Of a DNA stretch of 64,000 bases, positions 1 through 64,000 are shown one piece after another (within the stretch, counting starts at the first letter, position 1; each line of letters opens with the position of its first letter). The notes beneath the pieces were generated by a model, which ran no database searches, was not told the origin of the DNA, and worked only from the letters and a program-made list of their open reading frames with translations. The position numbers were made by a program, and so were the translations under genes. Source of the stretch: Allofustis seminis DSM 15817 (GTDB lineage: Bacteria > Bacillota > Bacilli > Lactobacillales > Carnobacteriaceae_A); assembly GCF_000374325.1 (NCBI RefSeq), contig NZ_KB894081.1, forward strand, positions 62,001-126,000. Direction: 5' to 3'.

Positions 1-1
1 T

Positions 2-1450
2 GATGGATTTTTAAGATGGGGAATATCCATCGGACTTTTAGATTATGATACAGAAAAAGATACAGTCTCTATAACAAAACTAGGAGAAAAGTTTGTAAAA
101 TCTAATTCTGAAGACCCAGATAAAGAAATATTAATTTCAGCTTTTTTGTCATATCCACCAGCCGTAAGAATTTTAACTTTACTGGAAAATGGAGACCATC
201 TAACAAAATTTGAACTTGGTAAGCAATTAGGAGGACTTGGAGAAGCTGGTTTTACATCAATTCCTCAAGATTTATATATCCAAGCAATAGAATTAGCAGC
301 TGATAAAGACAAAGCAAGTATTCGTTCAAATACAGAAGGGTCAGCAGATAAGTATGCAAGAATGATTTCAGGCTGGCTATCTAAGGTTGGGCTTGTGCAA
401 AGAGTTACAAAAGAAGTATCAACAAAAATAGGTAATATTGAGTATAAAATTAATATAGGTCATTCATTTAGAATTACTTTACTGGGTATTAAAGAACTTA
501 AAAGAGCAAGGGGATTATCTTCATATCCAAAGACAGATAAAATAGTATATTGGCAAATGCTAGCTACTAAGGGTAAAGATAGAGATTATATTAGAAATAG
601 ACGTGGGCACATAATTAAAGCAATTAATAACAGAGAAAGAAATTTGGAAAATATAAAATCCTATTTATTAGAAAATGATATTAAAGAGAACATCACAACT
701 ATAGAAGATGAGCTTAAAGTCATTGAAGCTATTGGTCTATCACTAAAACATAGTAGAAATGGCTATGTGATAGATGACAATATAATAAAATTAGAAATAC
801 CTAGAACAAAAATTTCTAAGACAAATGTATTAGAACTAAAGGATAAAGTAAGAAATAAATTAAAATATGTTGACCACAGATATCTAGCTCTAATTGACTT
901 AGCTTATGACGGAACTGCAAATAGAGATTTTGAAATTCAAACAATCGATCTTTTAATAAATGAGCTTAAGTTTAAGGGTGTGCGTCTAGGAGAAAGCAGA
1001 AAGCCAGATGGAATTATATCTTATGATATAAATGGCGTAATCATTGATAACAAGTCTTACTCTACTGGATATAATTTACCTATTAATCAAGCAGATGAAA
1101 TGATTAGATATATCGAAGAAAATCAAACTAGAGATGAAAAAATAAATTCAAATAAATGGTGGGAAAGCTTTGATGAGAAGGTAAAAGACTTTAATTATTT
1201 ATTTGTATCATCTTTCTTTAAGGGAAACTTTAAAAACAATTTGAAGCATATAGCTAATAGAACTGGAGTAAATGGTGGAGCTATAAATGTAGAAAACTTA
1301 CTTTATTTTGCAGAAGAATTAAAATCTGGGAGACTATCTTATGTTGATTCATTTACGATGTATGATAATGATGAGATATATGTAGGTAGTTTTACGGATT
1401 ACAGTAATGTTAAAATTGCTGCTGAAGAAGAAAGTCATTATTCGATTTAA
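2..1450 (+). CDS. FokI-like type IIS restriction endonuclease, 5'-truncated by window edge
   Basis: The frame is open from base 2, so the N-terminus lies outside the window; about 482 residues are visible against about 580 for FokI. The middle resembles the FokI recognition region (YPPAVRILTLLE, GLVQ). The last 200 residues match the FokI cleavage domain closely: SRKPDG near base 1000, then VIIDNKSYSTGYNLP, NQADEMIRYIEENQTR and LFVSSFFKGNF. The PD-(D/E)xK residues are visible as the Asp of RKPD and the Asp and Lys of IDNK. FokI binds GGATG and cuts outside it as a dimer; the same site here is inference from overall similarity. A matching methyltransferase should lie just upstream. The next gene follows after 27 bases with its own ribosome site, so the restriction gene abuts another defence module. 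Confidence 0.9.
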   Translation, partial: DGFLRWGISIGLLDYDTEKDTVSITKLGEKFVKSNSEDPDKEILISAFLSYPPAVRILTLLENGDHLTKFELGKQLGGLGEAGFTSIPQDLYIQAIELAADKDKASIRSNTEGSADKYARMISGWLSKVGLVQRVTKEVSTKIGNIEYKINIGHSFRITLLGIKELKRARGLSSYPKTDKIVYWQMLATKGKDRDYIRNRRGHIIKAINNRERNLENIKSYLLENDIKENITTIEDELKVIEAIGLSLKHSRNGYVIDDNIIKLEIPRTKISKTNVLELKDKVRNKLKYVDHRYLALIDLAYDGTANRDFEIQTIDLLINELKFKGVRLGESRKPDGIISYDINGVIIDNKSYSTGYNLPINQADEMIRYIEENQTRDEKINSNKWWESFDEKVKDFNYLFVSSFFKGNFKNNLKHIANRTGVNGGAINVENLLYFAEELKSGRLSYVDSFTMYDNDEIYVGSFTDYSNVKIAAEEESHYSI

Positions 1451-1477
1451 TAAAGTTAAATATGGAAAGGAGGGTAT

Positions 1478-2506
1478 ATGAACTTAGAAGAATATTATAT
1501 GGCACTTCCTAAAGATTTATCTGGAAGCATAACAAAAAATAGATTCAGGATGGAATTATTATGGGGTGTAAGTAAAATTATTGATGCCCATAAAGAAAGT
1601 GAAGATTATTCGGTAATATTTGATTTTAAATGTGATATTGAATTACACAAAGAACAAGAGATGTTTTTTTATCAAATAAAAACAAGAAAATCTGGAAGTT
1701 TTAATGAAAATAATTTGTGCAAAATAAATAATAAAGAAAATAATTCTATTTTAGGCAAGTTATATGCTCTTTACTCTCCTAATCAAAATATAAAATTGGC
1801 TATAGTGTGTAATAAACCGCTTAAAATAAGAAAAAAAGATATTGATTTTTACGAAAAACGTTTTGGAGAAATTGACAAAGATGCAATTGATGAAATAAAA
1901 AATAAGTTGCGTATAGAATTAAACATAGAATCAGTAAATATAGATAATGTATTTTATATATTTGATGAGATGGATTTTCAACACCCTGAAGATGCAATTA
2001 AAGGTAAATTAATAAGTTCTTTTGAAGAAATAAAAAATGAAGAGCCACAAAATCCGAATGCACTTTATAGATTGGTTATGGACACGGTAAAACAGAAAGC
2101 GGCATATGAGTTAGATGTAAAGGATTATGAAGAAGTAAAAAAGAAAAAGGGAATTACTCGAACTGAGTTTGATAGAATGTTAGATTCTCATAAAAAAGAA
2201 TCGAAAAATGGGATTAATGAAACACAAAATTTTATCAATACATTGTCATTAAGAAGACAAAGAAAATATAATATTGCATTAAGTGATTTACTAGAAATTC
2301 AAAATACTGAGAGTTTACGTTTAATAAGGGTACAAATTTTTAATTATATTCGCGAAAATGAAGATTCATTTATTGATGAAGAAGATTATTTGAATAAAAT
2401 ATCTAGAGTCTTTAATAACGATTTTAATATTGAAATAACAAATGATATGAAAGACGTGCAATATTTAATAGTTTATTTTATTTATGCGACTGGAGGGGAA
2501 ATATAA
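1478..2506 (+). CDS. DUF4297 (Cap4/LmuA-like) nuclease-type defence protein
   Basis: A 342-residue protein. The N-terminal half looks like a DUF4297 domain, a PD-(D/E)xK nuclease found in Cap4 and in Lamassu LmuA: it opens with LPKDLSGSITKNRFRMELLW, has an acidic strand (IFDFKCDIEL), then the catalytic-type FYQIKTRKSG with the Q-x-K signature. The C-terminal half is helical and charged and I do not recognise it. The start ATG has a good AAAGGAGGG site. Its stop overlaps the start of the next gene (TAATG), so the two are translationally coupled. A DUF4297 nuclease next to an SMC-like ATPase is the core of some Lamassu anti-phage systems. That assignment is inference; an ABC-three-component type system is the main alternative. 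Confidence 0.7.
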   Translation: MNLEEYYMALPKDLSGSITKNRFRMELLWGVSKIIDAHKESEDYSVIFDFKCDIELHKEQEMFFYQIKTRKSGSFNENNLCKINNKENNSILGKLYALYSPNQNIKLAIVCNKPLKIRKKDIDFYEKRFGEIDKDAIDEIKNKLRIELNIESVNIDNVFYIFDEMDFQHPEDAIKGKLISSFEEIKNEEPQNPNALYRLVMDTVKQKAAYELDVKDYEEVKKKKGITRTEFDRMLDSHKKESKNGINETQNFINTLSLRRQRKYNIALSDLLEIQNTESLRLIRVQIFNYIRENEDSFIDEEDYLNKISRVFNNDFNIEITNDMKDVQYLIVYFIYATGGEI

Positions 2507-4188
2507 TGAATTTAACTTTTGATCAAATATACATATTTGATATAAATAAAGAAGAAGCATATACACAAACTTTTTACAAAGGATTAAATATCATTACTTC
2601 CAGTGAAGTTGACGGAACTGACAGAGGAAAGTCCGTGTTGCTTAGAAGTTTATATCATTCTTTAGGAGCTGAAGCGAACTTTGATTCAAAATGGAATGAA
2701 AAAGATAAAGTATATATCCTTAAATTTAGTGTAGATGATAATAAGTATTCAATTTATAGATCTAAAAGATTGTTTAAAATATTTGATGATGAAAATCAAT
2801 TGATCTTCAAGACAATTCACAGATCTGAATTAGCAAAATTTATGGGGGAATTATTTGGTTTTACTATTTTTTTACCAAATAAGAATACAAAACAATTAGA
2901 AGTTGCACCTCCCGTGTATAGTTTCATTTTAAATTATTTGGATCAAGATAAATACGAAGGAACTAAATTCAGTTCTTTTAATAATCTTGCTCAATATAGC
3001 AATTTTAAAATAAATGTAATATACACGCACTTAGGTATATATAATAAAGATTACTTTGAACTAATTAAGCAAAAGGAAGAAATAGAAAGTAAAATTAAAA
3101 TCACTAAAGAAGAGATACAGGAATTAGATAAGTTAAAGAATAGAACTCTAGCAATGCTTAAGGGATTTTCTTGTCCAGAAACTAGTAGTGCTCTAGAAAA
3201 TGAATTAAAAATAGAATCGAAAGAGTATTCACTATTAATGAATAAAATGAGTGAAATTAGAAATAAACTTGTGGAACTAAGAAATCAATTAGAGGAACAA
3301 AAAATTGCCCTGAATCAGATTGATAAATTTGCAAAAAAACAAGAAAAAGAAATTAAAAATATTTTATTAACACATATATGTCCAGAGTGCCACACTATTT
3401 TAAACGATACTATAAATATAAGGAGCAAGAGATACAACAATGTTGATAACGCGATAGATTTAAAAGATACAATTAATGTAGAAAGCATTAAAATCAAAGA
3501 AGAAATTGAAAAATATGAAAAAGATTATTCTGAGTTGGCGGCTCACTTGAAAGAACATAATGAAAAAATATCTAGTAATAGAAAGGAAATCAATAACTAT
3601 ATAAAATTTAAAGGACTAAATGACTTAATAGATAAAATAAATAAGGATCTATTATTTAATAATGGCATGGTCTTACAAGCACAAGATGATATTAAACCTA
3701 TAAAAAAAGAAATAAAAGAAATTAGTCAAAGGATTAAATCTGTTGACGAAGATTATTATTATTTAATCGATAAATTGAAAAATAGATTTAATTTAAATGA
3801 ATTAGATGATACAAGCTATCAGAATTTATCTAAAAATTTTTGTGCTAGTGGTAGTAACAAACCTTTATCAACTGTTATATGGTATCTAACACTTAATGAT
3901 TTAAAACAAAAGTACAATTTTAAAGAAATTGAATTTCCAATGGTGTTTGATAGTCCAAATAATGTTGAAACCGATCAAGAGAAAAAGATAGCTTTAATTA
4001 AATTTATTTTAGAATCATCAAATAAATTCAATCAGATGATAATATCATCTATAGGGTTTTCTAAAAATGAATATGAAATAGATTCTGAAGTTCATATTAA
4101 GATTTTAGACAATGATAAATATCATCTGTTAAATGAGCCTGACTATATTCAAAACTATGAAATTTTGAAATATATGAATGATGCATAA
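2506..4188 (+). CDS. SMC/Rad50-like ATPase, probable partner of the DUF4297 nuclease
   Basis: A 560-residue protein with Rad50/SMC layout. An N-terminal ATPase half has a variant Walker A (DGTDRGKS, residues 36-43). Long coiled coil follows (about 185-285 and 315-430), interrupted by a zinc-hook-like CPECH at residues 292-296. The C-terminal half carries a signature-like SGSNKPLST and a Walker B-like FPMVFDSPNN. The P-loop keeps GKS but lacks the usual Gly-x-Gly. In Lamassu, LmuB senses aberrant DNA ends and releases the LmuA nuclease; the order nuclease-then-SMC with one-base overlap fits that model. No third (LmuC-like) gene follows: the next gene converges from the minus strand eight bases away. 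The SMC-like fold is clear; the named system is inference. Confidence 0.75.
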   Translation: MNLTFDQIYIFDINKEEAYTQTFYKGLNIITSSEVDGTDRGKSVLLRSLYHSLGAEANFDSKWNEKDKVYILKFSVDDNKYSIYRSKRLFKIFDDENQLIFKTIHRSELAKFMGELFGFTIFLPNKNTKQLEVAPPVYSFILNYLDQDKYEGTKFSSFNNLAQYSNFKINVIYTHLGIYNKDYFELIKQKEEIESKIKITKEEIQELDKLKNRTLAMLKGFSCPETSSALENELKIESKEYSLLMNKMSEIRNKLVELRNQLEEQKIALNQIDKFAKKQEKEIKNILLTHICPECHTILNDTINIRSKRYNNVDNAIDLKDTINVESIKIKEEIEKYEKDYSELAAHLKEHNEKISSNRKEINNYIKFKGLNDLIDKINKDLLFNNGMVLQAQDDIKPIKKEIKEISQRIKSVDEDYYYLIDKLKNRFNLNELDDTSYQNLSKNFCASGSNKPLSTVIWYLTLNDLKQKYNFKEIEFPMVFDSPNNVETDQEKKIALIKFILESSNKFNQMIISSIGFSKNEYEIDSEVHIKILDNDKYHLLNEPDYIQNYEILKYMNDA

Positions 4189-4196
4189 AAATGCAG

Positions 4197-5191
4197 TCAC
4201 CTCTCTACTTCCTTCCCATAGTAATTTTCATAGTTTTTCCTATATTGAACAAGGTCAGAAAATTGTTCTTTATTTAAAGAATACTCTTGCATAAGGGTGT
4301 TCTTTTTTTCTTGCAATTCATCGAGTTTCGTTAATATTTCTTTTGTGTTTGGTAGTTTTTTATAATTTTCTAAGATCTCTTTAGCGGCTATTTTATAGAC
4401 GGAAAGTTCGCTATAATACTCATCTGCAAATTGCTTATCATTAGGATTTTTCTTGTGGTATTTATAGATTTCACGATACTTATTTATAGTATTTATATTT
4501 TCCATATTTTGGGATAAACTCTTCATTTCAGTTTCAATTTTCTTTATTTTATCTAACAGATCTTGCCTATCATCGGCAGATTTTTTGATTAGCTCATCGA
4601 GTTGAGTAATTGAATTAATTCCTTGTTCTCTTAATTTAATTATTGAATCTGCCATTGTTTTGATATTATGTTTTCTTGCCCAAACTTCATAGCCTTTAGA
4701 GGATTGAGCTTTTTTATTAGTAGATATATCAATAACATTTCCTACTCGCTTTTTAATAGGATTAGCTTTATTTTTAATTGCTAGATCTATTCGTTCTTTG
4801 ATTTTTTCTTCAGTGTAATCGTCTCCGATAGTCTTCGATCTTGTAAATCTTTGCTTATCTTTATGACGAAAAGCAATGTGTTTACCAAACTTAATTTCAT
4901 AATCAAGATCCTTCATATTTTCTAAAAACTCTTCCCACGGTTTAGACTTATTAATCATTCTATCTATATCAAATTGTAGTTTAGATTTCCAGGAATTTCC
5001 TTTCTTGTTTTGGTCATATTCATACCAGGATTTACCCGCAGTTTTATATTTTCTTTTGTAAGCTTCATAATATTTATCAATGACTGAAAGCTTATTTTCT
5101 TTACATAATTCGTCACTTTGATACCTGATTTTATGGTAAGTTTTTCTGTTGGATTGGTAGCATTTACCAGTCGTGTAATTAACATTATTAA
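4197..5191 (-). CDS. Relaxase, 3' exon (C-terminal part) after the group II intron
   Basis: This is the downstream exon of a conjugative-element relaxase. Read from base 5191 it starts with TT, which joins the last T of exon 1 to make FNNVNYTTGKCYQSN, the usual continuation after the His motif in this family. It goes on with the conserved segment YHKIRYQSDELCKENKLSVI and a lysine-rich coiled C-terminus. Spliced exons (337 + 995 nt) give 443 codons plus stop with no frame break. The gene converges on the SMC gene. Without splicing the relaxase would be cut just after its metal-binding histidines, so function depends on the intron. An unspliced start codon at 5204 would be spurious. Confidence 0.85.
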
Positions 5192-5197
5192 GTAGGC

Positions 5198-5287
5198 TAA
5201 GCACCTAACGCCTTACATTATTTCTAATGTAGGTTTTTAGATACTCGCCCCCAAACCGTACGTACACCTCTCGATGTATACGGCTTT
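5198..5287 (-). ncRNA. Group II intron domains V and VI
   Basis: On the minus strand, AGCCGTATACAT-CGAGAGG-TGTACGTACGGTTT (bases 5287 to 5253) folds as the 34-nt catalytic domain V, with the AGC triad and a GAGA-type tetraloop. Just downstream, CCTACATT and AATGTAAGG form a domain VI helix with an unpaired A, the expected branch point. The 3' splice site follows about 20 nt later, a slightly long tail. Confidence 0.85.
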
Positions 5288-5291
5288 CCAT

Positions 5292-7169
5292 TTATTCTTC
5301 ATTTGAGTTATTAATTTTTCCAAAACATTCATTACAAATTACTAGAGTTTTTCTATTAATGCTTTTCATAAAAATATGCCAAGCGTATTCATCAGTTAAG
5401 TCTTTAAGCTTTTTTACTTGATACACTTTTAGATTATTAGTTTCTTTCCCGCACCATTCACACTTATTATTTTTTAATCTTAAACCTAGTGTTGGTTTCT
5501 TAAGATAGAATTTTTGCTTATGAATCATATCAGCATTATCACATTGGGGAAATTCTTTTCTAGCCAAGCTGTCTTTCCAAAGTAAACGAGTTTTGTTATT
5601 ACCATTTTTATCTGTATAACTTATACCAAAATCTTTATCAGTGCGGTATCTAGTTATAATATCCGTTACCTTTGTCCTATATTTGCAAGCCAATGTTTTA
5701 TACAGACTGTATTCCATAATGTATCTAAACTTATGGAGTTTTGAAGAATTATTTGCGAGTCTGTAGTAGTTACAGAATCCTCTAATTTCTCCGTTATATT
5801 GCTCTAATATGCTTAAGTCTGTTCTTGATGTTAGTTTAGTTCTTTCTTTAGGAAACCATACTTCTTTTCCATTTAGATTTTTAATTCTTAATGCTCCAAG
5901 CTCTACTAGCTTATTTTGTATTGTTGAAGTTGATAGTTCAAGTCTTACATTACCACCAAAGTTTCTTGCTTTTATACCTGCTTTTGTCCTCTTTGTATGA
6001 TTACTTCTAGGAGTTATTCTGATATCAAAACCTAGGAACTTGGCTCTATCTGTTGATTTTGTTACTAGTGTTTTTTCATCAGATAGTTCGAGGTTTAATT
6101 CTGATTTGATAAATTGACCAATGTCTTGTTTTACCTTTTCAGCATCTGCCTTAGAACCGATAATGCCAATAATGAAATCATCAGCATATCTAACATACTG
6201 TATTCTCTTGAAGTTTTTATCCATAGGATTTAAGCAAGGTATATTGAAATATCTTTTGTTTATCTCTTCAATTTCTGATTTAATATCATCTATTTCAATT
6301 TTATTAGTTGTCTTGCTTAACTTATTTTCAAGTCTTTTTCTTCTATCATAAAGAGCTTTATATTCCTTATTTTGCTTTCTTTTATTACCTTTATCAAAGC
6401 TTTCCTTGTAACTTTGCATATACTTGTCAAACTTATCCAAGTAAATATTTGAAAGTATGGGACTTATTATTGACCCTTGTGGCATTCCACTGTAGGTGTT
6501 GTGATATTGGTTTTGTTCCATGTATCCAGCTTTAAGAAACTTTCTTATTAATCTTAGGAATCTTTCATCGTCAATACGCTTGGATAGAATGTCTATCATA
6601 ATGTTATGGTCTATATTGTCAAAGAAACCTTTAATGTCTCCTTCAACGAACCATTTACATCTTACAAATCTATTTTGAATTTGTCTTAAAGCGGTATGAC
6701 AACTTCTATTATCTCTAAAGCCATGAGATGTGTCCTCAAAGCTTTCATCATAGATGGAATTTAATAACATTCTACATACTTCCTGTACTAATTTATCATC
6801 AATACTTGGTATGCCTAATGGTCTTAATTTCCTGTTTTTCTTTGGAATATATACTCTTTTTGTTGGTGTGGGTGAGTAACTTTCATTTTTTAGTGAATCA
6901 ATGATTTTGTTAATTCTTTCTAAGCTCATTGCACTTATTGTTTGATTATCTACACCTTTGGTCATATTTCCTGCGTTAGCATAAATATTTTGGTATGCTT
7001 GTAAGAACAGGTCTATGTTGTAAAGGTTACGATACAATCTTTTGTAAGTGTAGTTTTCATCTTTTGAATGTTTTCTCAAACTAATCAATACATTGTTGGG
7101 ATTTCTCATAGTGCCTCTCGCACCTTCCTTTCCTCTGAATTGAATGAATAAACTGCCTTCCTTCACCAT
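5292..7169 (-). CDS. Group II intron-encoded protein (reverse transcriptase/maturase)
   Basis: A 625-residue LtrA-like protein. RT motifs are present in order: PLGIPSIDDKLVQE (117-130), GDIKGFFDNIDH (177-188), MPQGSIISPILSNIY (229-243) and the catalytic YADD at 328-331. A maturase X region follows with the PLR-type segment. The C-terminus is a Cys4 HNH-like module (CEWCG...CNECF, about 560-620), but the catalytic histidine pair normally found after the first Cys pair is replaced by YQ (KVYQVKKLKDL) and the last His is Asn. The RT and maturase look intact, while DNA second-strand cleavage may be lost. The start could be the given Met or the internal MRNPNN at residue 21. Confidence 0.93.
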   Translation of the reverse strand: MVKEGSLFIQFRGKEGARGTMRNPNNVLISLRKHSKDENYTYKRLYRNLYNIDLFLQAYQNIYANAGNMTKGVDNQTISAMSLERINKIIDSLKNESYSPTPTKRVYIPKKNRKLRPLGIPSIDDKLVQEVCRMLLNSIYDESFEDTSHGFRDNRSCHTALRQIQNRFVRCKWFVEGDIKGFFDNIDHNIMIDILSKRIDDERFLRLIRKFLKAGYMEQNQYHNTYSGMPQGSIISPILSNIYLDKFDKYMQSYKESFDKGNKRKQNKEYKALYDRRKRLENKLSKTTNKIEIDDIKSEIEEINKRYFNIPCLNPMDKNFKRIQYVRYADDFIIGIIGSKADAEKVKQDIGQFIKSELNLELSDEKTLVTKSTDRAKFLGFDIRITPRSNHTKRTKAGIKARNFGGNVRLELSTSTIQNKLVELGALRIKNLNGKEVWFPKERTKLTSRTDLSILEQYNGEIRGFCNYYRLANNSSKLHKFRYIMEYSLYKTLACKYRTKVTDIITRYRTDKDFGISYTDKNGNNKTRLLWKDSLARKEFPQCDNADMIHKQKFYLKKPTLGLRLKNNKCEWCGKETNNLKVYQVKKLKDLTDEYAWHIFMKSINRKTLVICNECFGKINNSNEE

Positions 7170-7668
7170 GCGAGAGTCATTATCTCTCTCGGATTACTAC
7201 GAAGGCTCCGTTACCATATCAGATATTCAGGCTCTTAAAAACCATAGCATTTTATCGCTTTCTGACTTAGGTAATCTCCATTTAGTATCGAAGTAAAAAG
7301 CGGACGTTGATTGTCGGATATGCTTTTCGTCCTTTCATGCTTATGCAAGCGGATTGAGTGTAAAGTTTTGCCTATTGCATTAATCTTCGCTACATAGGTA
7401 CACTCAACATAACGTATATAGATATCTTTCGTTATGACCACCACAAATGTTCCTCGGACTGGCATTCAATCAGTTTAGACTTTATCCTTATATCAACTTT
7501 AGGTCTCGCCATTCAGTCGTGGAATGATATCTATCCAACTTATGACTTTAATAACGTGCTAATGTCCTCTTTGGATTTCTCCTCTAAGTTAGTTATTGAC
7601 CTTAGATATTAAAACTACTATTCTACCATTTTGCTAAAATGGATTTACTTCGTACCTTATGGACGCAC

Positions 7669-8005
7669 AAATAATATGGTTATGGATATGCCCTCTATCT
7701 ACATGAGTTGCAAGTACAAACTCATAATCTTCTTTTAAAATTTTCTTACATAATTCCATTCCAATTTCGTGAGCTTTTATAGGATCAACCTCTCCTGGTA
7801 GAAAAGATTGGATTAAATGCCTAGCTAAAACTGTACCTTTAGTATCATTGTCTTCTCGTGTTTTCATAAATTGAATATGGGCAGTAGATGAGTGACATTT
7901 GAATGAAGATACTAAGATTTTTTCATCAGTTTTTTCACTCTTGGTAATGTAATCTATTGCCAAATTTAGAGTTGACTTTATAGGATGTATTTTTGTAATT
8001 GCCAT
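7669..8005 (-). CDS. Relaxase, 5' exon (N-terminal catalytic part)
   Basis: This exon encodes the N-terminal half of a MobP-type relaxase: MAITKIHPIKSTLNLAIDYI at the start, then SFKC, and THVDRGHIHNHII at the exon border, the HxHxH-like metal-binding triad. Relaxases of this class nick oriT of conjugative elements. I chose ATG at 8005 (MAITKIHPI is the family's usual beginning); GTG at 8014 is in frame and possible. The start lies directly behind the mobC stop, so the two are coupled. The intron follows the first base of the Phe codon. Confidence 0.85.
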
Positions 8006-8006
8006 A

Positions 8007-8363
8007 TTAGTCACCAGAACTTTCTTTTGATTTATTAAGAAGTAGGGAATGAATCTGCCATATTTCTTTTGATAATTTTTCTATCTGCTTATTCATAGAC
8101 TCAATTTCATTTTTGTATATAACACCAGTTGTATTAGTAGCTTTTGCAATCTGGTTTATATTATTTGTTGCATTTGAAAGTAGCCATTGTAGGTTTCTAA
8201 ATGGTTCTAAATCTACTACATAAATTTCTTTTTCTAATACGCATTTCCTCAAAAAGTGGGACATTGTTTTACAATTTGCAAGTTTCATTTTCTTTTCAAA
8301 AGTTTCTTTTTCTTCATCTGTTAAATATATTTTTAATTGATTATTTCTTTTTCTATTATCCAT
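8007..8363 (-). CDS. MobC-like relaxosome accessory protein
   Basis: A 118-residue basic protein that opens with a ribbon-helix-helix-like stretch (NNQLKIYLTDEEKETFEKKM) and contains SNATNNINQIAKATN, the hallmark of plasmid-mobilization MobC proteins. These bind near oriT and help the relaxase melt the nick site. I chose the ATG at 8363 because AAGGAG lies eight bases upstream; a longer frame to 8486 has no such site. It sits directly upstream of the relaxase, the usual mobC-relaxase order. Confidence 0.82.
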   Translation of the reverse strand: MDNRKRNNQLKIYLTDEEKETFEKKMKLANCKTMSHFLRKCVLEKEIYVVDLEPFRNLQWLLSNATNNINQIAKATNTTGVIYKNEIESMNKQIEKLSKEIWQIHSLLLNKSKESSGD

Positions 8364-8500
8364 AGTATATCTCCTTATCATAAAATATTGGGGTCTTAGG
8401 GTTCTCCCTAACAAGGTAAAATTGATAAAAAAAGAAGCAGTCCATAAAGGTTCTGCTTCATCAATTTTTCGTGAGTGGGTACTCACTTACTGTGCTTGCT

Positions 8501-8775
8501 CATATACTAATAGTATAAGAACAGCTTTAAGCATAGTTCTTAAAAATGAACCTAATCATCTATGATAAAATTATAGATATTAGGGATGAAATGGGATTGT
8601 TTTATGTGCTTGCTGGGTTTCCAATTTAGGAATTACTCATTTAGTAGACTCCACCCTCATTCCATTGCCTTTCATCTTTTCGGTTGGTTAGGTTCATTTA
8701 TTGATTACCTGTATAACTCGTGAGCCTGTTGTGGTTTTGGATTAACAGGGCATCCAAAATTATAGGAGGTATATT
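8501..8775 (+). ncRNA. Probable IS110 left-end non-coding region with bridge RNA
   Basis: These 275 bases between the element's apparent left edge and the transposase have no ORF. Elements of the IS110 group encode their bridge RNA here. The ten bases just outside the left edge (8491-8500, TGTGCTTGCT) recur inside the region at 8605-8614, as expected for a left target guide. The repeat sits inside a possible stem (GATGAAA at 8585 with TTTCATC near 8670). I could not assign the right guide or the donor loop. Confidence 0.5.
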
Positions 8776-10053
8776 ATGTCAGAAAAAATTGTTGTAGGAA
8801 TTGATGTGAGTAAGGCTTTTAATGATATCTGTATTCTATCACCCAATAATGACATCATCAAAAGACTTAAAATTTCTAATGATATTAATAGTATGAAGTC
8901 GCTCATCTATGTACTTGAAAAGGTAGAAGATGAGTACGAAGACAGAGCAGTAATTATCATGGAAGCTACTGCACACTATCATCAAATTTTAGCTAATTTT
9001 TTCCGTGAGCATAATTACGAAGTCATTGTAATTAATCCGATTCAAAGTGGAGCATTGAAAAATATCAATATCCGAAAAATTAAATCAGATAAAACAGATG
9101 CATATAATATAGCGTTGCTATATCGTATTAAGAATTACAACGAAACAATTACACACTCAGATACGGTTAACAGTATCAAAAAGCTTTGCAGACAGCATAA
9201 AGAATTGACGGATGAAATTGTGGAACATATCAACCGATTAATCACTTTTTTAGATATTTCCTTTCCAGATTTCAAGAAAGTATTTACGGATTTGCAAGGG
9301 AAAACACCTTTGTCTTTGCTTGAAAAATATCCTACTATACAGGAAGTATTATCTCCTAAAAATAAGCAAGATATTATTCAACTGATAAAAGAAAATTCAC
9401 ATAAAAGCAGCTCCTATGCTGAAGCAAAATATGAAAAACTATTGAAAGCTGCTAATAAATCTATTGAAGTTTGTATAGTAAGCCTTAGTTCAGCAGTACT
9501 TATTCAAACAACTGTAAAGGTTATTTTCAGTTTAGAGGAAGCTTTGAAAGCAATCGATGATGAAATCAAAAGACTATCTCTTTTAGATGAAAAGTTTCAT
9601 AAAGAAATAGTGCTTTTACAAAGTATTCCAGGCGTTGGAGAGTATACAGCATGTGTAGTTTTATCGGAGCTTGGAGATATATCCAATTTCTCGAAACCGA
9701 AAGAATTAGTTGCCTTCTTTGGCTTGGATCCAGGAGTATCCCAAAGTGGAACATACAATAGGAAAAACAATAAAATCTCTAAAAGAGGATCACCTCATGT
9801 TCGCTCAATTCTCCATATGCTGGCAAAATCTAATGTGTATCCAAATCGCAACCGAGAGTATTTAAATCCTGTTATGCGAGCTTATTTTGAAAAGAAAATA
9901 GCTGAAAAACCATACAAAGTTGTAATGTGTGCAATTATGCGTAAAATGGTTCAAATTATTTTTGCTGTTCTCAGAAACCAAAAATCATTTGAATTAAGAA
10001 CACCCGAAGAACATCAAAAACTAATTCGAGAAAAAAGTAAGTTAGTCGCATAA
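8776..10053 (+). CDS. IS110-family DEDD transposase (bridge RNA-guided recombinase)
   Basis: A 425-residue transposase. The N-terminal RuvC-like domain shows the DEDD set: D10 in VVGIDVSK, E63 in IMEATAHYHQ, and D105 and D108 in KSDKTDAYN. A coiled middle follows. The C-terminal Tnp domain has IPGVGEYTACVVLSELGD, FFGLDPGVSQSG and RKNNKISKRGS, the region with the nucleophilic serine. It has a strong ribosome site (ATAGGAGG). The gene is full length and unbroken, so the element may be active. Confidence 0.93.
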   Translation: MSEKIVVGIDVSKAFNDICILSPNNDIIKRLKISNDINSMKSLIYVLEKVEDEYEDRAVIIMEATAHYHQILANFFREHNYEVIVINPIQSGALKNINIRKIKSDKTDAYNIALLYRIKNYNETITHSDTVNSIKKLCRQHKELTDEIVEHINRLITFLDISFPDFKKVFTDLQGKTPLSLLEKYPTIQEVLSPKNKQDIIQLIKENSHKSSSYAEAKYEKLLKAANKSIEVCIVSLSSAVLIQTTVKVIFSLEEALKAIDDEIKRLSLLDEKFHKEIVLLQSIPGVGEYTACVVLSELGDISNFSKPKELVAFFGLDPGVSQSGTYNRKNNKISKRGSPHVRSILHMLAKSNVYPNRNREYLNPVMRAYFEKKIAEKPYKVVMCAIMRKMVQIIFAVLRNQKSFELRTPEEHQKLIREKSKLVA

Positions 10054-10068
10054 ATTATTAAAAGTGTT

Positions 10069-10095
10069 GCCTCAAAAAATGAAAGTGTATGAGGC
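10069..10095 (+). terminator. Hairpin after the IS110 transposase
   Basis: GCCTCA and TGAGGC pair across a 15-base loop 16 bases past the stop codon. The T-tract is weak, so termination is only possible. Confidence 0.35.
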
Positions 10096-10104
10096 TTGTT
10101 TGCT

Positions 10105-10876
10105 ATGCACATTTTTAAGTTTTATGACTTGAAAATTTTTTAAAAAATTTTTAAAAATAACTATTGACTTTCTTAGTTGGTCTATTAAAATTAAAATCTT
10201 AAATACATACTGAGCTACTAATCTAAATTTTCTATTGTTATTTATAGATTTCTGTTTGTAATAAACAAATTTATATAGATGTTTATTAACTATATACCAC
10301 AAATAGGTACGAGAGTTTTTAACTCTTCATTATTGATTTTAAAGCATAATACAATATTTTCCTATAAGTTTTAGTTTTCTATTTCTCTTATAATTTAGCT
10401 TGAACTATTAAGCAATTCTTAATAGTTGCATCATATTGTATAGTTATAAAAGGCTGCTTTAATAATTTAAAAATTAAAACGATGATTTTTAGGTGATCTA
10501 AAATATATTAAATAGTTTGAATAATTGCTATGTATTATTTAGTGTCTACTGGTAATTATCATAAAAAATCAAATTTAAAATATAGAAAAAGAACAAGTTT
10601 CTTTTATTTTAGAGGATTTATGCCTAATAGCATAAGTCCTCATTTTTTATGTTCAAATTAATCATTAAAACTCAAAAATACTATAAAAAAATAAAAATTC
10701 TGGTTACCAAAGAGGGCAAATTTCACTTTATAAAGTGAGGGGTATTTTGTTATCTTTCTATAAAAATCAAAATACTTTGAAGTGCGAATATTCTTGAAAT
10801 TGATTATGTGAGATTAGCATATTTCAAATTTAATTCACTTATCAAGGTAAAAAAATAACTTACATAGGAGATTAAA
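10105..10876. other. AT-rich non-coding stretch
   Basis: I find no supportable gene here. Reading frames are short and of unlikely composition. It holds one strong hairpin (10612-10648) and the perfect palindrome CACTTTATAAAGTG at 10724-10737, of the kind seen in front of genes on Tn916-related elements. Confidence 0.5.
10612..10648 (+). terminator. Terminator or attenuator hairpin
   Basis: GAGGATTTATGC pairs with GCATAAGTCCTC, followed by six T residues. There is no gene directly upstream, so it may be a leader attenuator or the remnant of a lost operon. Confidence 0.65.
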
Positions 10877-11014
10877 ATGCAAGCAATAAAGATTTATAGT
10901 ATGAGAGTTGCTATGTTATGTAGGCTTTATGATCTTAGATTAATTAATGAGAAGGAATATACAAAAATTAAGAACAGGCTAGAAAAGGATTATAAGAAGA
11001 TGGATAGAAAGTAA
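10877..11014 (+). CDS. Small basic protein upstream of the serine recombinase
   Basis: A 45-residue protein (MQAIKIYSMRVAMLCRLYDL...) ending in a basic helix. It has an ATAGGAG ribosome site and ends 55 bases before the recombinase, so it is likely co-transcribed. I do not recognise the family. Small helical proteins beside large serine recombinases can be directionality factors; that is a guess here. Confidence 0.6.
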   Translation: MQAIKIYSMRVAMLCRLYDLRLINEKEYTKIKNRLEKDYKKMDRK

Positions 11015-11069
11015 TTGTTATTGTGATATAATAACACTGTAGAAAGATACAAAACGGGAAGGAGGTAAA

Positions 11070-13013
11070 ATGAATACTAAAGTAAAATTAATAAAAGCTT
11101 CAAATACAGGAGCTAGAAATAGAAATGCACTACATTTAGACTTAAAACGAGTTGCAGCATATTGTCGAGTTAGCACTGATAGTAAAGACCAACTTGAATC
11201 ATATAAATCGCAAGTTGATTATTACACAAATCTAATAAAAAATAATAAGAACTGGACTTTAGCTGGTATATATGCAGATGAAGCGACAACAGGAACAACT
11301 GCTACTAAAAGAGCAGATTTCATGAGACTAATAAGTGATTGCCAAAATGGAGATATAGACATGATAATTACTAAATCTATATCAAGATTTGCTAGAAATA
11401 CATTAGATACCTTAAAGTATGTAAGACTATTAAAGGAAAATAATGTTGGTGTAGTATTTGAAGAAGAAAATATAGATACTTTGACAATGGATGGAGAGCT
11501 ATTACTAACAATATTAAGTTCAGTAGCTCAACAAGAAGTAGAAAATACCTCAGCCCATGTGAAAAAAGGGCTGAAAATGAAAATGGAAAAAGGGGAACTT
11601 ATTGGTTTTCAAGGTTGCCTTGGATACGACTATGACCCGATAACAAAAAGTATCTCTATAAATGAAGAAGAAGCCAAAATTGTCAGATACATCTTTAAAA
11701 GATATTTAGAGGGCAATGGTGGCTCAGTCATTGGTAGGGAACTAGAAGAGCAAGGATATCTCACCCCGAGAGGTAAAACAAAATGGTCTGATACTACAGT
11801 GTTAGGAATAATTAAAAATGAAAAGTATATTGGCGATATACTAATGGGAAAAACTTTTACAGTTGATCCCATAACAAAAAGAAGACTAGCAAACTTTGGT
11901 GAATCTGATAAATACCACATTGAAAATCATCACGAGCCAATTATATCAAGAGAAGATTTTGAAAAGGCACAAGAGATTAGACTTAGGAGAGCACAAAATA
12001 GAAACACCATTGCTAATAAGGATAGAAAAAGAGAGAAACTATCAAGGCAATATGCTTTTTCAAGTATGCTGGAATGTGGATTTTGTGGTGAAATACTTTC
12101 AAGAAGAACCTGGCACACCAGTTCCATTTACAAAAAAATTAACTGGCAATGTGTAAAGTCAACCAAAAAAGGTAAAAAATATTGCCCTCATTCAAAAGGA
12201 ATACAAGAAGCAGCAATAGAAAAAGCATTTGTTGAAAGCTATAGGCAATTATGCCATGCAGATTCAACAGTAATAGATGACTTTTTAAAAATTGTTGAAG
12301 AAGAAATAAATGATGAGACTTTGGTCAAAGATTTGAAAAAGTTAGAAAATCAATTAAATAGAATCATTAGTCAAGAAAGAAAGTTAGTTGATCTTCATTT
12401 AGAAGATAGTATAGACGAAGAAGTTTATGCTAAAAAGTATAAAAAACTTACAAAACAAAAAGAAGAATTACTTGATGAAAAGAAAACACTAGAGCTAACT
12501 ATCAAAGATGAAAACTCTATTAAAGAAAGACTAAAGCAATTTAAAAAGGTCTTAGAAAATAAAGAAATTATAGAGGAATTTAACAGAACAGTATTTGAAA
12601 GCATAGTTGATAAAGTCGTGGTAGGTAGAATTGACAAAGACGGAAAAGTTCATCCATATGACCTGACATTCTACTTCAAAACAGGAGTTAAAGATAGTCA
12701 AGATTCTAATAACTTTAAAGATAAAAGAAAAAATGCCAAAGACAATGACATTAATAAATTGTGCTCCCACAAGAATGACGAGGATAAAAATTTATGTTCC
12801 CAAGCAAAAGACAACGCATGTGGAGTGCATAGCGTTGATACAAAGAGTGAAATCGTGAAAATCCTGCATTTTAAGCAGTTTTACAAGCATTATGTCTTTA
12901 ATGAAGATGGCGATGGAGGAAGAAAAAAAGTCCTAAAAAATTATATTGATGTTTATGTTTGCATTGATATGGTGTGTGGAGATACAAAGGGTGAATTGGG
13001 AAGTGAGGAATAA
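11070..13013 (+). CDS. Large serine recombinase
   Basis: A 647-residue site-specific recombinase. The N-terminal resolvase domain has the catalytic serine in YCRVSTDSKDQ (S35) and the conserved SRFARNTLD. A recombinase domain (GYDYDP, IVRYIFKRYLEG, TPRGKTKWS), a zinc ribbon (CGFCGEI...CVKS) and a coiled coil (about 410-500) follow. The ribosome site is GGAAGGAGG. It lies just upstream of the CD1845-repA-dnaC-pcfB block and may be the integrase of that element or of a smaller insertion within it. Its 100-residue tail after the coiled coil (with NKLCSHKNDEDKNLCSQ) is Cys-rich and unassigned. Confidence 0.93.
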   Translation: MNTKVKLIKASNTGARNRNALHLDLKRVAAYCRVSTDSKDQLESYKSQVDYYTNLIKNNKNWTLAGIYADEATTGTTATKRADFMRLISDCQNGDIDMIITKSISRFARNTLDTLKYVRLLKENNVGVVFEEENIDTLTMDGELLLTILSSVAQQEVENTSAHVKKGLKMKMEKGELIGFQGCLGYDYDPITKSISINEEEAKIVRYIFKRYLEGNGGSVIGRELEEQGYLTPRGKTKWSDTTVLGIIKNEKYIGDILMGKTFTVDPITKRRLANFGESDKYHIENHHEPIISREDFEKAQEIRLRRAQNRNTIANKDRKREKLSRQYAFSSMLECGFCGEILSRRTWHTSSIYKKINWQCVKSTKKGKKYCPHSKGIQEAAIEKAFVESYRQLCHADSTVIDDFLKIVEEEINDETLVKDLKKLENQLNRIISQERKLVDLHLEDSIDEEVYAKKYKKLTKQKEELLDEKKTLELTIKDENSIKERLKQFKKVLENKEIIEEFNRTVFESIVDKVVVGRIDKDGKVHPYDLTFYFKTGVKDSQDSNNFKDKRKNAKDNDINKLCSHKNDEDKNLCSQAKDNACGVHSVDTKSEIVKILHFKQFYKHYVFNEDGDGGRKKVLKNYIDVYVCIDMVCGDTKGELGSEE

Positions 13014-13016
13014 GAA

Positions 13017-13301
13017 ATGATGAGATGGATAATAAAAATAATCTTATTTCCAATCAGCTTGTTGCTGAGTATCCTTACTGCCTTTCTGACATTTATACTT
13101 GGCATAGGAACAACTATTCTGTATTTCTTAATGCTTATGTGTATAGTTGCTGCAATAGGATCATTTATGCAAAAAGATATATCACTTGGCATTGAGGCAT
13201 TGGTATTAGGATTTTTAGTTAGTCCATACGGCGTACCGATGATTGGAGCAACCGTTATAGCATTCTTTCAGGGAATCAATGAAGAGATAAAATCAATCTA
13301 A
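13017..13301 (+). CDS. CD1845-family small membrane protein of conjugative elements
   Basis: A 94-residue protein with three hydrophobic stretches (IIKIILFPISLLLSILTAFL, IGTTILYFLMLMCIVAAIGS and GIEALVLGFLVSPYGVPMIG). This small protein is regularly found upstream of repA in Tn1549-like elements; its role is unknown. It starts three bases after the recombinase stop. A hairpin follows. Confidence 0.7.
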   Translation: MMRWIIKIILFPISLLLSILTAFLTFILGIGTTILYFLMLMCIVAAIGSFMQKDISLGIEALVLGFLVSPYGVPMIGATVIAFFQGINEEIKSI

Positions 13302-13328
13302 AAAATTTCATACAAAATGGTTACCAAA

Positions 13329-13358
13329 GGCGATAGAGAAAAAACTATCGTCTTTTTC
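13329..13358 (+). terminator. Terminator before repA
   Basis: GGCGATAG pairs with CTATCGTC and is followed by TTTTTC. It lies between the membrane protein and the replication gene, so it may attenuate read-through into the replication operon. Confidence 0.7.
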
Positions 13359-13388
13359 TTTGTAAATTTTAAGGAAGGAGGTGAAGCG

Positions 13389-14159
13389 ATGGACTTTGAC
13401 TATTTCTATAATCGTGAAGCAGAGAGATTTAATTTTCTTAAAGTACCGGAGATATTAGTTGATGGAGAAGAATTTAAGGGGCTGTCAGCGGAAGCAATTA
13501 TCCTATACTCTATGCTTCTAAAGCGTACAGGGATGTCCTTTAAAAATAAATGGATAGACAAGGAAGGCAGAGTATTTATCTATTTTACCGTTGAAGAAAT
13601 TATGAGAAGAAGAAATATTTCAAAGCCGACAGCCATAAAAACATTGGATGAGTTAGACAGTAAAAAAGGAATCGGACTGATTGAAAGAGTAAGGCTTGGA
13701 CTTGGTAAGCCGAACATCATTTATGTAAAAGACTTTATGAGCGTATTTCCGTTTAAAGAAAATGACTTACAGAAGTCAAAAAATTTAACTTCAGAAGTAA
13801 AAGATTTTAACCTCAGAAGTAAAGAAAATGAACTTCAGGAAGTTCAAAATGTTAACTCTAACTATATAGAGAATAATAAGAGTAAGTATAGTAAGAGAGA
13901 ATATAGTTTTTGCGAAAACGGACTTGGAACATTTCAAAATGTCTTTTTAAAGGATGAAGATATAGGCGAATTACAAATTAAAATGGCAGGAGAGCTTGAT
14001 AACTACATTGAGAGATTATCAACCTATCTTCAAAGTACCGGAAAGACATATAAAGACCATAAAGCGACGATCCTTTCTTGGTTTTATAAAGATCAGAGAA
14101 GTAAGAAAAAATCCAATATCCCTACATGGGAGGAATATAACAAAGGAGTACATCTATGA
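13389..14159 (+). CDS. Replication initiator (RepA_N type) of the conjugative element
   Basis: A 256-residue protein. Its N-terminus has the RepA_N winged-helix region (FKGLSAEAIILYSMLLKRTG, VEEIMRRRNISKPTAIKTLD) and a DUF6017-like C-terminus (IERLSTYLQSTGKTYKDHKATILSWF). It supports autonomous replication of excised Tn1549-like elements. I chose the ATG at 13389 because AGGAAGGAGG lies just upstream; the longer frame starts inside the preceding hairpin region. It overlaps the next gene by four bases. Confidence 0.88.
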   Translation: MDFDYFYNREAERFNFLKVPEILVDGEEFKGLSAEAIILYSMLLKRTGMSFKNKWIDKEGRVFIYFTVEEIMRRRNISKPTAIKTLDELDSKKGIGLIERVRLGLGKPNIIYVKDFMSVFPFKENDLQKSKNLTSEVKDFNLRSKENELQEVQNVNSNYIENNKSKYSKREYSFCENGLGTFQNVFLKDEDIGELQIKMAGELDNYIERLSTYLQSTGKTYKDHKATILSWFYKDQRSKKKSNIPTWEEYNKGVHL

Positions 14160-15007
14160 ATAAGGAATTAGAAAAAGTGATGATAGAAGATGTGGAATAT
14201 AGCTTTGATCCTGAAAAAGAATATATCAAGGACGGACACGCCTATTGCAAAGTTTGCCACGAAAGAAAAGACGGAAAAGTGATGGAGTTCTTTGATAACA
14301 AGATGATATTTAAGATTTCTTGTAAATGCGATAGAAATAGAGAAGCAAAAGAAAAGGAAAGACAAAAGCAGATGTATATAGAGCGATTAAAGAGTAGCTG
14401 CTTTAACTCTGTTATTCAGTGGTCATATACCTTTGAAAATTATCAGGGAGAAGAAAATCAAAGCCTTATTATTGCCAAGAATTTTGTAAAAGATTATGAG
14501 GAAATGAAAAAGGAAAATATAGGACTTTTGTTTTATGGTTCGGTAGGTAGTGGAAAGACATACCTTGCTTGTTCTATCGCCAATGCTCTAATTGAACAAT
14601 ATCAGGTAGGGGTTAAGATAAGAAATTTTGCACAGATTATCAACGAACTACAAAAAGGCGGATTTGACTTTGATAAAAACGCATATATTGAATCTCTTGT
14701 AAATACTTCCGTTCTTATCTTGGATGATTTAGGAATTGAAAGGGATACAAGTTATGCAAAAGAACAGGTATATAACATTGTTAATAACAGGTATTTAAAA
14801 CAAAAACCGACTATTTTTACCACAAACCTTTCCTATGACACAATTCTAAATTGCACAGAAAGTGTGGAGTATCAGAGGATTTATTCACGAATCGTAGAGA
14901 TGTGTATTCCTGTTATGGTTGTAGGAGAAGATTTTAGAAAGGTTATTCAAAAGGGTAAGCTGGCTCGTAATAAAGAGAGGCTACTGAATGGAGGTGAGAG
15001 AACTTGA
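14156..15007 (+). CDS. DnaC-like ATP-binding protein
   Basis: A 283-residue AAA+ helicase loader. It has a Cys-rich N-terminus (CKVCHERK...CKCDRN), Walker A GSVGSGKTYLA, Walker B VLILDDLGIER and an arginine-containing C-terminal motif (NRYLKQKPTIFTTNLSY). It would load helicase at the origin opened by RepA. The ATGA overlap with repA and the four-base overlap with the next gene show one operon. Confidence 0.9.
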   Translation: MNKELEKVMIEDVEYSFDPEKEYIKDGHAYCKVCHERKDGKVMEFFDNKMIFKISCKCDRNREAKEKERQKQMYIERLKSSCFNSVIQWSYTFENYQGEENQSLIIAKNFVKDYEEMKKENIGLLFYGSVGSGKTYLACSIANALIEQYQVGVKIRNFAQIINELQKGGFDFDKNAYIESLVNTSVLILDDLGIERDTSYAKEQVYNIVNNRYLKQKPTIFTTNLSYDTILNCTESVEYQRIYSRIVEMCIPVMVVGEDFRKVIQKGKLARNKERLLNGGERT

Positions 15008-15489
15008 TCAATGAAGAGATAGCAAGAAAAACGCTGAATATGGAAGTAAGAGCTGCTAAGGTAACAGGGAAACTTCTATTGGAATTACTAAAGAAGCTGA
15101 TGAAAGAGGCAGAAAAACTTGGTGGACTTGAAAAGCTGGTTAATGCTAATGGAAATGAAGTAAAACTCAAAGATATGGTTAAAAAAGGACAGCTTGAAGA
15201 AATTCCGGTAGAGGAAGCAGAGCTTAAGGAATTGAAAAAAGAGCTGAATAGATATGGTGTTAAGTTTTCTGTGATGAAAGACAAGGAAAGCGGGAAATAT
15301 TCAGTATTCTTTCAAGCTAAAGATATGAAGGTTATGGACAAAGCATTTAAGCACGCTCTTTCCGAATCAGAAAAGAAAACGGAAAGAAAAGAGTCCATTC
15401 ATAAGAATATTGAAAAGTTCAAGGAAATGGCAAAGAACTCTGTTCCTAAGGATAAAGTTAAGAATAAACAGAAGGAGCAGAGCCTATGA
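15004..15489 (+). CDS. PcfB-family (DUF3801) conjugation protein
   Basis: A 161-residue protein starting at TTG with the GGAGGTGAGAG site inside the preceding gene. It has an amphipathic N-terminus (ARKTLNMEVRAAKVTGKLLL), the DUF3801 core (YGVKFSVMKDKESGKYSVFF) and a lysine-rich tail. PcfB works with the VirD4-type coupling protein in DNA transfer, and the next gene is virD4, as in related elements. Confidence 0.85.
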   Translation: MINEEIARKTLNMEVRAAKVTGKLLLELLKKLMKEAEKLGGLEKLVNANGNEVKLKDMVKKGQLEEIPVEEAELKELKKELNRYGVKFSVMKDKESGKYSVFFQAKDMKVMDKAFKHALSESEKKTERKESIHKNIEKFKEMAKNSVPKDKVKNKQKEQSL

Positions 15490-15824
15490 TAGATAAGATA
15501 TTAAAAGACATCAAAGGCTTATTTAAGGTGCAGGATAAGGTAAAGTTTCTAAAGCAGAATATTCCCTATCTTGCATTTTTCTATTTAGGAAACATCTTTT
15601 CAAATCATGTAAGAAGCTATATTGGAGGAGATGTGATAGATAAAATATTTCAAGGGATATTAGAGATTAATACGATGAGCTTTCTTCCAAGCCTTCATCC
15701 TACGGATATTATAATGGGCGTGGTAGTAGCTGTTTTAATCAAAATTATCGTATATACCAAAGGGAAAAATGCTAAAAAGTTTAGACAGGGAAAAGAGTAT
15801 GGCTCAGCAAGATGGGTTGCATAA
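15486..15824 (+). pseudogene. VirD4-type coupling protein, N-terminal piece
   Basis: 112 residues with two membrane segments, ending at KEYGSARW, where the family would continue into the ATPase domain. IME-1 is inserted at the Trp codon; its first bases add VA and a stop. The next part of the gene resumes at 21740 in the right frame (WGTKKDIEPYMDEKF). The split separates the membrane anchor from the motor, so conjugation through this protein should be lost while IME-1 is present. Confidence 0.9.
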
Positions 15825-15874
15825 TATTAACTGAACAGGAGTGATATATAGACACGAGAAAAGGAGGATATTGC

Positions 15875-17713
15875 ATGATAGAATATCATAACAAAATCAC
15901 AGCACTATACTCCCGCCTTTCAGTTGGTGATGAAGATAGAGACGGTGGCGAGAGTAATAGTATTGTCAATCAAAAAGCCTTTTTAGAAAGGTATGCAAGA
16001 GATAAAAAGCTGATAAACATTCGCCATTATATCGACGATGATGAAAGCGGTAGGTTCTTTGATCGTTCAGCCTATACACAGATGATAAGCGATGTAGAGC
16101 AAGGCAAAATCGGAATTGTCATCATGAAAGATATGACGAGATGGGGAAGAGATTATCTTCAAGTCGGTAATGCAATGGAGATATTCAGAAGAAACAATGT
16201 ACGCTTTATCGCTATCAATAATGGAATAGATAGCATTGACCAAAACACATTGGAATTTGCTCCATTTATCAACATCATGTCAGAGTGGTATGCAAGAGAC
16301 ATCAGCAAGAAAGTAAAGACGGGAATTAAAACCAAAGGAGCAGACGGAAAGCCTGTTGCAACAGAAGCCCCATACGGCTATATAAAAGACCCTGAGAACA
16401 AAGATTATTGGATAGTCGATAAAGAAGCTGCCGAAGTTGTAAAACTCATTTTCAGGCTATTTATGGAGGGGAAAAACAGAAATCAGATAGCTGTTTACCT
16501 GAAAGAAAAAGAAATACTAACCCCAACCTTTTATATGAAACAACAAGGCAGAGGAACAGCAAAAAACAAACCACTAAATGAAGAAAACAGATATAACTGG
16601 AACAAAGCAACTCTAACACGCATACTGAAAAGACAAGAGTATTGTGGTGATGTAGTCAACTTCAAGACCGAAAAGCATTACAGAGATAAGAGAAACCATT
16701 ATGTAGATAAAAGCAAATGGCAAATAACAGAAAATGTGCATGAGCCTATAATAGATAGACCTACCTTTGAAAATGTAGAGCGTATGTTAAAAAATGCACC
16801 TGTAAAAAGACCAAACGGAGACGGAGAAATTCACGCATTATCAGGACTGATGTACTGTAAAGATTGCGGAACAAAAATGCACATTCGCACCATACACAAA
16901 AACGAAAAAGTACAGCATGTAACCTATTGCAGTGAATATGCCAAAGGGAAAGCAAAGCACCCCAAATGCAACTCCCCACACCGAATTGATGTTGATGAGG
17001 TTATGGAAAATATCGCAGAAGTCTTGCGAAAGATAGCACAGTATTCTTTGGAAAACAAAGCAGAATTTGAGAAACTTGTAAAGAAAAGTCTGTATAAAGA
17101 ACAGACCGAAGAAGTCAAGAAAAATCAAAAGCGTATGCCACAAATCACAGATCGAATGGAACAGATAGAAAGAGTGATGAATAAACTCTATGAAGATAAT
17201 GCACTTGGAAATCTGGATACAGAACGCTATGAGCAGTTATCAAGAAAGTATGCAGAAGAATACTACACCTTAAAAGCAGAAAAAGAAGAAATCAAAGAAC
17301 GCTTATCCGAATGTGAAAATGCAAACCAAAGAGCAAAGAAATTTATCAGACTTGCAGAAAGCTATTCCAACTTTGAAGAACTTACCCCTACCATTATCAA
17401 TGAGTTTATCAGTAAAATCGCAGTGCATGAAAGAGATGTAAAAAGAGCAAAATATGTAGTTCAACGAATAGAGGTTTATTTTAACTATATCGGAAAATTT
17501 GAAAATGAACTTACAAAACAGATAGAGCCGACAGAACAAGAAATGATACAGATGAGGGAAGAAATAGAAGAAGCAAAGAGAGAAAAATCACGAGCTTATC
17601 ATAGGGCATATTCTAAAGCATACAGAGCCAAAAATCTTGAAAAGTGCCGAGAGTATGAAAAATTAAAAGCAAGAGAATACAGAGCAAAAAAGAAACTACA
17701 AGCAACAACCTAA
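15875..17713 (+). CDS. Large serine recombinase of IME-1
   Basis: A 612-residue TnpX-like recombinase. The catalytic serine is S16 in ALYSRLSVGDE. Conserved features follow: MKDMTRWGRDYLQVG, FIAINNGIDS, MSEWYARDISKK, the APYGY recombinase motif, a zinc ribbon (CKDCGTKM) and a long coiled coil. The ribosome site is AAAGGAGG. It should catalyse excision and integration at the virD4 site. The tail is rich in Arg/Lys/Tyr repeats (HRAYSKAYRAKN). Confidence 0.93.
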   Translation: MIEYHNKITALYSRLSVGDEDRDGGESNSIVNQKAFLERYARDKKLINIRHYIDDDESGRFFDRSAYTQMISDVEQGKIGIVIMKDMTRWGRDYLQVGNAMEIFRRNNVRFIAINNGIDSIDQNTLEFAPFINIMSEWYARDISKKVKTGIKTKGADGKPVATEAPYGYIKDPENKDYWIVDKEAAEVVKLIFRLFMEGKNRNQIAVYLKEKEILTPTFYMKQQGRGTAKNKPLNEENRYNWNKATLTRILKRQEYCGDVVNFKTEKHYRDKRNHYVDKSKWQITENVHEPIIDRPTFENVERMLKNAPVKRPNGDGEIHALSGLMYCKDCGTKMHIRTIHKNEKVQHVTYCSEYAKGKAKHPKCNSPHRIDVDEVMENIAEVLRKIAQYSLENKAEFEKLVKKSLYKEQTEEVKKNQKRMPQITDRMEQIERVMNKLYEDNALGNLDTERYEQLSRKYAEEYYTLKAEKEEIKERLSECENANQRAKKFIRLAESYSNFEELTPTIINEFISKIAVHERDVKRAKYVVQRIEVYFNYIGKFENELTKQIEPTEQEMIQMREEIEEAKREKSRAYHRAYSKAYRAKNLEKCREYEKLKAREYRAKKKLQATT

Positions 17714-17794
17714 AACCAAATATCAATTAATCGCAAAAGAGGTTTCCTAATCACAGGAAATCTTTTTTTTGTGCAAGTCGAAAGGAGGAACTAA

Positions 17795-17977
17795 ATGGCA
17801 GAAAATGAGAAAACAGATATTAAAGAAATACAGACAGAACAACATCAAAAGCCCGATGGCATTCTTACAAAGAAGATAAATGGAAAGACCTTTGTAACAG
17901 AGATATATTTTGATAAAAAGAGTAAAGAGACATTTCAAGATAAGCTGTTCAAAGTAATACATTCAAAGGACAAATAG
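17795..17977 (+). CDS. TnpW-like protein of IME-1
   Basis: A 60-residue protein with the TnpW pattern: polar N-terminus, PDGILTKKINGKTFVTEIYF and a C-terminal ETFQDKLFKVI. TnpW proteins accompany Tn4451-type recombinases; their role is unproven. The ribosome site is GAAAGGAGG. A paralogue lies at 27242 in IME-2. Confidence 0.75.
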   Translation: MAENEKTDIKEIQTEQHQKPDGILTKKINGKTFVTEIYFDKKSKETFQDKLFKVIHSKDK

Positions 17978-18023
17978 TAGTGAGTAGAGAAATATGACAG
18001 TAGAAAAATATCGAAAAAAATGC

Positions 18024-18071
18024 TATAATATTAGTCAATATAGATAAACAAATTAGAATTTGTAGAGGTAA
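18024..18071 (+). promoter_or_regulatory. Promoter plus palindromic leader (copy 1 of 3)
   Basis: TGCTATAAT is an extended -10. About 20 bases on is ACAAATT-AG-AATTTGT (18048-18063), a short perfect hairpin directly before the ribosome site of the cargo gene. Near-identical leaders are at 23702 and 26433 in front of unrelated cargo genes. Confidence 0.7.
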
Positions 18072-18075
18072 TTAA

Positions 18076-18444
18076 ATGTTAATAAAGATAGCAATACTTA
18101 GGGGAATTATTCCTTTAATCATAATGACAATAATATCAATAATAATGAAATATCAAGGGATAGATCCTTTCCAGGTTAGAGGGACATTCATAGTTGGTAT
18201 CATTATAGCTTCGGTAGCTGCAGCTTCTGTAATATATGAAATCGAAAATTGGTCATTGTTTAAGCAATCAGTCATACACTTCTTAATTATGCTGGTAACA
18301 GTGTTGCCTTTATTATATATAAGTGGTTGGTATAAATTGAATAGTGTTTTAGACTATGTAAAAGTATTTGGAATATTTTTATTTGTAGGTATAGTTTTAT
18401 GGACTATTTCATATTTTATTTTTGGGAAAACTTTAACTAAATAA
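18076..18444 (+). CDS. DUF3021-like membrane protein (IME-1 cargo)
   Basis: A 122-residue protein with four hydrophobic segments. The motif VRGTFIVGI with EIENWSLFKQSVIHFLIML fits DUF3021, a small membrane family often next to LytTR regulators; none is adjacent here. It is preceded by the conserved IME leader and followed by the conserved IME terminator, so it looks like an exchangeable cargo gene. The function is unknown. Confidence 0.65.
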   Translation: MLIKIAILRGIIPLIIMTIISIIMKYQGIDPFQVRGTFIVGIIIASVAAASVIYEIENWSLFKQSVIHFLIMLVTVLPLLYISGWYKLNSVLDYVKVFGIFLFVGIVLWTISYFIFGKTLTK

Positions 18445-18489
18445 ATCCCAGTTTGTAGAACTAACAATTTAATAAAAATTACCACAGGA

Positions 18490-18520
18490 ACAGTAAATCA
18501 AAAAAGGTTTACTGTTTTTC
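18490..18520 (+). terminator. Conserved IME terminator (copy 1 of 4)
   Basis: ACAGTAAA and TTTACTGT with a T-run. The same hairpin recurs at 21635, 24304 and 27181. Confidence 0.8.
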
Positions 18521-18554
18521 TTTGCTCAAAATTAGAAAGAGAGGAAACGAGAAA

Positions 18555-18875
18555 ATGAAAAACATAGAAGAAAAAATCTTAATGGCAGATGAAGAAATCA
18601 GGCAGTTACAAAACAAAAGGAAAAAGCTCATCAGTCAGCAGAAACAGGAAGAACGAAAAAAGAGAGATAAAAGGATATATGAAAAAGGAGCAGTCTTTGA
18701 AAGTATCTTTACAGAAAGCAAAAATCTAACCAAAGATGAATTTTATCAGCTGATCATATCTCTAATTCGTAAAGAAGAAGCCAATCTTAAAATCTTAAAA
18801 ATCATAGAAAGCAGAGAAGAAATAGAAACTCAAAACACAGAAAAAGAAGATGAGGAAACAAAGATAGAGGAATAG
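18555..18875 (+). CDS. DUF3847 protein of IME-1
   Basis: A 106-residue charged, largely helical protein (EEKILMADEEIRQLQNKRKK, then KKRDKRIYEKGAVFESIF). This family regularly precedes MobA/MobL relaxases on mobilizable elements, as here, where it ends just before oriT, so an accessory role in mobilization is likely. The start at 18555 follows GAGAGGAAACG. It closely resembles the protein at 24368. Confidence 0.75.
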   Translation: MKNIEEKILMADEEIRQLQNKRKKLISQQKQEERKKRDKRIYEKGAVFESIFTESKNLTKDEFYQLIISLIRKEEANLKILKIIESREEIETQNTEKEDEETKIEE

Positions 18876-19017
18876 TCCCTTGTTTACAAGGGCGCACATA
18901 TACACCTTAACAGGTGTGTGCGTTCTCCGAAGGCTCTTAGCAGAGGGCATATCAGCTAACGCTGATACAGGGGAGCTACACTCCCCTACGGAAATAAATT
19001 TCCTACCCCTTGTGTAC
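18876..19017 (-). other. Putative oriT of IME-1
   Basis: On the minus strand the inverted repeat ACACCT...AGGTGT (18902-18917) is followed by ATATGTGCGCCCTTG. TGCGCCCT (18889-18896) matches the core at the IncQ/RSF1010 nick site, and the order inverted repeat-then-core is the same. Further hairpins (ATCAGCT..AGCTGAT-like and GGGGAG..CTCCCC) lie between it and the relaxase gene. Confidence 0.7.
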
Positions 19018-19028
19018 TTCCCAAAAGA

Positions 19029-19057
19029 AATCGGATAAAAAGCTATCCGATTTTTTT
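19029..19057 (+). terminator. Terminator before the relaxase
   Basis: AATCGGATA pairs with TATCCGATT, followed by seven T residues in total. It is conserved at 24840 in IME-2. Confidence 0.7.
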
Positions 19058-19117
19058 AGGAAGTTCTATCTATCTCCACCATAACCATATCAGAAAATGG
19101 AAAGGAGGTTTTTAACT

Positions 19118-20578
19118 ATGGCGATATATCATCTTTGCATAAAGATTATTTCAAGAGGTAAAGGCAAAAGTGCAGTAGCAGCTTCCGCCTATCGAAGTGG
19201 CGAGAAGATAAAAAACGAATATGACGGTATAGTCCATGACTTTACAAGAAAAGGTGGAATAGCCCATACAGAAATTCTTTTACCACAAAATGCACCACAG
19301 GAATTTTCAGATAGAGGGACATTATGGAATAGTGTTGAAAAAATAGAAAAGAGTAAAAACTCACAACTTGCAAGAGAAATTGAAGTAGCCTTACCCAAAG
19401 AATTAGACCGAGAGAAACAAATAAATCTTGTACGAGAATATGTAAAAGAAAATTTTGTAAAAGTAGGTATGTGTGCCGATATTGCAATACATGATAAAAA
19501 TGATGGAAACCCACATTGTCATATATTACTTACCATGCGACCACTAAACGAGGATACAACATGGGGAGCAAAATCAAAAAAGGAATATATCCTTGATGAA
19601 AACGGAGAAAAAGTAAAACTCAAAAATGGAAATTACAAAACACGAAAAGTCAATACAACAGATTGGAATGAGCAAGACAAAGCAGAAGAGTGGCGAAAAG
19701 CATGGGCAGATATCACAAACAAATATCTTGAAGAAAACAGCATACAGGAGAAAGTGGATCATCGCTCTTATCTAAGGCAAGGAATAGAACAAATACCGAC
19801 CATTCATTTAGGAGTATCAGCAACACAAATGGAAAAGAAAGGCATATCCACAGACAGAGGAAACATCAACAGAGAAATCATACATCAAAACAAGATATTA
19901 AAAGAAATCTCAAGAAGAATAAAAGCCTTGCTAAATTGGATAAGGGGAATTGGAAAAGAAGAAAATACAGAAAATGAAAATATAAAGTTCACCCTCCCAC
20001 TCAAAGAAAATTTGCAGTCAATCTTTGAAAATCTTATCCGTAAAAATGCAGATAAGAATAATGCAGATTTAGAAAAATATATTGAGAGTTATCAGCTACT
20101 CAAAGATAAAAATATCACTTCATTATCCCAGCTAAAAGAAAGTATAGTTACCTTACGAGATAAGAATTACAAGACCACAAGAGCCTTAAAAGATACCGAA
20201 AAGAAAGTTGATGATAAAACAAAACTCATAGACCAGTCAGAAAAATATTTGAAGCATAAGGACACCTACAAAGCCTATACCAAGACAAAGAAAAGCAAAC
20301 AGGGGAATTTTTATAACGAGCATACTGCAGAAATTATTTTATTTGAAAGTGCTAAGAAATATTTGAAAGACCATTTAGGAGAAAGTAAAACCTTAGCCAT
20401 CAGTAAATGGAAATCAGAACTTGCCACTTTGAAGAAAGAGAAAAAGAACCTATACAGTCAAATATTGGAGATACGAGAAGAAGTTGAACAGGCAGAAAAA
20501 GTTAAAACCTGTATAGAGCAATTACAGGAACATTCAAAGGAACTAACACAGATCAAGGGTAAAGATTTTCAACTTTAG
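19118..20578 (+). CDS. MobA/MobL (MobQ) relaxase of IME-1
   Basis: A 486-residue relaxase. The N-terminal domain has AIYHLCIKIISRGKGKSAVA, ASAYRSGEK, REIEVALPKEL and the metal-binding DGNPHCHILLTMRPL. The C-terminus is coiled coil. It should nick the oriT just upstream. I chose the ATG at 19118 because AAAGGAGG is correctly placed and MAIYH is the family start. It is about 80 per cent identical by eye to the copy at 24930 in the first 280 residues and diverges after that. Confidence 0.92.
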   Translation: MAIYHLCIKIISRGKGKSAVAASAYRSGEKIKNEYDGIVHDFTRKGGIAHTEILLPQNAPQEFSDRGTLWNSVEKIEKSKNSQLAREIEVALPKELDREKQINLVREYVKENFVKVGMCADIAIHDKNDGNPHCHILLTMRPLNEDTTWGAKSKKEYILDENGEKVKLKNGNYKTRKVNTTDWNEQDKAEEWRKAWADITNKYLEENSIQEKVDHRSYLRQGIEQIPTIHLGVSATQMEKKGISTDRGNINREIIHQNKILKEISRRIKALLNWIRGIGKEENTENENIKFTLPLKENLQSIFENLIRKNADKNNADLEKYIESYQLLKDKNITSLSQLKESIVTLRDKNYKTTRALKDTEKKVDDKTKLIDQSEKYLKHKDTYKAYTKTKKSKQGNFYNEHTAEIILFESAKKYLKDHLGESKTLAISKWKSELATLKKEKKNLYSQILEIREEVEQAEKVKTCIEQLQEHSKELTQIKGKDFQL

Positions 20579-20597
20579 AGAAAAACGGAAAGTATAC

Positions 20598-20626
20598 TTG
20601 ACATTTCTGAAAGTAATGATTATAAT
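20598..20626 (+). promoter_or_regulatory. Consensus sigma-70 promoter
   Basis: TTGACA, 17 bases, TATAAT: a perfect vegetative promoter 42 bases before the XRE regulator. It overlaps the end of the relaxase transcript. Confidence 0.85.
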
Positions 20627-20667
20627 AAATGTAAAGTTGGCTTGTCATTTGTGGGAGGTGGTTTAAT

Positions 20668-20883
20668 GTGAAGAACAGACTTGAAGAAATAAGAAAAGCG
20701 AATGGAATAACACAAGAAGAGTTAGCTTCTATTCTGGAGGTATCAAGGCAGACGATTGGTTCTTTAGAGAATGGAAGATACAATCCTTCGATTATTTTAG
20801 CTTTTAAAATCGCTAAGTATTTTGGCTTAAGCATTGAAGATATTTTTATTTATGAGGAGGGAGAAGAAGATGAAAAAAAATAA
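20668..20883 (+). CDS. XRE-family regulator (IME-1 cargo)
   Basis: A 71-residue helix-turn-helix protein (RLEEIRKANGITQEELASIL, SRQTIGSLENGRYNPS) with the short tail SIEDIFIYEEGEED typical of the YozG-like subgroup. It starts at GTG after GGGAGGTGG. The next gene overlaps its end, so it probably controls the membrane proteins that follow. Confidence 0.85.
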   Translation: MKNRLEEIRKANGITQEELASILEVSRQTIGSLENGRYNPSIILAFKIAKYFGLSIEDIFIYEEGEEDEKK

Positions 20884-21310
20884 GAATGTTACAAAAGATT
20901 GTTTTTTTACATTTTTAGGAATAGGGTTAGTTGCATGTGGATTTTTGATTCACAAAAATAGTGTTAGTACAGATAAAATGATAGTTACTATTCCATATAT
21001 ATTTATTGGCGTTGGTTGTGGAATTTTTGGTCATTTTATGGGTAATGTAATCAAATATTTCTCTACTAAAAATCATGAAGAATTAGAGAGACAAATTCAG
21101 ATTGAGAAAAATGATGAAAGAAATATTTTAATTGCCGAAAAATCCAAGGCGAAAGCCTATGATTTAATGATTTACTTATTCGCTGCAATGTTGATTATTT
21201 TTTCTTTGATGGGAATTGATAAATTGGCAATCATAATGATAGTGGCGATATATCTTTCAATACAAATATATGCTTTATACTGGCGTTCTAAATTTGAAAA
21301 CAAAATGTAG
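20870..21310 (+). CDS. DUF2178-like membrane protein (IME-1 cargo)
   Basis: A 146-residue protein with four membrane segments. Between pairs it has IEKNDERNILIAEKSKAKAY, a cytoplasmic motif common in proteins encoded after small XRE regulators. The start at 20870 follows GAGGAGGGAG and overlaps the regulator by 14 bases. The function is unknown; a role in envelope stress or immunity is only suggested by context. Confidence 0.65.
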   Translation: MKKNKNVTKDCFFTFLGIGLVACGFLIHKNSVSTDKMIVTIPYIFIGVGCGIFGHFMGNVIKYFSTKNHEELERQIQIEKNDERNILIAEKSKAKAYDLMIYLFAAMLIIFSLMGIDKLAIIMIVAIYLSIQIYALYWRSKFENKM

Positions 21311-21327
21311 AAATGGAGGAAATGAAA

Positions 21328-21606
21328 ATGAGCAAAAAAATTCTATTAGGTATAATCATTGTTATATCACTTGGATTAGGAATTTATGGTTATATGGTAC
21401 TACCAGATATGGTAACTGTACAGATAGATATATCAGGAAATCCATCAAATACCTACCCTAAAATTTTAGCTGTGGTATTACCAACATTATTATCTATTGG
21501 CGGTGGTTTAGGATATTATTTTTCAAAGGAAAAAGAAAAGAAATATTTGATACTTTCAGTTATTGGCTTGTTAATATCAGTTATAACATTGATATTTAAC
21601 AGATAA
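21328..21606 (+). CDS. DUF1648-like small membrane protein (IME-1 cargo)
   Basis: A 92-residue protein with three hydrophobic segments and the DUF1648 pattern LPDMVTVQIDISGNPSNTYPK. Such domains occur in SdpI-type immunity proteins. It is third in the XRE-led operon and followed by the conserved IME terminator. The Met at 21328 has ATGGAGG upstream. Confidence 0.65.
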   Translation: MSKKILLGIIIVISLGLGIYGYMVLPDMVTVQIDISGNPSNTYPKILAVVLPTLLSIGGGLGYYFSKEKEKKYLILSVIGLLISVITLIFNR

Positions 21607-21634
21607 TCACATTTTTATAAAAACAAACATAGAA

Positions 21635-21666
21635 ACAGTAAATCAAAAAAGGTTTACTGTTTTTTC
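21635..21666 (+). terminator. Conserved IME terminator (copy 2 of 4)
   Basis: ACAGTAAA pairs with TTTACTGT, then six T residues. Confidence 0.8.
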
Positions 21667-21739
21667 TTTGCCTAAAAGTAAAAACACCTTATAGAAAAAG
21701 CGTCCATAAATATAAAAAGGTACTTGACAAAACGCTTCT

Positions 21740-21982
21740 TGGGGAACTAAAAAAGATATAGAGCCATATATGGATGAAAAGTTTCAAAATAATATTTTGC
21801 TTACACAAACCGAAAGACTGATAATGAATGGCAGACCGGCAAATCCAAAGTATGCAAGAAATAAGAATGTACTTGTAATCGGTGGTTCAGGAAGTGGAAA
21901 AACCCGATTTTATGTCAAACCTAACTTAATGCAGATGCACAGTAGCTATTGTGTAACTGATCCCAAAGGATTAACCTTTTAG
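21740..21982 (+). pseudogene. VirD4-type coupling protein, ATPase-domain fragment
   Basis: This resumes virD4 after IME-1: WGTKKDIEPYMDEKF, then the Walker A segment VIGGSGSGKTRFYVKP and SSYCVTDPKG. At DPKG the gene is broken again by IME-2, whose first bases add LTF and a stop. The rest of virD4 is absent from the window. Confidence 0.9.
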
Positions 21983-22024
21983 GGACAGAGAAAATAATAA
22001 AAACTTGGAAAGGAGGTAATTCTC

Positions 22025-23695
22025 ATGTCAAATACAAAAAGAACAGGACAAACAGCCCTTTATGAGCGTTTAAGTCGTGATGATGAAATGCAAGGAGAAA
22101 GCAATTCCATTACCAATCAAAAGCAGCTACTTGAAAGCTATGCCAAAAGAAACGGCTTTGTAAATATTTATCACTATACAGACGATGGAGTAAGCGGAAC
22201 AACCTTTGATAGAGAGGGATTTCAAAAGATGATAAAAGCAGTAGAAGAAAACAAAGTATCTACTGTGATAGTAAAAGATATGAGTAGGTTTGGCAGAGAT
22301 TACCTCAAAGTAGGCTTTTACACCGAAATACTTTTCAAAGAAAAGGGAGTAAGATTTATCGCCATCAATAACGGAATAGACAGCGAAAAACAATCAGAAA
22401 GCGACTTTACCCCATTTCTAAATATTATGAACGAATGGTATGCAAGAGATACCTCAAGAAAAATACAATCCATCTTCAGAGCAAGAATGGAAGAGGGCAA
22501 AAGAGTATCACCAAGCGTTCCATATGGCTATTTTAGAAACCCTAAGAACAAACAGGAGTTACTTGTCGATAAAGAAAGTTCAAAGGTCGTAAAACGCATT
22601 TACAGGCTTGTTATAGAGGGATATGGAGTAACACAGATAGCAGATATACTAACCAAAGATAAAGTCCTTATCCCATCAGCCTATGCAGAAATACACTATC
22701 CTGAAAATAACCACAGCTCCAAGAAAAGAGGAATAGAAGACCCGTATTTTTGGACACCAACCACAGTAGGTTATATCTTAGAAAAGCAAGAATACATGGG
22801 ACATACTGTACTTGGTAAAACAATATGCCTTGATTATAAGACCAAGAAACGAAGAAAGGCGAAAGAAGATGAACTCATTATATTCAAAAATACCCATGAA
22901 GCTATCATAGATGAAGAAACATGGAACAATGCTCAACGCTTAAGAAAGACAGTAAGAAGAAGTCCGAAGTACGGGACAACCTCACACCCCTTTACAGGAC
23001 TTTTAATCTGTTCAGATTGTGGAGGAAAGTTAAGTTACAGAGAGCCGGCAGAACATAAAGAAAAGAAATATGATTGTGATTATTGCTTTGTATGTCAACA
23101 TTACAGACACAGAAAAGGAAGTTGCAGTATGCACTACATCAAAGTAAAAACAGTGAATGAAATTCTCCTAAAATCCATCAAAGAAATAACCAATTTTGCA
23201 AAAGAAGAAAAGCAAGAATTTCTAAAAGTGATGAACAAGTTATCTGATGAAAAAAGAGAAGAAAAATATCAAGAGGATAAAGAAAAGTTAGAAAAACTGT
23301 CATCAAGAAATGAAGAACTAACAACCCTTATTACAAAGCTATATGAAGACCATGCACTTGGAAAAATTCCTGTAAAACACTTTGATAGATTATTTAACAC
23401 CTATGATACAGAGCAACAAGACTTAGAAAAACAAATACAGTATTTTGAAAATGAAATAGAAAGCTATCATCAGAGAAAAGTTGATACCGATAAATTCCTG
23501 AAGATGATAGAGAAATATACCGACATTGAGGAACTGACAGTACCAATGATAAATGAGTATATAGAAAAAGTTGTAGTCCATGAAGCCACAGGGGGAAGAA
23601 AAGGCAAAGACAGAAAACAACAAGTTGATGTGTATTTTAACTTTATAGGAAACTGTCAAGTACCACAGAAAGTAGATATAGAAAAAATGGCTTAA
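22025..23695 (+). CDS. Large serine recombinase of IME-2
   Basis: A 556-residue TnpX-like recombinase with the catalytic serine S17 in ALYERLSRDDE. VKDMSRFGRDYLKVG, the VPYGYFRNP motif and a zinc ribbon (CSDCGGKL...CFVCQHYRHR) are present. It has an AAAGGAGG site 45 bases from the element's left edge. The gene is intact; the near-identical copy at 27511 is broken. Confidence 0.93.
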   Translation: MSNTKRTGQTALYERLSRDDEMQGESNSITNQKQLLESYAKRNGFVNIYHYTDDGVSGTTFDREGFQKMIKAVEENKVSTVIVKDMSRFGRDYLKVGFYTEILFKEKGVRFIAINNGIDSEKQSESDFTPFLNIMNEWYARDTSRKIQSIFRARMEEGKRVSPSVPYGYFRNPKNKQELLVDKESSKVVKRIYRLVIEGYGVTQIADILTKDKVLIPSAYAEIHYPENNHSSKKRGIEDPYFWTPTTVGYILEKQEYMGHTVLGKTICLDYKTKKRRKAKEDELIIFKNTHEAIIDEETWNNAQRLRKTVRRSPKYGTTSHPFTGLLICSDCGGKLSYREPAEHKEKKYDCDYCFVCQHYRHRKGSCSMHYIKVKTVNEILLKSIKEITNFAKEEKQEFLKVMNKLSDEKREEKYQEDKEKLEKLSSRNEELTTLITKLYEDHALGKIPVKHFDRLFNTYDTEQQDLEKQIQYFENEIESYHQRKVDTDKFLKMIEKYTDIEELTVPMINEYIEKVVVHEATGGRKGKDRKQQVDVYFNFIGNCQVPQKVDIEKMA

Positions 23696-23701
23696 AAATG
23701 G

Positions 23702-23745
23702 TATAATATATGCGAATATTGAGAGATAAATTAGAATTTGTGGAG
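23702..23745 (+). promoter_or_regulatory. Promoter plus palindromic leader (copy 2 of 3)
   Basis: TGGTATAAT is an extended -10; AAATT-AG-AATTT (23728-23739) lies directly before GTGGAGG. Confidence 0.65.
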
Positions 23746-23755
23746 GATATAAATA

Positions 23756-24016
23756 GTGGAAATTATAAAAATAATATTACCTGTGATATTAGTAAGTTTA
23801 GTTGCAATTTTCACAATCAATATTGTAAAGAAAAAATCTAATAATGATAGCGCAAAAGAGAAGGAAAAAGAAGAAAATTTCATGTCTGAAGGCATGGCTA
23901 TTGGCATGTGTCTAGGAACTGCAGTAGGGATAGCATTTGACAAAGACAATTTAGCTATTGGTATGTCTATTGGTATGTTACTGGGTATGGTTGTGGGAAT
24001 GAACTACAAGAAGTAG
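23756..24016 (+). CDS. Small glycine-zipper membrane protein (IME-2 cargo)
   Basis: An 86-residue protein starting at GTG. It has an N-terminal membrane segment, a Lys/Glu linker, then two Gly/Met-rich helices (GMAIGMCLGTAVGIAF and GMSIGMLLGMVVGMNY) typical of glycine-zipper packing. It follows the conserved IME leader. I do not know its function. Confidence 0.6.
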   Translation: MEIIKIILPVILVSLVAIFTINIVKKKSNNDSAKEKEKEENFMSEGMAIGMCLGTAVGIAFDKDNLAIGMSIGMLLGMVVGMNYKK

Positions 24017-24066
24017 ATTTAAATTTTCAATTTATAATTAGAATTTGCTAATTTGGGGGAAATAAA

Positions 24067-24237
24067 ATGTTAAAAGGAATTGGTTATTTATTATTTGGAA
24101 TAGGTTTAGGTTTTATGTCTCCTAAATTTATCAAGCAATATAAAAAAGACAAAAACATTGAAAATACACTTGAAGTTATTGGAGTTTTATTACTAGCAGC
24201 TTCAAGCATTCTTTTAGGTGTTTTGGAATTTTTGTAG
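24067..24237 (+). CDS. Small two-helix membrane protein (IME-2 cargo)
   Basis: A 56-residue protein, MLKGIGYLLFGIGLGFM...VIGVLLLAASSILLGVL, with two hydrophobic helices around a charged turn (KQYKKDKNIENT). GGGGG precedes the ATG by seven bases. It lies between the glycine-zipper gene and the conserved terminator. The function is unknown. Confidence 0.55.
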   Translation: MLKGIGYLLFGIGLGFMSPKFIKQYKKDKNIENTLEVIGVLLLAASSILLGVLEFL

Positions 24238-24303
24238 AATTATAAATCCTGGTTTGTCTGACTCAAACAATTAAATAAAAGCTATAACATAGCAATCACA
24301 GAA

Positions 24304-24335
24304 ACAGTAAATCAAAAAAGGTTTACTGTTTTTTC
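24304..24335 (+). terminator. Conserved IME terminator (copy 3 of 4)
   Basis: ACAGTAAA pairs with TTTACTGT, followed by a T-run. Confidence 0.8.
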
Positions 24336-24367
24336 TTTGCTCAAATTTAGAAAGAGAGGAAATCAAA

Positions 24368-24688
24368 ATGAAAAACATAGATGAAAAAATTTTAATGGCA
24401 GAAGAAGAAATTAAGCAGTTACAAAACAAAAGAAGAAAACTCATCAGTCAGCAGAAACAGGAAGAAAGAAAAAAGAGAGATAAAAGGATATATGAAAAAG
24501 GAGCAGTTTTTGAAAGTATCTTTAACGAGAGTAGGGATTTTACCAAAGACGAATTTTATCAGCTAATCACATTTCCGAATATAAAAGAAATAGTCAATCA
24601 AAAAATCTTAAAAATAGTAGAAGAACGAGGACAAAGCGAAAATAAAATTACAGAAACACAAGAGGAAGAAATGAACACAGAGGAATAG
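24368..24688 (+). CDS. DUF3847 protein of IME-2
   Basis: A 106-residue paralogue of the protein at 18555. The first 65 residues are nearly identical and the tail diverges. It sits in the same place before oriT and the relaxase, which supports a mobilization-accessory role. Confidence 0.75.
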   Translation: MKNIDEKILMAEEEIKQLQNKRRKLISQQKQEERKKRDKRIYEKGAVFESIFNESRDFTKDEFYQLITFPNIKEIVNQKILKIVEERGQSENKITETQEEEMNTEE

Positions 24689-24830
24689 TCCCTTGGTTAC
24701 AAGGGCGCACTTATACACCCTAAAGGGTGTGTGCGTTCTCCGAAGGCTCTTGCAGAGAGCATATCAGCTAAAGCTGATACAGGGGAGCTACACTCCCCTA
24801 CGGAAATAAATTTCCTACCCCTTGTGTACT
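24689..24830 (-). other. Putative oriT of IME-2
   Basis: Same layout as at 18876. The inverted repeat is ACACCC...GGGTGT (24715-24730), where IME-1 has ACACCT...AGGTGT: both arms changed together and pairing is kept. The nick-like core TGCGCCCT is at 24702-24709 on the minus strand. Confidence 0.7.
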
Positions 24831-24929
24831 TCCCAAAAGAAATCGGATAAAAAGTTATCCGATTTTTTTAGAAAGTCTTATCTATCGCCACTATAACCAT
24901 ATCGAAAAATGGAAAGGAGGTTTTTGACT

Positions 24930-26414
24930 ATGGCGATATATCATCTTTGCATAAAGATTATCTCAAGAGGCAAAGGCAAAAGTGCAGTAGCAGCTTCCGC
25001 CTATCGAAGTGGCGAAAAGATAAAAAACGAGTATGACGGCATAGTCCATGACTTTACAAGAAAAGGAGGAATAGCCCATACAGAAATCCTATTGCCACAA
25101 AATGCACCACAGGCATTTTTAGACAGGGGAACATTATGGAATAGCGTAGAGAAAATAGAAAAGAGTAAAAACTCACAGCTTGCAAGAGAAATCGAAATTG
25201 CTTTACCTAAAGAACTAAATCGAGAAAAACAGATTGAACTTGTTAGGGAGTATGTAAAAGATAATTTTGTAAATGTTGGTATGTGTGCCGACATTGCCTT
25301 ACACGATAAAGATGATGGAAACCCACACGCACATATCCTACTAACAATGCGACCGTTAAATGAAGATACAACATGGGGAGCAAAATCAAAAAAGGAATAT
25401 ATCCTTGATGAAAACGGAGAAAAAGTAAAACTTAAAAACGGCAATTACAAAACAAGAAAAATAGATACAGTCGATTGGAACGAGCAAGACAAAGCAGAAG
25501 AGTGGCGAAAGTCGTGGGCAGATATTACAAACAAATATCTTGAAGAAAACAGTATACAGGAAAAAGTTGACCACCGCTCCTATGAAAGACAAGGCATAGA
25601 ACAAATACCGACCATTCATTTAGGAGTATCGGCAAGTCAAATGGAGAAAAAAGGTATTGTTACCAACAGAGGAAATATCAACCGAGAAATCAAACATCAA
25701 AACAAGATATTAAGAGAAATTGCAAGACGAATAAAAGCCTTAATGAGATGGATAAGGAGTTTAACGAAAGATAAAAATAATGATACTTCAAAAGATAAAC
25801 AGGACGATATGGCTATACAATCCACTACCCTACCAAAACAAAATGATTTAACAGATATGCTCTCTTATTTCATAAAAGAAAACTCAGATAACCACAATGC
25901 AGACTTAGAAAAATATATTGAAAGCTATCAATTCCTTAAAGAAAAAAATATTACATCAATATACGAATTGAAAGAAAGTATATCAGCATTAAGAGATAAG
26001 AATTACAAGACTACAAGAGCCATAAAAGATACTGAAAAGAAAACCAATGACAGAGTACAGCTTATCGACCAAGCAGAAAAATATTTGAAACATAAAGACA
26101 TATATAAAAACTATACCAAGATAAAGAAAAGCAAGCAGGAAGATTTTTATAACGAATATACCGCAGAGATTATTTTATTTGAGAGTGCAAGAAAATATCT
26201 AAAAGAACATTTAGGAGAAAGCAAGACCTTAGCTATATCAAAATGGAAATCAGAAGTTACCACTTTGAAGAAAGAGAAAAATAGCCTATATAATCAAATA
26301 TTGGAGATACGAGAGGAAGTAGGACAAGCAGAAAAAGTTAAAACCTGTATAGAGCAGTTACAGGAACAAGAAAAGCGACTAACACAGGTAAAGAGGAACG
26401 AGTTAGACCTATAA
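24930..26414 (+). CDS. MobA/MobL (MobQ) relaxase of IME-2
   Basis: A 494-residue relaxase close to the IME-1 copy: the same AAAGGAGG site, the same MAIYHLCIKI start, and metal-binding DGNPHAHILLTMRPL (HAH instead of HCH). The coiled C-terminus diverges between residues 285 and 320. It should act on the oriT upstream. Confidence 0.92.
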   Translation: MAIYHLCIKIISRGKGKSAVAASAYRSGEKIKNEYDGIVHDFTRKGGIAHTEILLPQNAPQAFLDRGTLWNSVEKIEKSKNSQLAREIEIALPKELNREKQIELVREYVKDNFVNVGMCADIALHDKDDGNPHAHILLTMRPLNEDTTWGAKSKKEYILDENGEKVKLKNGNYKTRKIDTVDWNEQDKAEEWRKSWADITNKYLEENSIQEKVDHRSYERQGIEQIPTIHLGVSASQMEKKGIVTNRGNINREIKHQNKILREIARRIKALMRWIRSLTKDKNNDTSKDKQDDMAIQSTTLPKQNDLTDMLSYFIKENSDNHNADLEKYIESYQFLKEKNITSIYELKESISALRDKNYKTTRAIKDTEKKTNDRVQLIDQAEKYLKHKDIYKNYTKIKKSKQEDFYNEYTAEIILFESARKYLKEHLGESKTLAISKWKSEVTTLKKEKNSLYNQILEIREEVGQAEKVKTCIEQLQEQEKRLTQVKRNELDL

Positions 26415-26432
26415 AACTTGGCTTAAATGTGG

Positions 26433-26478
26433 TATAATATCATGGATATAGAGTGAAACAAATTAGAATTTGTGGGGT
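26433..26478 (+). promoter_or_regulatory. Promoter plus palindromic leader (copy 3 of 3)
   Basis: TGGTATAAT, then ACAAATT-AG-AATTTGT (26458-26473) directly before GGGG. Confidence 0.7.
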
Positions 26479-26482
26479 ATTT

Positions 26483-27139
26483 ATGATAAGGGTTTTGAAT
26501 GATATAAGGAATGCTGAAAATCCAATATCTAATAATAAAAAAATTATAAATACTATTGTGCTATTGTTTCTTGGAATAGCTTTGGGAACTTTTTCAAAAT
26601 ATTTGGATTTTAGTCAAGCTGAACTTCCGAGTGTGCTTATGGCAATAAATGGAGCATTAGATATTGGTAATTTTCTTGGACGTTTTGCAATATGGACATT
26701 GATTGCATTGTGTATCTCTATTTATAGCAATTCTGCAAAAAGAGCAAGCATCAATGTTTTTATATTCTTTGTTGGTATGGTTGGAAGTTACTATTTGTAT
26801 TCAAACTATATTGCAGGATTTTTCCCAAGAAGTTATGCGATGATTTGGTTTGGATTTACAGCTATATCTCCATTGTTGGCTTTTGTTTGTTGGTATGCAA
26901 AGGGGAAAAGCAAACTGGCATTTATACTGTCGGTGCTGATTTTGGCAGTATTGTTCAATATGTGCTTTGTATATGGGTGTTGGTATTTTAGTGCATTGTC
27001 AGTGTTGGAATTGATAGTATTTATTATTGGACTTATTGTTTTGAGGAGAGATACATTGAGGAGTTTTGCATTAATGGGAACAATTAGTATCGTTCTTGCA
27101 TTCCTGTTTAATATTATTATTCCATTCCCTTTTGGATAG
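26483..27139 (+). CDS. Polytopic membrane protein (IME-2 cargo)
   Basis: A 218-residue protein with about six membrane segments and a short cytoplasmic N-terminus (MIRVLNDIRNAENPIS). I do not recognise the family. It occupies the same leader-to-terminator slot as other cargo genes. The Met at 26483 was chosen because TGTGGGG lies upstream; the longer frame begins inside the leader hairpin. Confidence 0.6.
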   Translation: MIRVLNDIRNAENPISNNKKIINTIVLLFLGIALGTFSKYLDFSQAELPSVLMAINGALDIGNFLGRFAIWTLIALCISIYSNSAKRASINVFIFFVGMVGSYYLYSNYIAGFFPRSYAMIWFGFTAISPLLAFVCWYAKGKSKLAFILSVLILAVLFNMCFVYGCWYFSALSVLELIVFIIGLIVLRRDTLRSFALMGTISIVLAFLFNIIIPFPFG

Positions 27140-27180
27140 ACAACTCCCAATTTGCTTAATTGAATATAAGAATTTGAGGA

Positions 27181-27212
27181 ACAGTAAATTGAAAAAAAGA
27201 TTTACTGTTTTT
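27181..27212 (+). terminator. Conserved IME terminator (copy 4 of 4)
   Basis: ACAGTAAA pairs with TTTACTGT, then a T-run. Confidence 0.8.
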
Positions 27213-27241
27213 TCTTTGTCTAAAAGTGGAAAGGAGGACAC

Positions 27242-27406
27242 ATGGAAGAAGAAAAAAGAGATATAAAAAAACTACAACATAAACAGCTAATAATGGATAT
27301 TGGAAAGACAAAATATACTGTAAACCTACATTTTAAGCAAGGTACAGGGGAAACATACAAGGATAAAATATTAAAGCTAATAAAGAGAGAAACAGAGAAG
27401 ATATAA
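27242..27406 (+). CDS. TnpW-like protein of IME-2
   Basis: A 54-residue protein: charged N-terminus, MDIGKTKYTVNLHFKQ, then ETYKDKILKLIKRE. It follows the TnpW pattern seen at 17795. GAAAGGAGG precedes it. It is the last gene before the IME-2 right end, whereas in IME-1 the homologue follows the recombinase. Confidence 0.65.
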   Translation: MEEEKRDIKKLQHKQLIMDIGKTKYTVNLHFKQGTGETYKDKILKLIKRETEKI

Positions 27407-27453
27407 ATTTGTCAAAGAAATTTTGTTTATGTCCTTGACAAATCTTCCCAAAA

Positions 27454-29203
27454 GGATTAACCTTATAAGGACAGAGAAAATAATAAGAACTTGGAAAGGA
27501 GGTAATTCTCATGTCAAATACGAAAAGAATAGGACAAACAGCCCTTTATGAGCGTTTAAGTCGAGATGATGAGCTTCAAGGAGAAAGTAACTCTATCATC
27601 AATCAAAAGCAACTACTTGAAAGTTATGCAAAAAGAAACGGCTTTGTAAATATCTATCATTATACCGATGACGGAGTAAGCGGAACAACCTTTGATAGAC
27701 AAGGATTTCAAAAGATGATAAAAGCAGTAGAAGAAAACAAAGTATCTACTGTGATAGTAAAAGATATGAGTAGGTTTGGCAGAGATTACCTCAAAGTAGG
27801 CTTTTACACCGAAATACTTTTCAAAGAAAAGGGAGTAAGGTTTATCGCCATCAATAACGGAATAGATAGCGAAAAACAAGCAGAAAGCGACTTTACCCCA
27901 TTTCTAAACATTATGAATGGTATGCAAGAGATACCTCAAGAAAAATACAATCCATCTTTAGAGCAAGAATGGAAGAGGGTAAAAGAGTATCACCCAGCGT
28001 TCCATACGGCTATTATAGAAACCCTAAGAACAAACAGGAGCTACTTGTCGATAAAGAGAGTGCAAAGGTCGTAAAACGCATTTATAGGCTTGTAATAGAG
28101 GGATATGGGGTAACACAGATAGCAGATATATTAACCAAAGATAAAGTCCTTATCCCATCAGCCTATGCAGAAATACATTACCCCGAAAATAACCATAGCT
28201 CCAAGAAAAGAGGAATAGACGATCCATATTTTTGGACACCGACCACAGTAGGTTATATTTTAGAAAAAAGAGAATATATGGGACACACTGTACTTGGTAA
28301 AACAATATGCCTTGATTATAAGACTAAGAAGCGAAGAAAGGCAAAAGAAGATGAACTCATTATCTTCAAAAATACCCACGAAGCCATCATTGACGAAGAA
28401 ACATGGAACAACGCTCAACGATTAAGAAAAACAGTAAGAAGAAGTCCAAAGTATGGTACAACCTCACACCCATTTACAGGACTTTTAATCTGTTCCGATT
28501 GTGGAGGAAAGCTAAGCTATCGAGAGCCGGCAGAACATAAAGAAAAGAAATATGATTGTGATTATTGTTTTGTATGCCAACATTACAGACACAGAAAAGG
28601 CACTTGCAGTATGCACTATATCAAAGTAAAAACAGTCAATGAGATTCTCCTAAAATCAATCAAAGAGATAACCAACTTTGCAAAAGAAGAAAAGCAAGAA
28701 TTTCTAAAAGTGATGAACAAGTTATCCGATGAAAAAAGAGAAGAAAAGTATCAAGAAGATACAACGAAATTAGAAAAGTTGTCATCAAGAAACGCAGAAC
28801 TAACCACTCTCATTACAAAGCTATATGAAGACCACGCACTTGGGAAAATTCCTGTAAAACACTTTGATAGATTATTTAATACCTATGATACAGAGCAACA
28901 AGACTTAGAAAAACAAATACAGTATTTTGAACAAGAAATTGAAAGCTATCATCAAAGAAAAGTTGACACCGATAAATTCCTAAAAATGATAGAAAAATAT
29001 ACCAATATTGAAAAACTTACAGTACCTATGATAAATGAATACATTGAAAAAGTTGTAGTCCATGAATCTACAGGAGGAAGAAAAGGCAAATATAGAAAAC
29101 AACAAGTTGATGTTTACTTTAACTTTATAGGCAACTGTCAAGTACCACAGAGTGAAGAATAATGTATATAATTTTTATGGAAGTAATCATTTGAGATATG
29201 CTA
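27454..29203 (+). mobile_element. IME-3: truncated tandem copy
   Basis: It begins with the same bases as IME-2 (AAGGATTAACCTT) and carries only the recombinase gene before IS30 cuts it off at 29204. Its position directly behind IME-2, sharing the junction sequence, indicates tandem accretion at one attachment site. Confidence 0.75.
27511..29162 (+). pseudogene. Serine recombinase of IME-3, frameshifted
   Basis: About 95 per cent like the IME-2 recombinase, with the catalytic serine in place. A four-base deletion near 27918 (ATGAATGG where the intact copy has ATGAACGAATGG) shifts the frame after FLNIMN; the rest continues in another frame from about 27920 to 29162. The first part ends early at 28074. 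The deletion removes one of two GAA repeats, as in slippage. Confidence 0.9.
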
Positions 29204-29252
29204 ATTGCAAATTGAAATGCAACAAAAATCCCTGATATAACGTAGTGTCATT

Positions 29253-29277
29253 CCCACCCCATGGGGTGGGAAAATTT
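29253..29277 (-). terminator. GC-rich hairpin at the end of the IS30 transposase
   Basis: CCCACCCCATGGGGTGGG is a perfect palindrome followed on the plus strand by AAAATTTTT; it lies just past the transposase stop. Confidence 0.55.
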
Positions 29278-30326
29278 TTAGCTAGCTAACTTTATCCCCG
29301 CTTGTTCAACCATCTCATTTGATGATTTCCCTTCAAAGAGTTTGCGAGGCGTTGAGTTTAGCCAGTCTTCCAATTTCTGAATGTCGTCAGTGCTATACTG
29401 GCTTAGATCACTACCTTTGGGGATAAAACGTCTTATTAGGCCATTTAATTGCTCATTACTGCCTCTTTGCCAGGCACTATAGGAGCGACAATAGTAGATC
29501 TGTGTTCGCGGCTCCTGGTCGTCTAAATCAATCGAACGCTCTAGAAATTGCCAATCCAGAAACTCTGAACCGTTATCGACAGTAATGCTCTTAAAGATCT
29601 CTCTAAAGGCCTCAGTGCCCATTTCTCTCTAAATCGTCTAATATAGCTTGAATATTGGCCTGAGTCATTGCAGGGATTTTAAAGAGAAGGCTATGTCTCT
29701 TTTTGCGCTCAACCATGGTTAATAGCGCGGCACGGCTTTTCTTTTTGCCAGACTCCATACAATCCATCTCCCAGTGTCCGAAAACACTTCGATCATTGGC
29801 CTCTTGTGGTCGGTCATTGATTGATTTGGCCAAAGGATCTCGGACTCGTTTTTCAACTCGGCGGTAGCTTCTTTTGCTCGATTTTCCTTTTCTTGTAAGA
29901 CTTTTTATCCTTCACTTTTTCTAAGGCAGAATAGGGGGATCTTTTGTGCTCGCAAATCTCTTTTTCGAGGTCACGCTCAAGCTCGTGATTTTTTCCGATC
30001 TTTAGTGTCGGTCCCTTGGCGGTCGCTTTGCGATCATAGTCCTTTTGGGCTAAATCCGCACAATAAGCATCCATAGGAGCGAGTGTAGTATCATATTTTA
30101 TGTAATGGCCTCGTTTTAATTCTCTTGAAATCGTAGACCGGTGGACACCAATGCGTTCAGCAATATCGCTTTGGTTTAGACGATCCTTTTTAGGCTTTTT
30201 GTAATTATCCATAAACAATTTTTCAATCGTTAATCGGTCATCGTAGGTTAAGTGTGTCCTTTTTTCCCGTAATCTGATAGAATATAATTGAGTTATTTCT
30301 TCCTCCTTTTGTTGGTTTAGACACAT
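29278..30326 (-). pseudogene. IS30-family transposase, broken into three frames
   Basis: The pieces read in order: HTH region (30326-29853: HLTYDDRLTIEKLFMDNYK, IGVHRSTISRELKRG), DDE core part 1 (29833-29612: FGHWEMDCMESGKKKSRAAL) and DDE core part 2 (29622-29278: ITVDNGSEFLDWQF, then SNEQLNGLIRRFIPKG). Frameshifts lie near 29850 and 29620. All three acidic residues survive, but no single frame spans them, so the gene is inactive unless frames are recoded. Confidence 0.9.
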
Positions 30327-30450
30327 TCATCATATCAGAGGAAGAATGACTCTTACTTATTTATTTTTGTTGCACTTAATTTTACAACTCGCCTTGAATA
30401 AATAAGTAATGAGGTGTCGTTCATGATTTAAATTGAAAGGAATGAGAATA

Positions 30451-33400
30451 ATGAAGAAGAGAATAACCAGCCTACTGCTGGCCTTTTTGCTGGCGGTAGG
30501 TATGGCATGGCCGCAAGTGTCTCGAACACCTAGCGCTCATGCGGAAGAAGATTTAACGCAGTATATTCAAATGGAAGACAGTCACTTTGACTTTGACCCC
30601 TCCAATCCCCACAAGATTGTCCGGGTCAACGAATCCGGCACACGGGTGATCAACGCCCTGATGTCTAAAAAGATTATCCTACCCGACCATGTAGAAGAAG
30701 TCGGGGACGCGGTCTTTGACGGGGCCGGGTTCTTGGGGCTGGTCGCCCGCGGGCTGAAAAAAGTCGGCACCCGCGCGTTTAACGCGAACTCTATCAGCTA
30801 CCTTGAGACCAGTCATCTTGAAACGATCGGCCACTATGCCTTTGCGAATAATAAACTGACTCACTTTGAATCTGATCAAGCGACAAGTATAGGGCACTAT
30901 GCTTTTTCCAGAAACCAGCTGACCAGTGTAAGTCTGCCCCGAGTGACAAGTATAGGGGCCGCGGCTTTTGAAGGAAACCAGCTGACCAGTTTAAGTCTGC
31001 CCCAGGTGACAAGTATAGGGTCCGATGCTTTTAGGAACAACCAGCTGACCAGTGTAAGTCTGCCCCGAGTGACAAATATAGGGGGCGCGGCTTTTGAAGG
31101 AAACCAGCTGACCAGTTTAAGTCTGCCCCAGGTGACAAGTATAGGGTACAATGCTTTTAGGAACAACCAGCTGACCAGTGTAAGTCTGCCCCGAGTGACA
31201 AATATAGGGACCGAGGTTTTTACCAACAACAAGATTCGCGATTTTCGACAGATCAACTCAGCTGCTAGTATATACAGCAACGCATTCGGCAATCAAACCG
31301 TTGAAGTCAAGCCGACTGCTTATCTTTTTGATGTGGAAGACAACTCGCTTTACACCTTCAGGGGTTTTCGTCAGTATATTGATGAATACTTCCCAGAATA
31401 TCTGGAGAAGGTCGAGGTTAACGGGAAGGTTATGTACCGCTTTAAGAAGGTGGATTTTACCCGGCAAAGAGTCAGTAAACCTAATGGCTATGGGGATTGG
31501 AAAATTACCCTTTACCCACCGGCTCCTTCTCCTTTAGAAGTAACTGCTCTGACTGAGGGTGACTTGAAGATGGAAGTGGGGGTTCCTGACCCGGATGAGT
31601 GGGTGCGAAGAATTGAAATCACCGTCCCCGGCCTGCCGAATGCTATTGTTTTAACGACCGAAGACGGTAAAGATTATGTGTCTAATGGTCAGCCAGTTCC
31701 GGTTGTGGATGGTAAGCTTCAGATCCGGGTGGTCGGCGACACCTTGAAGGCAGGCGCCCGAGTCACCTTCAAGTCCATCAACGACAGCCAAAAAGAAACG
31801 GCCACAAGGGAAACCGTCCAAGCTCGAGTGGACAACACCCCAGTCGTTGAGCCTTTTAAGGAAGTCCGGATCTATGAGAGTGAAGTACTTAACCTGCCAG
31901 TTAAGGTCAAGACCTTTGAAGGGGCAACGGTCCAGTCCGTCAACTATGACAACCTCCCTAGTTTTTTAAGCGGAAGTGCTGACAAGATTAGCGGAACGAC
32001 CACGATTTCAGACTGGCAGGCGGACGAGAAGGAGAAGGTCTTTGAGATTGATGTCAAGGCGACCGACTCCAAAGGTCGAGTCTCTAAGCCAGAGCGTTTA
32101 CGACTAGTTGTCTTGCGTAAGGCCGATATTGTAGAAGACCCACCAGGCAACACCCCGCCTAATGGATATGCCCGGGTGAAATTCTTAGCCGGCAACCACG
32201 GTAAGATCGCAAGAGGGGTCAAGACCTATGATGTCTTGATTCGAACCCATAAGACTCTGGGTGACCTTACCAAGCCGACAATTGAAGCAGACTACGGTTG
32301 GGGACATACAGGTTGGGACAAGGAAGACGCTACCTTAGTTGATCAGGATATGACGGTGACGGCGACCTACAGCCAAGAAATCATCGAAAACCCAACAGGC
32401 CCAGTTCAGCCGGGTTATGTTCGTATCAACTTTACAGCGGATGCTGATCGTGGAAGCTTGAGTGGAGTTCAAGTGATGGATGTGCTTATCGCAGCCAACA
32501 AGACCTTTAAAGACCTCAAGCATCCAACTGTTCAGTCGAAAGAAAACTACGGCTTTACCCAATCTTGGTTGAAGACTGATGGCTCACGCGTGGGAGCGGA
32601 TGAAGTCATGGCAGAAACGGCAACTTTTAAGGCGGAATTGGTTGAAGAGATTATCCCAAGACAGACGACCCCTTACCCAGCAGTGCCTGAAGGTTACGCT
32701 CGCGTGACTTTTGAATCAGACCGCAACGGTGAGGTCTCTGGCACTCTAGTCTATGACGTTTTCCTCGGCAACCGCGTCCGACTCGGTAAGCTGAAGAAGC
32801 CAACCGTCCAGCCGAAACAAGTGCCGGACCGGTTAGACCAGAGTTACACCTTCTTGGGTGAGTGGAGTGTGGCAGATGACCAGGTGATTGAAGGCCCATT
32901 GACAGTTCAGGCCATCAACCGACCAAACGTCATCTATAACCCATCCTATCACTCAGCGGCTGAGCGTTATGTGCGGATTCACTTTAAGCCTGGCTCATAC
33001 GGCCAGTTTACCGCTGGAGATAATATTATTGCCGAAGTTCTCCTCCCCGCCCAGCTGAAACTGAAACACCTTAAAGCACCAGCCGTTACACCCGATTATG
33101 GCTATAGCTTTAAAGAGTGGGACCGCCTCCCATCCACCCCGCTGGACCGTGCTTACTATGTGAATGCCCTGTATGAAAAACAAGCGGGAACAGTGAAGTT
33201 CAAAGGGCAGCTTGTTGGCGGTCAAGAGCCAGGCGTTGATAGCGGCGGACAGCCAACCCCACACTACAACCCTGAAGGATACATGGTTTCAAGTATTGAG
33301 TTTGAAGGTGTTAAGACCATTGAATATGTTGTCACTAACGAAGAAGACCAGACCGTTGCAAGTGGAAAAAACACCAGCTTCTTCCGAATTAATGAGCTGG

Positions 33401-36024
33401 ACTATAAAGACGGTCGCTACACCCTAACGATTACTATTAATAAAGGAACTGACCAGGAACAAACTTTCCAAGAAAACTTTGTGATGAATAAAGAACTTCG
33501 CAATGGGAAAGATGGCAAAGACGGTAAAGATGGTAAGTCAATCACCGTTCGTGAGAAGAAAGACGCACCAGGCACTTACGAAGTTGTTCAAATCGATCCA
33601 ACTAAGAAGCCGGGCGAAGACGGTTATGAAAAAATTCTAGTAGAACTTAAAGACGGTAAGACGCCTACTATCAAGACTGAAAAGGTTGACGGTGGAACAA
33701 AAGTCACCGTTCAAGTAGAAGGTCAAGAAGATAAAGTCTTTACTGTCAAAGACGGAAAAGATGGAGCCAGCGTCACAAACGTTGACACTAGCGATCCTAA
33801 GAAGACTGTGATTACCATTACTAATCCAGATGGAACGACACGAGATATTGAAGTAATCAACGGTACCAATGGTAAAGACGGTGTTAGTGTGACAGGTGCG
33901 ACCTATGACCCAGACAGTGGCATCTTAGTTCTAAAAACTACTGATGGTGAAGGTAAGCCTGGAAAAGACATCACTGTCGGTAAAGTCAAGGGTGAAGATG
34001 GTAAGACACCTGCAATCGAACTTGTCCCAGTTGACGGCGGCACCAAAGTCGTTGTGAAGATTGAAGGCAAGGAAGATCAAAGCTTTACCGTTAAAGACGG
34101 AAAAGATGGCAAAGACGGCGCCAGCATTGAAGTAACAACTAACGCTGATGGCAGCAGTACCATTACCATTACCGAAGAAGGTAAAGAACCGAAGGTTATC
34201 AAGGTCGAAAATGGTAAAGACGGTAAAGATGGTGCCAGCATTACCGGCGCAACCATTGATGAAAATGGTCACTTAAAAGTTACTGTCACACCAGCCGAAG
34301 GAGAACCAACAGTTGTCGACGCTGGTAAGGTGACGGGAGCCGACGGTAAGACGCCAGTGATTACAACTAACAAAGTTGACGGTGTAACCACTGTCACGGT
34401 TACTGTTGACGGCAAAGTGGTTAACACCTTTACCATAAATGATGGTGAAAAAGGTGACCCAGGCACCCCAGGTGAAAAAGGCGAGAAAGGTGAAAAAGGC
34501 GAGAAAGGTGACCCAGGCGATCCCGGAAAAGACGGAACCAGCATAACGGATGTTCGAATTAATGAGAAAGGCTACTTGATTGTGACCCTTACAGACAGCC
34601 AAGGTAATACAACTACGAAAGATTTGGGCAAAGTCACGGGCGAGGATGGCAAAACCCCAACTTTTGAATTCACAGAATTACCAGATGGTTCAGGTACCCG
34701 GGTTACGGTTAAAGTTGAAGGCCAGCAGGACCAACATTTTGACGTTAAACATGGTCAAGATGGAACAAGCATCACCCATGTTGAAGTTGATGAAAAGACA
34801 GGTCACTTAATGGTGACTTTAACTCACGCAGATGGAAGCACTGAGACTACTGATGCGGGAGAAGTTAAGGGCAAAGATGGTAAGACTCCAATCATTGAAA
34901 CTCAGCCCCTTGATGACAATAAAGGTCATCGAATAATCATTAAGATTGAAGGCCAGCCTGACCAAACCTTTGATGTTTTACATGGTGAAAAAGGCGACAA
35001 GGGCGACCAAGGCCCTGAAGGTCCTCAAGGTCCACAAGGTGAAAAAGGCGACAAGGGCGACCAAGGCCCACAAGGTCCAAAAGGTGAAAAAGGCGACAAG
35101 GGCGACCAAGGTCCACAAGGTCCAAAAGGTGAAAAAGGCGACCAAGGCCCACAAGGTCCAAAAGGTGAAAAAGGCGACAAGGGCGACCAAGGTCCTGAGG
35201 GTCCACAAGGTGAAAAAGGCGACAAGGGCGATAAGGGTGACCCAGGTGCACCAGGAAAAGATGGTAAGGATGGAGCACCGGGTCGTGACGGCCAGGATGG
35301 TCGAGATGGCAAAGACGGCAAGGACGGCACACCAGCTCCAAACTACAAGCCAATCCCTAAAGAAGCTCGGTACAAAAACGGCACAGTGATTAAGCCAATG
35401 CGGTTAGAATTTGTGCCAATCAGTCCAACTGCACCTGGCGGCGATCCGAACCGTCCGGAATTGCCGGTAGCAGCCTCAAGAATGGGGACCTCCCGCCGAC
35501 TAGGAAAAGGCGGACACCTGCTTGTTGTTCCTACAGGCAGAAGCAGTCGAACAGAAATTTACTCTGCACGACCTCAGGATTTTCTGAAGCAGGTGGACAG
35601 TTCTGAAGCTGTCACGCAAGAGTTGCCAAAAGACCTTTCAGCTGTGCCAACCTATGTTGTTGAAAATATTCCAGATGGGATTACTTTTGACTTTGAAACG
35701 GGTGAACTCAAAGGCGTTGCTCAAGTGACAGACTGGCAAGAAGGCGAAACAGAGCGAGTCTTTGATATTAAGGTGACAGTGACCAACCCTGATGGTAAGC
35801 AGTATGCAGCGATTCAGCGGATTATTGTTGAACGAGAGCTTGAAGAGACTCCACAGCAAGCACCAACAACGCGTCCAATGATTGCTAAAGAACAAACACC
35901 TCAGCCTGTCACTCTCCCACGAACAGGTGAAAGTTCCAATCTGTCAGTATTTGGACTTGTCCTTACACTTGCAGGCTTACCTCTCCTTTTAACCACTAAA
36001 AAGAAGGAAGAACAAGTCGCTTAA
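30451..36024 (+). CDS. Large LPxTG surface protein with BspA-like LRRs and collagen-like repeats
   Basis: About 1857 residues. A signal peptide (MKKRITSLLLAFLLAVGMAW...AHAEE) is followed by BspA-like (LRR_5) repeats of about 21 residues (NQLTSVSLPRVTSIG, roughly 130-270), a run of beta-type domains, three or four related modules beginning GYVRINF/GYARVTF (about 575-860), several GKTP...VTVKVEG modules (about 1020-1500), and collagen-like Gly-X-Y runs at 34450-34530 and 34990-35320. It ends with LPRTGESSN, a hydrophobic helix and KKKEE, a standard sortase signal. It is probably an adhesin. Base composition is richer in G+C than neighbours. The Met at 30451 was chosen for the signal peptide and GAAAGGA spacing. 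Confidence 0.92.
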   Translation: MKKRITSLLLAFLLAVGMAWPQVSRTPSAHAEEDLTQYIQMEDSHFDFDPSNPHKIVRVNESGTRVINALMSKKIILPDHVEEVGDAVFDGAGFLGLVARGLKKVGTRAFNANSISYLETSHLETIGHYAFANNKLTHFESDQATSIGHYAFSRNQLTSVSLPRVTSIGAAAFEGNQLTSLSLPQVTSIGSDAFRNNQLTSVSLPRVTNIGGAAFEGNQLTSLSLPQVTSIGYNAFRNNQLTSVSLPRVTNIGTEVFTNNKIRDFRQINSAASIYSNAFGNQTVEVKPTAYLFDVEDNSLYTFRGFRQYIDEYFPEYLEKVEVNGKVMYRFKKVDFTRQRVSKPNGYGDWKITLYPPAPSPLEVTALTEGDLKMEVGVPDPDEWVRRIEITVPGLPNAIVLTTEDGKDYVSNGQPVPVVDGKLQIRVVGDTLKAGARVTFKSINDSQKETATRETVQARVDNTPVVEPFKEVRIYESEVLNLPVKVKTFEGATVQSVNYDNLPSFLSGSADKISGTTTISDWQADEKEKVFEIDVKATDSKGRVSKPERLRLVVLRKADIVEDPPGNTPPNGYARVKFLAGNHGKIARGVKTYDVLIRTHKTLGDLTKPTIEADYGWGHTGWDKEDATLVDQDMTVTATYSQEIIENPTGPVQPGYVRINFTADADRGSLSGVQVMDVLIAANKTFKDLKHPTVQSKENYGFTQSWLKTDGSRVGADEVMAETATFKAELVEEIIPRQTTPYPAVPEGYARVTFESDRNGEVSGTLVYDVFLGNRVRLGKLKKPTVQPKQVPDRLDQSYTFLGEWSVADDQVIEGPLTVQAINRPNVIYNPSYHSAAERYVRIHFKPGSYGQFTAGDNIIAEVLLPAQLKLKHLKAPAVTPDYGYSFKEWDRLPSTPLDRAYYVNALYEKQAGTVKFKGQLVGGQEPGVDSGGQPTPHYNPEGYMVSSIEFEGVKTIEYVVTNEEDQTVASGKNTSFFRINELDYKDGRYTLTITINKGTDQEQTFQENFVMNKELRNGKDGKDGKDGKSITVREKKDAPGTYEVVQIDPTKKPGEDGYEKILVELKDGKTPTIKTEKVDGGTKVTVQVEGQEDKVFTVKDGKDGASVTNVDTSDPKKTVITITNPDGTTRDIEVINGTNGKDGVSVTGATYDPDSGILVLKTTDGEGKPGKDITVGKVKGEDGKTPAIELVPVDGGTKVVVKIEGKEDQSFTVKDGKDGKDGASIEVTTNADGSSTITITEEGKEPKVIKVENGKDGKDGASITGATIDENGHLKVTVTPAEGEPTVVDAGKVTGADGKTPVITTNKVDGVTTVTVTVDGKVVNTFTINDGEKGDPGTPGEKGEKGEKGEKGDPGDPGKDGTSITDVRINEKGYLIVTLTDSQGNTTTKDLGKVTGEDGKTPTFEFTELPDGSGTRVTVKVEGQQDQHFDVKHGQDGTSITHVEVDEKTGHLMVTLTHADGSTETTDAGEVKGKDGKTPIIETQPLDDNKGHRIIIKIEGQPDQTFDVLHGEKGDKGDQGPEGPQGPQGEKGDKGDQGPQGPKGEKGDKGDQGPQGPKGEKGDQGPQGPKGEKGDKGDQGPEGPQGEKGDKGDKGDPGAPGKDGKDGAPGRDGQDGRDGKDGKDGTPAPNYKPIPKEARYKNGTVIKPMRLEFVPISPTAPGGDPNRPELPVAASRMGTSRRLGKGGHLLVVPTGRSSRTEIYSARPQDFLKQVDSSEAVTQELPKDLSAVPTYVVENIPDGITFDFETGELKGVAQVTDWQEGETERVFDIKVTVTNPDGKQYAAIQRIIVERELEETPQQAPTTRPMIAKEQTPQPVTLPRTGESSNLSVFGLVLTLAGLPLLLTTKKKEEQVA

Positions 36025-36055
36025 TAAAGGCAATAAAGCTATAACACTTAAGTGG

Positions 36056-36087
36056 GGAGTCGTTCGACCTTGATGTCGAGCGGCTCT
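36056..36087 (+). terminator. Long hairpin after the collagen-like protein
   Basis: GAGTCGTTCGAC and GTCGAGCGGCTC pair, with two G-T pairs, and flanking AAGTGGG and CCCGCTT can extend the stem. The T-tract is poor. Confidence 0.55.
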
Positions 36088-36197
36088 TTCCCGCTTAAAG
36101 TAAGATGATGTTTTTAGAACAAGTAGGCAATTGATGAAACACAAGAAAATCAGAATATTTAAAAATGAAAGTGAGGTGTGTGATAGGAGATGTAGAC

Positions 36198-37817
36198 ATG
36201 TTAAATAGACGAAAAAGCAAGCTGAGTTTTAAATCGCCCAAAGCAAGGACGAGGCATTCATGGTTTGATCAACTAAAGGGCTTTTCCCTCACGGTACTCA
36301 TGATTTTGGTTTTTATGAGTCAAGCAGAGATAGGGGTTTATGCCGAAGAATCGTCTGCTGACTTGCCAGAAGAACAAGTCACTGTCTGGAAAGGGGAAGA
36401 GGTTGAAGAAGCTGTAGAAGATGAAACACCAAGTCCCACACCCCATCTGCGGAACGGGACAATGTCGGATAATATCGAATCAAACGGTGGCGGAGTAGAT
36501 GTGACTCCCTTAAAGGCCGAGAAACTAGAAGCGGGCAAAATCAAATATTCCTTTCAAGTTTCCCTTCAAGGCATCCAATCAAGCGATCACATACAAACGG
36601 CCAACACTTTCCACTCAGCTGTTCCTCAAGTAGTTGGAAAGATTCGTTTCACTCAGATTGGCACCTATGACAAGGTCGCCTATTGGAGAGACCTTGCTGA
36701 AAATGATGAGCAATTCCTTTACGACTCTGAATTTATTAAGAAATATGCTCGAGATATTGAAATGCCTTTGGAGGTATATCGCTATCATATGGCTGAAGAT
36801 GAAGAGGCCTATTACGAACTCCTTGACGAGTGGGAGGAACGCATACGCCGGACGAACGTATTATCCCCGGATTATGAAGATGCTTTACTACCGGGAAGTT
36901 TAGCCTGGTATCATGAAGGTGAAGCTTTAAAGGCAGAAGGAATAAATCATGTTCCTGGTGGTGTTTTTGAAATGCCGGATGATTATCTTGAGGAAATGGG
37001 TCTTTCAGGAGATTGGCGAGTAAGGAACTACGTCATCACTGCAAACAATAGTTTTTTCCCTTTCGATCTTCGAGTGGAATATATTGTTACAGAAGATCAG
37101 GCTAAAAAGACATCTATTCTTCCTCTGTATATGGGACTGGCTTGGCGCAGCTTTGGTGAAAATATTCCACCGGCAAGTGAAGAGGCAGGTGGGCAATCTT
37201 TATATGACTTCGGTAAAGAAGGACTTGAAAAATGTATGACCTATGTTTCTCAACCAGAAACCATTACGGAAGATCAATTAAGTGAGGACGGTCTACTCGG
37301 AAGTGGAGTCGGCCTTACCAAGCGAACAGATCATTGGGCAATCATTGGGGAAGATGTGGAAGAAGATGAGAAAAGATTTAGATATGCGGAAATCTTTAAT
37401 CTAAGCGCAAATCCTTCAGTCCTTTATTATGTGAGTGCTGATGAGGATTATCGAGATATTGCAGCAGTGATGTACAAAGCTCAGGAGCCAGAGGAGACAG
37501 CGCCTACTCCTGAACCTGAAGAAAAACCAACTCCAAGCCCAGAAGAAGAACCAAAAGAGGAACCTCAAGTTGAAGATCCAACTCCTGAACCAAATGAGGA
37601 AGAAGAGGAACTTACGACCACTGAAGAAGTCGTTGAGAAAGTTAAGCCAGCTCCAAAAAAACCAGCTCTTCCCAAACAAGAGCAATTTGAAAGTAAACCA
37701 GCAGTAGTTGCTCAACAACTACCACAAGCAGGTGAGGTGACAAGTCCATGGCTGATAGCAGTGGCAATTGTTTACCTAGCAGCTGGACTCTTTATGACTC
37801 AATGTGTTTTTGAATAA
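36198..37817 (+). CDS. Cell-wall surface protein with LPQAG-type sorting signal
   Basis: A 539-residue protein. A long N-terminus with an internal signal segment (GFSLTVLMILVFMSQAEIGV..AEESS) leads to an acidic ectodomain I do not recognise, a Pro/Glu-rich stalk (TPEPEEKPTPSPEEEP), then LPQAGE and a hydrophobic helix. The tail after the helix is MTQCVFE, without the usual positive charges. LPQAG fits LPxAG variants, but the missing basic tail is odd. The start at 36198 follows TAGGAG. It lies downstream of the large LPxTG protein and may be displayed with it. Confidence 0.7.
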   Translation: MLNRRKSKLSFKSPKARTRHSWFDQLKGFSLTVLMILVFMSQAEIGVYAEESSADLPEEQVTVWKGEEVEEAVEDETPSPTPHLRNGTMSDNIESNGGGVDVTPLKAEKLEAGKIKYSFQVSLQGIQSSDHIQTANTFHSAVPQVVGKIRFTQIGTYDKVAYWRDLAENDEQFLYDSEFIKKYARDIEMPLEVYRYHMAEDEEAYYELLDEWEERIRRTNVLSPDYEDALLPGSLAWYHEGEALKAEGINHVPGGVFEMPDDYLEEMGLSGDWRVRNYVITANNSFFPFDLRVEYIVTEDQAKKTSILPLYMGLAWRSFGENIPPASEEAGGQSLYDFGKEGLEKCMTYVSQPETITEDQLSEDGLLGSGVGLTKRTDHWAIIGEDVEEDEKRFRYAEIFNLSANPSVLYYVSADEDYRDIAAVMYKAQEPEETAPTPEPEEKPTPSPEEEPKEEPQVEDPTPEPNEEEEELTTTEEVVEKVKPAPKKPALPKQEQFESKPAVVAQQLPQAGEVTSPWLIAVAIVYLAAGLFMTQCVFE

Positions 37818-37835
37818 AAGTTAATTTAACTTTTG

Positions 37836-37866
37836 AACTCCCTTCGAAAATGAAGGGAGTTTTTTA
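37836..37866 (+). terminator. Terminator
   Basis: AACTCCCTTC pairs with GAAGGGAGTT, followed by TTTTT. Confidence 0.9.
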
Positions 37867-38148
37867 TATGAAAAATCAGCTATGACATAAGGCTCAGAAT
37901 TTTTTAGGTGTCGCGCAAAATCTAGGCCGCTGAAAAATGGATCTTGCGCGACTCGGCCTCATTATTTTGACCATCCGGCTAGGCCCAAATAAAATTGAGC
38001 TAAGGGACATCTGGATAAGGTATCGGTGCAGAGTTTTCTTTTTGAAATTTATATTACAGTCTCTAAGAGTAAAAGAGGCAAAAATGATTTTTTTGTAGAT
38101 CGGTTATTGTTTTTTTGGTATGGTTCAGTTGGATTGAAGTAAGATAAT
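37867..38148. other. Intergenic region without recognised features
   Basis: About 280 bases with no supportable reading frame. TCGCGCAA and TTGCGCGA (near 37914 and 37951) could pair loosely. It lies between a terminator and the IS481-like left end and may be decayed sequence. Confidence 0.4.
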
Positions 38149-39305
38149 ACATTTGTGACATGAAAGATTAAAACAAAAGAGATCCTTTGATATGATAGAT
38201 CTGCTAAAAAGACCATACCTCTAGAAAGGATCTCTTAGATGTCAATTATAACAGAAGGAATGAAACACCGCGAACGAATTGTTAAATACGCAATAAGAAT
38301 TAATAATAACGCTGCTGCAGCGAGAAAGTATTACACGTCTAGGCAATATGTTCAGAGATGGCGAAAGAGATATGATGGGACGATTGAATCCTTGCGAAAG
38401 AAATCGACTCGTCCACACTCACATCCCAATCAACACTGCGATGAAGAAATCAAGTTAATGAAACATATGCATCGTCATCATAGGCATCGTGGTCTGGCCC
38501 ATGTCTACCGCAAATGCCGAGATGAAGGCTATAGTAGAAGCTATGACTCTATGTGTCGACAGATTAGGGAAATGGGTCTAAAGGAAGCTTTAAAGCCAAA
38601 GATAAGCTATAGGAAGAAAAAATCGAAACCTCAATACACCTATCCGGGCCAACTAGTTCAAATCGATGTAAAATACGTACCTGTTAACTCCATAGGCTTT
38701 AGAAGTCACCACAGGAGGTACGACCAAATCACGGCAATCGATGCTTATTCTCGCAAAAGGGTGCTGAGTTTGCTGAATGAAAACAGTACTTATACCGGCT
38801 CAAAATTTCTTCTCAACTTAGAGGAACGCATGGGCTTTAAAATAGACAAGGTGCAGACTGATAATGGACGCGAGTTTACTAACGATCCTCAGGAAACCGA
38901 TAAGAAATCAAGATTTCAGCAATTCTTAGACCTCTTGAAGATCGAGTATCAACGAACAGCTCCCTATAGTCCTTGGCAAAACGGATTGGTAGAAAGAAGT
39001 CACCGAGAAGATCAAGAAAGATTCTACTGCAGAAGGCGTTTCACCAGTGAAGAAGAACTAGAGAAGGCTTTAAGTAGGCACAATACAAGTTACAATAATA
39101 CCTATCGAAAAATCTTAAACTTCAAAAGCCCTAATGAAGTCGTGTCTGAATATTTTGGAAAAGCGGCCTAGCAAGGTTCTATTTCTTCCAAGTTTTGTCA
39201 AGGCATGCTTCGCTCGAACGGCCATTGACAAAACTCTTCAGAAATATTTTTAAGAGCCAACCGCTTTTCAGCAAACTATCAATCAGGGGATTATGTCACA
39301 AATGT
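38149..39305 (+). mobile_element. IS481-like insertion sequence
   Basis: A perfect 13-base inverted repeat, ACATTTGTGACAT at 38149-38161 and its complement at 39293-39305, brackets a single DDE transposase. The right end abuts the middle of an hsdS frame, so the insertion or a linked deletion removed hsdM and the front of hsdS. Confidence 0.85.
38239..39171 (+). CDS. IS481/IS3-like DDE transposase
   Basis: A 310-residue transposase. An N-terminal helix-turn-helix region (RINNNAAAARKYYTSRQYVQ) is followed by a basic linker and the rve core: first Asp in LVQIDVKYVPVN, second in VQTDNGREFTND, Glu in PWQNGLVERSHRED. The single full-length frame and short inverted repeats suit IS481. The ribosome site is AGAAAGGA. 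It appears intact. Confidence 0.88.
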   Translation: MSIITEGMKHRERIVKYAIRINNNAAAARKYYTSRQYVQRWRKRYDGTIESLRKKSTRPHSHPNQHCDEEIKLMKHMHRHHRHRGLAHVYRKCRDEGYSRSYDSMCRQIREMGLKEALKPKISYRKKKSKPQYTYPGQLVQIDVKYVPVNSIGFRSHHRRYDQITAIDAYSRKRVLSLLNENSTYTGSKFLLNLEERMGFKIDKVQTDNGREFTNDPQETDKKSRFQQFLDLLKIEYQRTAPYSPWQNGLVERSHREDQERFYCRRRFTSEEELEKALSRHNTSYNNTYRKILNFKSPNEVVSEYFGKAA

Positions 39306-40006
39306 TTGACTTCCCTACAGATAGACAAGAGAAAAGAAGAGCTTGAAAATCTTGATGAGCTTATAGAGTCTATTTTCTATGACACCTTTGGCGACCCGGT
39401 AAAAAATGATAAGGGCTGGGAAGTTAAAAAACTTGGGGAGTTTGGAGAATTTAAAAACGGTATAAATTTCTTTAAAAATAGTAAGGGCAATGTAATAAGG
39501 TATATAGGTGTGGGAGACTTTCAAACTTTATTTAAAATCTCTGATTTTAAATTTTTAAATGAAGCTGCTTTAGAAGAACCGTTAGACGATGTATATTTTT
39601 TACAAAAGGAAGATATTTTATTCGTTAGATCAAATGGAAACAAAAATTTGGTTGGCAGAAGTATAATTGTATATCCAGGTGAAAACAAAATTATTTTTAG
39701 TGGATTTTGTATTAGGTTTAGGAAATATGAAAATAATATAAATATCATTTTTCTAAACAGTCAATTTAAATACGGTGTTATGAAAAATAGATTATCAAAA
39801 AGTGTTAGAGGTGCAAATATACAAAACTTAAATCAAAAGATTTTATCAAATCTTGAAATTATCTTGCCCCCCTACATTTACAAAATGAATTTGCAGAAAA
39901 AGTTAAAGCAATAGAAGACCAAAAAACTTTACTGGAAAAGTCCCTTATCCTTTTGAAAGAAAATTACAACTCTCTGATGGACAGGGCTTTTAAAGGAGAG
40001 CTTTAG
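39306..40006 (+). pseudogene. hsdS: Type I restriction specificity subunit (hsdS), 5'-deleted and frameshifted
   Basis: The frame enters from the IS edge at QIDKRKEELENLDELIESIF, the conserved helix before the second target-recognition domain (GWEVKKLGEFGEFKNGINFF...). At a run of six C (39867-39872) the frame changes: before it reads ...NLEIILPP, after it a second frame gives LHLQNEFAEKVKAIEDQ and ends SLMDRAFKGEL, the normal HsdS end. Seven or four C would restore the frame. The first recognition domain is missing, so specificity would be altered even if corrected. Confidence 0.88.
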
Positions 40007-40016
40007 GAGGGATTTT

Positions 40017-43000
40017 ATGGAGTCGAATTTTTCATTTTTAAATAAAGAAAAAATGTATCATTCTTTTGCATCGGCGTGTAGCGAAGCTGAACGTCTTATG
40101 AATGTTTCTTATTCTGCAGCTGCGGCCTACACAAGACGTGCTGCGGAACTGGCGGTAAAGTGGATGTATGCTAATGATAAGGACCTTAATCTTCCATACA
40201 ACGATAATTTTGCAGCACTTATCAATGATTTTGATTTTAAAGATATTGTGGGGCTCGAAATGTATCGGGCGATTGATTTTATACGAGTTCTTGGCAACAA
40301 AGCGGCGCACACTAATATGGCAGTTACAAGATCTCAGGCAGTACTTTCTCTTAGAAATCTTTTTAATTTTACTGATGCCATTGATATGTGGTATTCCAAG
40401 GAATATGAAGAAAAATCATTTAATGAATCTCTCCTTGGAGATAATGACAAACTTAGCAAAACTCAAAAAGAAAAAGAAGAGCTTCTAGAAATAATCTCTT
40501 TAAAAGACAAAAATCTTGAACAAATCATAGAAGAGAACAAAAAACTTCGAGAAGAAAACCAAGCGCACCGCATACAAAATGAACATCAGAGACCTTTTAA
40601 TTTTGAAACAATTTCTGAAAAAGAGACGCGAGAACAATATATTGATCTAGATCTTGAGATGAAGGGCTGGAAATTTGAACATGACTTTTTTAAAGAGGTA
40701 AAAGTCTCTCATACGCCAAATACTTCTAAAGCTGGCTATGCAGATTATGTTCTTTATTCTGATAATGGAAAACCTCTTGCCGTTTTGGAAGCAAAAAGGA
40801 CTTCAAAAAGCCCAATCATTGGCAAACATCAGGTAAGACTCTATGCAGATGCTCTGGAAAAAGAAACGGGAGTGCGCCCGGTAATGTTTTATACCAATGG
40901 AATAAAATATTACATTTGGGATGATGAATCTACTCCTGAAAGAGAAGTTTCTGGAATTTATAGCAAAGAGGACCTTGAAACGCTATTTTTCAAAAGAGAA
41001 AATAAGATTTCTATGGAAAACGCAACGGCAGATCCTAATATTGCAGGAAGATATTATCAGATAGAAGCTGTAAGAAGAGTTCTTGAAAATATTGAAAAAG
41101 GCGCAAGAAAATCACTGCTTGTAATGGCTACAGGTTCTGGAAAGACGCGAACAGCTGCTGCAATCGTTGATATTCTTACAAGACACAACTACGCTAAAAA
41201 CATTTTGTTTTTAGCGGATAGAACGGCCCTTGTAAAGCAGGCCAAGGAAAGTTTTGCGTCACTTCTTCCAAATATGTCCCTTTGTAATCTTTTGGATGGA
41301 AAAGATGATGTAAATAGTAAGATGGTCTTTTCTACTTATCCAACCATCATGAATGCGATAGATGAAAAATTAAATGATGATGAGGATAGAGTTTTTACAA
41401 CGGGTCATTTTGATCTTATTATTTTAGATGAAAGTCATAGATCTATCTACAAAAAATACCAAGCAATTTTTGAATATTTTGATGCATCCCTTCTAGGGCT
41501 TACTGCCACTCCAGTGAATGAAATCGACAGAAATACTTATAGAATTTTTGATATAGAAGATAGCAACCCTACTTATGCATATGAATTGGAAGAAGCCATT
41601 GATGATGGTTTTTTAGTTCCTTATGAACTTCCTACAGTTTCTGTGTCTCAATTTACGAGAAAAGGAATTGTCTATGACAAGCTTTCTGAAGAAGAAAAAG
41701 AGGAGTTTGAAGAAACGTTTGAATCATGTGAGGATATTCCTAGCACGAAAATAAATAGAAGTCTCTTTAATACTTCCACAGTCGATATGATTTTGAAGGA
41801 GCTTATGGAAAAGGGGCTCAAGGTAAGTGGTGGAGATTTTCTTGGGAAGACGATTATTTTTGCTGCAAATAGAGCGCATGCAGATTTTATTGTAGAAAGA
41901 TTCAATGCTCTTTTCCCAGAATACAAGGGAGAGTTTGCAGTGGCAATATATCACAGCATAAATTATGTGGATGATCTTATAGATCGATTTAAAAATTCTA
42001 ATTCCAAACTTCACATAGCAGCATCTGTAGACATGTTAGACACTGGAATAGATGTGCCAGAGATTTTAAATCTTGTATTCTTTAAAGAAGTAAAATCTAA
42101 GACAAAATTCTGGCAGATGATCGGTAGAGGCACTAGACTTTGCAAAGATATATTTGGACCAGGTCTGGATAAGACTAAATTTTATATCTTTGACTACTAC
42201 CAAAATTTCAAATTTTTCCAAGCCAATAAAAAAGAAGCCTCAACACCTATAGCAAAATCACTAACAGAAAACCTCTTTGGGGTAAAACTTGACATCATAA
42301 AAGCGCTTCAACCTGTGGATTTTGAAGAAGAGGCCTATGTAAAATATAGAGAAGAGTTAATAGAAAATATCTTGCGTGAGATAAATGCTATAAGTAGAAA
42401 TAGATTTGACTCAATGATGAAGATTCACCTCTTGGACAAATATGGTGATAAGCGATCATATGAATGTTTGGATGAAAAGAATTTAGACGAGCTCAAAAAA
42501 GAGATTGCACCACTTATAATCTCTACGGATAGAGATGAAATGGCGAAGAGTTTTGACTATCTGATGTATACGATAATTCTTGGAACTCTTCTTGGAAAAC
42601 AAGTTACAAACCCGATAAATAAAGTGGTTACCATTGCAAATCTGCTCTTTGAAAAATTCTCAATTGATCAAGTCAAAAAGCAGAAAGAGCTCATTACAAA
42701 AGCGACGCGATCTGAATTTTGGAATGAGGGAAATATTTTTGACTTCGAAATGGTAAGAGTAGCTCTAAGAGATCTTGTAAAACTTTTAGAAAAAGAGACC
42801 AGACAACTCTACTACACCAGTTTTTCTGATAAAACGATGGGTATAGAAGAGGTAGAAGGGCACTACAAAATAAATGATCTTTCAGCTTATAAGAAAAAAG
42901 TAGAAGAGTATTTCAAAAAATACAAGGACAATCTTCCCATATACAAACTTAGAAACAACAAAAAACTCACAAAAAGCGATCTGAAATATTTTGAAAAGAT

Positions 43001-43340
43001 TCTATTTGAAGAGCTTGGGAATAAAGAGACATTTGAGATGGCATATGGAGAAGGACCACTTATGAATCTTGTGGCAAAGATTGCAGGAATGGATAGAGAA
43101 GCTACAATCGCTGAATTTTCAAAATTTTTAAATGACAAATCGCTTAACGCTGATCAAATAAATTTTGTAAATAAAATAGTGAGCTATCTTATAGAAAATG
43201 GCTCGTTAGACAAAAAAGTGTTGGCGGATTTTCCATTTGCTAAAGCGGGCGGAATCGTTACGATTTTTGAAAACAAAGTCGATGTCGCAAAGAATATAGT
43301 TGAAACGATTGATGAGATAAATAGCAGACTTGTCATCTAA
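40017..43340 (+). CDS. hsdR: Type I restriction enzyme R subunit
   Basis: An intact 1107-residue HsdR. It has an N-terminal DUF4145 region (about 10-125), coiled coil (145-190), the nuclease domain with GYADYVLYS and LAVLEAKRT (240-262), then helicase motifs ATGSGKTRTA (370-380), LDESHRSIYKKYQ, LTATPVNEIDR and MIGRGTRLCKD, and a C-terminal HsdR fold. It translocates and cuts DNA lacking the cognate mark when bound to HsdM2S. AGGAGGG precedes the ATG. With hsdM absent and hsdS broken, it is an orphan here unless partners exist elsewhere. Confidence 0.95.
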   Translation: MESNFSFLNKEKMYHSFASACSEAERLMNVSYSAAAAYTRRAAELAVKWMYANDKDLNLPYNDNFAALINDFDFKDIVGLEMYRAIDFIRVLGNKAAHTNMAVTRSQAVLSLRNLFNFTDAIDMWYSKEYEEKSFNESLLGDNDKLSKTQKEKEELLEIISLKDKNLEQIIEENKKLREENQAHRIQNEHQRPFNFETISEKETREQYIDLDLEMKGWKFEHDFFKEVKVSHTPNTSKAGYADYVLYSDNGKPLAVLEAKRTSKSPIIGKHQVRLYADALEKETGVRPVMFYTNGIKYYIWDDESTPEREVSGIYSKEDLETLFFKRENKISMENATADPNIAGRYYQIEAVRRVLENIEKGARKSLLVMATGSGKTRTAAAIVDILTRHNYAKNILFLADRTALVKQAKESFASLLPNMSLCNLLDGKDDVNSKMVFSTYPTIMNAIDEKLNDDEDRVFTTGHFDLIILDESHRSIYKKYQAIFEYFDASLLGLTATPVNEIDRNTYRIFDIEDSNPTYAYELEEAIDDGFLVPYELPTVSVSQFTRKGIVYDKLSEEEKEEFEETFESCEDIPSTKINRSLFNTSTVDMILKELMEKGLKVSGGDFLGKTIIFAANRAHADFIVERFNALFPEYKGEFAVAIYHSINYVDDLIDRFKNSNSKLHIAASVDMLDTGIDVPEILNLVFFKEVKSKTKFWQMIGRGTRLCKDIFGPGLDKTKFYIFDYYQNFKFFQANKKEASTPIAKSLTENLFGVKLDIIKALQPVDFEEEAYVKYREELIENILREINAISRNRFDSMMKIHLLDKYGDKRSYECLDEKNLDELKKEIAPLIISTDRDEMAKSFDYLMYTIILGTLLGKQVTNPINKVVTIANLLFEKFSIDQVKKQKELITKATRSEFWNEGNIFDFEMVRVALRDLVKLLEKETRQLYYTSFSDKTMGIEEVEGHYKINDLSAYKKKVEEYFKKYKDNLPIYKLRNNKKLTKSDLKYFEKILFEELGNKETFEMAYGEGPLMNLVAKIAGMDREATIAEFSKFLNDKSLNADQINFVNKIVSYLIENGSLDKKVLADFPFAKAGGIVTIFENKVDVAKNIVETIDEINSRLVI

Positions 43341-43373
43341 AAGAGAACAAACAATTTTACAAGTCAGAGCAAA

Positions 43374-43411
43374 ACAGCCTGTCCTAAATTATGGGACAGG
43401 CTGTTTTTTAT
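43374..43411 (+). terminator. Terminator after hsdR
   Basis: ACAGCCTGTCC pairs with GGGACAGGCTGT, followed by TTTTTT. Confidence 0.92.
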
Positions 43412-43758
43412 TTTATAATACAAAAAAGAGTGCTGAATATAAATAACCGCCTAAATTCTTAACAATCATCTAAGAATATACTATAATGAGGCAAAACAAA
43501 AGAAGATAGGCGAATGTGAGTTTTTAATTAGTAAAATCTAACAAGCAGTAAATGGGATAGTGAAACCATAAATCTTCTTGCACAAATTCATGAACATAAG
43601 GAAAAATAAAAAAAGGGCAGAAGACCTTAAAATCAAGAGGCTTGAATTTGAGGGGGAGTTCAATGGGAATTATAAGAAATAAACATTTATAGTTTGTTAA
43701 GGTATGCTAGTACTGATGTCAAGGAAATAGAATATGTGGGAGATGTCAGTTATGGCGG
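43412..43758. other. Intergenic region with decayed coding traces
   Basis: No full gene. Near 43625-43680 a short frame ends LEFEGEFNGNYKK and may be the tail of a lost gene. A tandem near-repeat (TTATGGCG at 43750 and 43766) lies at the start of the next gene. Confidence 0.35.
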
Positions 43759-44190
43759 ATGTCAATTATGGCGATTGCAAACATTAAAGTTACATTGATG
43801 TGCCCGATTGAAGAAGTATGGCATAAGGTAACCAATCTACATGATTTTTCATGGAGAAGTGATTTACAGAATATAAAGATTATAGATGAGAATAATTTTG
43901 TAGAAATCAGCAGTGATGGAATTGAGACACATTTTGAAGTTACAGAGTTTTTGAAGTATAAGTGTTGGGCATTCAAGATAGAGAATGAAAATATCGCTGG
44001 GACTTGGATAGGGAAATTTTATTCCCATGGAGATAGAACAACGCTAGATTTTACTGAAAATATCATTTCAAAAAATTTTATATTTAAACCCTTTATAGGA
44101 TTTTATATTCGTAAGCAACAACGGCTTTATTTTAATGATTTAAAGAAAGAACTTAATTGTAAAGAAGCTAGTTTTACTCAAATACTGTAA
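43759..44190 (+). CDS. SRPBCC (START-like) family protein
   Basis: A 143-residue protein with the SRPBCC pattern: KVTLMCPIEEVWHKVTNLHD, then SWRSDL, a central sheet (VEISSDGIETHFEV) and GTWIGKFYSHGDRTTLDFTE. The fold makes a hydrophobic cavity; the ligand is unknown. The start is uncertain because an 8-base repeat duplicates the start region (ATG at 43759 or 43768). A decayed relative lies at 50145, on the other side of the transporter operon. Confidence 0.7.
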   Translation: MSIMAIANIKVTLMCPIEEVWHKVTNLHDFSWRSDLQNIKIIDENNFVEISSDGIETHFEVTEFLKYKCWAFKIENENIAGTWIGKFYSHGDRTTLDFTENIISKNFIFKPFIGFYIRKQQRLYFNDLKKELNCKEASFTQIL

Positions 44191-44239
44191 GTGCAAATTT
44201 CGCTGAATCAAAATGACCTACATAATATTATAGTGATAA

Positions 44240-44272
44240 CACCCCTCATCTTTTTGTTATTGATGAGGGGTG
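44240..44272. terminator. Bidirectional terminator
   Basis: CACCCCTCATC pairs with GATGAGGGGTG between two convergent genes. Confidence 0.75.
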
Positions 44273-44308
44273 AATGTTGTTAAGAATATTTTTCTTAAAA
44301 TAGGTGAA

Positions 44309-44647
44309 CTAATTCAAATAATAAATTAAAGAAGTTGCAAAGACTAGACCTGCTATCAGATGGAATGCTAGAGCTACTAGTGCTTTTTTCTTATAGAGTT
44401 CGAGTTCTAGCTTTTGATTAGCGGTGAGATTTTTGACAGGGTATTTTCGGCGATTAATTAAATAGAGTAATAAGAAGGTGCTACTATTGTTGCCTGATGC
44501 ATTCACTACCCCCCATAGTTTAGGATGCTTGATGCCTCTTGACATCGCATCGATTACGGTCATTTGATAAATAGTGTATAGGAGAATGACTCCCCCCACA
44601 CTGGTTACTGCCCCAGAAATAACAAGTGATATTAATAAATGGTCCAT
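44309..44647 (-). CDS. Small membrane protein downstream of an XRE regulator
   Basis: A 112-residue protein with three membrane segments: an N-terminal helix (LLISLVISGAVTSVGGVILL), one at NNSSTFLLLYLI and a C-terminal one (ALVALAFHLIAGLVFATSLI). I do not recognise the family. The start at 44647 has AGGAGGAATT upstream. It follows the regulator by 14 bases, so the pair is an operon. Confidence 0.65.
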   Translation of the reverse strand: MDHLLISLVISGAVTSVGGVILLYTIYQMTVIDAMSRGIKHPKLWGVVNASGNNSSTFLLLYLINRRKYPVKNLTANQKLELELYKKKALVALAFHLIAGLVFATSLIYYLN

Positions 44648-44661
44648 TTTCAATTCCTCCT

Positions 44662-45066
44662 TTAAAATCGATGAATAATTTCTCGATAGATGACTGCAGT
44701 AACAATAGTTGTTAGAGTAAAGACAACGATGAGAGTCAGTTTTTCTGGGAACCATTGGGTTAAGAGTAAAGCTGCAATCATGACGATAAGAGCTCCAACG
44801 ACTAAGACTGCTAACTTGGTGTTACTTTTCACAACATCTGTACTTTCGGCGAGATGTTTCATGTAATTGTCACTCCCTTTCAATAGCTTGTCTAGACTGA
44901 TGTGATACAGATCACTTAAATGAATAATGCTGATAATATCAGGATAATTTTTGTCATTTTCCCAGTTAGAAATGGATTGCCGTGAGACGAATATTTTCTC
45001 TGCTACATCTTCTTGGGTCATGTTCGCATTGAGTCGAGCATTTTTGAGTTGTTGACCAATAGACAT
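44662..45066 (-). CDS. XRE regulator with membrane anchor
   Basis: A 134-residue protein. An N-terminal helix-turn-helix (IGQQLKNARLNANMTQEDVA, SRQSISNWENDKNYPD) leads into a linker and two C-terminal membrane helices (LAVLVVGALIVMIAALLL, LTLIVVFTLTTIVTAVIY), so DNA binding may be coupled to a membrane signal. The ATG at 45066 follows AGGAGGAAG; the TTG just before it is less likely. It is transcribed away from the transporter operon. Confidence 0.85.
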   Translation of the reverse strand: MSIGQQLKNARLNANMTQEDVAEKIFVSRQSISNWENDKNYPDIISIIHLSDLYHISLDKLLKGSDNYMKHLAESTDVVKSNTKLAVLVVGALIVMIAALLLTQWFPEKLTLIVVFTLTTIVTAVIYREIIHRF

Positions 45067-45069
45067 CAA

Positions 45070-45533
45070 ATCTTCCTCCTTTCTAGCTTTAGTTTAGCTA
45101 CTTATTGCTCTGGAAACTATCAAATATCTTTTGAATTGGCAGATTTATTGTGTCAAAAGTCTTTGACAACCTTTTTATTATCATAAATTCATCACTATTA
45201 TATAAATATATAAGCAAAAAATGGGGAATAATGAATAGACATATATTCAAATAGCGAGCATTCATTATATCAATAAAATAAAACCATAATAAAAAAATGA
45301 GTTCAATCAAATGCTTTTAAGATTTCTTTATATCTTAAAAGCTTTTTTTATTGAAAAAGTTGCTGGGAAATGCTTGCTTGTGGAATATTTCAGGGAATGT
45401 GTGAGCTATAGCTATTGGAAATGTAATCGTTGCTTTATGTATGTTTTGTAAGGAATCATTTGATATTTTCCTTATGAAATCCTTAAATTTATTTTTTACA
45501 ATCCCATTAGAAAATAAAAAGGAGGAATTATAA
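45070..45533. other. Divergent intergenic region, XRE regulator / ABC transporter
   Basis: 464 bases between divergent genes. It contains the hairpin at 45313 and no convincing gene. I looked for a lantibiotic precursor and found none. Confidence 0.5.
45313..45350 (+). terminator. Terminator hairpin
   Basis: GCTTTTAAGAT pairs with ATCTTAAAAGC, then seven T residues. Confidence 0.8.
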
Positions 45534-46235
45534 ATGAATCGACTTATATTAGAAACAAAGAACTTAACGAAGATTTTTGGCAAACAAAAGGCTGTAAATA
45601 ATGTGTCTTTAAAAATTGAAGAGAATTCTGTCTATGGATTACTTGGGCCTAATGGGGCAGGAAAGTCTACTACATTGAAGCTGATGACAGGGATGCTACA
45701 TAAATCATCAGGAGAAATCATCTTTGAAGGGCATCCATGGAGTAGGGATGATTTATCAGATATTGGTGCATTAATTGATACACCCCCTCTATATGAAAAT
45801 TTAAGCGCTAGAGAAAATCTTAAAGTGCGAACATTGCTTTTAGGATTACCTGAATCAAGGATTGATGAAGTTTTAGACATCGTTGATTTAAAAGATACTG
45901 GGAAAAAGAAAAGTAGTCAATTTTCTTTAGGAATGAAACAAAGATTAGGAATTGCTATTGCGCTACTGAATAATCCTAAACTTTTGATATTGGATGAGCC
46001 AACAAATGGTTTGGATCCTTTAGGTATCCAAGAATTACGCAATTTAATTAGAAGCTTTCCTGAAAAAGGAATCACAGTCATTTTATCAAGCCACATTTTG
46101 GCAGAGGTGGAACAAATTGCAGATCACATTGGCATTATTAATGATGGTGAACTAAAATACCAAAATTTAATTAACCATAGTGAGAATTTAGAAGAGCTTT
46201 TCATGAATGTAGTAAAAAATGGAAAGAGGGTATAA
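45534..46235 (+). CDS. ABC transporter ATPase, lantibiotic-immunity (LanF/BcrA) type
   Basis: A 233-residue ATPase with Walker A GPNGAGKSTT, signature SLGMKQRLGIA, Walker B LLILDEPTNGLDP and H-loop SSHILAEVEQ. In place of the Q-loop consensus it has the segment IDTPPLYENLSARENL, typical of the bacitracin/lantibiotic-resistance group. With the two permeases that follow it would expel a peptide antibiotic from the membrane. AAGGAGG precedes the ATG. Confidence 0.9.
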   Translation: MNRLILETKNLTKIFGKQKAVNNVSLKIEENSVYGLLGPNGAGKSTTLKLMTGMLHKSSGEIIFEGHPWSRDDLSDIGALIDTPPLYENLSARENLKVRTLLLGLPESRIDEVLDIVDLKDTGKKKSSQFSLGMKQRLGIAIALLNNPKLLILDEPTNGLDPLGIQELRNLIRSFPEKGITVILSSHILAEVEQIADHIGIINDGELKYQNLINHSENLEELFMNVVKNGKRV

Positions 46236-46239
46236 TGCT

Positions 46240-46980
46240 ATGAAAAATTACATTCTTGCCGAATGCATAAAATATAAACATACTTTTTTAAATAAATTGC
46301 TAATGATTGCACCATTAGTTGCGGTGGTACAGGCGCTTATATTAATGCCGTTATATTTTACTGTAAATGCATATAACTGGTGGTATGTTGTGTCATTACC
46401 TGCCATGTTTGCTTTGATCTCTGCCATGATGCATAGAAAAGAAGAAAGAAAACTCAATTATAGAGCCATTTTCTCGCTTGATGTCAATTTGAAAAAAATA
46501 TGGATAGCCAAAATATTAACTGCTTTAGTCTATGTGAGCATTACATCTTTGCTGCATATGATAGGAGTATATGGGATTCAATTTTTAATTGATAAGCAGT
46601 TAATTCCTAACTATGGACTGATGACGTTACTAATGGCGAGTGCACTTTTAATCCTTTCTAATATTTGGCAGATACCTTTATGTTTATTCTTGGCCAAAAA
46701 ATTAGGCTTTGTTATCAGTGTTGGAGTGAATGCTATATTAGGAACGGCACTTGGAATTTTGTTTTCTACTTCATCGCTATGGATTTTGTGCCCTTATTCT
46801 TGGGGAATACGATTGATGCTTCCTATTATGCACATCTTGCCAAATGGTTTGCCAGCGGAAGCTTCAGATCCGCTGATTTCTAATACGTCATTGCTACTTC
46901 CTTGTGCTTTGTCAATCATTCTTTTTACATTATTAACAGTCATTACAACGAATTGGTTTTCAAAACTTGAGGTGAAGTAA
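46240..46980 (+). CDS. Lantibiotic-immunity ABC permease (LanE/MutE type)
   Basis: A 246-residue protein with six membrane segments. The start MKNYILAECIKYKHTFLNKL resembles the amphipathic N-terminus of MutE/EpiE permeases. AGAGGG lies before the ATG at 46240; an in-frame ATG at 46219 overlaps the upstream gene. It ends in a one-base overlap with the next permease. Confidence 0.85.
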   Translation: MKNYILAECIKYKHTFLNKLLMIAPLVAVVQALILMPLYFTVNAYNWWYVVSLPAMFALISAMMHRKEERKLNYRAIFSLDVNLKKIWIAKILTALVYVSITSLLHMIGVYGIQFLIDKQLIPNYGLMTLLMASALLILSNIWQIPLCLFLAKKLGFVISVGVNAILGTALGILFSTSSLWILCPYSWGIRLMLPIMHILPNGLPAEASDPLISNTSLLLPCALSIILFTLLTVITTNWFSKLEVK

Positions 46981-47723
46981 TGGTGAAGATATTAAAGTCA
47001 GAGTTCTATAAACTGAAGCACACGTATCTACCACATATTCATATTATTTTACCTATTATATATGCTATTATTTTTTATATAATGGTTAGAATAACAGGCC
47101 TGAAAGATTATGCCTCTATTTCTATTATAGAAACATATTTGGTGCTATTAGGGGCAATATTGCCAATTGTTTGCGGTGCAATTACATTTAAAGTGATTGA
47201 TATGGAAGCAAATGCTGGACATTTTCAAGTTCTTTTATCGACTACGAAGTCTAGAAGTAAGGCTTATGGTGGCAAGTTACTCCTATTATTAATAGGCGCT
47301 TTATTTTCGATAAGTTTGGCTATTTTAATGTTTAGTTTTTTATTTAGACAACAAAGTTATATTGCATGGGTAATTGAGGGATTTTTACTATTTGTTGGAT
47401 GCATCGCCACATATGTGATTCATTTGTGGATATCCCTTATGATAGGAGGGAGTGCATCCATTGGCTTAGGTTTTGCAGAAACATTACTTGCATTAATTTC
47501 AATGACGGGTCTTGGTGAAAAGATATGGTATTTCTTACCTTGCACATGGCCATCAAGATTATCTGCAACTTATAGTGTGGGAAGTAGTCTGGCGGATAGC
47601 ACCTATCTCCATGATACGTTAAGTATGTGGCTTTATATTGCAGTTCCAATGACAATATGTATCCTTATATGTTCTTTCATTTGGTTTAATAAATGGGACG
47701 GCAAACCCTATAGTAGTGATTAA
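46980..47723 (+). CDS. Lantibiotic-immunity ABC permease (LanG/MutG type)
   Basis: A 247-residue six-span permease (VKILKSEFYKLKHTYLPHIH at the start). It starts on the stop codon of the preceding permease. The two permeases share the KYKHT/KLKHT N-terminal pattern, as LanE and LanG do. A two-component pair follows after 58 bases. Confidence 0.85.
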   Translation: MVKILKSEFYKLKHTYLPHIHIILPIIYAIIFYIMVRITGLKDYASISIIETYLVLLGAILPIVCGAITFKVIDMEANAGHFQVLLSTTKSRSKAYGGKLLLLLIGALFSISLAILMFSFLFRQQSYIAWVIEGFLLFVGCIATYVIHLWISLMIGGSASIGLGFAETLLALISMTGLGEKIWYFLPCTWPSRLSATYSVGSSLADSTYLHDTLSMWLYIAVPMTICILICSFIWFNKWDGKPYSSD

Positions 47724-47781
47724 AGGTGAACATATAAAAATGGTATAGTAATCTATCAATTATTCGCTTGGAGGTGATAAT

Positions 47782-48469
47782 ATGGCAAGAATTCTTGTCA
47801 TTGATGATGAGCTCGATATGTTAATTCTTATTAAGAATATTTTGCAAAAAGAAAATTATATCGTAGAGATTTGTCAACATCCTTTAGCGTTAGATGAAAA
47901 TAAGTTAAGCAAATATGACTTGATATTGCTTGATATTATGATGCCAGATATTGATGGTATGAGTTTTTGCAAAAAAAATCCGAAGTAAAGTGGACTGTCC
48001 CATCCTTTTTTTAACTGCAAAGGAAATGGAATCGGATATAGTAGAAGGATTATTGTGCGGAGGCGATGATTATATAACAAAGCCTTTTGGTGTGAAGGAA
48101 TTGTTAGCACGAGTAGCTGCCCATCTAAGGAGAGAACAAAGAGAAAAACACTCTAGCTTGAGTCTTGGAAATATAAGATTCGATTTATCTTCTAATCAAG
48201 TGTTCGTGAATGAACAAGAAATAAATTTAACGAAGTCAGAGTATCAAATCTCTGAATTACTTGCAAAAAGAAAAGGGCAAGTTTTTTCGAGGGAACAGAT
48301 TTATGAATTGGTGTTCGGACTTGATGGAATTGGAGATTCTTCGGCTATTTCAGAGCACATAAAAAATATCAGGGCAAAGTTTAAAAGCGTTGGAGCAACT
48401 CCAATTGCTACAGTTTGGGGGATTGGTTATAAATGGGATCAGACCGAAAGGGGAAGTCTCTTAAAATAA
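47782..48469 (+). pseudogene. OmpR-family response regulator, frameshifted at an A8 tract
   Basis: The receiver domain is normal to FCKK (MARILVIDDELDM; phospho-Asp in LILLDIMMPDIDG), then a run of eight A (47971-47978) shifts the frame and NPK* follows. With seven A the protein continues IRSKVDCPILFLTAKE...DDYITKPFG and a winged-helix DNA-binding domain to 48469. So it is either a pseudogene or a gene read through by slippage on A8. It would control the upstream transporter with the kinase that follows, as LanR does. Confidence 0.88.
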
Positions 48470-49800
48470 TCTTTTTTGAATATTTGTTAGGTGTAGGAGC
48501 GGGATTAGCGCTTGCTATTTTACTGTCGATGATTATTTTAGATGGTTTTTATAGTGCGGGTGTGATAGTGCCAGCTAACTATACTGAAAATCAGATACTT
48601 AAGAATAGATCAAATATTTCGAATGCAGAAAAATTTGATGAATCTCTGATACCAGCCAATACAAACTATGTCTATTTATCAACAGATGGCGAAGTTATTC
48701 AGTCTAATATGAATGAAGAGACCCAGCAGAAAGCTGAACAATTTCATAATGGCGAAGATATTTATGTGCCATATTTATCTCTTATAGAAATTAAAAGAAT
48801 GGACGGCTATGTTATCATTAGTTATCAAGTTGCACCATATTATACAAGTGCTTGGATGGAGAAACATTTTCCCAAAATTGACTTTTTATTTACTATTTTA
48901 CTAATCTTCTTCTGTGCCATAAGTGTTTTTATCGTAACACTTATTTGGGTTAAACGTATAAAAAGACAATTAGCCCCAATGTTTGATGCATCAAGCAAAA
49001 TTGCAAAGCAACAATTAGATTTTGAAGTTGGAAATTCTAATATAAAAGAATTCAATGATGTTTTAAATAGCCTTGAAAAGATGAAAAATGCTCTAAGCGA
49101 TTCATTAAGGGAGAATTGGCTGCAGGAGGAAAATAAAAGAAAGCAAATATCGGCATTAACGCATGACCTAAAAACCCCAATATCAATAGTAAAAGGCAAT
49201 GCCGAGCTTTTAAAAGATACACATCTTTCGGAAGAACAAAAAACATATGTTGATTTTATATTAAAAAGCGCTAATCGCATTTCGGACTATTCAATCACTT
49301 TAATGGATATGAATAAGCTAGATCAGATGAGTGATTTTGAACTTAAAAAAGTTCAAATAATAAAAGTTGTAGAAAAAACAAAAGAACTCGCTAAAGAAAT
49401 AACATCTATCAATAATCTTATGCTACGTGAAACCATTAATTTTAAAGATGGGAATGTGATGATAGATATAAAATTATTTGAAAGAGTTATCCAAAATATA
49501 TTAAGCAATGCCATTCAATATGCCCCCGAAAAATCCACTATTGAATTGAGCATCATGACGATGAATAATTATCTTAAAATCGCCATATCTGATCAAGGCC
49601 AAGGCTTTTCCAATGAAGATTTAGCTCATGGAACAGAACAATTTTATCAAGGGGATAAAAGCAGACATTCTTCTGTAAGCCATGGACTTGGTTTATATAT
49701 AGCAAAAGAAATTGTTCATATGCATGATGGAAATATTCAATTAGAAAATAGAAAAGATGGAAATGGTGCAAAAGTTAGCCTGTTATTACCTATAATATAA
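48433..49800 (+). CDS. Sensor histidine kinase (LanK-like)
   Basis: A 455-residue kinase. One membrane helix near 12-35, an extracellular domain of about 120 residues, a second helix (LFTILLIFFCAISVFIVTLI), a HAMP-like linker, then the H-box SALTHDLKTPIS, N-box RVIQNILSNAIQYAP, G1 SDQGQGF and G2 GLGLYIAKE. It is intact. It overlaps the response regulator by 37 bases. The partner is probably that regulator, so the frameshift there leaves the kinase without an obvious output. Confidence 0.9.
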   Translation: MGSDRKGKSLKIIFFEYLLGVGAGLALAILLSMIILDGFYSAGVIVPANYTENQILKNRSNISNAEKFDESLIPANTNYVYLSTDGEVIQSNMNEETQQKAEQFHNGEDIYVPYLSLIEIKRMDGYVIISYQVAPYYTSAWMEKHFPKIDFLFTILLIFFCAISVFIVTLIWVKRIKRQLAPMFDASSKIAKQQLDFEVGNSNIKEFNDVLNSLEKMKNALSDSLRENWLQEENKRKQISALTHDLKTPISIVKGNAELLKDTHLSEEQKTYVDFILKSANRISDYSITLMDMNKLDQMSDFELKKVQIIKVVEKTKELAKEITSINNLMLRETINFKDGNVMIDIKLFERVIQNILSNAIQYAPEKSTIELSIMTMNNYLKIAISDQGQGFSNEDLAHGTEQFYQGDKSRHSSVSHGLGLYIAKEIVHMHDGNIQLENRKDGNGAKVSLLLPII

Positions 49801-49909
49801 ATCATCATATAACAATTATTGCCAGTGCTAAATGATATATTCTTACAAAGATGAATATGGAGACCATCTATTTGATACCAAGGAAAAGCTGAAAAATATT
49901 GAAATTAAA

Positions 49910-49960
49910 AGGTGCCAATCAATTGTTCCATTTTGGAATAATTGTTGGCACCTCTTTTTT
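49910..49960 (+). terminator. Terminator after the transporter/two-component operon
   Basis: A long stem, AGGTGCCAA...TTGGCACCT extended by AATTGTTCC and GGAATAATT, then six T residues. Half of this motif (GGCACCTTTTT) recurs near 51863 after the next operon. Confidence 0.85.
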
Positions 49961-50144
49961 AGATTATTGGGCAATTATTTTGACTGCTAGGAGATTGAGA
50001 TTATGGGAATGTTGTTAATAAAATATAAAATGGTAAGATAAAGTAATAACTGTGATAATAAAAGCAATCATTTATTATCATAATCTTAAGAAGAAGTAGC
50101 AGATATGACAATTTTAACATCATGGCACTTTTTCATGAAATATT

Positions 50145-50312
50145 GAAAAAGTGTGGAAGATTGTAAGTCCTGTCCAAAACTATGCTTGGAGAAATGATTT
50201 GAACAATAAAGACATCATTAATGGGCAAGAATTTATTGAGTATATGAAAGAAGGAGTTGCCACCCATTTTACAATGACTGCTATAAAAGATAGGAATTTG
50301 ATATGGAAATAG
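50145..50312 (+). pseudogene. Remnant of an SRPBCC protein
   Basis: The frame EKVWKIVSPVQNYAWRNDL, then GQEFIEYMKEGVATHFTM and NLIWK*, is clearly related to the gene at 43759 but lacks a start and most of the C-terminus. It is a decayed duplicate. Confidence 0.7.
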
Positions 50313-50356
50313 ATCTAAAAAGCAATGAAATGAAGCTAAGATGAAATGGGGAAATT

Positions 50357-51829
50357 ATGATGAAAAAACTAAAAGCAACGGGTTATGCTATTTTGGTTGT
50401 ATATGCAATCTGTATGTATATGATCTGGAAAATTTGTAAGTCTGGGGGAGTGCGCTATTGGCTTGATAGAATGTTCCCTTTTGCAATGCTCTTAATTATT
50501 TTATTGATGATTGGATTAGTATTAAGACATAGAGGCTATCATGCAAGCGGCTTTAAATTTCGTTTAGCTTTATTTATTTCTATTACCTTATTATTTGGGG
50601 GCATGATAGTACATACTGCAATTCCTTATAATGGGGTGCTTTCTTGGAAGATAGATGACTTATTAAATCATAAGCAAATAACTTTTGTGCAAAATAATAT
50701 TTATGAAGAGGGTATTGACGGCATACTCGATGATATAAAAGCAAAAATTGCGTTGCCAGATTCGCTTTATGTGGCAGAAGATTTTTATATTGAATTTACA
50801 GAAGATGGCACAATTACAAATGTTGAGACCATGCTATATGGAGAAAATGACAAGGGACAGTTGAGAGGATTTTTAATTTCTTTTGACTATAAAAAAGGGA
50901 ATAAAATCGATGTGTGGATGAATAAAGGTGAAGGTGTAAGCATTGATCCAGATAGATTATTACATCCCTTTTTTACAATTCTCCAATATTCCTCTTTTAA
51001 AGAACAGATTCAGCATGGACATTGGATGGCACATGATCAACACTATGGTTTTTTATATTCAGGAAAGGAAACTATAAATACAACAACAGAGCTTTATATA
51101 GTGGATAGCACTGGCGCGCATCATTCAGAAGCGATGATGTCTCAATTATCCGAAGGGGGAGCAATAAGTGGATATGAAGCCTCTCTTTATCTATTGAATA
51201 CCAAAGATATCCCACCTATTAGATATTTAGTAAAGCCACAATTTATATCATCAGAAATACTTGAAAATAAGCATGAGCGTACAATAATTGAAGAGGCAAA
51301 GCATTCAAAAAGTTGGATCATAGATGATACGGATAGTACAGTCTATCACTTTATCTCAGATAATAAAGAGATAGGCTACCGACTTGTTGTTATTGATGCG
51401 GCTGCTGGTTCAAGATATTATGCATTAGAGAAATCAAGTGATGGCGGCAGTCATTGGGAAATGATTAACCAAAATCCTTTTATGGACGAAACAGGAGTGG
51501 CTGAGGGTATCATATTTTTTTTAAATGACTTTGGCTTTATTGGTCTTCAAGGAGCATCTGGACAATATTCTCAAATATATCTTACAAAAGATGGCGGCAT
51601 GAATTTCAGACAGGTTCAATTACCAATGGATAAGGTAACAGATATACCAACACAAGGAAAAGAAATTGGCCTAACATTAGATGATTATAAATATATGTCC
51701 ATGCCTCAATATAAGGAAGGTAAATTATTTATTATTGTTACAGCAGGAGTAGATGAGCCTAATGGGATTGAATTTTATTCTGAAGATTCTGGAGAAAGTT
51801 GGCATATTTCAAAAAATAGCACTTCATAA
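50357..51829 (+). CDS. Membrane-anchored protein with sialidase-like (BNR) C-terminus, unknown function
   Basis: A 490-residue protein. Three membrane helices are in the first 100 residues, then a large extracellular part. Two BNR/Asp-box-like motifs are visible (SSDGGSHWEM and SEDSGESWHI, with TKDGGMNFRQ between), as in beta-propeller proteins. No catalytic residues can be assigned. I do not recognise the family. It lies between two lantibiotic-type terminator motifs and ahead of another membrane protein. Confidence 0.6.
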   Translation: MMKKLKATGYAILVVYAICMYMIWKICKSGGVRYWLDRMFPFAMLLIILLMIGLVLRHRGYHASGFKFRLALFISITLLFGGMIVHTAIPYNGVLSWKIDDLLNHKQITFVQNNIYEEGIDGILDDIKAKIALPDSLYVAEDFYIEFTEDGTITNVETMLYGENDKGQLRGFLISFDYKKGNKIDVWMNKGEGVSIDPDRLLHPFFTILQYSSFKEQIQHGHWMAHDQHYGFLYSGKETINTTTELYIVDSTGAHHSEAMMSQLSEGGAISGYEASLYLLNTKDIPPIRYLVKPQFISSEILENKHERTIIEEAKHSKSWIIDDTDSTVYHFISDNKEIGYRLVVIDAAAGSRYYALEKSSDGGSHWEMINQNPFMDETGVAEGIIFFLNDFGFIGLQGASGQYSQIYLTKDGGMNFRQVQLPMDKVTDIPTQGKEIGLTLDDYKYMSMPQYKEGKLFIIVTAGVDEPNGIEFYSEDSGESWHISKNSTS

Positions 51830-51898
51830 AATAATTATTGAAGAGGATAGAATAACTGGCACCTTTTTATTTATAACACTTCAAGGGAGGCTAGCACA

Positions 51899-52579
51899 AT
51901 GAAAAAGTTAGAAAAAATGATTCCTTTTATAGCAGCTAATTTTTTTGCTTTTTATATATTACCACTGATTATTAAAGATACAGGTAGTGCGATGTTTATT
52001 TTATTGGTGGGAATTCCAATGATAAACTTTATTGCGGCTTTAATTTATGGCATGAAAAATTCATTCAGTTGGTTGTATCCTTTGCTAGTGATGTTGCTTT
52101 TTATTCCGACACTATTTATCTTTTACAATGAGAGTGCTTGGATTTATATCGTAGTATATGGCATCATTTCGTTAATAGGAAGTTACTTAGGGAATTTGCG
52201 AGAAAGTTTGGTGATTGATATGAATAAAAAATATTTGTTACTCATTTCAAGTTTTATTTACTTTTTATTGTTAATCCTAGCATTTTTTATTGAAGTCCCT
52301 AATTTTATGCTAGTTTTAGTAGGTATCGGCGTATATGTTCATATTTCGATGGAGTATATCAAATTGAAAGGCAATAATAATCAATGGGGCAAGATGGCCC
52401 TCTCTTTTATATTTAGTGCAGTCATATCTGGCGCATTATTAATCATCCTAAGTGCAATTCAAACTTATATTATAGGTTATGATATAACCAATGCATTAAA
52501 TGACAAAATTTTTAAACTTTATTGTACTTTAAGCCTATTTGTTGTTAACACTTTATTAGCTAAATATCGACTATTCTAA
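51899..52579 (+). CDS. Polytopic membrane protein, unknown function
   Basis: A 226-residue protein with about seven hydrophobic segments. GGGAGG lies ten bases before the ATG. No known motif is visible. The CRISPR-like repeats begin 19 bases after its stop. Confidence 0.6.
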   Translation: MKKLEKMIPFIAANFFAFYILPLIIKDTGSAMFILLVGIPMINFIAALIYGMKNSFSWLYPLLVMLLFIPTLFIFYNESAWIYIVVYGIISLIGSYLGNLRESLVIDMNKKYLLLISSFIYFLLLILAFFIEVPNFMLVLVGIGVYVHISMEYIKLKGNNNQWGKMALSFIFSAVISGALLIILSAIQTYIIGYDITNALNDKIFKLYCTLSLFVVNTLLAKYRLF

Positions 52580-52597
52580 AATTGAGAATATATTATA

Positions 52598-52763
52598 TAA
52601 TCCTCACATAAGTGGAGCAGTCGTTTTGGATGACCTAGGGGCAGAAATGGGCGCAATATAGTCCCCATATAAGTGGAGCAGTCCCTACTTGAAATCATAC
52701 AAAAACTCTATCACTAATAGTCACATTTATTGGAATAGTTCCCATGTAAGTGGGGGTGATCCT
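52598..52763. repeat. Three decayed type I-E CRISPR-like repeats (R1-R3)
   Basis: Copies start at 52598, 52659 and 52736. They fit TAGTTCCC-palindrome-GTGATCC with many C-to-T and G-to-A changes. R1 and R2 are exactly 61 bases apart, the unit length of a type I-E array; R2 to R3 is 77. No cas gene is near. Confidence 0.6.
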
Positions 52764-52862
52764 GTAATCGGTGAAAAAGCTACCGTAGTTATAAATCCGG
52801 ACACAGGGAAAGTTGTTACTACTTGGAAGACATCTACTCGTTTAAGAAATAAGTATAAATAA
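52662..52862 (+). pseudogene. C-terminal fragment of a polymorphic-toxin-like protein
   Basis: A 66-codon frame with no start codon begins after a TAG in repeat R2, reads through R3 (WNSSHVSGGDP) and ends VIGEKATVVINPDTGKVVTT...RLRNKYK. The ending resembles toxin tips of secreted polymorphic toxins, and a small acidic gene follows after 13 bases, as an immunity gene would. The family is not certain. Confidence 0.45.
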
Positions 52863-52875
52863 GGGAGTGATTAAG

Positions 52876-53094
52876 ATGTATATAAAGTTAAACACAAAAG
52901 ATGTTGAGATTTTAAAAAGAGGAAAAATTAATTACTTGCCCGAAAAAGATTATTCAGAAGACGAATCCGATGTATTGGTTGATTCAATTAGAGAAAAACA
53001 AATATATTATGCTCAAATAGAAGACACAGAGGCTGCAGAGGATTTTGCTGAAATTGCTGATAAAATTGAGCAATTAATGGATGAAGAATACTAA
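52876..53094 (+). CDS. Small acidic protein, possible immunity protein
   Basis: A 72-residue acidic protein (MYIKLNTKDVEILKRGKINY...IEQLMDEEY). AAGGGAG precedes the ATG at 52876. It sits directly after a toxin-like C-terminal fragment, the usual place for an immunity gene. No family is recognised. Confidence 0.55.
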   Translation: MYIKLNTKDVEILKRGKINYLPEKDYSEDESDVLVDSIREKQIYYAQIEDTEAAEDFAEIADKIEQLMDEEY

Positions 53095-53140
53095 TGATTA
53101 AAGAATATCGAATTTTATTTTTACAGAAAGGAGCGTTCAT

Positions 53141-53218
53141 ATGGCAAAAGATGATGATGACATGTTAGTATTTAAAATTCTCACCTATCTCTATCGGAAA
53201 TTAAAAGAAGAGAAATGA
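53141..53218 (+). CDS. Micro-ORF, 25 residues
   Basis: MAKDDDDMLVFKILTYLYRK with a basic tail, behind a strong AGAAAGGAG site. An acidic N-terminus followed by a short amphipathic helix resembles the minus-strand micro-ORFs at 56-57 kb. The function is unknown. Confidence 0.5.
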   Translation: MAKDDDDMLVFKILTYLYRKLKEEK

Positions 53219-53311
53219 GTAACTTCTCTTTCCCAAAAATGGGGGGGTACATATTAAAATATCACAACAAATAACAAATGTTAATGTTTGATTCAATATT
53301 GGCTATCTTAG

Positions 53312-53339
53312 TAGTCCTTATATAAAAGGGAATGATCTT
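53312..53339. repeat. CRISPR-like repeat R4, decayed
   Basis: It aligns over 28 bases with the intact copies without gaps. Every difference but one is a transition (C to T or G to A). CCTT and AAGG keep the stem paired. Confidence 0.5.
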
Positions 53340-53412
53340 AGAATGTATGAATGAAGCAAAAAAGCGATACCCACCTAAAAGATAAGCGGTTTCGAAGGGG
53401 CAGGGAGTCTCA

Positions 53413-53573
53413 ATGGTTTATGTAATTCCTTTTATATTGTGAGGAATATTTTATTACCAAATGAATGGAAAAAAAGACAAAGAATTAAAGAAGAACAAAA
53501 TGAAAAAGCTATTAAGATTTTAAAGGTAGTTCTGGCACTACTTCACCTAATCTTAACAGCTTTTAAAAAATAA
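53413..53573 (+). pseudogene. Two overlapping short frames behind a duplicated leader
   Basis: Frame 1 (53413-53523) has a good GGGAG site and reads MVYVIPFIL, a TGA, then GIFYYQMNGKKDKELKK; one change would make a 36-residue protein. Frame 2 (53439-53573, GTG start) reads LPNEWKKRQRIKEEQ and ends KILKVVLALLHLILTAFKK before a terminator. Which, if either, is real cannot be told. The preceding leader (53350-53390) is duplicated near 55850. Confidence 0.4.
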
Positions 53574-53580
53574 AACCCGA

Positions 53581-53613
53581 GTGGAAGGTTGACCTTCCCT
53601 TCCACTTTATTTT
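53581..53613 (+). terminator. Terminator hairpin
   Basis: GTGGAAGG pairs with CCTTCCAC-like sequence, then TTTATTTT. Confidence 0.7.
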
Positions 53614-53631
53614 AAAACAAAAAAGGAGTAT

Positions 53632-53718
53632 ATGCAATGGATAAAAAAATATGATTATTTGATTATCATTTTACTGACTTTATCTATAATTTTAGACGTT
53701 ATCCAATTAGTTAGATAA
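53632..53718 (+). CDS. Hydrophobic micro-ORF, type I toxin-like
   Basis: A 28-residue peptide, MQWIKKYDYLIIILLTLSII with the tail LDVIQLVR: a short charged start and one membrane helix, the form of type I toxin peptides. AAAAGGAG lies four bases upstream. No antisense RNA was identified. Confidence 0.45.
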   Translation: MQWIKKYDYLIIILLTLSIILDVIQLVR

Positions 53719-53756
53719 TTCCTTTTTATCTGACTTGAATAATGAGGTGATTAAAT

Positions 53757-53951
53757 ATGTACGCAGATAGCGAAAAAATCAAATGGCTACTTAAAAATGC
53801 AACTCAATATCGTATTGCTAAAGAAACAGGAGTCCCACAACCCACACTTTCTACACTAGCAAACGGGAAGACTAGTATAGAAAATATAAGTTTGGGGAAT
53901 GCATCTAAACTTACAGAATACGCCGATCGATTGATGGAAGAAAATGATTAA
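53757..53951 (+). CDS. Small helix-turn-helix protein
   Basis: A 64-residue protein, ATQYRIAKETGVPQPTLSTL followed by ANGKTSIENISLGNASKLTE, a compact HTH without further domains. TGAGGTG precedes the ATG. A terminator follows. A truncated relative is on the minus strand at 56521. Confidence 0.75.
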   Translation: MYADSEKIKWLLKNATQYRIAKETGVPQPTLSTLANGKTSIENISLGNASKLTEYADRLMEEND

Positions 53952-53953
53952 AA

Positions 53954-53983
53954 AAAGCCATCACATTTAATGGCTTTTCTTTA
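53954..53983 (+). terminator. Terminator after the HTH gene
   Basis: AAAGCCAT pairs with ATGGCTTT and is followed by a T-rich run. Confidence 0.8.
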
Positions 53984-54109
53984 TAAAAATGGTCAAAATT
54001 TTATGTAGTTTTTTTCCGGAGTTTTTCCGAAATAAATTTATGATGCATCCACACCTAATTTCTAAAAATACGTGACTGTGGGCTTTGATACATGCTAACA
54101 TCCATCAAT

Positions 54110-54286
54110 TTAACGCAATAAATCTCCATGTGGGATTTCGTCATAATTTGCTTTATATGTTTTTTGAGCAAATTTATCCCATCCCGAACTAAAAACACAT
54201 ACTGTGTTTTCGTCTTTAAAGGCTTGATGAGTACCGCCTATACCAGCAAATAAATCAGTAAATCGCAAAGAATGTATCCCGTCCAT
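54110..54286 (-). pseudogene. N-terminal fragment of a C5-cytosine methyltransferase
   Basis: 58 residues: SLRFTDLFAGIGGTHQAF (motif I, AdoMet binding) and CVFSSGWDKFAQKTYKANY, then a stop before the catalytic PC motif. It is a stub of a Dcm-type enzyme, of a kind often carried by phages. Confidence 0.8.
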
Positions 54287-54340
54287 ACATAAAAGTCTAG
54301 GCTTTTTATTACTTTATAACTATTTTCTCTAACTCGGGCA

Positions 54341-54550
54341 CTAATCAATTCGCTCAAACACCATAGTTGCTTGAATTCTGTCTCCACCCCCGAAACCTTT
54401 TGAACCTCCATTGGTAGTAGATATAGTGTGTAGTCGATATCCCTTTTCAGCTTGCTGATTAATTACATTTTCAAGTTGTGTTAAGTTTTTTGAACCGACA
54501 CCGAAAAATTTTTCTTTTAAAACAACTTGTAATACTATGTATTGTTTCAA
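54341..54550 (-). CDS. DUF4177-like small protein
   Basis: A 69-residue protein, KQYIVLQVVLKEKFFGVG, LENVINQQAEKGYRLHTIST and ATMVFERI, the DUF4177 pattern. It starts at TTG behind AAAGGAG. The function is unknown. Confidence 0.65.
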   Translation of the reverse strand: MKQYIVLQVVLKEKFFGVGSKNLTQLENVINQQAEKGYRLHTISTTNGGSKGFGGGDRIQATMVFERID

Positions 54551-54569
54551 AGTTATACTCCTTTCAAAA

Positions 54570-55075
54570 TTAAATGACCACCTTCCCTAAAATACTAAAA
54601 TCGTCCTCTTCTTTAATGATAATATCTTCGTATTTATCATTCAACGACTGTAAGCGGACATCACCATTTGTTTTAAATTTTTTCATGGTAATACCACCGT
54701 TTACTGCAAAAACGCCAAGTTCGCCATTTTCAAGTACAAGTTGTAGTTTGTATTCGATAATATCGCCATCAAAAAAATCGGGTTCCATGGAGTCGCCGTT
54801 GACCATGAGGCGGATAGTTTCCAAGCCGATAAAAGGAACGGGTTGTTGTCCGACAAGGGGTTCGTCTGCATCCGTCTGCCCCACCACGTAGTCCGCATAA
54901 TGTTCTTCAAGCTGTTGTTGCTCCAATTGATGTTCGGCGAAGTGGTAAACTTTTTCTTGGCGGGGTTCAGAAAGACTTTCAGAAACTTCGTTTATTTTTT
55001 GAAGTATAGATGGTAGTTCAGTTGTGGCAACTTCACAGAATCATGAACTCCATCTAGAAACACGTCTAGACTCAT
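54570..55075 (-). pseudogene. Phage-type CI/S24 repressor, N-terminally broken
   Basis: The peptidase S24 half is intact: LMVNGDSMEPDFFDGD with the nucleophile Ser and GGITMKKFK with the Lys. Upstream the same frame reads TELPSILQKINEVSESLSE, then breaks; in another frame MSLDVFLDGVHDSVK matches the end of the HTH domain. The DNA-binding part is gone. It is a prophage remnant. Confidence 0.8.
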
Positions 55076-55171
55076 GTCGAAAGCCCCTGTAGAAGGGAGA
55101 TTACTTTCTAGTTAAAAGTTTACCATTTTAAAGTACTCCTTTCAATAAAAAATAGAAAGAGGTTGTTTAGT

Positions 55172-55321
55172 ATGAGTAAAAAGAAGTGGTTCGGCACTTG
55201 GGTATGGAAAGAACCCATCCAAAACGAACAAAAGAGAATTGATATTAACATTGAAGTGGGAATTATTCCAAGCGTTTTATTTGTTGGAACTGTCATTTAT
55301 TTAATCTTTAAATTGATTTAA
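55172..55321 (+). CDS. Small single-span membrane protein
   Basis: A 49-residue protein: a basic, Trp-rich start (MSKKKWFGTWVWKEPIQNEQ), then one helix (IIPSVLFVGTVIYLIFKLI). AGAAAGAGG lies upstream. No family is recognised; it could be phage-derived. Confidence 0.5.
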   Translation: MSKKKWFGTWVWKEPIQNEQKRIDINIEVGIIPSVLFVGTVIYLIFKLI

Positions 55322-55389
55322 AAGCGTATAATTGCTATCTCAAAAGATAGCTTTTATATTTTGAAAATAAGTTTAATGCAGTAAACGAG

Positions 55390-55734
55390 GTGAAAAATTT
55401 GGAGATATATACATCATATAGAATTAAAAAAATGGAGCCGAAGATTGGATTTGTTGAGTTTAGCGAAGAAGAGGGCAAAGAAAATTTACTAAGACAAACC
55501 TATTTAGCGTTAGAGCAAACGAGCCATCCGCAAGTGATGATGAAAACAACTACAGCCCACTCGAATGCTGAAGTTGGCGATAAAGTACGTGTAGTGCGTC
55601 CTGACCTAGGGATTGACTATTATACAAGAGTTTTTGAAGTAACTTACGATGTACTGACGAATAGAATAATGGAAATCAAGTTAGGAGAGATCGATTGTTC
55701 GAATCTCAAGCTAAAAGAGAGCGGCGCATCCTAA
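55390..55734 (+). pseudogene. C-terminal fragment of a phage tail endopeptidase-like protein
   Basis: The frame's second half, AHSNAEVGDKVRVVRPDLGI, then YYTRVFEVTYDVLTNRIMEI and KLGE, matches the end of the structural part of phage tail endopeptidase (Gp18-like) proteins. The first 45 residues do not fit and the start is a weak GTG, so this is probably a fused remnant. It ends against repeat R5. Confidence 0.5.
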
Positions 55735-55744
55735 GTGATCCAAC

Positions 55745-55834
55745 GTAGTTCCCGCGTAAGCGGGGGTGATCCTGTGGACACAGTAGTAATTGCAGTTTGC
55801 AACTCATAGTTCCTGCGTAAGCGGGAGTGATCCC
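55745..55834. CRISPR. Two near-intact type I-E-like repeats around one 33-nt spacer (R5, R6)
   Basis: R5 (55745-55772) and R6 (55806-55833) are 28-base repeats of the form RTAGTTCC-YGCGTAAGCGGG-RGTGATCC, exactly 61 bases apart. The spacer is 55773-55805. CCCGC/GCGGG forms the stem with loop GTAA. This is the best-preserved CRISPR-like unit; no leader or cas gene is seen. Confidence 0.6.
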
Positions 55835-55849
55835 TTATAAAAAAATAGA

Positions 55850-55925
55850 AAGCAAAAAAAGCGACACTCACCAAGAAGATAAGTAATCGCTTAGGCTAGG
55901 GAGTAACGGTCCCTAGCCTTATTAT
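55850..55925 (+). ncRNA. Structured leader, second copy
   Basis: AGCGA...TCGCT, then the strong hairpin GGCTAGGGA...TCCCTAGCC. The first 35 bases match 53350-53385 (AGCGAYACYCACC...AAGATAAG). It precedes a ribosome site and a short frame in both places, so it may be a regulatory 5' region or small RNA. Confidence 0.45.
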
Positions 55926-55948
55926 AGAAAAAATAAGGAGGAATAACA

Positions 55949-56095
55949 ATGGTTTATATAGTTCCCGCATAAGAGGGGGTGATTCTTGTTTTCTTTTCCA
56001 TTGCCACCACCTTCTATTTATGTTATATTTTAATTAAAGGTAAGGGGACGGGCAGTGATCCCTATACCCAAACGATTATGCTATGTCGCGAATGA
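55949..56095 (+). pseudogene. Short frame interrupted by CRISPR-like repeat R7
   Basis: Behind ATAAGGAGG the frame reads MVYIVPA and meets a TAA lying inside R7; past it the same frame continues EGVILVFFSIATTFYLCYIL for 41 codons. It starts like the frame at 53413 (MVYVIPF), so the repeat appears to have replaced the following codons. Confidence 0.4.
55958..55986. repeat. CRISPR-like repeat R7
   Basis: ATAGTTCCCGCATAAG then AGGGGGTGATTC: two mismatches in the stem and one near the end. Confidence 0.55.
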
Positions 56096-56144
56096 GTTTA
56101 AAGACTTCTAAAACTAATTTGCGACTTTTTTGTTGCTCAGTCAT
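56076..56144 (-). CDS. Micro-ORF, 22 residues, behind repeat R8
   Basis: MTEQQKSRKLVLEVFKLIRD and IA. AAAAAGGGGTGGCG supplies a ribosome site. Repeat R8 lies 20 bases upstream of the ATG. It resembles the micro-ORF at 56709 (both begin with QQK and a K/R pair, then an amphipathic helix). Confidence 0.45.
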   Translation of the reverse strand: MTEQQKSRKLVLEVFKLIRDIA

Positions 56145-56163
56145 AATCGCCACCCCTTTTTGC

Positions 56164-56192
56164 GTAGTTCCCGCGTAAGCGGGAGTGATCCT
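56164..56192. repeat. CRISPR-like repeat R8
   Basis: An intact copy: GTAGTTCCCGCG-TAAG-CGGGAGTGATCC. Confidence 0.6.
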
Positions 56193-56345
56193 CACTCCTT
56201 TTCATTTTTATTATTTTTTTTCATAACTTTTTCTCGCAGTAAATAAAATTATCCAAGAAATAAGCAAAATAATATTAAATTCAATCATGGCATTTTTTAT
56301 GGCATGATGATATACTGTAATTAAGAAAGGGGGTTGCCCCCTTGT

Positions 56346-56492
56346 TTAACTTTCTTTAATTGAGTCAATTTTCATTTTTTTGGTTTTGTAATCGAGAATT
56401 ATTTTTAAAAAGTGTCTTGACTCATTTATCAATCCTAGTACCAAGATAACGGTTGTGGCCTTTTCTTGTGCTAGGATTTTTATTATATCCAT
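56346..56492 (-). CDS. Micro-ORF, 48 residues, behind repeat R9
   Basis: MDIIKILAQEKATTVILVLG with a charged C-terminal half (INESRHFLKIILDYKTKK). AAAGGAGG gives a strong ribosome site. Repeat R9 lies 34 bases upstream. The function is unknown. Confidence 0.5.
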   Translation of the reverse strand: MDIIKILAQEKATTVILVLGLINESRHFLKIILDYKTKKMKIDSIKES

Positions 56493-56520
56493 CAAGCCTT
56501 TTTCCTCCTTTCTTAACTTT

Positions 56521-56634
56521 CTAAGTAGTTCCCGCGTAAGCGGGGGTGGGCTTTTTAGCTATTCTATATGATGACAGTCCAGAAGAAAAAAGGAGCTTTT
56601 CTATTTCGTCTATGTGAATTGTTTTGTTTTTCAT
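56521..56634 (-). pseudogene. HTH micro-ORF truncated within repeat R9
   Basis: MKNKTIHIDEIEKLLFSSGL, then SSYRIAKK, resembles the start of the HTH protein at 53757 (QYRIAKE). It then runs into R9 and ends PTPAYAGTT, the usual translation of this repeat. AGAAAGGAAAT is upstream. It is a gene cut by a repeat-bearing junction. Confidence 0.55.
56525..56550. repeat. CRISPR-like repeat R9
   Basis: GTAGTTCCCGCG-TAAG-CGGGGGTG; the last bases (ATCC) are replaced by GGC. Confidence 0.55.
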
Positions 56635-56708
56635 TGCGTTATTTCCTTTCTTATGGTAGTATTAAATAAAGGATAAGGGCGTCAATGACGCCCAAACCGT
56701 TTTTGGGG

Positions 56709-56807
56709 TTAAAGCTTGAAAAGTTTAGCTATTTCTATAATGATGCCCATTATAAAAACAATTAGCTTAATAATTTCAAGCGGTCGCTTTTTTTGTTGGA
56801 TATCCAA
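56709..56807 (-). CDS. Hydrophobic micro-ORF, 32 residues, behind repeat R10
   Basis: It starts at TTG: MDIQQKKRPLEIIKLIVFIM, then GIIIEIAKLFKL. A basic start and one membrane helix give a toxin-like form. AAGGGGGTG serves as ribosome site and overlaps the edge of R10. Confidence 0.45.
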   Translation of the reverse strand: MDIQQKKRPLEIIKLIVFIMGIIIEIAKLFKL

Positions 56808-56827
56808 GATAACGGCACCCCCTTTCG

Positions 56828-56907
56828 TGATTTTCGCGTAAGGGGGTAGCTTTTATTGCCATCTTTATCTCGTCAATAAACAAATGTAGTTCCTACATTA
56901 AAAAGAA
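56828..56907. repeat. Two decayed CRISPR-like repeats (R10, R11)
   Basis: R10 (56828) keeps CGCGTAAG-GGGG; R11 (56887) keeps TAGTTCC and CATTA only. They are 59 bases apart, close to the 61 of a type I-E unit. R11 is weak. Confidence 0.35.
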
Positions 56908-56992
56908 TATAGATAGTGCCAAAGAAGATGGTTATTTTGATTGATTGAGAAAAAAGCTTATCAGCCTGATAAGATAGAGCAACTCATAGATG

Positions 56993-57024
56993 AAGCACAC
57001 TAACAATTGTTAGTGTGCTTTTTT
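56993..57024 (+). terminator. Strong terminator
   Basis: AAGCACACTAAC-AATT-GTTAGTGTGCTT followed by TTTT: a perfect 12-base stem. Just before it a frame ends KKAYQPDKIEQLIDEAH, the tail of a lost gene. Confidence 0.92.
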
Positions 57025-57026
57025 AT

Positions 57027-57495
57027 GGAAAAGAAACGGCCATGTGATTCATAGTTTAGAGATACATGAGGTTTAAAAATATATACCACTTAGATAGGAC
57101 TGCTAGATGATACTGTTAAAAAGTATCTTAAAAAAGTTGAGTTTGTTGCAACAAGTTGGGATTATTAGAAGTAGAAAATGATGAATTAAATCTTGGAGTG
57201 GGTGTAACATTATGAGATAGCGAGCAGAATGAATGTAGTGAGAGTTTGTCTATGGATGTGATCATTTCAGTATCCTATTATAGTTGAAATGATCGATATT
57301 TTACTATATATTATAAGGACGTAACCGAGTTTAGATGGGTTTTAAAAAAGCGAAATTTCATGCCTTATTTTAGGGTATATTTAATAGAAGGGTAGTCTTT
57401 TGCGGTGTCGTGAGATAAAAGTTGCACAAGTGGGATAGCGTTGCTTGATCATGTTGCCTTAGGTCGTGCGACAAATAAGAAACAGGAGCGAAAAT
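57027..57495. other. Region upstream of the dlt operon
   Basis: 470 bases without a supportable gene. It should hold the dlt promoter; the pair TTGATC (57447) and following sequence is not a clear match, so I do not assign one. Confidence 0.4.
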
Positions 57496-59031
57496 ATGAA
57501 TATTATTAATGTGATGAAAGAGAATGCATTGAAGCATCCAGAGCGCATAATATATGAACAAGCGAATGATCTGATCAATCATAATGCAGATAATTTCTTG
57601 ACATGGGGACAGTTATGGGAATATTCAGGTAAATTAGCAGAATATATAAAAGAGCATACTATGTACCATAATCCAATCATTGTCTTAGGGAATAAGCATC
57701 CCTATATGCTCGTCTGTTTTTTGGCATGTATGCGTGCGGGGCATGCCTATTGTCCAGTCGATGTCTCAGTACCAGAAAAACGTGTTCAAGATATCATCGA
57801 TCAGGTGGATCCAGAGATTATTCTATGTACAGAAGAGTTGGCGCTATATAATGAGCGCATCGTGACATTGTCTTCTATGCAAGAGATTGTGAATCATAAC
57901 TATGAAATTTCTGATGCACAGTTGCTTGCTGGTGACGAGACAGCTTATATTATCTTCACGTCTGGTAGTACAGGTGTGCCAAAAGGTGTAAAAATTACGC
58001 GCAATTGTATTGAGAATTTTGTTGAATGGGCGGAAAGCTTGCTTCCAGCAGATGTGGCGGACAAGGGTTTGCGTTTTCTCAACCAGGCACCTTACTCTTT
58101 TGATCTGTCAGTGATGGATACGTATCTTGCGCTATTTACGGGTGGGACTGTTGTGGCACTTGATAAAGAAACGCAAAGTGATATGAAAACTGTGATGACG
58201 GCTCTTGCAGCTTCTGATATTGATGTCTGGGTGTCGACTCCGTCCTTTGCGGAAGTGTGCTTGACGGATCGCTCATTTAATAAAGAGACATTGAACCATT
58301 TGAAAATGATGCTCTTTTGTGGAGAGGTTCTATCGAATAAGATGGCACGCCGCTTGTTGAGAGTATTGCCAGATGTCGCAATTGTTAATACATATGGACC
58401 GACAGAATCTACAGTTGCGATTACGAATGTGACAATTGATGAAACCATTTGTGATCGGAATGAGTCATTACCTGTCGGAGTTCCAAAACCAGGGACAATC
58501 ATTGAAATACAAGATGAAAATGGAAATGTGCTTCCAGAGAATGAAAAAGGCGAAATTGTAGTAATTGGCGATACGGTCAGCACTGGCTACTGGAAGAATG
58601 AAGAAAAAACGCACGCCGTATTCGGCACTAAGCATGTTGATGGCAAGGACGTTAGATTTTATCGAACGGGAGATGCTGGCTATATTAGTGAGGGTAATTT
58701 GTATTGTAGTGGGCGCATTGATTTGCAGCTGAAGCTTTATGGCTATAGACTTGAACTTGAAGATATCGAACGCAACCTCATCCAGTTGCCATACATTGCA
58801 CAAGTGTGTGTCTGCCCAATGGAACGAAATGGCAAGGTGGTCAGTCTGACAGCAGTATTAGTGCTTGCTGAACCGATTGCTGAATCGGACTTAAGAGATA
58901 GAATTAGACAGGACTTGGCAGACTTACTTCCAAGCTACATGATTCCTAAAAAATATGTCAGTGTCGATTATTTGCCATTGACTCTTAATGGGAAAATGGA
59001 TAGAAAGGCCATAAAAGGTATGATTGTATGA
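57496..59031 (+). CDS. dltA: D-alanine--D-alanyl carrier protein ligase
   Basis: A 511-residue adenylating enzyme. It has P-loop FTSGSTGVPKG, NTYGPTEST, YRTGDAG, the hinge region GRIDLQLKLYGYRLE and C-terminal catalytic Lys in LNGKMDRKA. It activates D-alanine with ATP and loads it on DltC for attachment to teichoic acids at the cell surface, which lowers surface negative charge and sensitivity to cationic peptides. The start at 57496 has AGGAG six bases upstream. The next gene overlaps by four bases (ATGA). Confidence 0.95.
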   Translation: MNIINVMKENALKHPERIIYEQANDLINHNADNFLTWGQLWEYSGKLAEYIKEHTMYHNPIIVLGNKHPYMLVCFLACMRAGHAYCPVDVSVPEKRVQDIIDQVDPEIILCTEELALYNERIVTLSSMQEIVNHNYEISDAQLLAGDETAYIIFTSGSTGVPKGVKITRNCIENFVEWAESLLPADVADKGLRFLNQAPYSFDLSVMDTYLALFTGGTVVALDKETQSDMKTVMTALAASDIDVWVSTPSFAEVCLTDRSFNKETLNHLKMMLFCGEVLSNKMARRLLRVLPDVAIVNTYGPTESTVAITNVTIDETICDRNESLPVGVPKPGTIIEIQDENGNVLPENEKGEIVVIGDTVSTGYWKNEEKTHAVFGTKHVDGKDVRFYRTGDAGYISEGNLYCSGRIDLQLKLYGYRLELEDIERNLIQLPYIAQVCVCPMERNGKVVSLTAVLVLAEPIAESDLRDRIRQDLADLLPSYMIPKKYVSVDYLPLTLNGKMDRKAIKGMIV

Positions 59032-60230
59032 GTTTCTTCTCAGGATTTGATTTCTTTGTAGTTCTCATCATTGCGCTGATTCCAGCGATCCTATTAGGGT
59101 TGCGGGAAAAATCGTTACGCTTTTATCGTATGTTCTTAACGGGGGCATTTATCTTTCTTATTTATCATAAGTCGCCGCAAGAACTATTATTTCTCTTGAG
59201 CTATGCGATTTTAGCGTTATATGTCGTAAAGTTGTATGGTTTTTTAAGAGCGCGCTATGGTCGAAATAAGTATATTTATGGTCATGCGGTTTTAATTGTT
59301 TTAATTCCATTGATTATTAGCAAGATTGAGCTTTTCATGGGTCAGAGTTTGTTAGGACCTGATACTACCATATATGGATTCTTAGGATTGTCATACATTT
59401 TTTTCCGTGTCGTTCAGACCATTATGGAAATCTATGATGGAGTAATTAAAGACGTGAATGGTTATCAATTTTTAACATTTCTTCTATTTTTCCCATCACT
59501 CAGTTCTGGTCCGATTGATCGGAGTCGACGTTTCTTTCAAGATGATGAGAAAATCTATACGAAAGCTGAATATAATGAGCTTTTAGAGCAAGGAATTGTC
59601 AAGATTGTGCTTGGTTTGGTGTATAAACTTCCCTTGTCAGGTACCTTTTTGTATATTATGAATACTTACATGCTTAATAAGTTCGATCCCCTTCATGTGA
59701 TAGGGTATGCTTATTTTTATGGATTTTATATGTTTTTTGATTTTGCGGGATATAGTTTGATGGCGATTGGAACGAGCTACATTCTTGGAATAAAAATGCC
59801 AGATAATTTCAATAAACCATTTATCAGTATCGATATGAAAGATTTTTGGAATAGATGGCATATCACACTCTCCCATTGGTTTAGAGATTTTGTTTTTACG
59901 CGCTTTATTATTGATTCTGCACGCAAGAGAAGGTTCAATAATCGCTTAACAGCTGCATTAGTCGGTTTGCTATTGAATATGACTTTGATGGGAATTTGGC
60001 ATGGGCTGGAAGCACATTATATTTTATATGGGGTCTATCATGGCGTACTTTTGGGTATTACTGAATTTTATCAGAAGAAATCGAAGTTTTATAAAATATA
60101 CAAAGATCATGCGATTTACAAAATTTGTTCGTGGTTTGTGACATTGAATGCTGTAATGCTTGGTTTTCTTATATTCTCAGGCCAGTTCAGTGCAGTGGTT
60201 GCAGCATTTACAAAATATTTAGGACAATAA
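59028..60230 (+). CDS. dltB: Teichoic acid D-alanylation MBOAT protein
   Basis: A 400-residue polytopic membrane-bound O-acyltransferase with about eleven helices. Motifs: SSGPIDRSRRF, FWNRWHITLSHWFRDFVFTR and GIWHGLEAHYILYGVYHG, which holds the active-site His. It moves D-alanyl from DltC across the membrane. Confidence 0.95.
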   Translation: MSFFSGFDFFVVLIIALIPAILLGLREKSLRFYRMFLTGAFIFLIYHKSPQELLFLLSYAILALYVVKLYGFLRARYGRNKYIYGHAVLIVLIPLIISKIELFMGQSLLGPDTTIYGFLGLSYIFFRVVQTIMEIYDGVIKDVNGYQFLTFLLFFPSLSSGPIDRSRRFFQDDEKIYTKAEYNELLEQGIVKIVLGLVYKLPLSGTFLYIMNTYMLNKFDPLHVIGYAYFYGFYMFFDFAGYSLMAIGTSYILGIKMPDNFNKPFISIDMKDFWNRWHITLSHWFRDFVFTRFIIDSARKRRFNNRLTAALVGLLLNMTLMGIWHGLEAHYILYGVYHGVLLGITEFYQKKSKFYKIYKDHAIYKICSWFVTLNAVMLGFLIFSGQFSAVVAAFTKYLGQ

Positions 60231-60245
60231 AGGAAGGATGCAATC

Positions 60246-60479
60246 ATGGAAGATAAATTATTAAGTATTTTGGCAGAATTATGTGATGAAGAACAAGTAA
60301 AAGATGATTTAGATATGGAACTGATTGACAGCGCCTTGTTAGATTCACTGGCATACGCTGAGTTGTTATTTTTAATTGAAGATGAATTCGGTGTGATCAT
60401 CTCCCCATCAGATGTTGGTCGAGATGACATGGATACACCAAGAAAAATTATAAACTTAGTAAAAAGTAGAATGGAATAA
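60246..60479 (+). CDS. dltC: D-alanyl carrier protein
   Basis: A 77-residue acidic carrier with the phosphopantetheine attachment Ser in LLDSLAYAEL. AAGGAAGG precedes the ATG by about eight bases. Small size and position between dltB and dltD are standard. Confidence 0.95.
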   Translation: MEDKLLSILAELCDEEQVKDDLDMELIDSALLDSLAYAELLFLIEDEFGVIISPSDVGRDDMDTPRKIINLVKSRME

Positions 60480-60485
60480 TCAACT

Positions 60486-61658
60486 ATGAGAAAACTTCTC
60501 GCACTTGTGTTGGCTACATTATTGTTGGGCATCACGATTGTCGGCCTCAATGCATATTCTACAGATGTTATAACGCGTGAGGATAATGTAGCTAAGGCTT
60601 ATAAATTGAATACTGATGAGCGGAATAATTCAAAATCGGAATTGAGTATGCTTTTAGACGATAATACGGCCGTTGTGCTCGGTTCGTCAGAATTGAAGCA
60701 TCCAGATACTGTTGCCTATCCTTCTTATTTGTTTGGTAATAGTGCCTCTGATTTTAAGATGGTATTGTGTGGCAGAAGCTGTATGCAAAGTCTGCACCAT
60801 GCCATGACAGTAGGAGCATATGCAGATATATTGCCAAAGCATAAAGTCGTCTTGATTTTGTCGCCGCAGTGGTTTTCGCGTTCAGGCGCGAAATCAGAAG
60901 CTTATGCTAGTCGCTTTTCCGAAAAAATATATTTGCAGATGATGGAGAATCCATCACTTTCTGATGATTTGAAGCAGCGTGTAACAGAACGATTAGAAAC
61001 ATTATTGTCGGCAGACGAAAAACAACTAGCCCGACTGAACTTATATAAAGAAAAATATCTAGAGCATAATCCAAATCTTTTGAAAATGTGGCAAGTGAAT
61101 CTTTTTCGATCTTTTATGGACTTTAAAAACAATTACATGTTGGCCGAGCAACTGTCAGCAGAAGCTTCTGCCGATGCTGGCACAGTAAAGGTGGAAGAGC
61201 TAGATTTTGATGGATTGCTAAAAGATGCAGAAGTTCAAGGAGCGAAGGAAATCACGAATAATGAATTCGGCATCAAGGATCGCTACTATAATAACCGTAT
61301 TAAAGATCAGTTCAAAGCATTAAAGGGCTCTAAAAGAAAAGTGAGCTACCTAAAATCGCCAGAGTATGATGATTTTGAGTTATTCATTGATATTTGTAAG
61401 GAACTCGATATTGAACCACTTATTGTCAGCATTCCTGTCAATGGCTACTGGTATGACTATACGGAATTTTCAAAACAGGGTCGATTGGATTATTATGAGA
61501 AAATTAGAACGCTCTGTGAGGATTATGGGGTGGCACTTGCGGATTTCTCAGATAGGGAATATGAGAAATATTTCTTTGAAGATCCCGTGCATATTGGGTG
61601 GAAAGGATGGGTGTATTTCGATGAAGCTGTTTATAACTTCTATCATCAACAAGATTAA
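60486..61658 (+). CDS. dltD: D-alanyl transfer protein DltD
   Basis: A 390-residue protein with an N-terminal membrane anchor (LLALVLATLLLGITIVGLNA) and an SGNH-like extracellular domain: catalytic Ser in VVLGSSELKHP, and the Asp and His in FEDPVHIGWKGW. It transfers D-alanine to the acceptor polymer. The ribosome site is weak; coupling to dltC, six bases upstream, is likely. Confidence 0.93.
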   Translation: MRKLLALVLATLLLGITIVGLNAYSTDVITREDNVAKAYKLNTDERNNSKSELSMLLDDNTAVVLGSSELKHPDTVAYPSYLFGNSASDFKMVLCGRSCMQSLHHAMTVGAYADILPKHKVVLILSPQWFSRSGAKSEAYASRFSEKIYLQMMENPSLSDDLKQRVTERLETLLSADEKQLARLNLYKEKYLEHNPNLLKMWQVNLFRSFMDFKNNYMLAEQLSAEASADAGTVKVEELDFDGLLKDAEVQGAKEITNNEFGIKDRYYNNRIKDQFKALKGSKRKVSYLKSPEYDDFELFIDICKELDIEPLIVSIPVNGYWYDYTEFSKQGRLDYYEKIRTLCEDYGVALADFSDREYEKYFFEDPVHIGWKGWVYFDEAVYNFYHQQD

Positions 61659-61785
61659 AACATCAACTGCATTGAATATTACAGTGTGGACAGGTATTTT
61701 TTATTTCTTGGGGCTACTCATTCTCATCTATCTATTAAAAGCAGATCTATCGAGTGCACCAGAATTTGTTTATAATCAGTTTTAG
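61621..61785 (+). CDS. dltX: DltX-like microprotein
   Basis: A 54-residue single-span protein (VWTGIFYFLGLLILIYLL) ending EFVYNQF. DltX proteins end FIYNEF or similar, and the Tyr carries the D-alanyl group between DltB and DltD. It overlaps the end of dltD by 38 bases in another frame. dltX usually leads the operon; here it is last, and it has an upstream GAAAGGATGG site. Confidence 0.8.
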   Translation: MKLFITSIINKIKTSTALNITVWTGIFYFLGLLILIYLLKADLSSAPEFVYNQF

Positions 61786-61820
61786 GCGCTATTTAGCTTA
61801 GATAGAAAAAGAATTATAAT

Positions 61821-61868
61821 GACTTGTTGGACTATTTTAATGGATATAGTCTAGCAAGTCTTATTTTT
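61821..61868 (+). terminator. Terminator of the dlt operon
   Basis: GACTTG..GACTAT pairs with ATAGTC..CAAGTC, then TTATTTTT. Confidence 0.8.
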
Positions 61869-62149
61869 GTGCAAAGAAGAAAATGATAGGAATTAAGATG
61901 CAATGGTTGAAATGCATGCAGCCTATAAAAACCAATGGCATAGGCATATTGTAACATAGCGATAATGATTATAATATGCTATAATTTTTTATAATAGGAC
62001 AAAATAAATTTAAGGAACAGATAATGTTTCTAATGACACTGCCTTAGGATAACATGCAATCTAAAGACAGTGTTCACTTCAAGAGAATGCTTGAATGGAT
62101 GGGCAGTAGCTTTCAAAGAAGTGAGGAATTTTAAGAGGAGGGTTTTATT
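61869..62149. other. 5' region of the beta-helix surface protein
   Basis: 280 bases without a gene. Several TATAAT-like boxes lie near 61970-62000; GACAGTGTT and related short repeats occur near 62030-62080. The start codon of the next gene follows AAGAGGAGG. Confidence 0.45.
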
Positions 62150-64000
62150 ATGAAGGAGAGATTGAAAGGACGCTGGCTTGCAGGTCTTCTGACAGTTGCG
62201 CTATTCTTATCTATTTTGCCAATTAATGTATTTGCGGAGCAGAGTACAAATGATTCTAATCAAGTAGAACGCGATGAACTTGTGGCGGAATCCATAGAGG
62301 CTGATGCTTCGGTGCATGATATAGTAGCCGACACTGACACTCCTGCTGCTAATAATGACGCAGATGAAGTGCGCCCATCAGTGGGTGAAACGCCAGCTAA
62401 TAAAAATGATGAAATAGCATCGCTTCATTTAGAAGATGCGACATCTGCAGCGCTTAAAGCGTCTAATCCCGTTGCATTAGAAAATGAACAGACAAATGAA
62501 GCGGTTCAAAAAACATTTACCATTACGAAGAAATTGATTGCCACGCCTGATGCTCCAGAAGAAAAAGTGGGCGACTTTGATACTTATGATAATTTTGTGC
62601 GCCAAGGGACAGCAACTAATGCGCGAGATTATCTCTTTACTATCTATCTTAACAAGGACTATGATGTAGCGGACCATGATGGCGAATATATCTTCGGTGA
62701 TATTAATGTACGCATTACTTCTGGAAATGGCGGTCCCTTTTCCTTAAATTGGAATAACCTAAATAATATGCAAATAAGTAGAAGTGATGCGAGTTTTGAT
62801 AACATTATATTGGACGGACATAATACAACGAATATGATGTTGATTAATAATTCAAATGTTAAATTCAATGCAGGCGCTACATTCAGAAATTTCAAAAATA
62901 TTGATGGAAGAAATAATAACTTACGTCTGGAATCCTCTCGTTTGACGATTGAAGACGGGGTTGTGTTTGAAAATAATACAAATACTGTTACCGCTAATAG
63001 CAATGCACCACTTTCTGTAGATGATGAAAGCACGCTTATTATAAATGGTGGAGTATTTAGAAATAATACGAACAAGTCCTTTGGTGGTGTCATTTTATCT
63101 ATGGGAACGGTTGTCGTTAATGGCGGCCAATTTACGAATAATACGTCAGAAGTTAGCGGAGGTGCAATTGCCTCATATAATAGCCAGTTAACCATCAATG
63201 GCGGTACCTTTGAGTCAAATAAAGCAAAAAATGGTGGTGCCTTTGTAATTGCTGGTAGAGGGGCAAGTGCTGCGATCAATGGCGGTACCTATAAGACTAA
63301 TAGCGCCCAATTTGCTGGTGCAGCATTTGTTGATAATACTGCTTCAGCTAATATTACAGGTGGTATATTTGAATCCAACCAAGCAACAGGTGGTGGAGCG
63401 ATCTATGTCAATCGAAATGCTGTCTTAAATATTGCTGGAACAGTACAAAAACCTGTAATCTTTACTGGCAACTCTGCTACTTACCAAGGCGGTGCAGTGA
63501 ATTTAAATAAAGGTACGATGAATGTAGAGCATGCAGCCTATTTGAAAAATGAAGCAGGAATTGGGGGTGGCGCAGTATTTGTTGCCGATAACATTCCTAA
63601 TCCAGCCACTTTTAAGAAAGCAATCTTTAAGGAGAATATTTGCCGAGGATTCGGTGGTGGCCTATATGTCAATGCGAATAGCAAGATTGATTTAGAACAG
63701 TGCCAATTCATTGATAATCAGGCATCTTATGGTGGAGGCGTTGCAACAACGGCATCACGCAATATATCGACGGCAGACTCTTTAGTATCAATGAAGGAAT
63801 CAGACTTCACAGGAAATCAAGCCTTCCAAGGGGGAGCAGTGTTTACCGCTTTTCCAACAACTATTGCTGAATCTAATTTCTGGAAGAACAATGCGATCTT
63901 TAAAGAAGGAGATCATCAAAATCCACACCTATCAGGTTCTGGTGGTGCAATAAATGTTATGGATAGAGCAACCACCATTGTTAAGAGTGTCTTTAAGGAG
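62150..64000 (+). CDS. Surface protein with right-handed beta-helix repeats, 3' end outside window
   Basis: 617 codons, open to the right edge. A signal peptide (MKERLKGRWLAGLLTVALFL..NVFAEQS) is followed by an acidic disordered stretch to about residue 115 and then parallel beta-helix repeats: GGVFRNNT, GGQFTNNTSEVSGGAI, GGTFESNKAKNGGAF, GGIFESNQATGGGAIYV. These read like Pmp/polymorphic outer membrane-type GGAI repeats found in Gram-positive adhesins. A sortase signal would be expected beyond the window. Confidence 0.85.
   Translation, partial: MKERLKGRWLAGLLTVALFLSILPINVFAEQSTNDSNQVERDELVAESIEADASVHDIVADTDTPAANNDADEVRPSVGETPANKNDEIASLHLEDATSAALKASNPVALENEQTNEAVQKTFTITKKLIATPDAPEEKVGDFDTYDNFVRQGTATNARDYLFTIYLNKDYDVADHDGEYIFGDINVRITSGNGGPFSLNWNNLNNMQISRSDASFDNIILDGHNTTNMMLINNSNVKFNAGATFRNFKNIDGRNNNLRLESSRLTIEDGVVFENNTNTVTANSNAPLSVDDESTLIINGGVFRNNTNKSFGGVILSMGTVVVNGGQFTNNTSEVSGGAIASYNSQLTINGGTFESNKAKNGGAFVIAGRGASAAINGGTYKTNSAQFAGAAFVDNTASANITGGIFESNQATGGGAIYVNRNAVLNIAGTVQKPVIFTGNSATYQGGAVNLNKGTMNVEHAAYLKNEAGIGGGAVFVADNIPNPATFKKAIFKENICRGFGGGLYVNANSKIDLEQCQFIDNQASYGGGVATTASRNISTADSLVSMKESDFTGNQAFQGGAVFTAFPTTIAESNFWKNNAIFKEGDHQNPHLSGSGGAINVMDRATTIVKSVFKE

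Follow-up and report, generated by a model that had tools for sequence, protein, structure and literature searches.

A two-gene Lamassu type I system in mobile DNA of Allofustis seminis

To characterise a candidate defence locus in Allofustis seminis DSM 15817, we analysed a stretch of 64,000 nucleotides (contig NZ_KB894081.1, positions 62,001 to 126,000), referred to here as the window, and found that two adjoining genes near its start almost certainly make up an entire two-gene Lamassu system (type I) directed against phages or plasmids, in which an LmuB sensor would hold and release an LmuA nuclease. By composition, profile and fold, the locus is Lamassu type I, the two-gene form in which Lamassu was originally described (PMC12409362), and it is ordinary for that family. 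The first gene, lmuA (1478 to 2506, forward strand), encodes a 342-residue effector with an N-terminal Cap4/DUF4297 nuclease domain of the PD-(D/E)xK type and a helical C-terminal region, and the second, lmuB (2506 to 4188, forward strand), encodes a 560-residue SMC/Rad50-like ATPase sensor. Profile searches matched LmuA to the PADLOC LmuA model PDLC00239 over residues 1-341 of 342 (E 3e-143) and LmuB to the PADLOC LmuB model PDLC00254 over residues 1-559 of 560 (E 2.3e-223). An earlier note on this DNA had proposed a Lamassu-like system and a search with LmuA and LmuB profiles as the check; these full-length matches bear out the assignment to Lamassu and, with the fold match to an LmuAB complex given below, support full membership of the family rather than mere likeness to it.

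The two open reading frames lie exactly where the earlier note had placed them, with the one-base overlap that it described; ORF coordinates and the window sequence show the join at 2506 to be a TAATG stop/start. A ribosome site of the AAGGAGG type lies 5′ of lmuA. The FokI-type gene upstream stops only 27 nt before lmuA, and the stop codon of lmuB is 8 nt from that of a convergent relaxase gene, so there is no space for the gene of a third subunit. A search for an LmuC/DdmB/MC gene between or beside lmuA and lmuB found none at the locus, and the earlier statement that there is no third gene therefore stands. The G+C content of lmuAB is 25%, against 35% for the window, which is consistent with separate acquisition. 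Promoter-like sites were about as frequent as chance predicts (27 against 29.4 expected).

The nuclease assignment, also put forward in the earlier note as DUF4297, was confirmed by a profile match of LmuA residues 15-208 to Pfam Cap4_nuclease (PF14130, E 3.6e-54). We aligned nine LmuA sequences, the relatives being 20-98% identical to the window protein, and found D49, D53, Q66, K68 and T69 to be invariant in all nine. Three of these residues fall in the QIKTR nuclease motif (residues 66-70; 1673 to 1687, forward strand), which together with D49 and D53 makes up the putative active site.

LmuB carries a set of ABC-type ATPase motifs and a zinc-hook motif in its coiled coil, all on the forward strand. 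The Walker A sequence (P-loop) DGTDRGKS (residues 36-43; 2611 to 2634) has G41, K42 and S43 invariant in the alignment, and the pattern (D/N)G(T/N)DxGKS is found in seven of the nine aligned members; L012 has TGNDVGKS, and L006, the most distant pair, alone departs from the P-loop pattern. A CPEC zinc-hook motif (residues 292-295; 3379 to 3390), reported earlier and found here to be CPxC family-wide, has C292, P293 and C295 invariant in 9/9 sequences and in the predicted structure sits between long helices at 227-289 and 303-427. An ABC signature-like sequence, ASGSNKPLS (3844 to 3870, with G449 and S450 invariant), is followed by the Walker B sequence FPMVFDSP (3934 to 3957), in which a serine replaces the usual catalytic glutamate and a conserved glutamate lies six residues past the aspartate; D482, S483, P484 and E488 are invariant in 9/9. 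This change fits a review account of LmuB proteins with a catalytic Glu to Gln substitution, whose ATP hydrolysis may be slow or absent (PMC10586767).

All nine aligned members also match the PADLOC LmuB profile, and further PADLOC LmuB models match the window protein. Relatives that share 33-39% identity also have the P-loop and CPxC hook and, since the P-loop, hook, signature and Walker B are common to relatives, what had been taken for variant features are features of the family. The sequence DGTDRGKS is indeed present, but we dropped the idea that it is an unusual variant. The length of 560 residues was likewise correct but the description of LmuB as small was not, most of the matched PADLOC models having about 550-580 positions; a truncated LmuB was rejected as a candidate, a 563-position model being matched at 2-560.

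To place the pair among its relatives, we compared homologous pairs found in genomes of the class and phylum, on a Planococcus plasmid, on a 'phage' contig of fecal origin and in an Ezakiella metagenome-assembled genome (MAG); L011, a weak LmuB relative with no LmuA match, was excluded from the family alignments. In each of seven divergent pairs, as in the near-identical copy from Ezakiella, the order is lmuA-lmuB, the genes overlapping or abutting with nothing in between, and LmuB is 560-565 residues long in pairs with a recognisable LmuA. Of the 27 genomes in the window's family, PDLC00254 matched only that of the window itself; it matched 4 of 399 genomes of the class and 5 of 398 in the phylum sample, these five including the window's genome and one weak match. 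No nucleotide match to the locus was found in the E. coli collection. The Ezakiella copy (L007) is about 96% identical, its proteins 96-98%, and comparison with it gave dN/dS values of 0.11 for lmuA (0.011/0.102) and 0.18 for lmuB (0.018/0.104). Both genes have therefore been kept under constraint, and these substitution ratios indicate that purifying selection acts on lmuA and lmuB.

Structural comparison used AlphaFold2 models built on 7-sequence alignments from which the plasmid and phage rows were excluded; because they rest on seven sequences and have mean pLDDT values of 78.3 (LmuB) and 75.8 (LmuA), structural matches past domain level carry limited weight. The top Foldseek match of LmuB was 9ux7_A (E 1.1e-22), from the PDB entry titled 'CryoEM Structure of LmuAB-DNA complex'; LmuB chains of type II were among those ranked next. 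The 9ux7 LmuB is also the sole convincing PDB sequence relative of LmuB when an alignment profile is used (E 1.1e-33), whereas phmmer searches of PDB sequences with LmuA or LmuB alone turned up no real relatives. For LmuA, an alignment profile found no relative among PDB sequences but fold comparison did: the top VIA-align match was 9ux7_C (Z 15.8 over 290 residues, rmsd 7.3), and Foldseek placed the Hachiman entry 8zue first and 9ux7_C second. In VIA-align the nuclease part of LmuA was also matched by the Cap4-domain effectors of HerA-DUF4297, Hachiman, Avs3 and CBASS Cap4.

Two other origins for such a pair were weighed against Lamassu type I. The Rad50/SMC fold and zinc-hook motif of LmuB would also suit a DNA-repair pair with a housekeeping role, such as SbcCD/Rad50-Mre11, but the partner gene encodes a Cap4 nuclease and not a calcineurin-like phosphoesterase, and lmuA and lmuB are located in mobile DNA and occur sporadically among the family and class genomes counted above. 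A better match to a housekeeping family had been named in advance as the result that would speak against Lamassu; general SMC/Rad50 NCBIfam models scored far below their cut-offs, the Rad50 match being negligible (E 0.097) and PRK03918 reaching 10.6 bits where the cut-off is 700. We regard a repair pair as extremely unlikely. Given that many Lamassu systems carry a third gene, LmuC (PMC10586767), and that none is present here, the locus might instead be what remains of a type II Lamassu (DdmABC/LmuACB) after loss of the small middle gene, reduced or defective and possibly non-functional. However, two genes are the originally described type I composition, a two-component LmuAB-DNA complex has been solved (9ux7), and the two-gene layout is common to relatives at 33-39% identity. 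Moreover, PDB chains of type II LmuB are mostly longer, at about 630-650 residues, and all match more weakly, and the selection evident on both genes argues against decay. A degraded type II system thus appears very improbable, and we retain the reading of an intact Lamassu type I pair.

The pair lies within a mobile defence island, as had been proposed, in which large serine recombinases on one side and a relaxase on the other enclose an AbiE pair, a FokI-type restriction-modification (R-M) system and Lamassu. Positions 1 to 1450 (forward strand) cover the 3′ portion of a gene for a FokI-type restriction endonuclease of type IIS; the full gene, recovered in L003, starts 320 bases before the window and encodes 589 residues that match PADLOC REase_II PDLC03477 (E 3e-152). 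The earlier note's FokI-like enzyme proved to be genuinely related to FokI (FokI_cleav_dom, E 3e-66). Besides this endonuclease, the DNA upstream of the window encodes AbiEi and AbiEii as well as two adenine methyltransferases of the D12 class, and large serine recombinases, recognised by sequence, precede these genes. The AbiE genes, a type IV toxin-antitoxin pair at L003:2610-4036, share the island with lmuAB.

Comparison with the Ezakiella element reveals that the R-M genes differ between otherwise matching flanks. L007 is 95.7% identical to window positions 1465-5191, 89% identical to 7669-8500, a match that directly adjoins the former in L007, and 91% identical to the stretch 2224-2834 bases before the window. 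Between the flanks, the window-side cassette (-2223 to 1464; L003:4778-8465) comprises the FokI-type endonuclease and two D12 methyltransferases, whereas L007:753-4959 encodes a fused C5/Eco57I-type methyltransferase (MTase_II PDLC03277) and a REase_II (PDLC03488). The right-hand junction is 13 nt 5′ of the lmuA start codon. The cassette has therefore been exchanged beside a retained Lamassu.

Downstream of lmuB, and convergent with it, lies a MobA/VirD2-type relaxase gene that is split by a group II intron, all on the reverse strand. The 3′ exon (4197 to 5191; 95.7% identical to the uninterrupted L007 relaxase region) and the 5′ exon (7669 to 8014; PF03432, E 4.4e-28 at G000:C3:69646-69951) flank the intron (5192 to 7668), which has an RF00029 match at 5192-5288 and encodes a reverse transcriptase/maturase (5292-7169; RVT_1, E 1.2e-35). 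Since the L007 relaxase lacks the intron and is contiguous across the site, the comparison gives the exact intron ends. The joined exons read open, the spliced frame having one stop codon, and we dropped the proposal that the intron necessarily disables the relaxase, as the predicted spliced frame is open. The sole coupling-protein match in the genome is a VirD4/TraG-type fragment covering 45 of 468 profile positions (window about 21836-21979), and the element is therefore mobilisable at most: the relaxase of the earlier note is confirmed, in intron-split form, but its description of the element as conjugative is not.

Elsewhere in the window, the ORFs at 19097-20578 and 24909-26414 have the same start sequence, MERRFLTMAIYHLCIKII, and look MobA/MobL-like by eye. 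Both follow serine recombinase-like ORFs (15875-17713 and 22025-23695) by 1-1.5 kb, and the paired recombinase-like and MERRFLTMAIYHLCIKII ORFs suggest a duplicated mobile unit. The IMG/VR contig L002 (IMGVR_UViG_2518285549_000001) is 100% identical to the lmuAB region over 7.7 kb; as the genes around this region belong to a mobilisable element and a defence island, this 'viral' contig is probably a misclassified non-viral element.

Lamassu is described in reviews as an abortive-infection-type defence in which an SMC-like sensor reads DNA ends or secondary structures and LmuA is activated (PMC10586767, PMC12904381); a review addendum on DdmABC and other Lamassu homologues describes LmuA as liberated on activation and forming a tetramer (PMC12409362). 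By analogy with these reviewed systems, we infer that the window LmuAB follows the same scheme. The ABC heads and CPxC hook would mediate dimerisation of LmuB, which, as in the studied Lamassu systems, would survey DNA ends or unusual DNA structures, with LmuA kept inactive in the resting complex. On sensing of foreign DNA, LmuA would be released or rearranged and oligomerise, and its Cap4 nuclease domain would then cut DNA, giving abortive-infection-type protection against phage or plasmid. One might further imagine a relay with the adjoining type II/IIS R-M system, in which restriction-made ends on unmodified incoming DNA are read by LmuB, releasing LmuA. An R-M system is present beside lmuAB in both closest copies although the types differ, FokI-type in the window and another methyltransferase/endonuclease pair in L007; on the Planococcus plasmid, an AlwI-type enzyme is encoded near the Lamassu copy. 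Such adjacency is accounted for equally well by co-location in defence islands, and we consider the relay improbable.

New here, in a modest way, are an intact type I Lamassu pair in the window's lineage, a small-genome Firmicute, and a near-identical pair of elements in which Lamassu was retained while the adjacent R-M cassette was swapped. The swap illustrates the shuffling of defence genes on mobilisable elements; the locus by itself opens no new mechanism.

Among known systems, the closest counterpart is the Lamassu type I complex of 9ux7, which like the window system consists of two proteins only, with a Cap4-fold LmuA. Its LmuB (562 residues, against 560 in the window protein) likewise has a CxxC hook, a GxxxGKS P-loop and a serine after the Walker B aspartate. 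Identity in structural alignment is about 20% over LmuB and 12% over LmuA, and the 9ux7 protein differs in a P-loop region three residues shorter and in having DSFIKNE at the Walker B DSP site. The type II systems DdmABC of Vibrio cholerae and LmuACB of Salmonella (PDB 9hqu, 9hqx, 9hr5) combine a Cap4 effector with an SMC-like sensor of the same fold classes, but possess a third protein, LmuC/DdmB, and an LmuB mostly of about 630-650 residues, neither of which is found at this locus. The effectors of CBASS Cap4, Avs3 and HerA-DUF4297 share the Cap4/DUF4297 nuclease fold of LmuA, but couple it to a SAVED domain, a STAND NTPase and HerA, respectively, whereas the partner in the window is an SMC-like ATPase.

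Follow-up and report, generated by a model that had tools for sequence, protein, structure and literature searches.

We propose, with the chances about evenly balanced, that the cluster of repeats at 52597-56854 of the window (the whole stretch of DNA analysed, 64,000 nt of Allofustis seminis DSM 15817) is the relic of a type I-E CRISPR array, now without cas genes, whose spacers recombined with the phages they matched and which subsequently decayed. In several spacer positions longer phage pieces end at the repeats, probably owing to recombination between this memory and the phages recorded in it. The preliminary description of this DNA had offered, as one of two readings, a CRISPR array blown apart by insertions; a repeat of the I-E type, a self-matching spacer, the absence of cas genes from the search results and phage DNA flush with repeats all agree with it.

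Six copies of the core CCCGCGTAAGCGGGGGTGATCC with three mismatches or fewer were found on the + strand at 52741-56552 (the mean of 100 shuffles is 0), and they are the only such copies in the whole genome (G000, 1.44 Mb), with 0 on the reverse strand. A weight matrix was built from these six and sites were scored in bits across the window; the best site outside 52500-57000 reached 14.1 bits, which is exceeded by R2 and R4. R1, weak when scored alone, shares 89% identity with R2 exactly 61 bp away, and R10, within noise alone, sits in module D, a paralogue of the module at R8. Eleven copies had been claimed, with start positions one base inside the 28-mer starts used here; judged by the letters, eight are supported by sequence and two by context, while the copy at 56886/56887 scored -1.2 bits in the weight-matrix scan and is unsupported. 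The parts of the locus are as follows.

52597..52624, +: R1, degenerate repeat (4.5 bits; 89% to R2 at 61 bp)
52625..52657, +: R1-R2 spacer, 33 nt, from the spacing; no other own-genome match at E<=0.001
52658..52685, +: R2, degenerate repeat (16.9 bits, against 14.1 for the best site outside the region)
52735..52762, +: R3, stem altered to CCCAT/GTGGG; 3 core mismatches; hairpin predicted, equalled by 35/200 shuffles
52763..53310, +: long insert with an ORF tail, a 72-aa ORF and a 25-aa ORF, functions putative
53311..53338, +: R4, decayed repeat (16.1 bits)
53339..53955, +: phage micro-gene pieces, beginning with a degraded version of the R6-R7 segment, followed by a small ORF, a hairpin, a tiny ORF and an HTH ORF
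53757-53951, +: the HTH ORF, matching phrog_1529 (6e-22)
54110..54286, -: C5 cytosine methyltransferase, N-terminal fragment (PF00145, 3.4e-13)
54340..55433, no strand assigned: remnant of a prophage lysogeny region, 88-91% to C9/C8 (71% at 55078-55359)
54340..55433, -: DUF4177 and the end of an S24 repressor (Pfam), in the lysogeny remnant
55420..55744, +: fragment of a prophage tail endopeptidase gene, matching C9:40036-40358 (89%), with R5 at its end
55745..55772, +: R5, intact repeat, 0 mismatches
55773..55805, +: self-matching spacer, 33 nt, matching C9:43575-43543 (32/33), endolysin (Amidase_2), 5' flank AAA
55806..55833, +: R6, repeat, 2 mismatches
55834..55957, +: phage segment with a small-ORF end, hairpin and the start of the next small ORF; 55834-55943 resembles C9:44627-44751
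55958..55985, +: R7, one stem mismatch; 3 core mismatches
55986..56163, -: phage-type micro-module B with an HTH ORF start, hairpin and small ORF B, RBS by eye; paralogue of D
56164..56191, +: R8, repeat, 1 mismatch
56192..56524, -: phage micro-module C with small ORF A, hairpin and the 49-aa ORF C (phrog_4761, 3.6e-10)
56525..56552, +: R9, last bases changed, 3 mismatches
56553..56826, -: phage-type micro-module D with an HTH ORF cut at R9, hairpin and small ORF D, RBS by eye
56827..56854, +: R10, decayed repeat of low score (5.8 bits), aligned jointly as R8-B/R10-D

The repeats are, judged by their sequence, type I-E CRISPR repeats of 28-29 nt with a stem. The hairpin was matched by 1 of 200 shuffles for R5 and by 0 for each of R6 and R8; the folds of the other seven copies tested were less distinct from their shuffles, or not distinct at all. 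Across a sample of 395 genomes from the order, own genome counted, a generalised form of the repeat turned up in 23; two of them (G194 and G302) carry TTCCCGCATAAGCGGGGGTGATCC, one base different from that of the window, and in a member of the same family (G006) an array adjoins Cas3, Cse1, Cse2, Cas7, Cas5, Cas6e, Cas1e and Cas2e, so that the likeness to I-E repeats noted earlier holds. The earlier statement that cas genes are missing extends to the whole genome for the four families searched: models of cas1, casE and cas7 gave 0 matches each, and cas3 gave four, all under the curated cut-off. The same casE model does detect G006.

A recount returned the distances first reported, with starts exactly 61 bp apart in R1-R2 and R5-R6, 77-2434 bp for the remaining copies and 59 bp for R10-R11, although R11 itself falls away. 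Only R1-R2 and R5-R6 are thus supported 61-bp pairs, neighbouring starts elsewhere being 59 to 2434 bp apart, and the regular array of ~33-nt spacers that defines a type I-E locus is absent. Because the spacing is irregular, we speak of a relic and not of an array in the working sense. Orphan CRISPR arrays exist and are taken as a sign of degeneration, according to PMC8616872. The locus resembles them in keeping repeats, together with one genuine spacer or more, where no cas genes were found, and differs in having just two supported 61-bp pairs, the gaps between the remaining repeats (49 to 2,406 bp) being phage DNA for the most part.

The second reading first offered, that the repeat itself moves, is unsupported because there are no other copies in the genome or in the collections searched: an exact 27-base copy is absent from the viral contigs and from the genome contigs (a set from which records very near to that of the window may be left out), and no further copy at <=3 mismatches exists in the genome. 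We therefore rejected a dispersed or moving element of the REP/BIME kind, which had been expected, if present, at hundreds of sites and to speak against a CRISPR origin; the genome-wide search gave six copies at a single locus in 1.44 Mb.

Several inserts are identified as phage by their matches, with 88-91% DNA identity to the prophage contigs C9 and C8 of the same genome. The Pfam, DNA and phrog matches bear out the phage fragments and micro-ORFs reported between the copies. The toxin fragment also reported there is suggestive only: the ORF tail after 52763 resembles by eye the end of a polymorphic toxin, and no Pfam match above cut-off was obtained for it. In the same insert, between R3 and R4, the 25-aa ORF is similar to ORFs of the C4 island, and the 72-aa ORF has no confirmed homologue in the genome contigs and only its own copy in the 395 genomes. 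ORF C has no confirmed homologue in the viral contigs; the HTH fragment of module D has no phage or plasmid match and, among the 395 genomes, one weak non-self match (G296, E = 0.01). Taken as a whole, the DNA at 52500-57000 has matches in 4 plasmid and 20 phage records, which cover 1-4% of it. A dlt-like gene at 57466, taken as synteny anchor, is absent at E<=1e-50 from all 26 other genomes of the family set (27 genomes with that of the window, nine genera, and no second genome of the genus of the window).

Of the two 33-nt spacers, the one between R5 and R6 derives from a mobile element: 32 of its 33 bases match the Amidase_2 endolysin gene of a resident prophage (C9:43543-43575, flank AAA). 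Against the phage collection it gave 18 records, each with <=55% coverage and E >=1, which we regard as chance. The borders around it lie at repeat edges. Tail-gene homology (89%) stops at 55746, with R5 beginning at 55745, and homology to C9:44627-44751 resumes directly after R6; queries beginning at 55834 and at 55761 both gave a strict local alignment with 55834 as its first base. This second match is diverged and gapped, with a score of 51 that 0 of 500 shuffles reached (maximum 47, a narrow margin), and under looser scoring it extends through R6. A third border lies at R7, where the paralogy between modules B and D (56160-55986) ends at the base after the repeat even if the alignment is allowed through R7 (score 62); 0 of 500 shuffles reach the alignment score of the module bodies (maximum 43). 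Phage borders are therefore flush at R5, R6 and R7. Since tail DNA ends at R5 and C9 resumes after R6, the R5-spacer-R6 unit occupies the place of 4.27 kb of phage, and the source of its spacer lies within that stretch.

Recombination through spacers would account for this layout in the following way. The array would have recorded phages of a family still resident in the genome, the cas genes would have been lost from the locus, and several spacer positions would have been overwritten by longer pieces of the recorded phages, most likely by homologous recombination of a 33-bp spacer with the protospacer that it matches, carried by a phage either newly arriving or already resident. The flush ends would then mark old spacers. 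One crossover in a spacer would leave phage DNA flush to a repeat on one side and running past 33 nt on the other; two, one in each of the spacers that flanked R5-spacer-R6, would exchange the intervening phage stretch for the repeat unit, and the predicted order (C9 40358, R5, endolysin spacer, R6, C9 44627) is the one observed. Without Cas proteins the locus may later have decayed by mutation, deletion and duplication. Recombination of spacers with their targets in invading phages is stated in the review PMC8616872 and offers a precedent. The cases of Varble 2019 and Varble 2021 reportedly show a junction of this kind, in which a matching spacer links phage DNA with a CRISPR locus; ours differs in being type I-E, with several borders in one fossil locus from which the cas genes are gone, and in that recombination is here deduced from the layout.

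A plainer course of events, rather unlikely in our judgement, is erosion of a cas-less array lying near prophages, in which deletions and illegitimate joins did the work and the spacers had no role. The region clearly has undergone large deletions, as at 55420-55433, where the lysogeny region is joined to the tail gene over a short stretch common to both; R1, R2, R4 and R10 are decayed by their weight-matrix scores, and five of the six insert ends have no AA flank. Erosion fits less well with three borders placed 0-2 nt from repeat edges, for which we estimate a chance of ~1/12 each per 61-bp unit under random joining, and with an R5-R6 spacer that derives from the very phage stretch bounded by the R5 and R6 borders.

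The flanks of the inserts give mixed evidence. The type I-E PAM of relatives (lactobacilli) is taken as AA/AAA. An AA flank is present at both checkable insert starts, after R6 (in C9) and after R7 (in paralogue D), and at the ends of the long inserts, read 33 nt back, at R4 only (1/6), the others being GC (R5), TA (R7), TT (R8), CA (R9) and TT (R10); C9 has GG at the place equivalent to R5. Insert starts are therefore spacer-like and most ends are not, and with AA at ~13% of the dinucleotides of the region, little weight attaches to finding it at two starts. The same asymmetry would suit aberrantly long spacers, that is, untrimmed phage fragments of 124-333 nt integrated by Cas1-Cas2 with only the PAM end cut correctly. 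We consider this highly improbable: type I-E integration works with a fixed spacer length, the arrays of relatives that were listed step by 61-62 bp, their departures being gaps of 122 bp (G112, G302) and outlying degenerate copies (G190 and one viral contig), and the tail fragment before R5 runs on into a rearranged block of 2.4 kb.

Repeats carried by the phages themselves, either singly, like the solitary repeat units known as RNA anti-CRISPRs (Racr), or as an R5-spacer-R6 mini-array aimed at a rival phage, in prophages since decayed, are an unlikely source. A Racr is a lone repeat between genes of a phage, commonly placed shortly after a promoter. Intact solitary repeats do stand amid phage micro-genes, the R5-R6 spacer is aimed at a related phage, and R8-B and R10-D align as units with the repeat included. 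Precedent exists as well, solitary units and mini-arrays without cas genes being described for viruses in PMC10651486 and PMC6858448. On the other side, viral contigs lack the exact 27-mer, and a degenerate pattern found one viral contig only, with arrays of 61-62 bp and one outlying degenerate pair, so that neither of the two patterns used returned a solitary repeat there. In three comparable modules (C9, G296 and phage PH15) the small ORF is, by eye, not preceded by a repeat; a density of up to 10 copies in 4.3 kb far exceeds a solitary state; promoter-like sites, at 22 against a shuffle mean of 17.3 (sd 4.4), show no clear excess over chance; and no Cas was found in the host as a target for inhibition. 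Single repeats among phage genes thus recall Racr, from which the locus departs by its many copies, its two regular pairs, the lack of a detected host Cas and the modules without repeat. A single spacer against a related phage recalls a virus-borne mini-array, from which it departs in that the flanking phage DNA is cut at the repeats, other repeats lie close by and no leader is evident.

The degenerate R1-R2 pair could in principle act as a CreTA-like regulatory RNA repressing a nearby small toxin gene via Cascade, as R1 and R2 deviate alike from the consensus at 61 bp and small ORFs are numerous. This candidate was rejected as barely probable, given that cas1 and the Cascade genes casE and cas7 have no match and that the R1-R2 spacer has no other full 10-base seed match in the window.

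One feature of the modules is not predicted by simple spacer recombination. By eye, the RBS of each of the small ORFs B, C and D lies within ~13 nt of a repeat border, which leaves no room for a promoter, and the unit between repeats reads in series as ORF B, C or D with its RBS, then a hairpin, then the start of the next gene. This arrangement would fit repeats serving, in the manner of integrons, as joining points for phage micro-gene cassettes that were taken in, as long DNA or mRNA copies, by the CRISPR integration machinery and not by spacer recombination, a reading that we hold to be highly improbable.

If recombination through spacers is correct, the locus would be the fossil of a remembered phage entering through its own immune memory, a type I-E array could be overwritten in this way several times, a route of CRISPR locus loss would be suggested, and sister strains would be expected to carry exact 33-nt spacers; should the plainer rivals prove correct, the locus is just a common orphan array in advanced decay. 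So far, immune memory acting as homology for phage entry has been known chiefly through experiments, along with a small number of type II/III cases.

An Fst-type toxin was also considered, and rejected, for the small ORF that R7 interrupts and for the related ORF at 53412: NCBIfam gave no match above cut-off, and Rfam gave seven sub-threshold matches across the region, none to an Fst-type family. Separately, one of the sub-threshold Rfam matches is to SIB_RNA (E = 1.4), at 53496-53637, away from the supposed Fst-type ORFs. Comparison with C9 and G296 suggests that the ORF interrupted by R7 is the start of the small phage ORF that follows the hairpin.

A 28-nt repeat with the consensus GTAGTTCCCGCGTAAGCGGGGGTGATCC is present in six clear copies on the plus strand within positions 52597-56854 of the window.

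Clear copies of the repeat (core with at most 3 mismatches)
52735, plus strand, R3
55745, plus strand, R5
55806, plus strand, R6
55958, plus strand, R7
56164, plus strand, R8
56525, plus strand, R9

At this threshold the window holds the core six times, against none in 100 shuffles, and the whole-genome search called for by the preliminary description returned the same number (1.44 Mb, at most 3 mismatches), all at this locus; the species is represented by a single genome of 14 contigs. A weight matrix was trained on the six clear copies, whose own high scores are therefore built in. It gave 16.9 bits to R2 (52658) and 16.1 to R4 (53311), both above the highest score that the window reaches beyond 52500-57000 (14.1). 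R1 (52597, 4.5 bits) and R10 (56827, 5.8 bits), alone within noise, are retained for their context only, R1 being 89% identical to the adjoining R2, 61 bp apart, and R10 lying in a module that can be aligned with the module at 56164 (R8). The initial count of about eleven repeats loses the copy at 56886 (score -1.2), which was not counted.

A generalised motif, TCCCCGCRNNNGCGGGGGTGATCC (1 mismatch allowed), was sought in 395 genomes of the order and occurs in 23, that of the window included. Where several motif places are listed for a genome, they follow in steps of 61-62 bp, with 122-bp gaps in G112 and G302, and in G194 and G302 the listed repeat sequence is 1 base off that of the window; seven of the 23 match once only, the genome of the window being one of these. 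In a relative of the same family (G006), the array adjoins genes matching type I-E Cas3, Cse1, Cse2, Cas7, Cas5, Cas6e and Cas1e, and a Cas2e joined in one protein with a DnaQ-like exonuclease. By the spread of the motif, the regular steps and the G006 array beside type I-E cas genes, the repeat of the window is a CRISPR repeat of type I-E. We also inspected stretches, chosen rather than sampled, from seven more genomes, namely G190, where one copy stands isolated, and six in which matches are few; five of the seven stretches hold just 1-3 repeats each, and two of those five are near a contig end. Searches for cas1, casE and cas7 in the genome of the window gave no matches, and the four cas3 matches, every one under the cut-off, were taken as putative other helicases, so that the reported lack of cas genes extends genome-wide for these families. 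The locus is almost certainly a relic type I-E array without cas genes, and of this we are much surer than of the recombination mechanism proposed below.

The 33-nt stretch separating R5 from R6 is identical in 32 positions to 43543-43575 of contig C9 of the same genome. This site lies in an Amidase_2 endolysin gene, and the prophage to which the gene belongs also carries integrase, S24 repressor, terminase, Mu F head protein, tape measure and tail genes. Immediately 5' of this protospacer the sequence reads AAA. These 33 nt are a true spacer. The R1-R2 spacer had no match in the rest of the genome at E<=0.001. An IMG/VR viral contig (IMGVR_UViG_2518285549_000003) is probably the C9 prophage from the same or a very near strain, since the ORFs in the examined stretch read identical; public-collection searches may have omitted records very near that of the window.

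Contents of the gaps (ORF letters A-D and module names were coined here)
3' of R3, ORFs of uncertain origin
53470-53955, module of small ORF, hairpin, tiny ORF and 64-aa HTH protein (phage family phrog_1529, 6e-22), 71% identity to the end of contig C1
54110-54286, C5-methyltransferase fragment of uncertain origin
54340-55433, prophage lysogeny region, 88-91% identity to C9 and to prophage contig C8, except 55078-55359 (71%)
55420-55744, tail-gene fragment, 89% identity to C9:40036-40358
R7-R8 and R9-R10, paralogous modules B and D (score without repeats 62, reached by 0 of 500 shuffles)
R8-R9, ORF C, phage family phrog_4761 (3.6e-10)

Single repeats amid phage genes would be accounted for if the repeats were themselves phage-borne, as solitary repeats (Racr; PMC10651486) or a mini-array (PMC6858448). 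Every part of the 53470-53955 module is present in G296, another genome of the order; C9 has an endolysin, then the small ORF, hairpin and tiny ORF, the contig ending ahead of any HTH gene, and Streptococcus phage PH15 has a similar layout near its right end. Against phage-borne repeats, none was seen by eye in these three modules, and two patterns searched in viral contigs hit a single contig, which has regular arrays plus a degenerate pair lying apart from them. Degenerate type I-E repeat pairs, possibly CreA-like units, were observed at a distance from the regular array in G190 (L050 4926 and 4976, 50 bp apart) and IMGVR_UViG_2811995247 (L044, minus strand, 639 and 698, 59 bp apart).

At R5, R6 and R7 the borders between phage DNA and repeat are flush. 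BLAST tail homology to C9 stops at 55746 and R5 begins at 55745, a two-base overlap taken as chance. After R6, strict local alignment to C9:44627-44751 begins at 55834, the first base past the repeat, also with the query from 55761 (score 51; best of 500 shuffles 47; best elsewhere on C9 32); this border is firm, not absolute, because looser scoring carries the alignment through R6. The B/D paralogy ends at 55986, the base after R7, also with B extended through R7, and on the other side reaches within 3 nt of R8 (B) and 1 nt of R10 (D). The module D HTH ORF, whose single outside match (E = 0.01) spans residues 6-27 of 28, extends to the 3' edge of R9. As the phage homologies end at R5 and resume after R6, R5-spacer-R6 sits exactly between phage positions C9 40358 and 44627, its spacer coming from the 4.27 kb between, opposite strand. 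Plain erosion of the locus accounts for deletions and explains such borders less well. The post-R4 and post-R6 segments align (score 58, repeats included; 200-shuffle maximum 36), so that either segment may have arisen by copying of the other.

We give even chances to a type I-E array having recombined with its target phages through its spacers, a process described in a review (PMC8616872). The array would have acquired spacers from the phage family of C9 and recombined with that family through them; crossovers in spacers on both sides of R5-spacer-R6 would yield exactly the observed layout. The flanks back this only in part. AA, about 13% of dinucleotides in the region, stands 5' of the post-R6 start (in C9) and post-R7 start (in paralogue D), like the AAA of the endolysin spacer; 33 nt back from insert ends the flanks are AA for R4, GC (GG in C9) for R5, TA for R7, TT for R8, CA for R9 and TT for R10. 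One-sided AA flanks are also consistent with over-long spacers, which conflict with fixed spacer size. Spacer recombination does not explain well why small ORFs B, C and D start close to their repeats. These three small ORFs, on the minus strand (56709-56807, 56346-56495, 56076-56144), have, by eye, a ribosome-binding site at most about 13 nt from a repeat border, a notably constant placing.

Among 200 shuffles, those folding as well as the repeat hairpin numbered 1 for R5 and 0 for R6 and R8; 19 for R2, 35 for R3 and 19 for R9; and 79 for R1, 92 for R4, 44 for R7 and 82 for R10. One stem pair, read from the copies, is A-T in R1-R3 and G-C in R5, R6, R8 and R9, both sides changed with pairing kept; given a possible single ancestor of R1-R3, this counts as one event at most.

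Elsewhere in the genome, C8 (L035 667-2803) holds a deleted relative of the C9 prophage, in which an S24 repressor is followed by a fusion of Mu F head protein and Ntox50 toxin domain. Contig C4:68000-74000 (L037) holds a small-ORF cluster, resembling toxin/immunity leftovers by eye, with short stretches common to both CRISPR-region ends. The window also contains a Group II intron (RF00029; 5192-7169, minus strand) whose ORF has reverse transcriptase, maturase and HNH domains. It further encodes a Type I restriction R subunit (40017-43340) and a large protein (30433-36024) in which collagen repeats occur together with BspA-type leucine-rich repeats.
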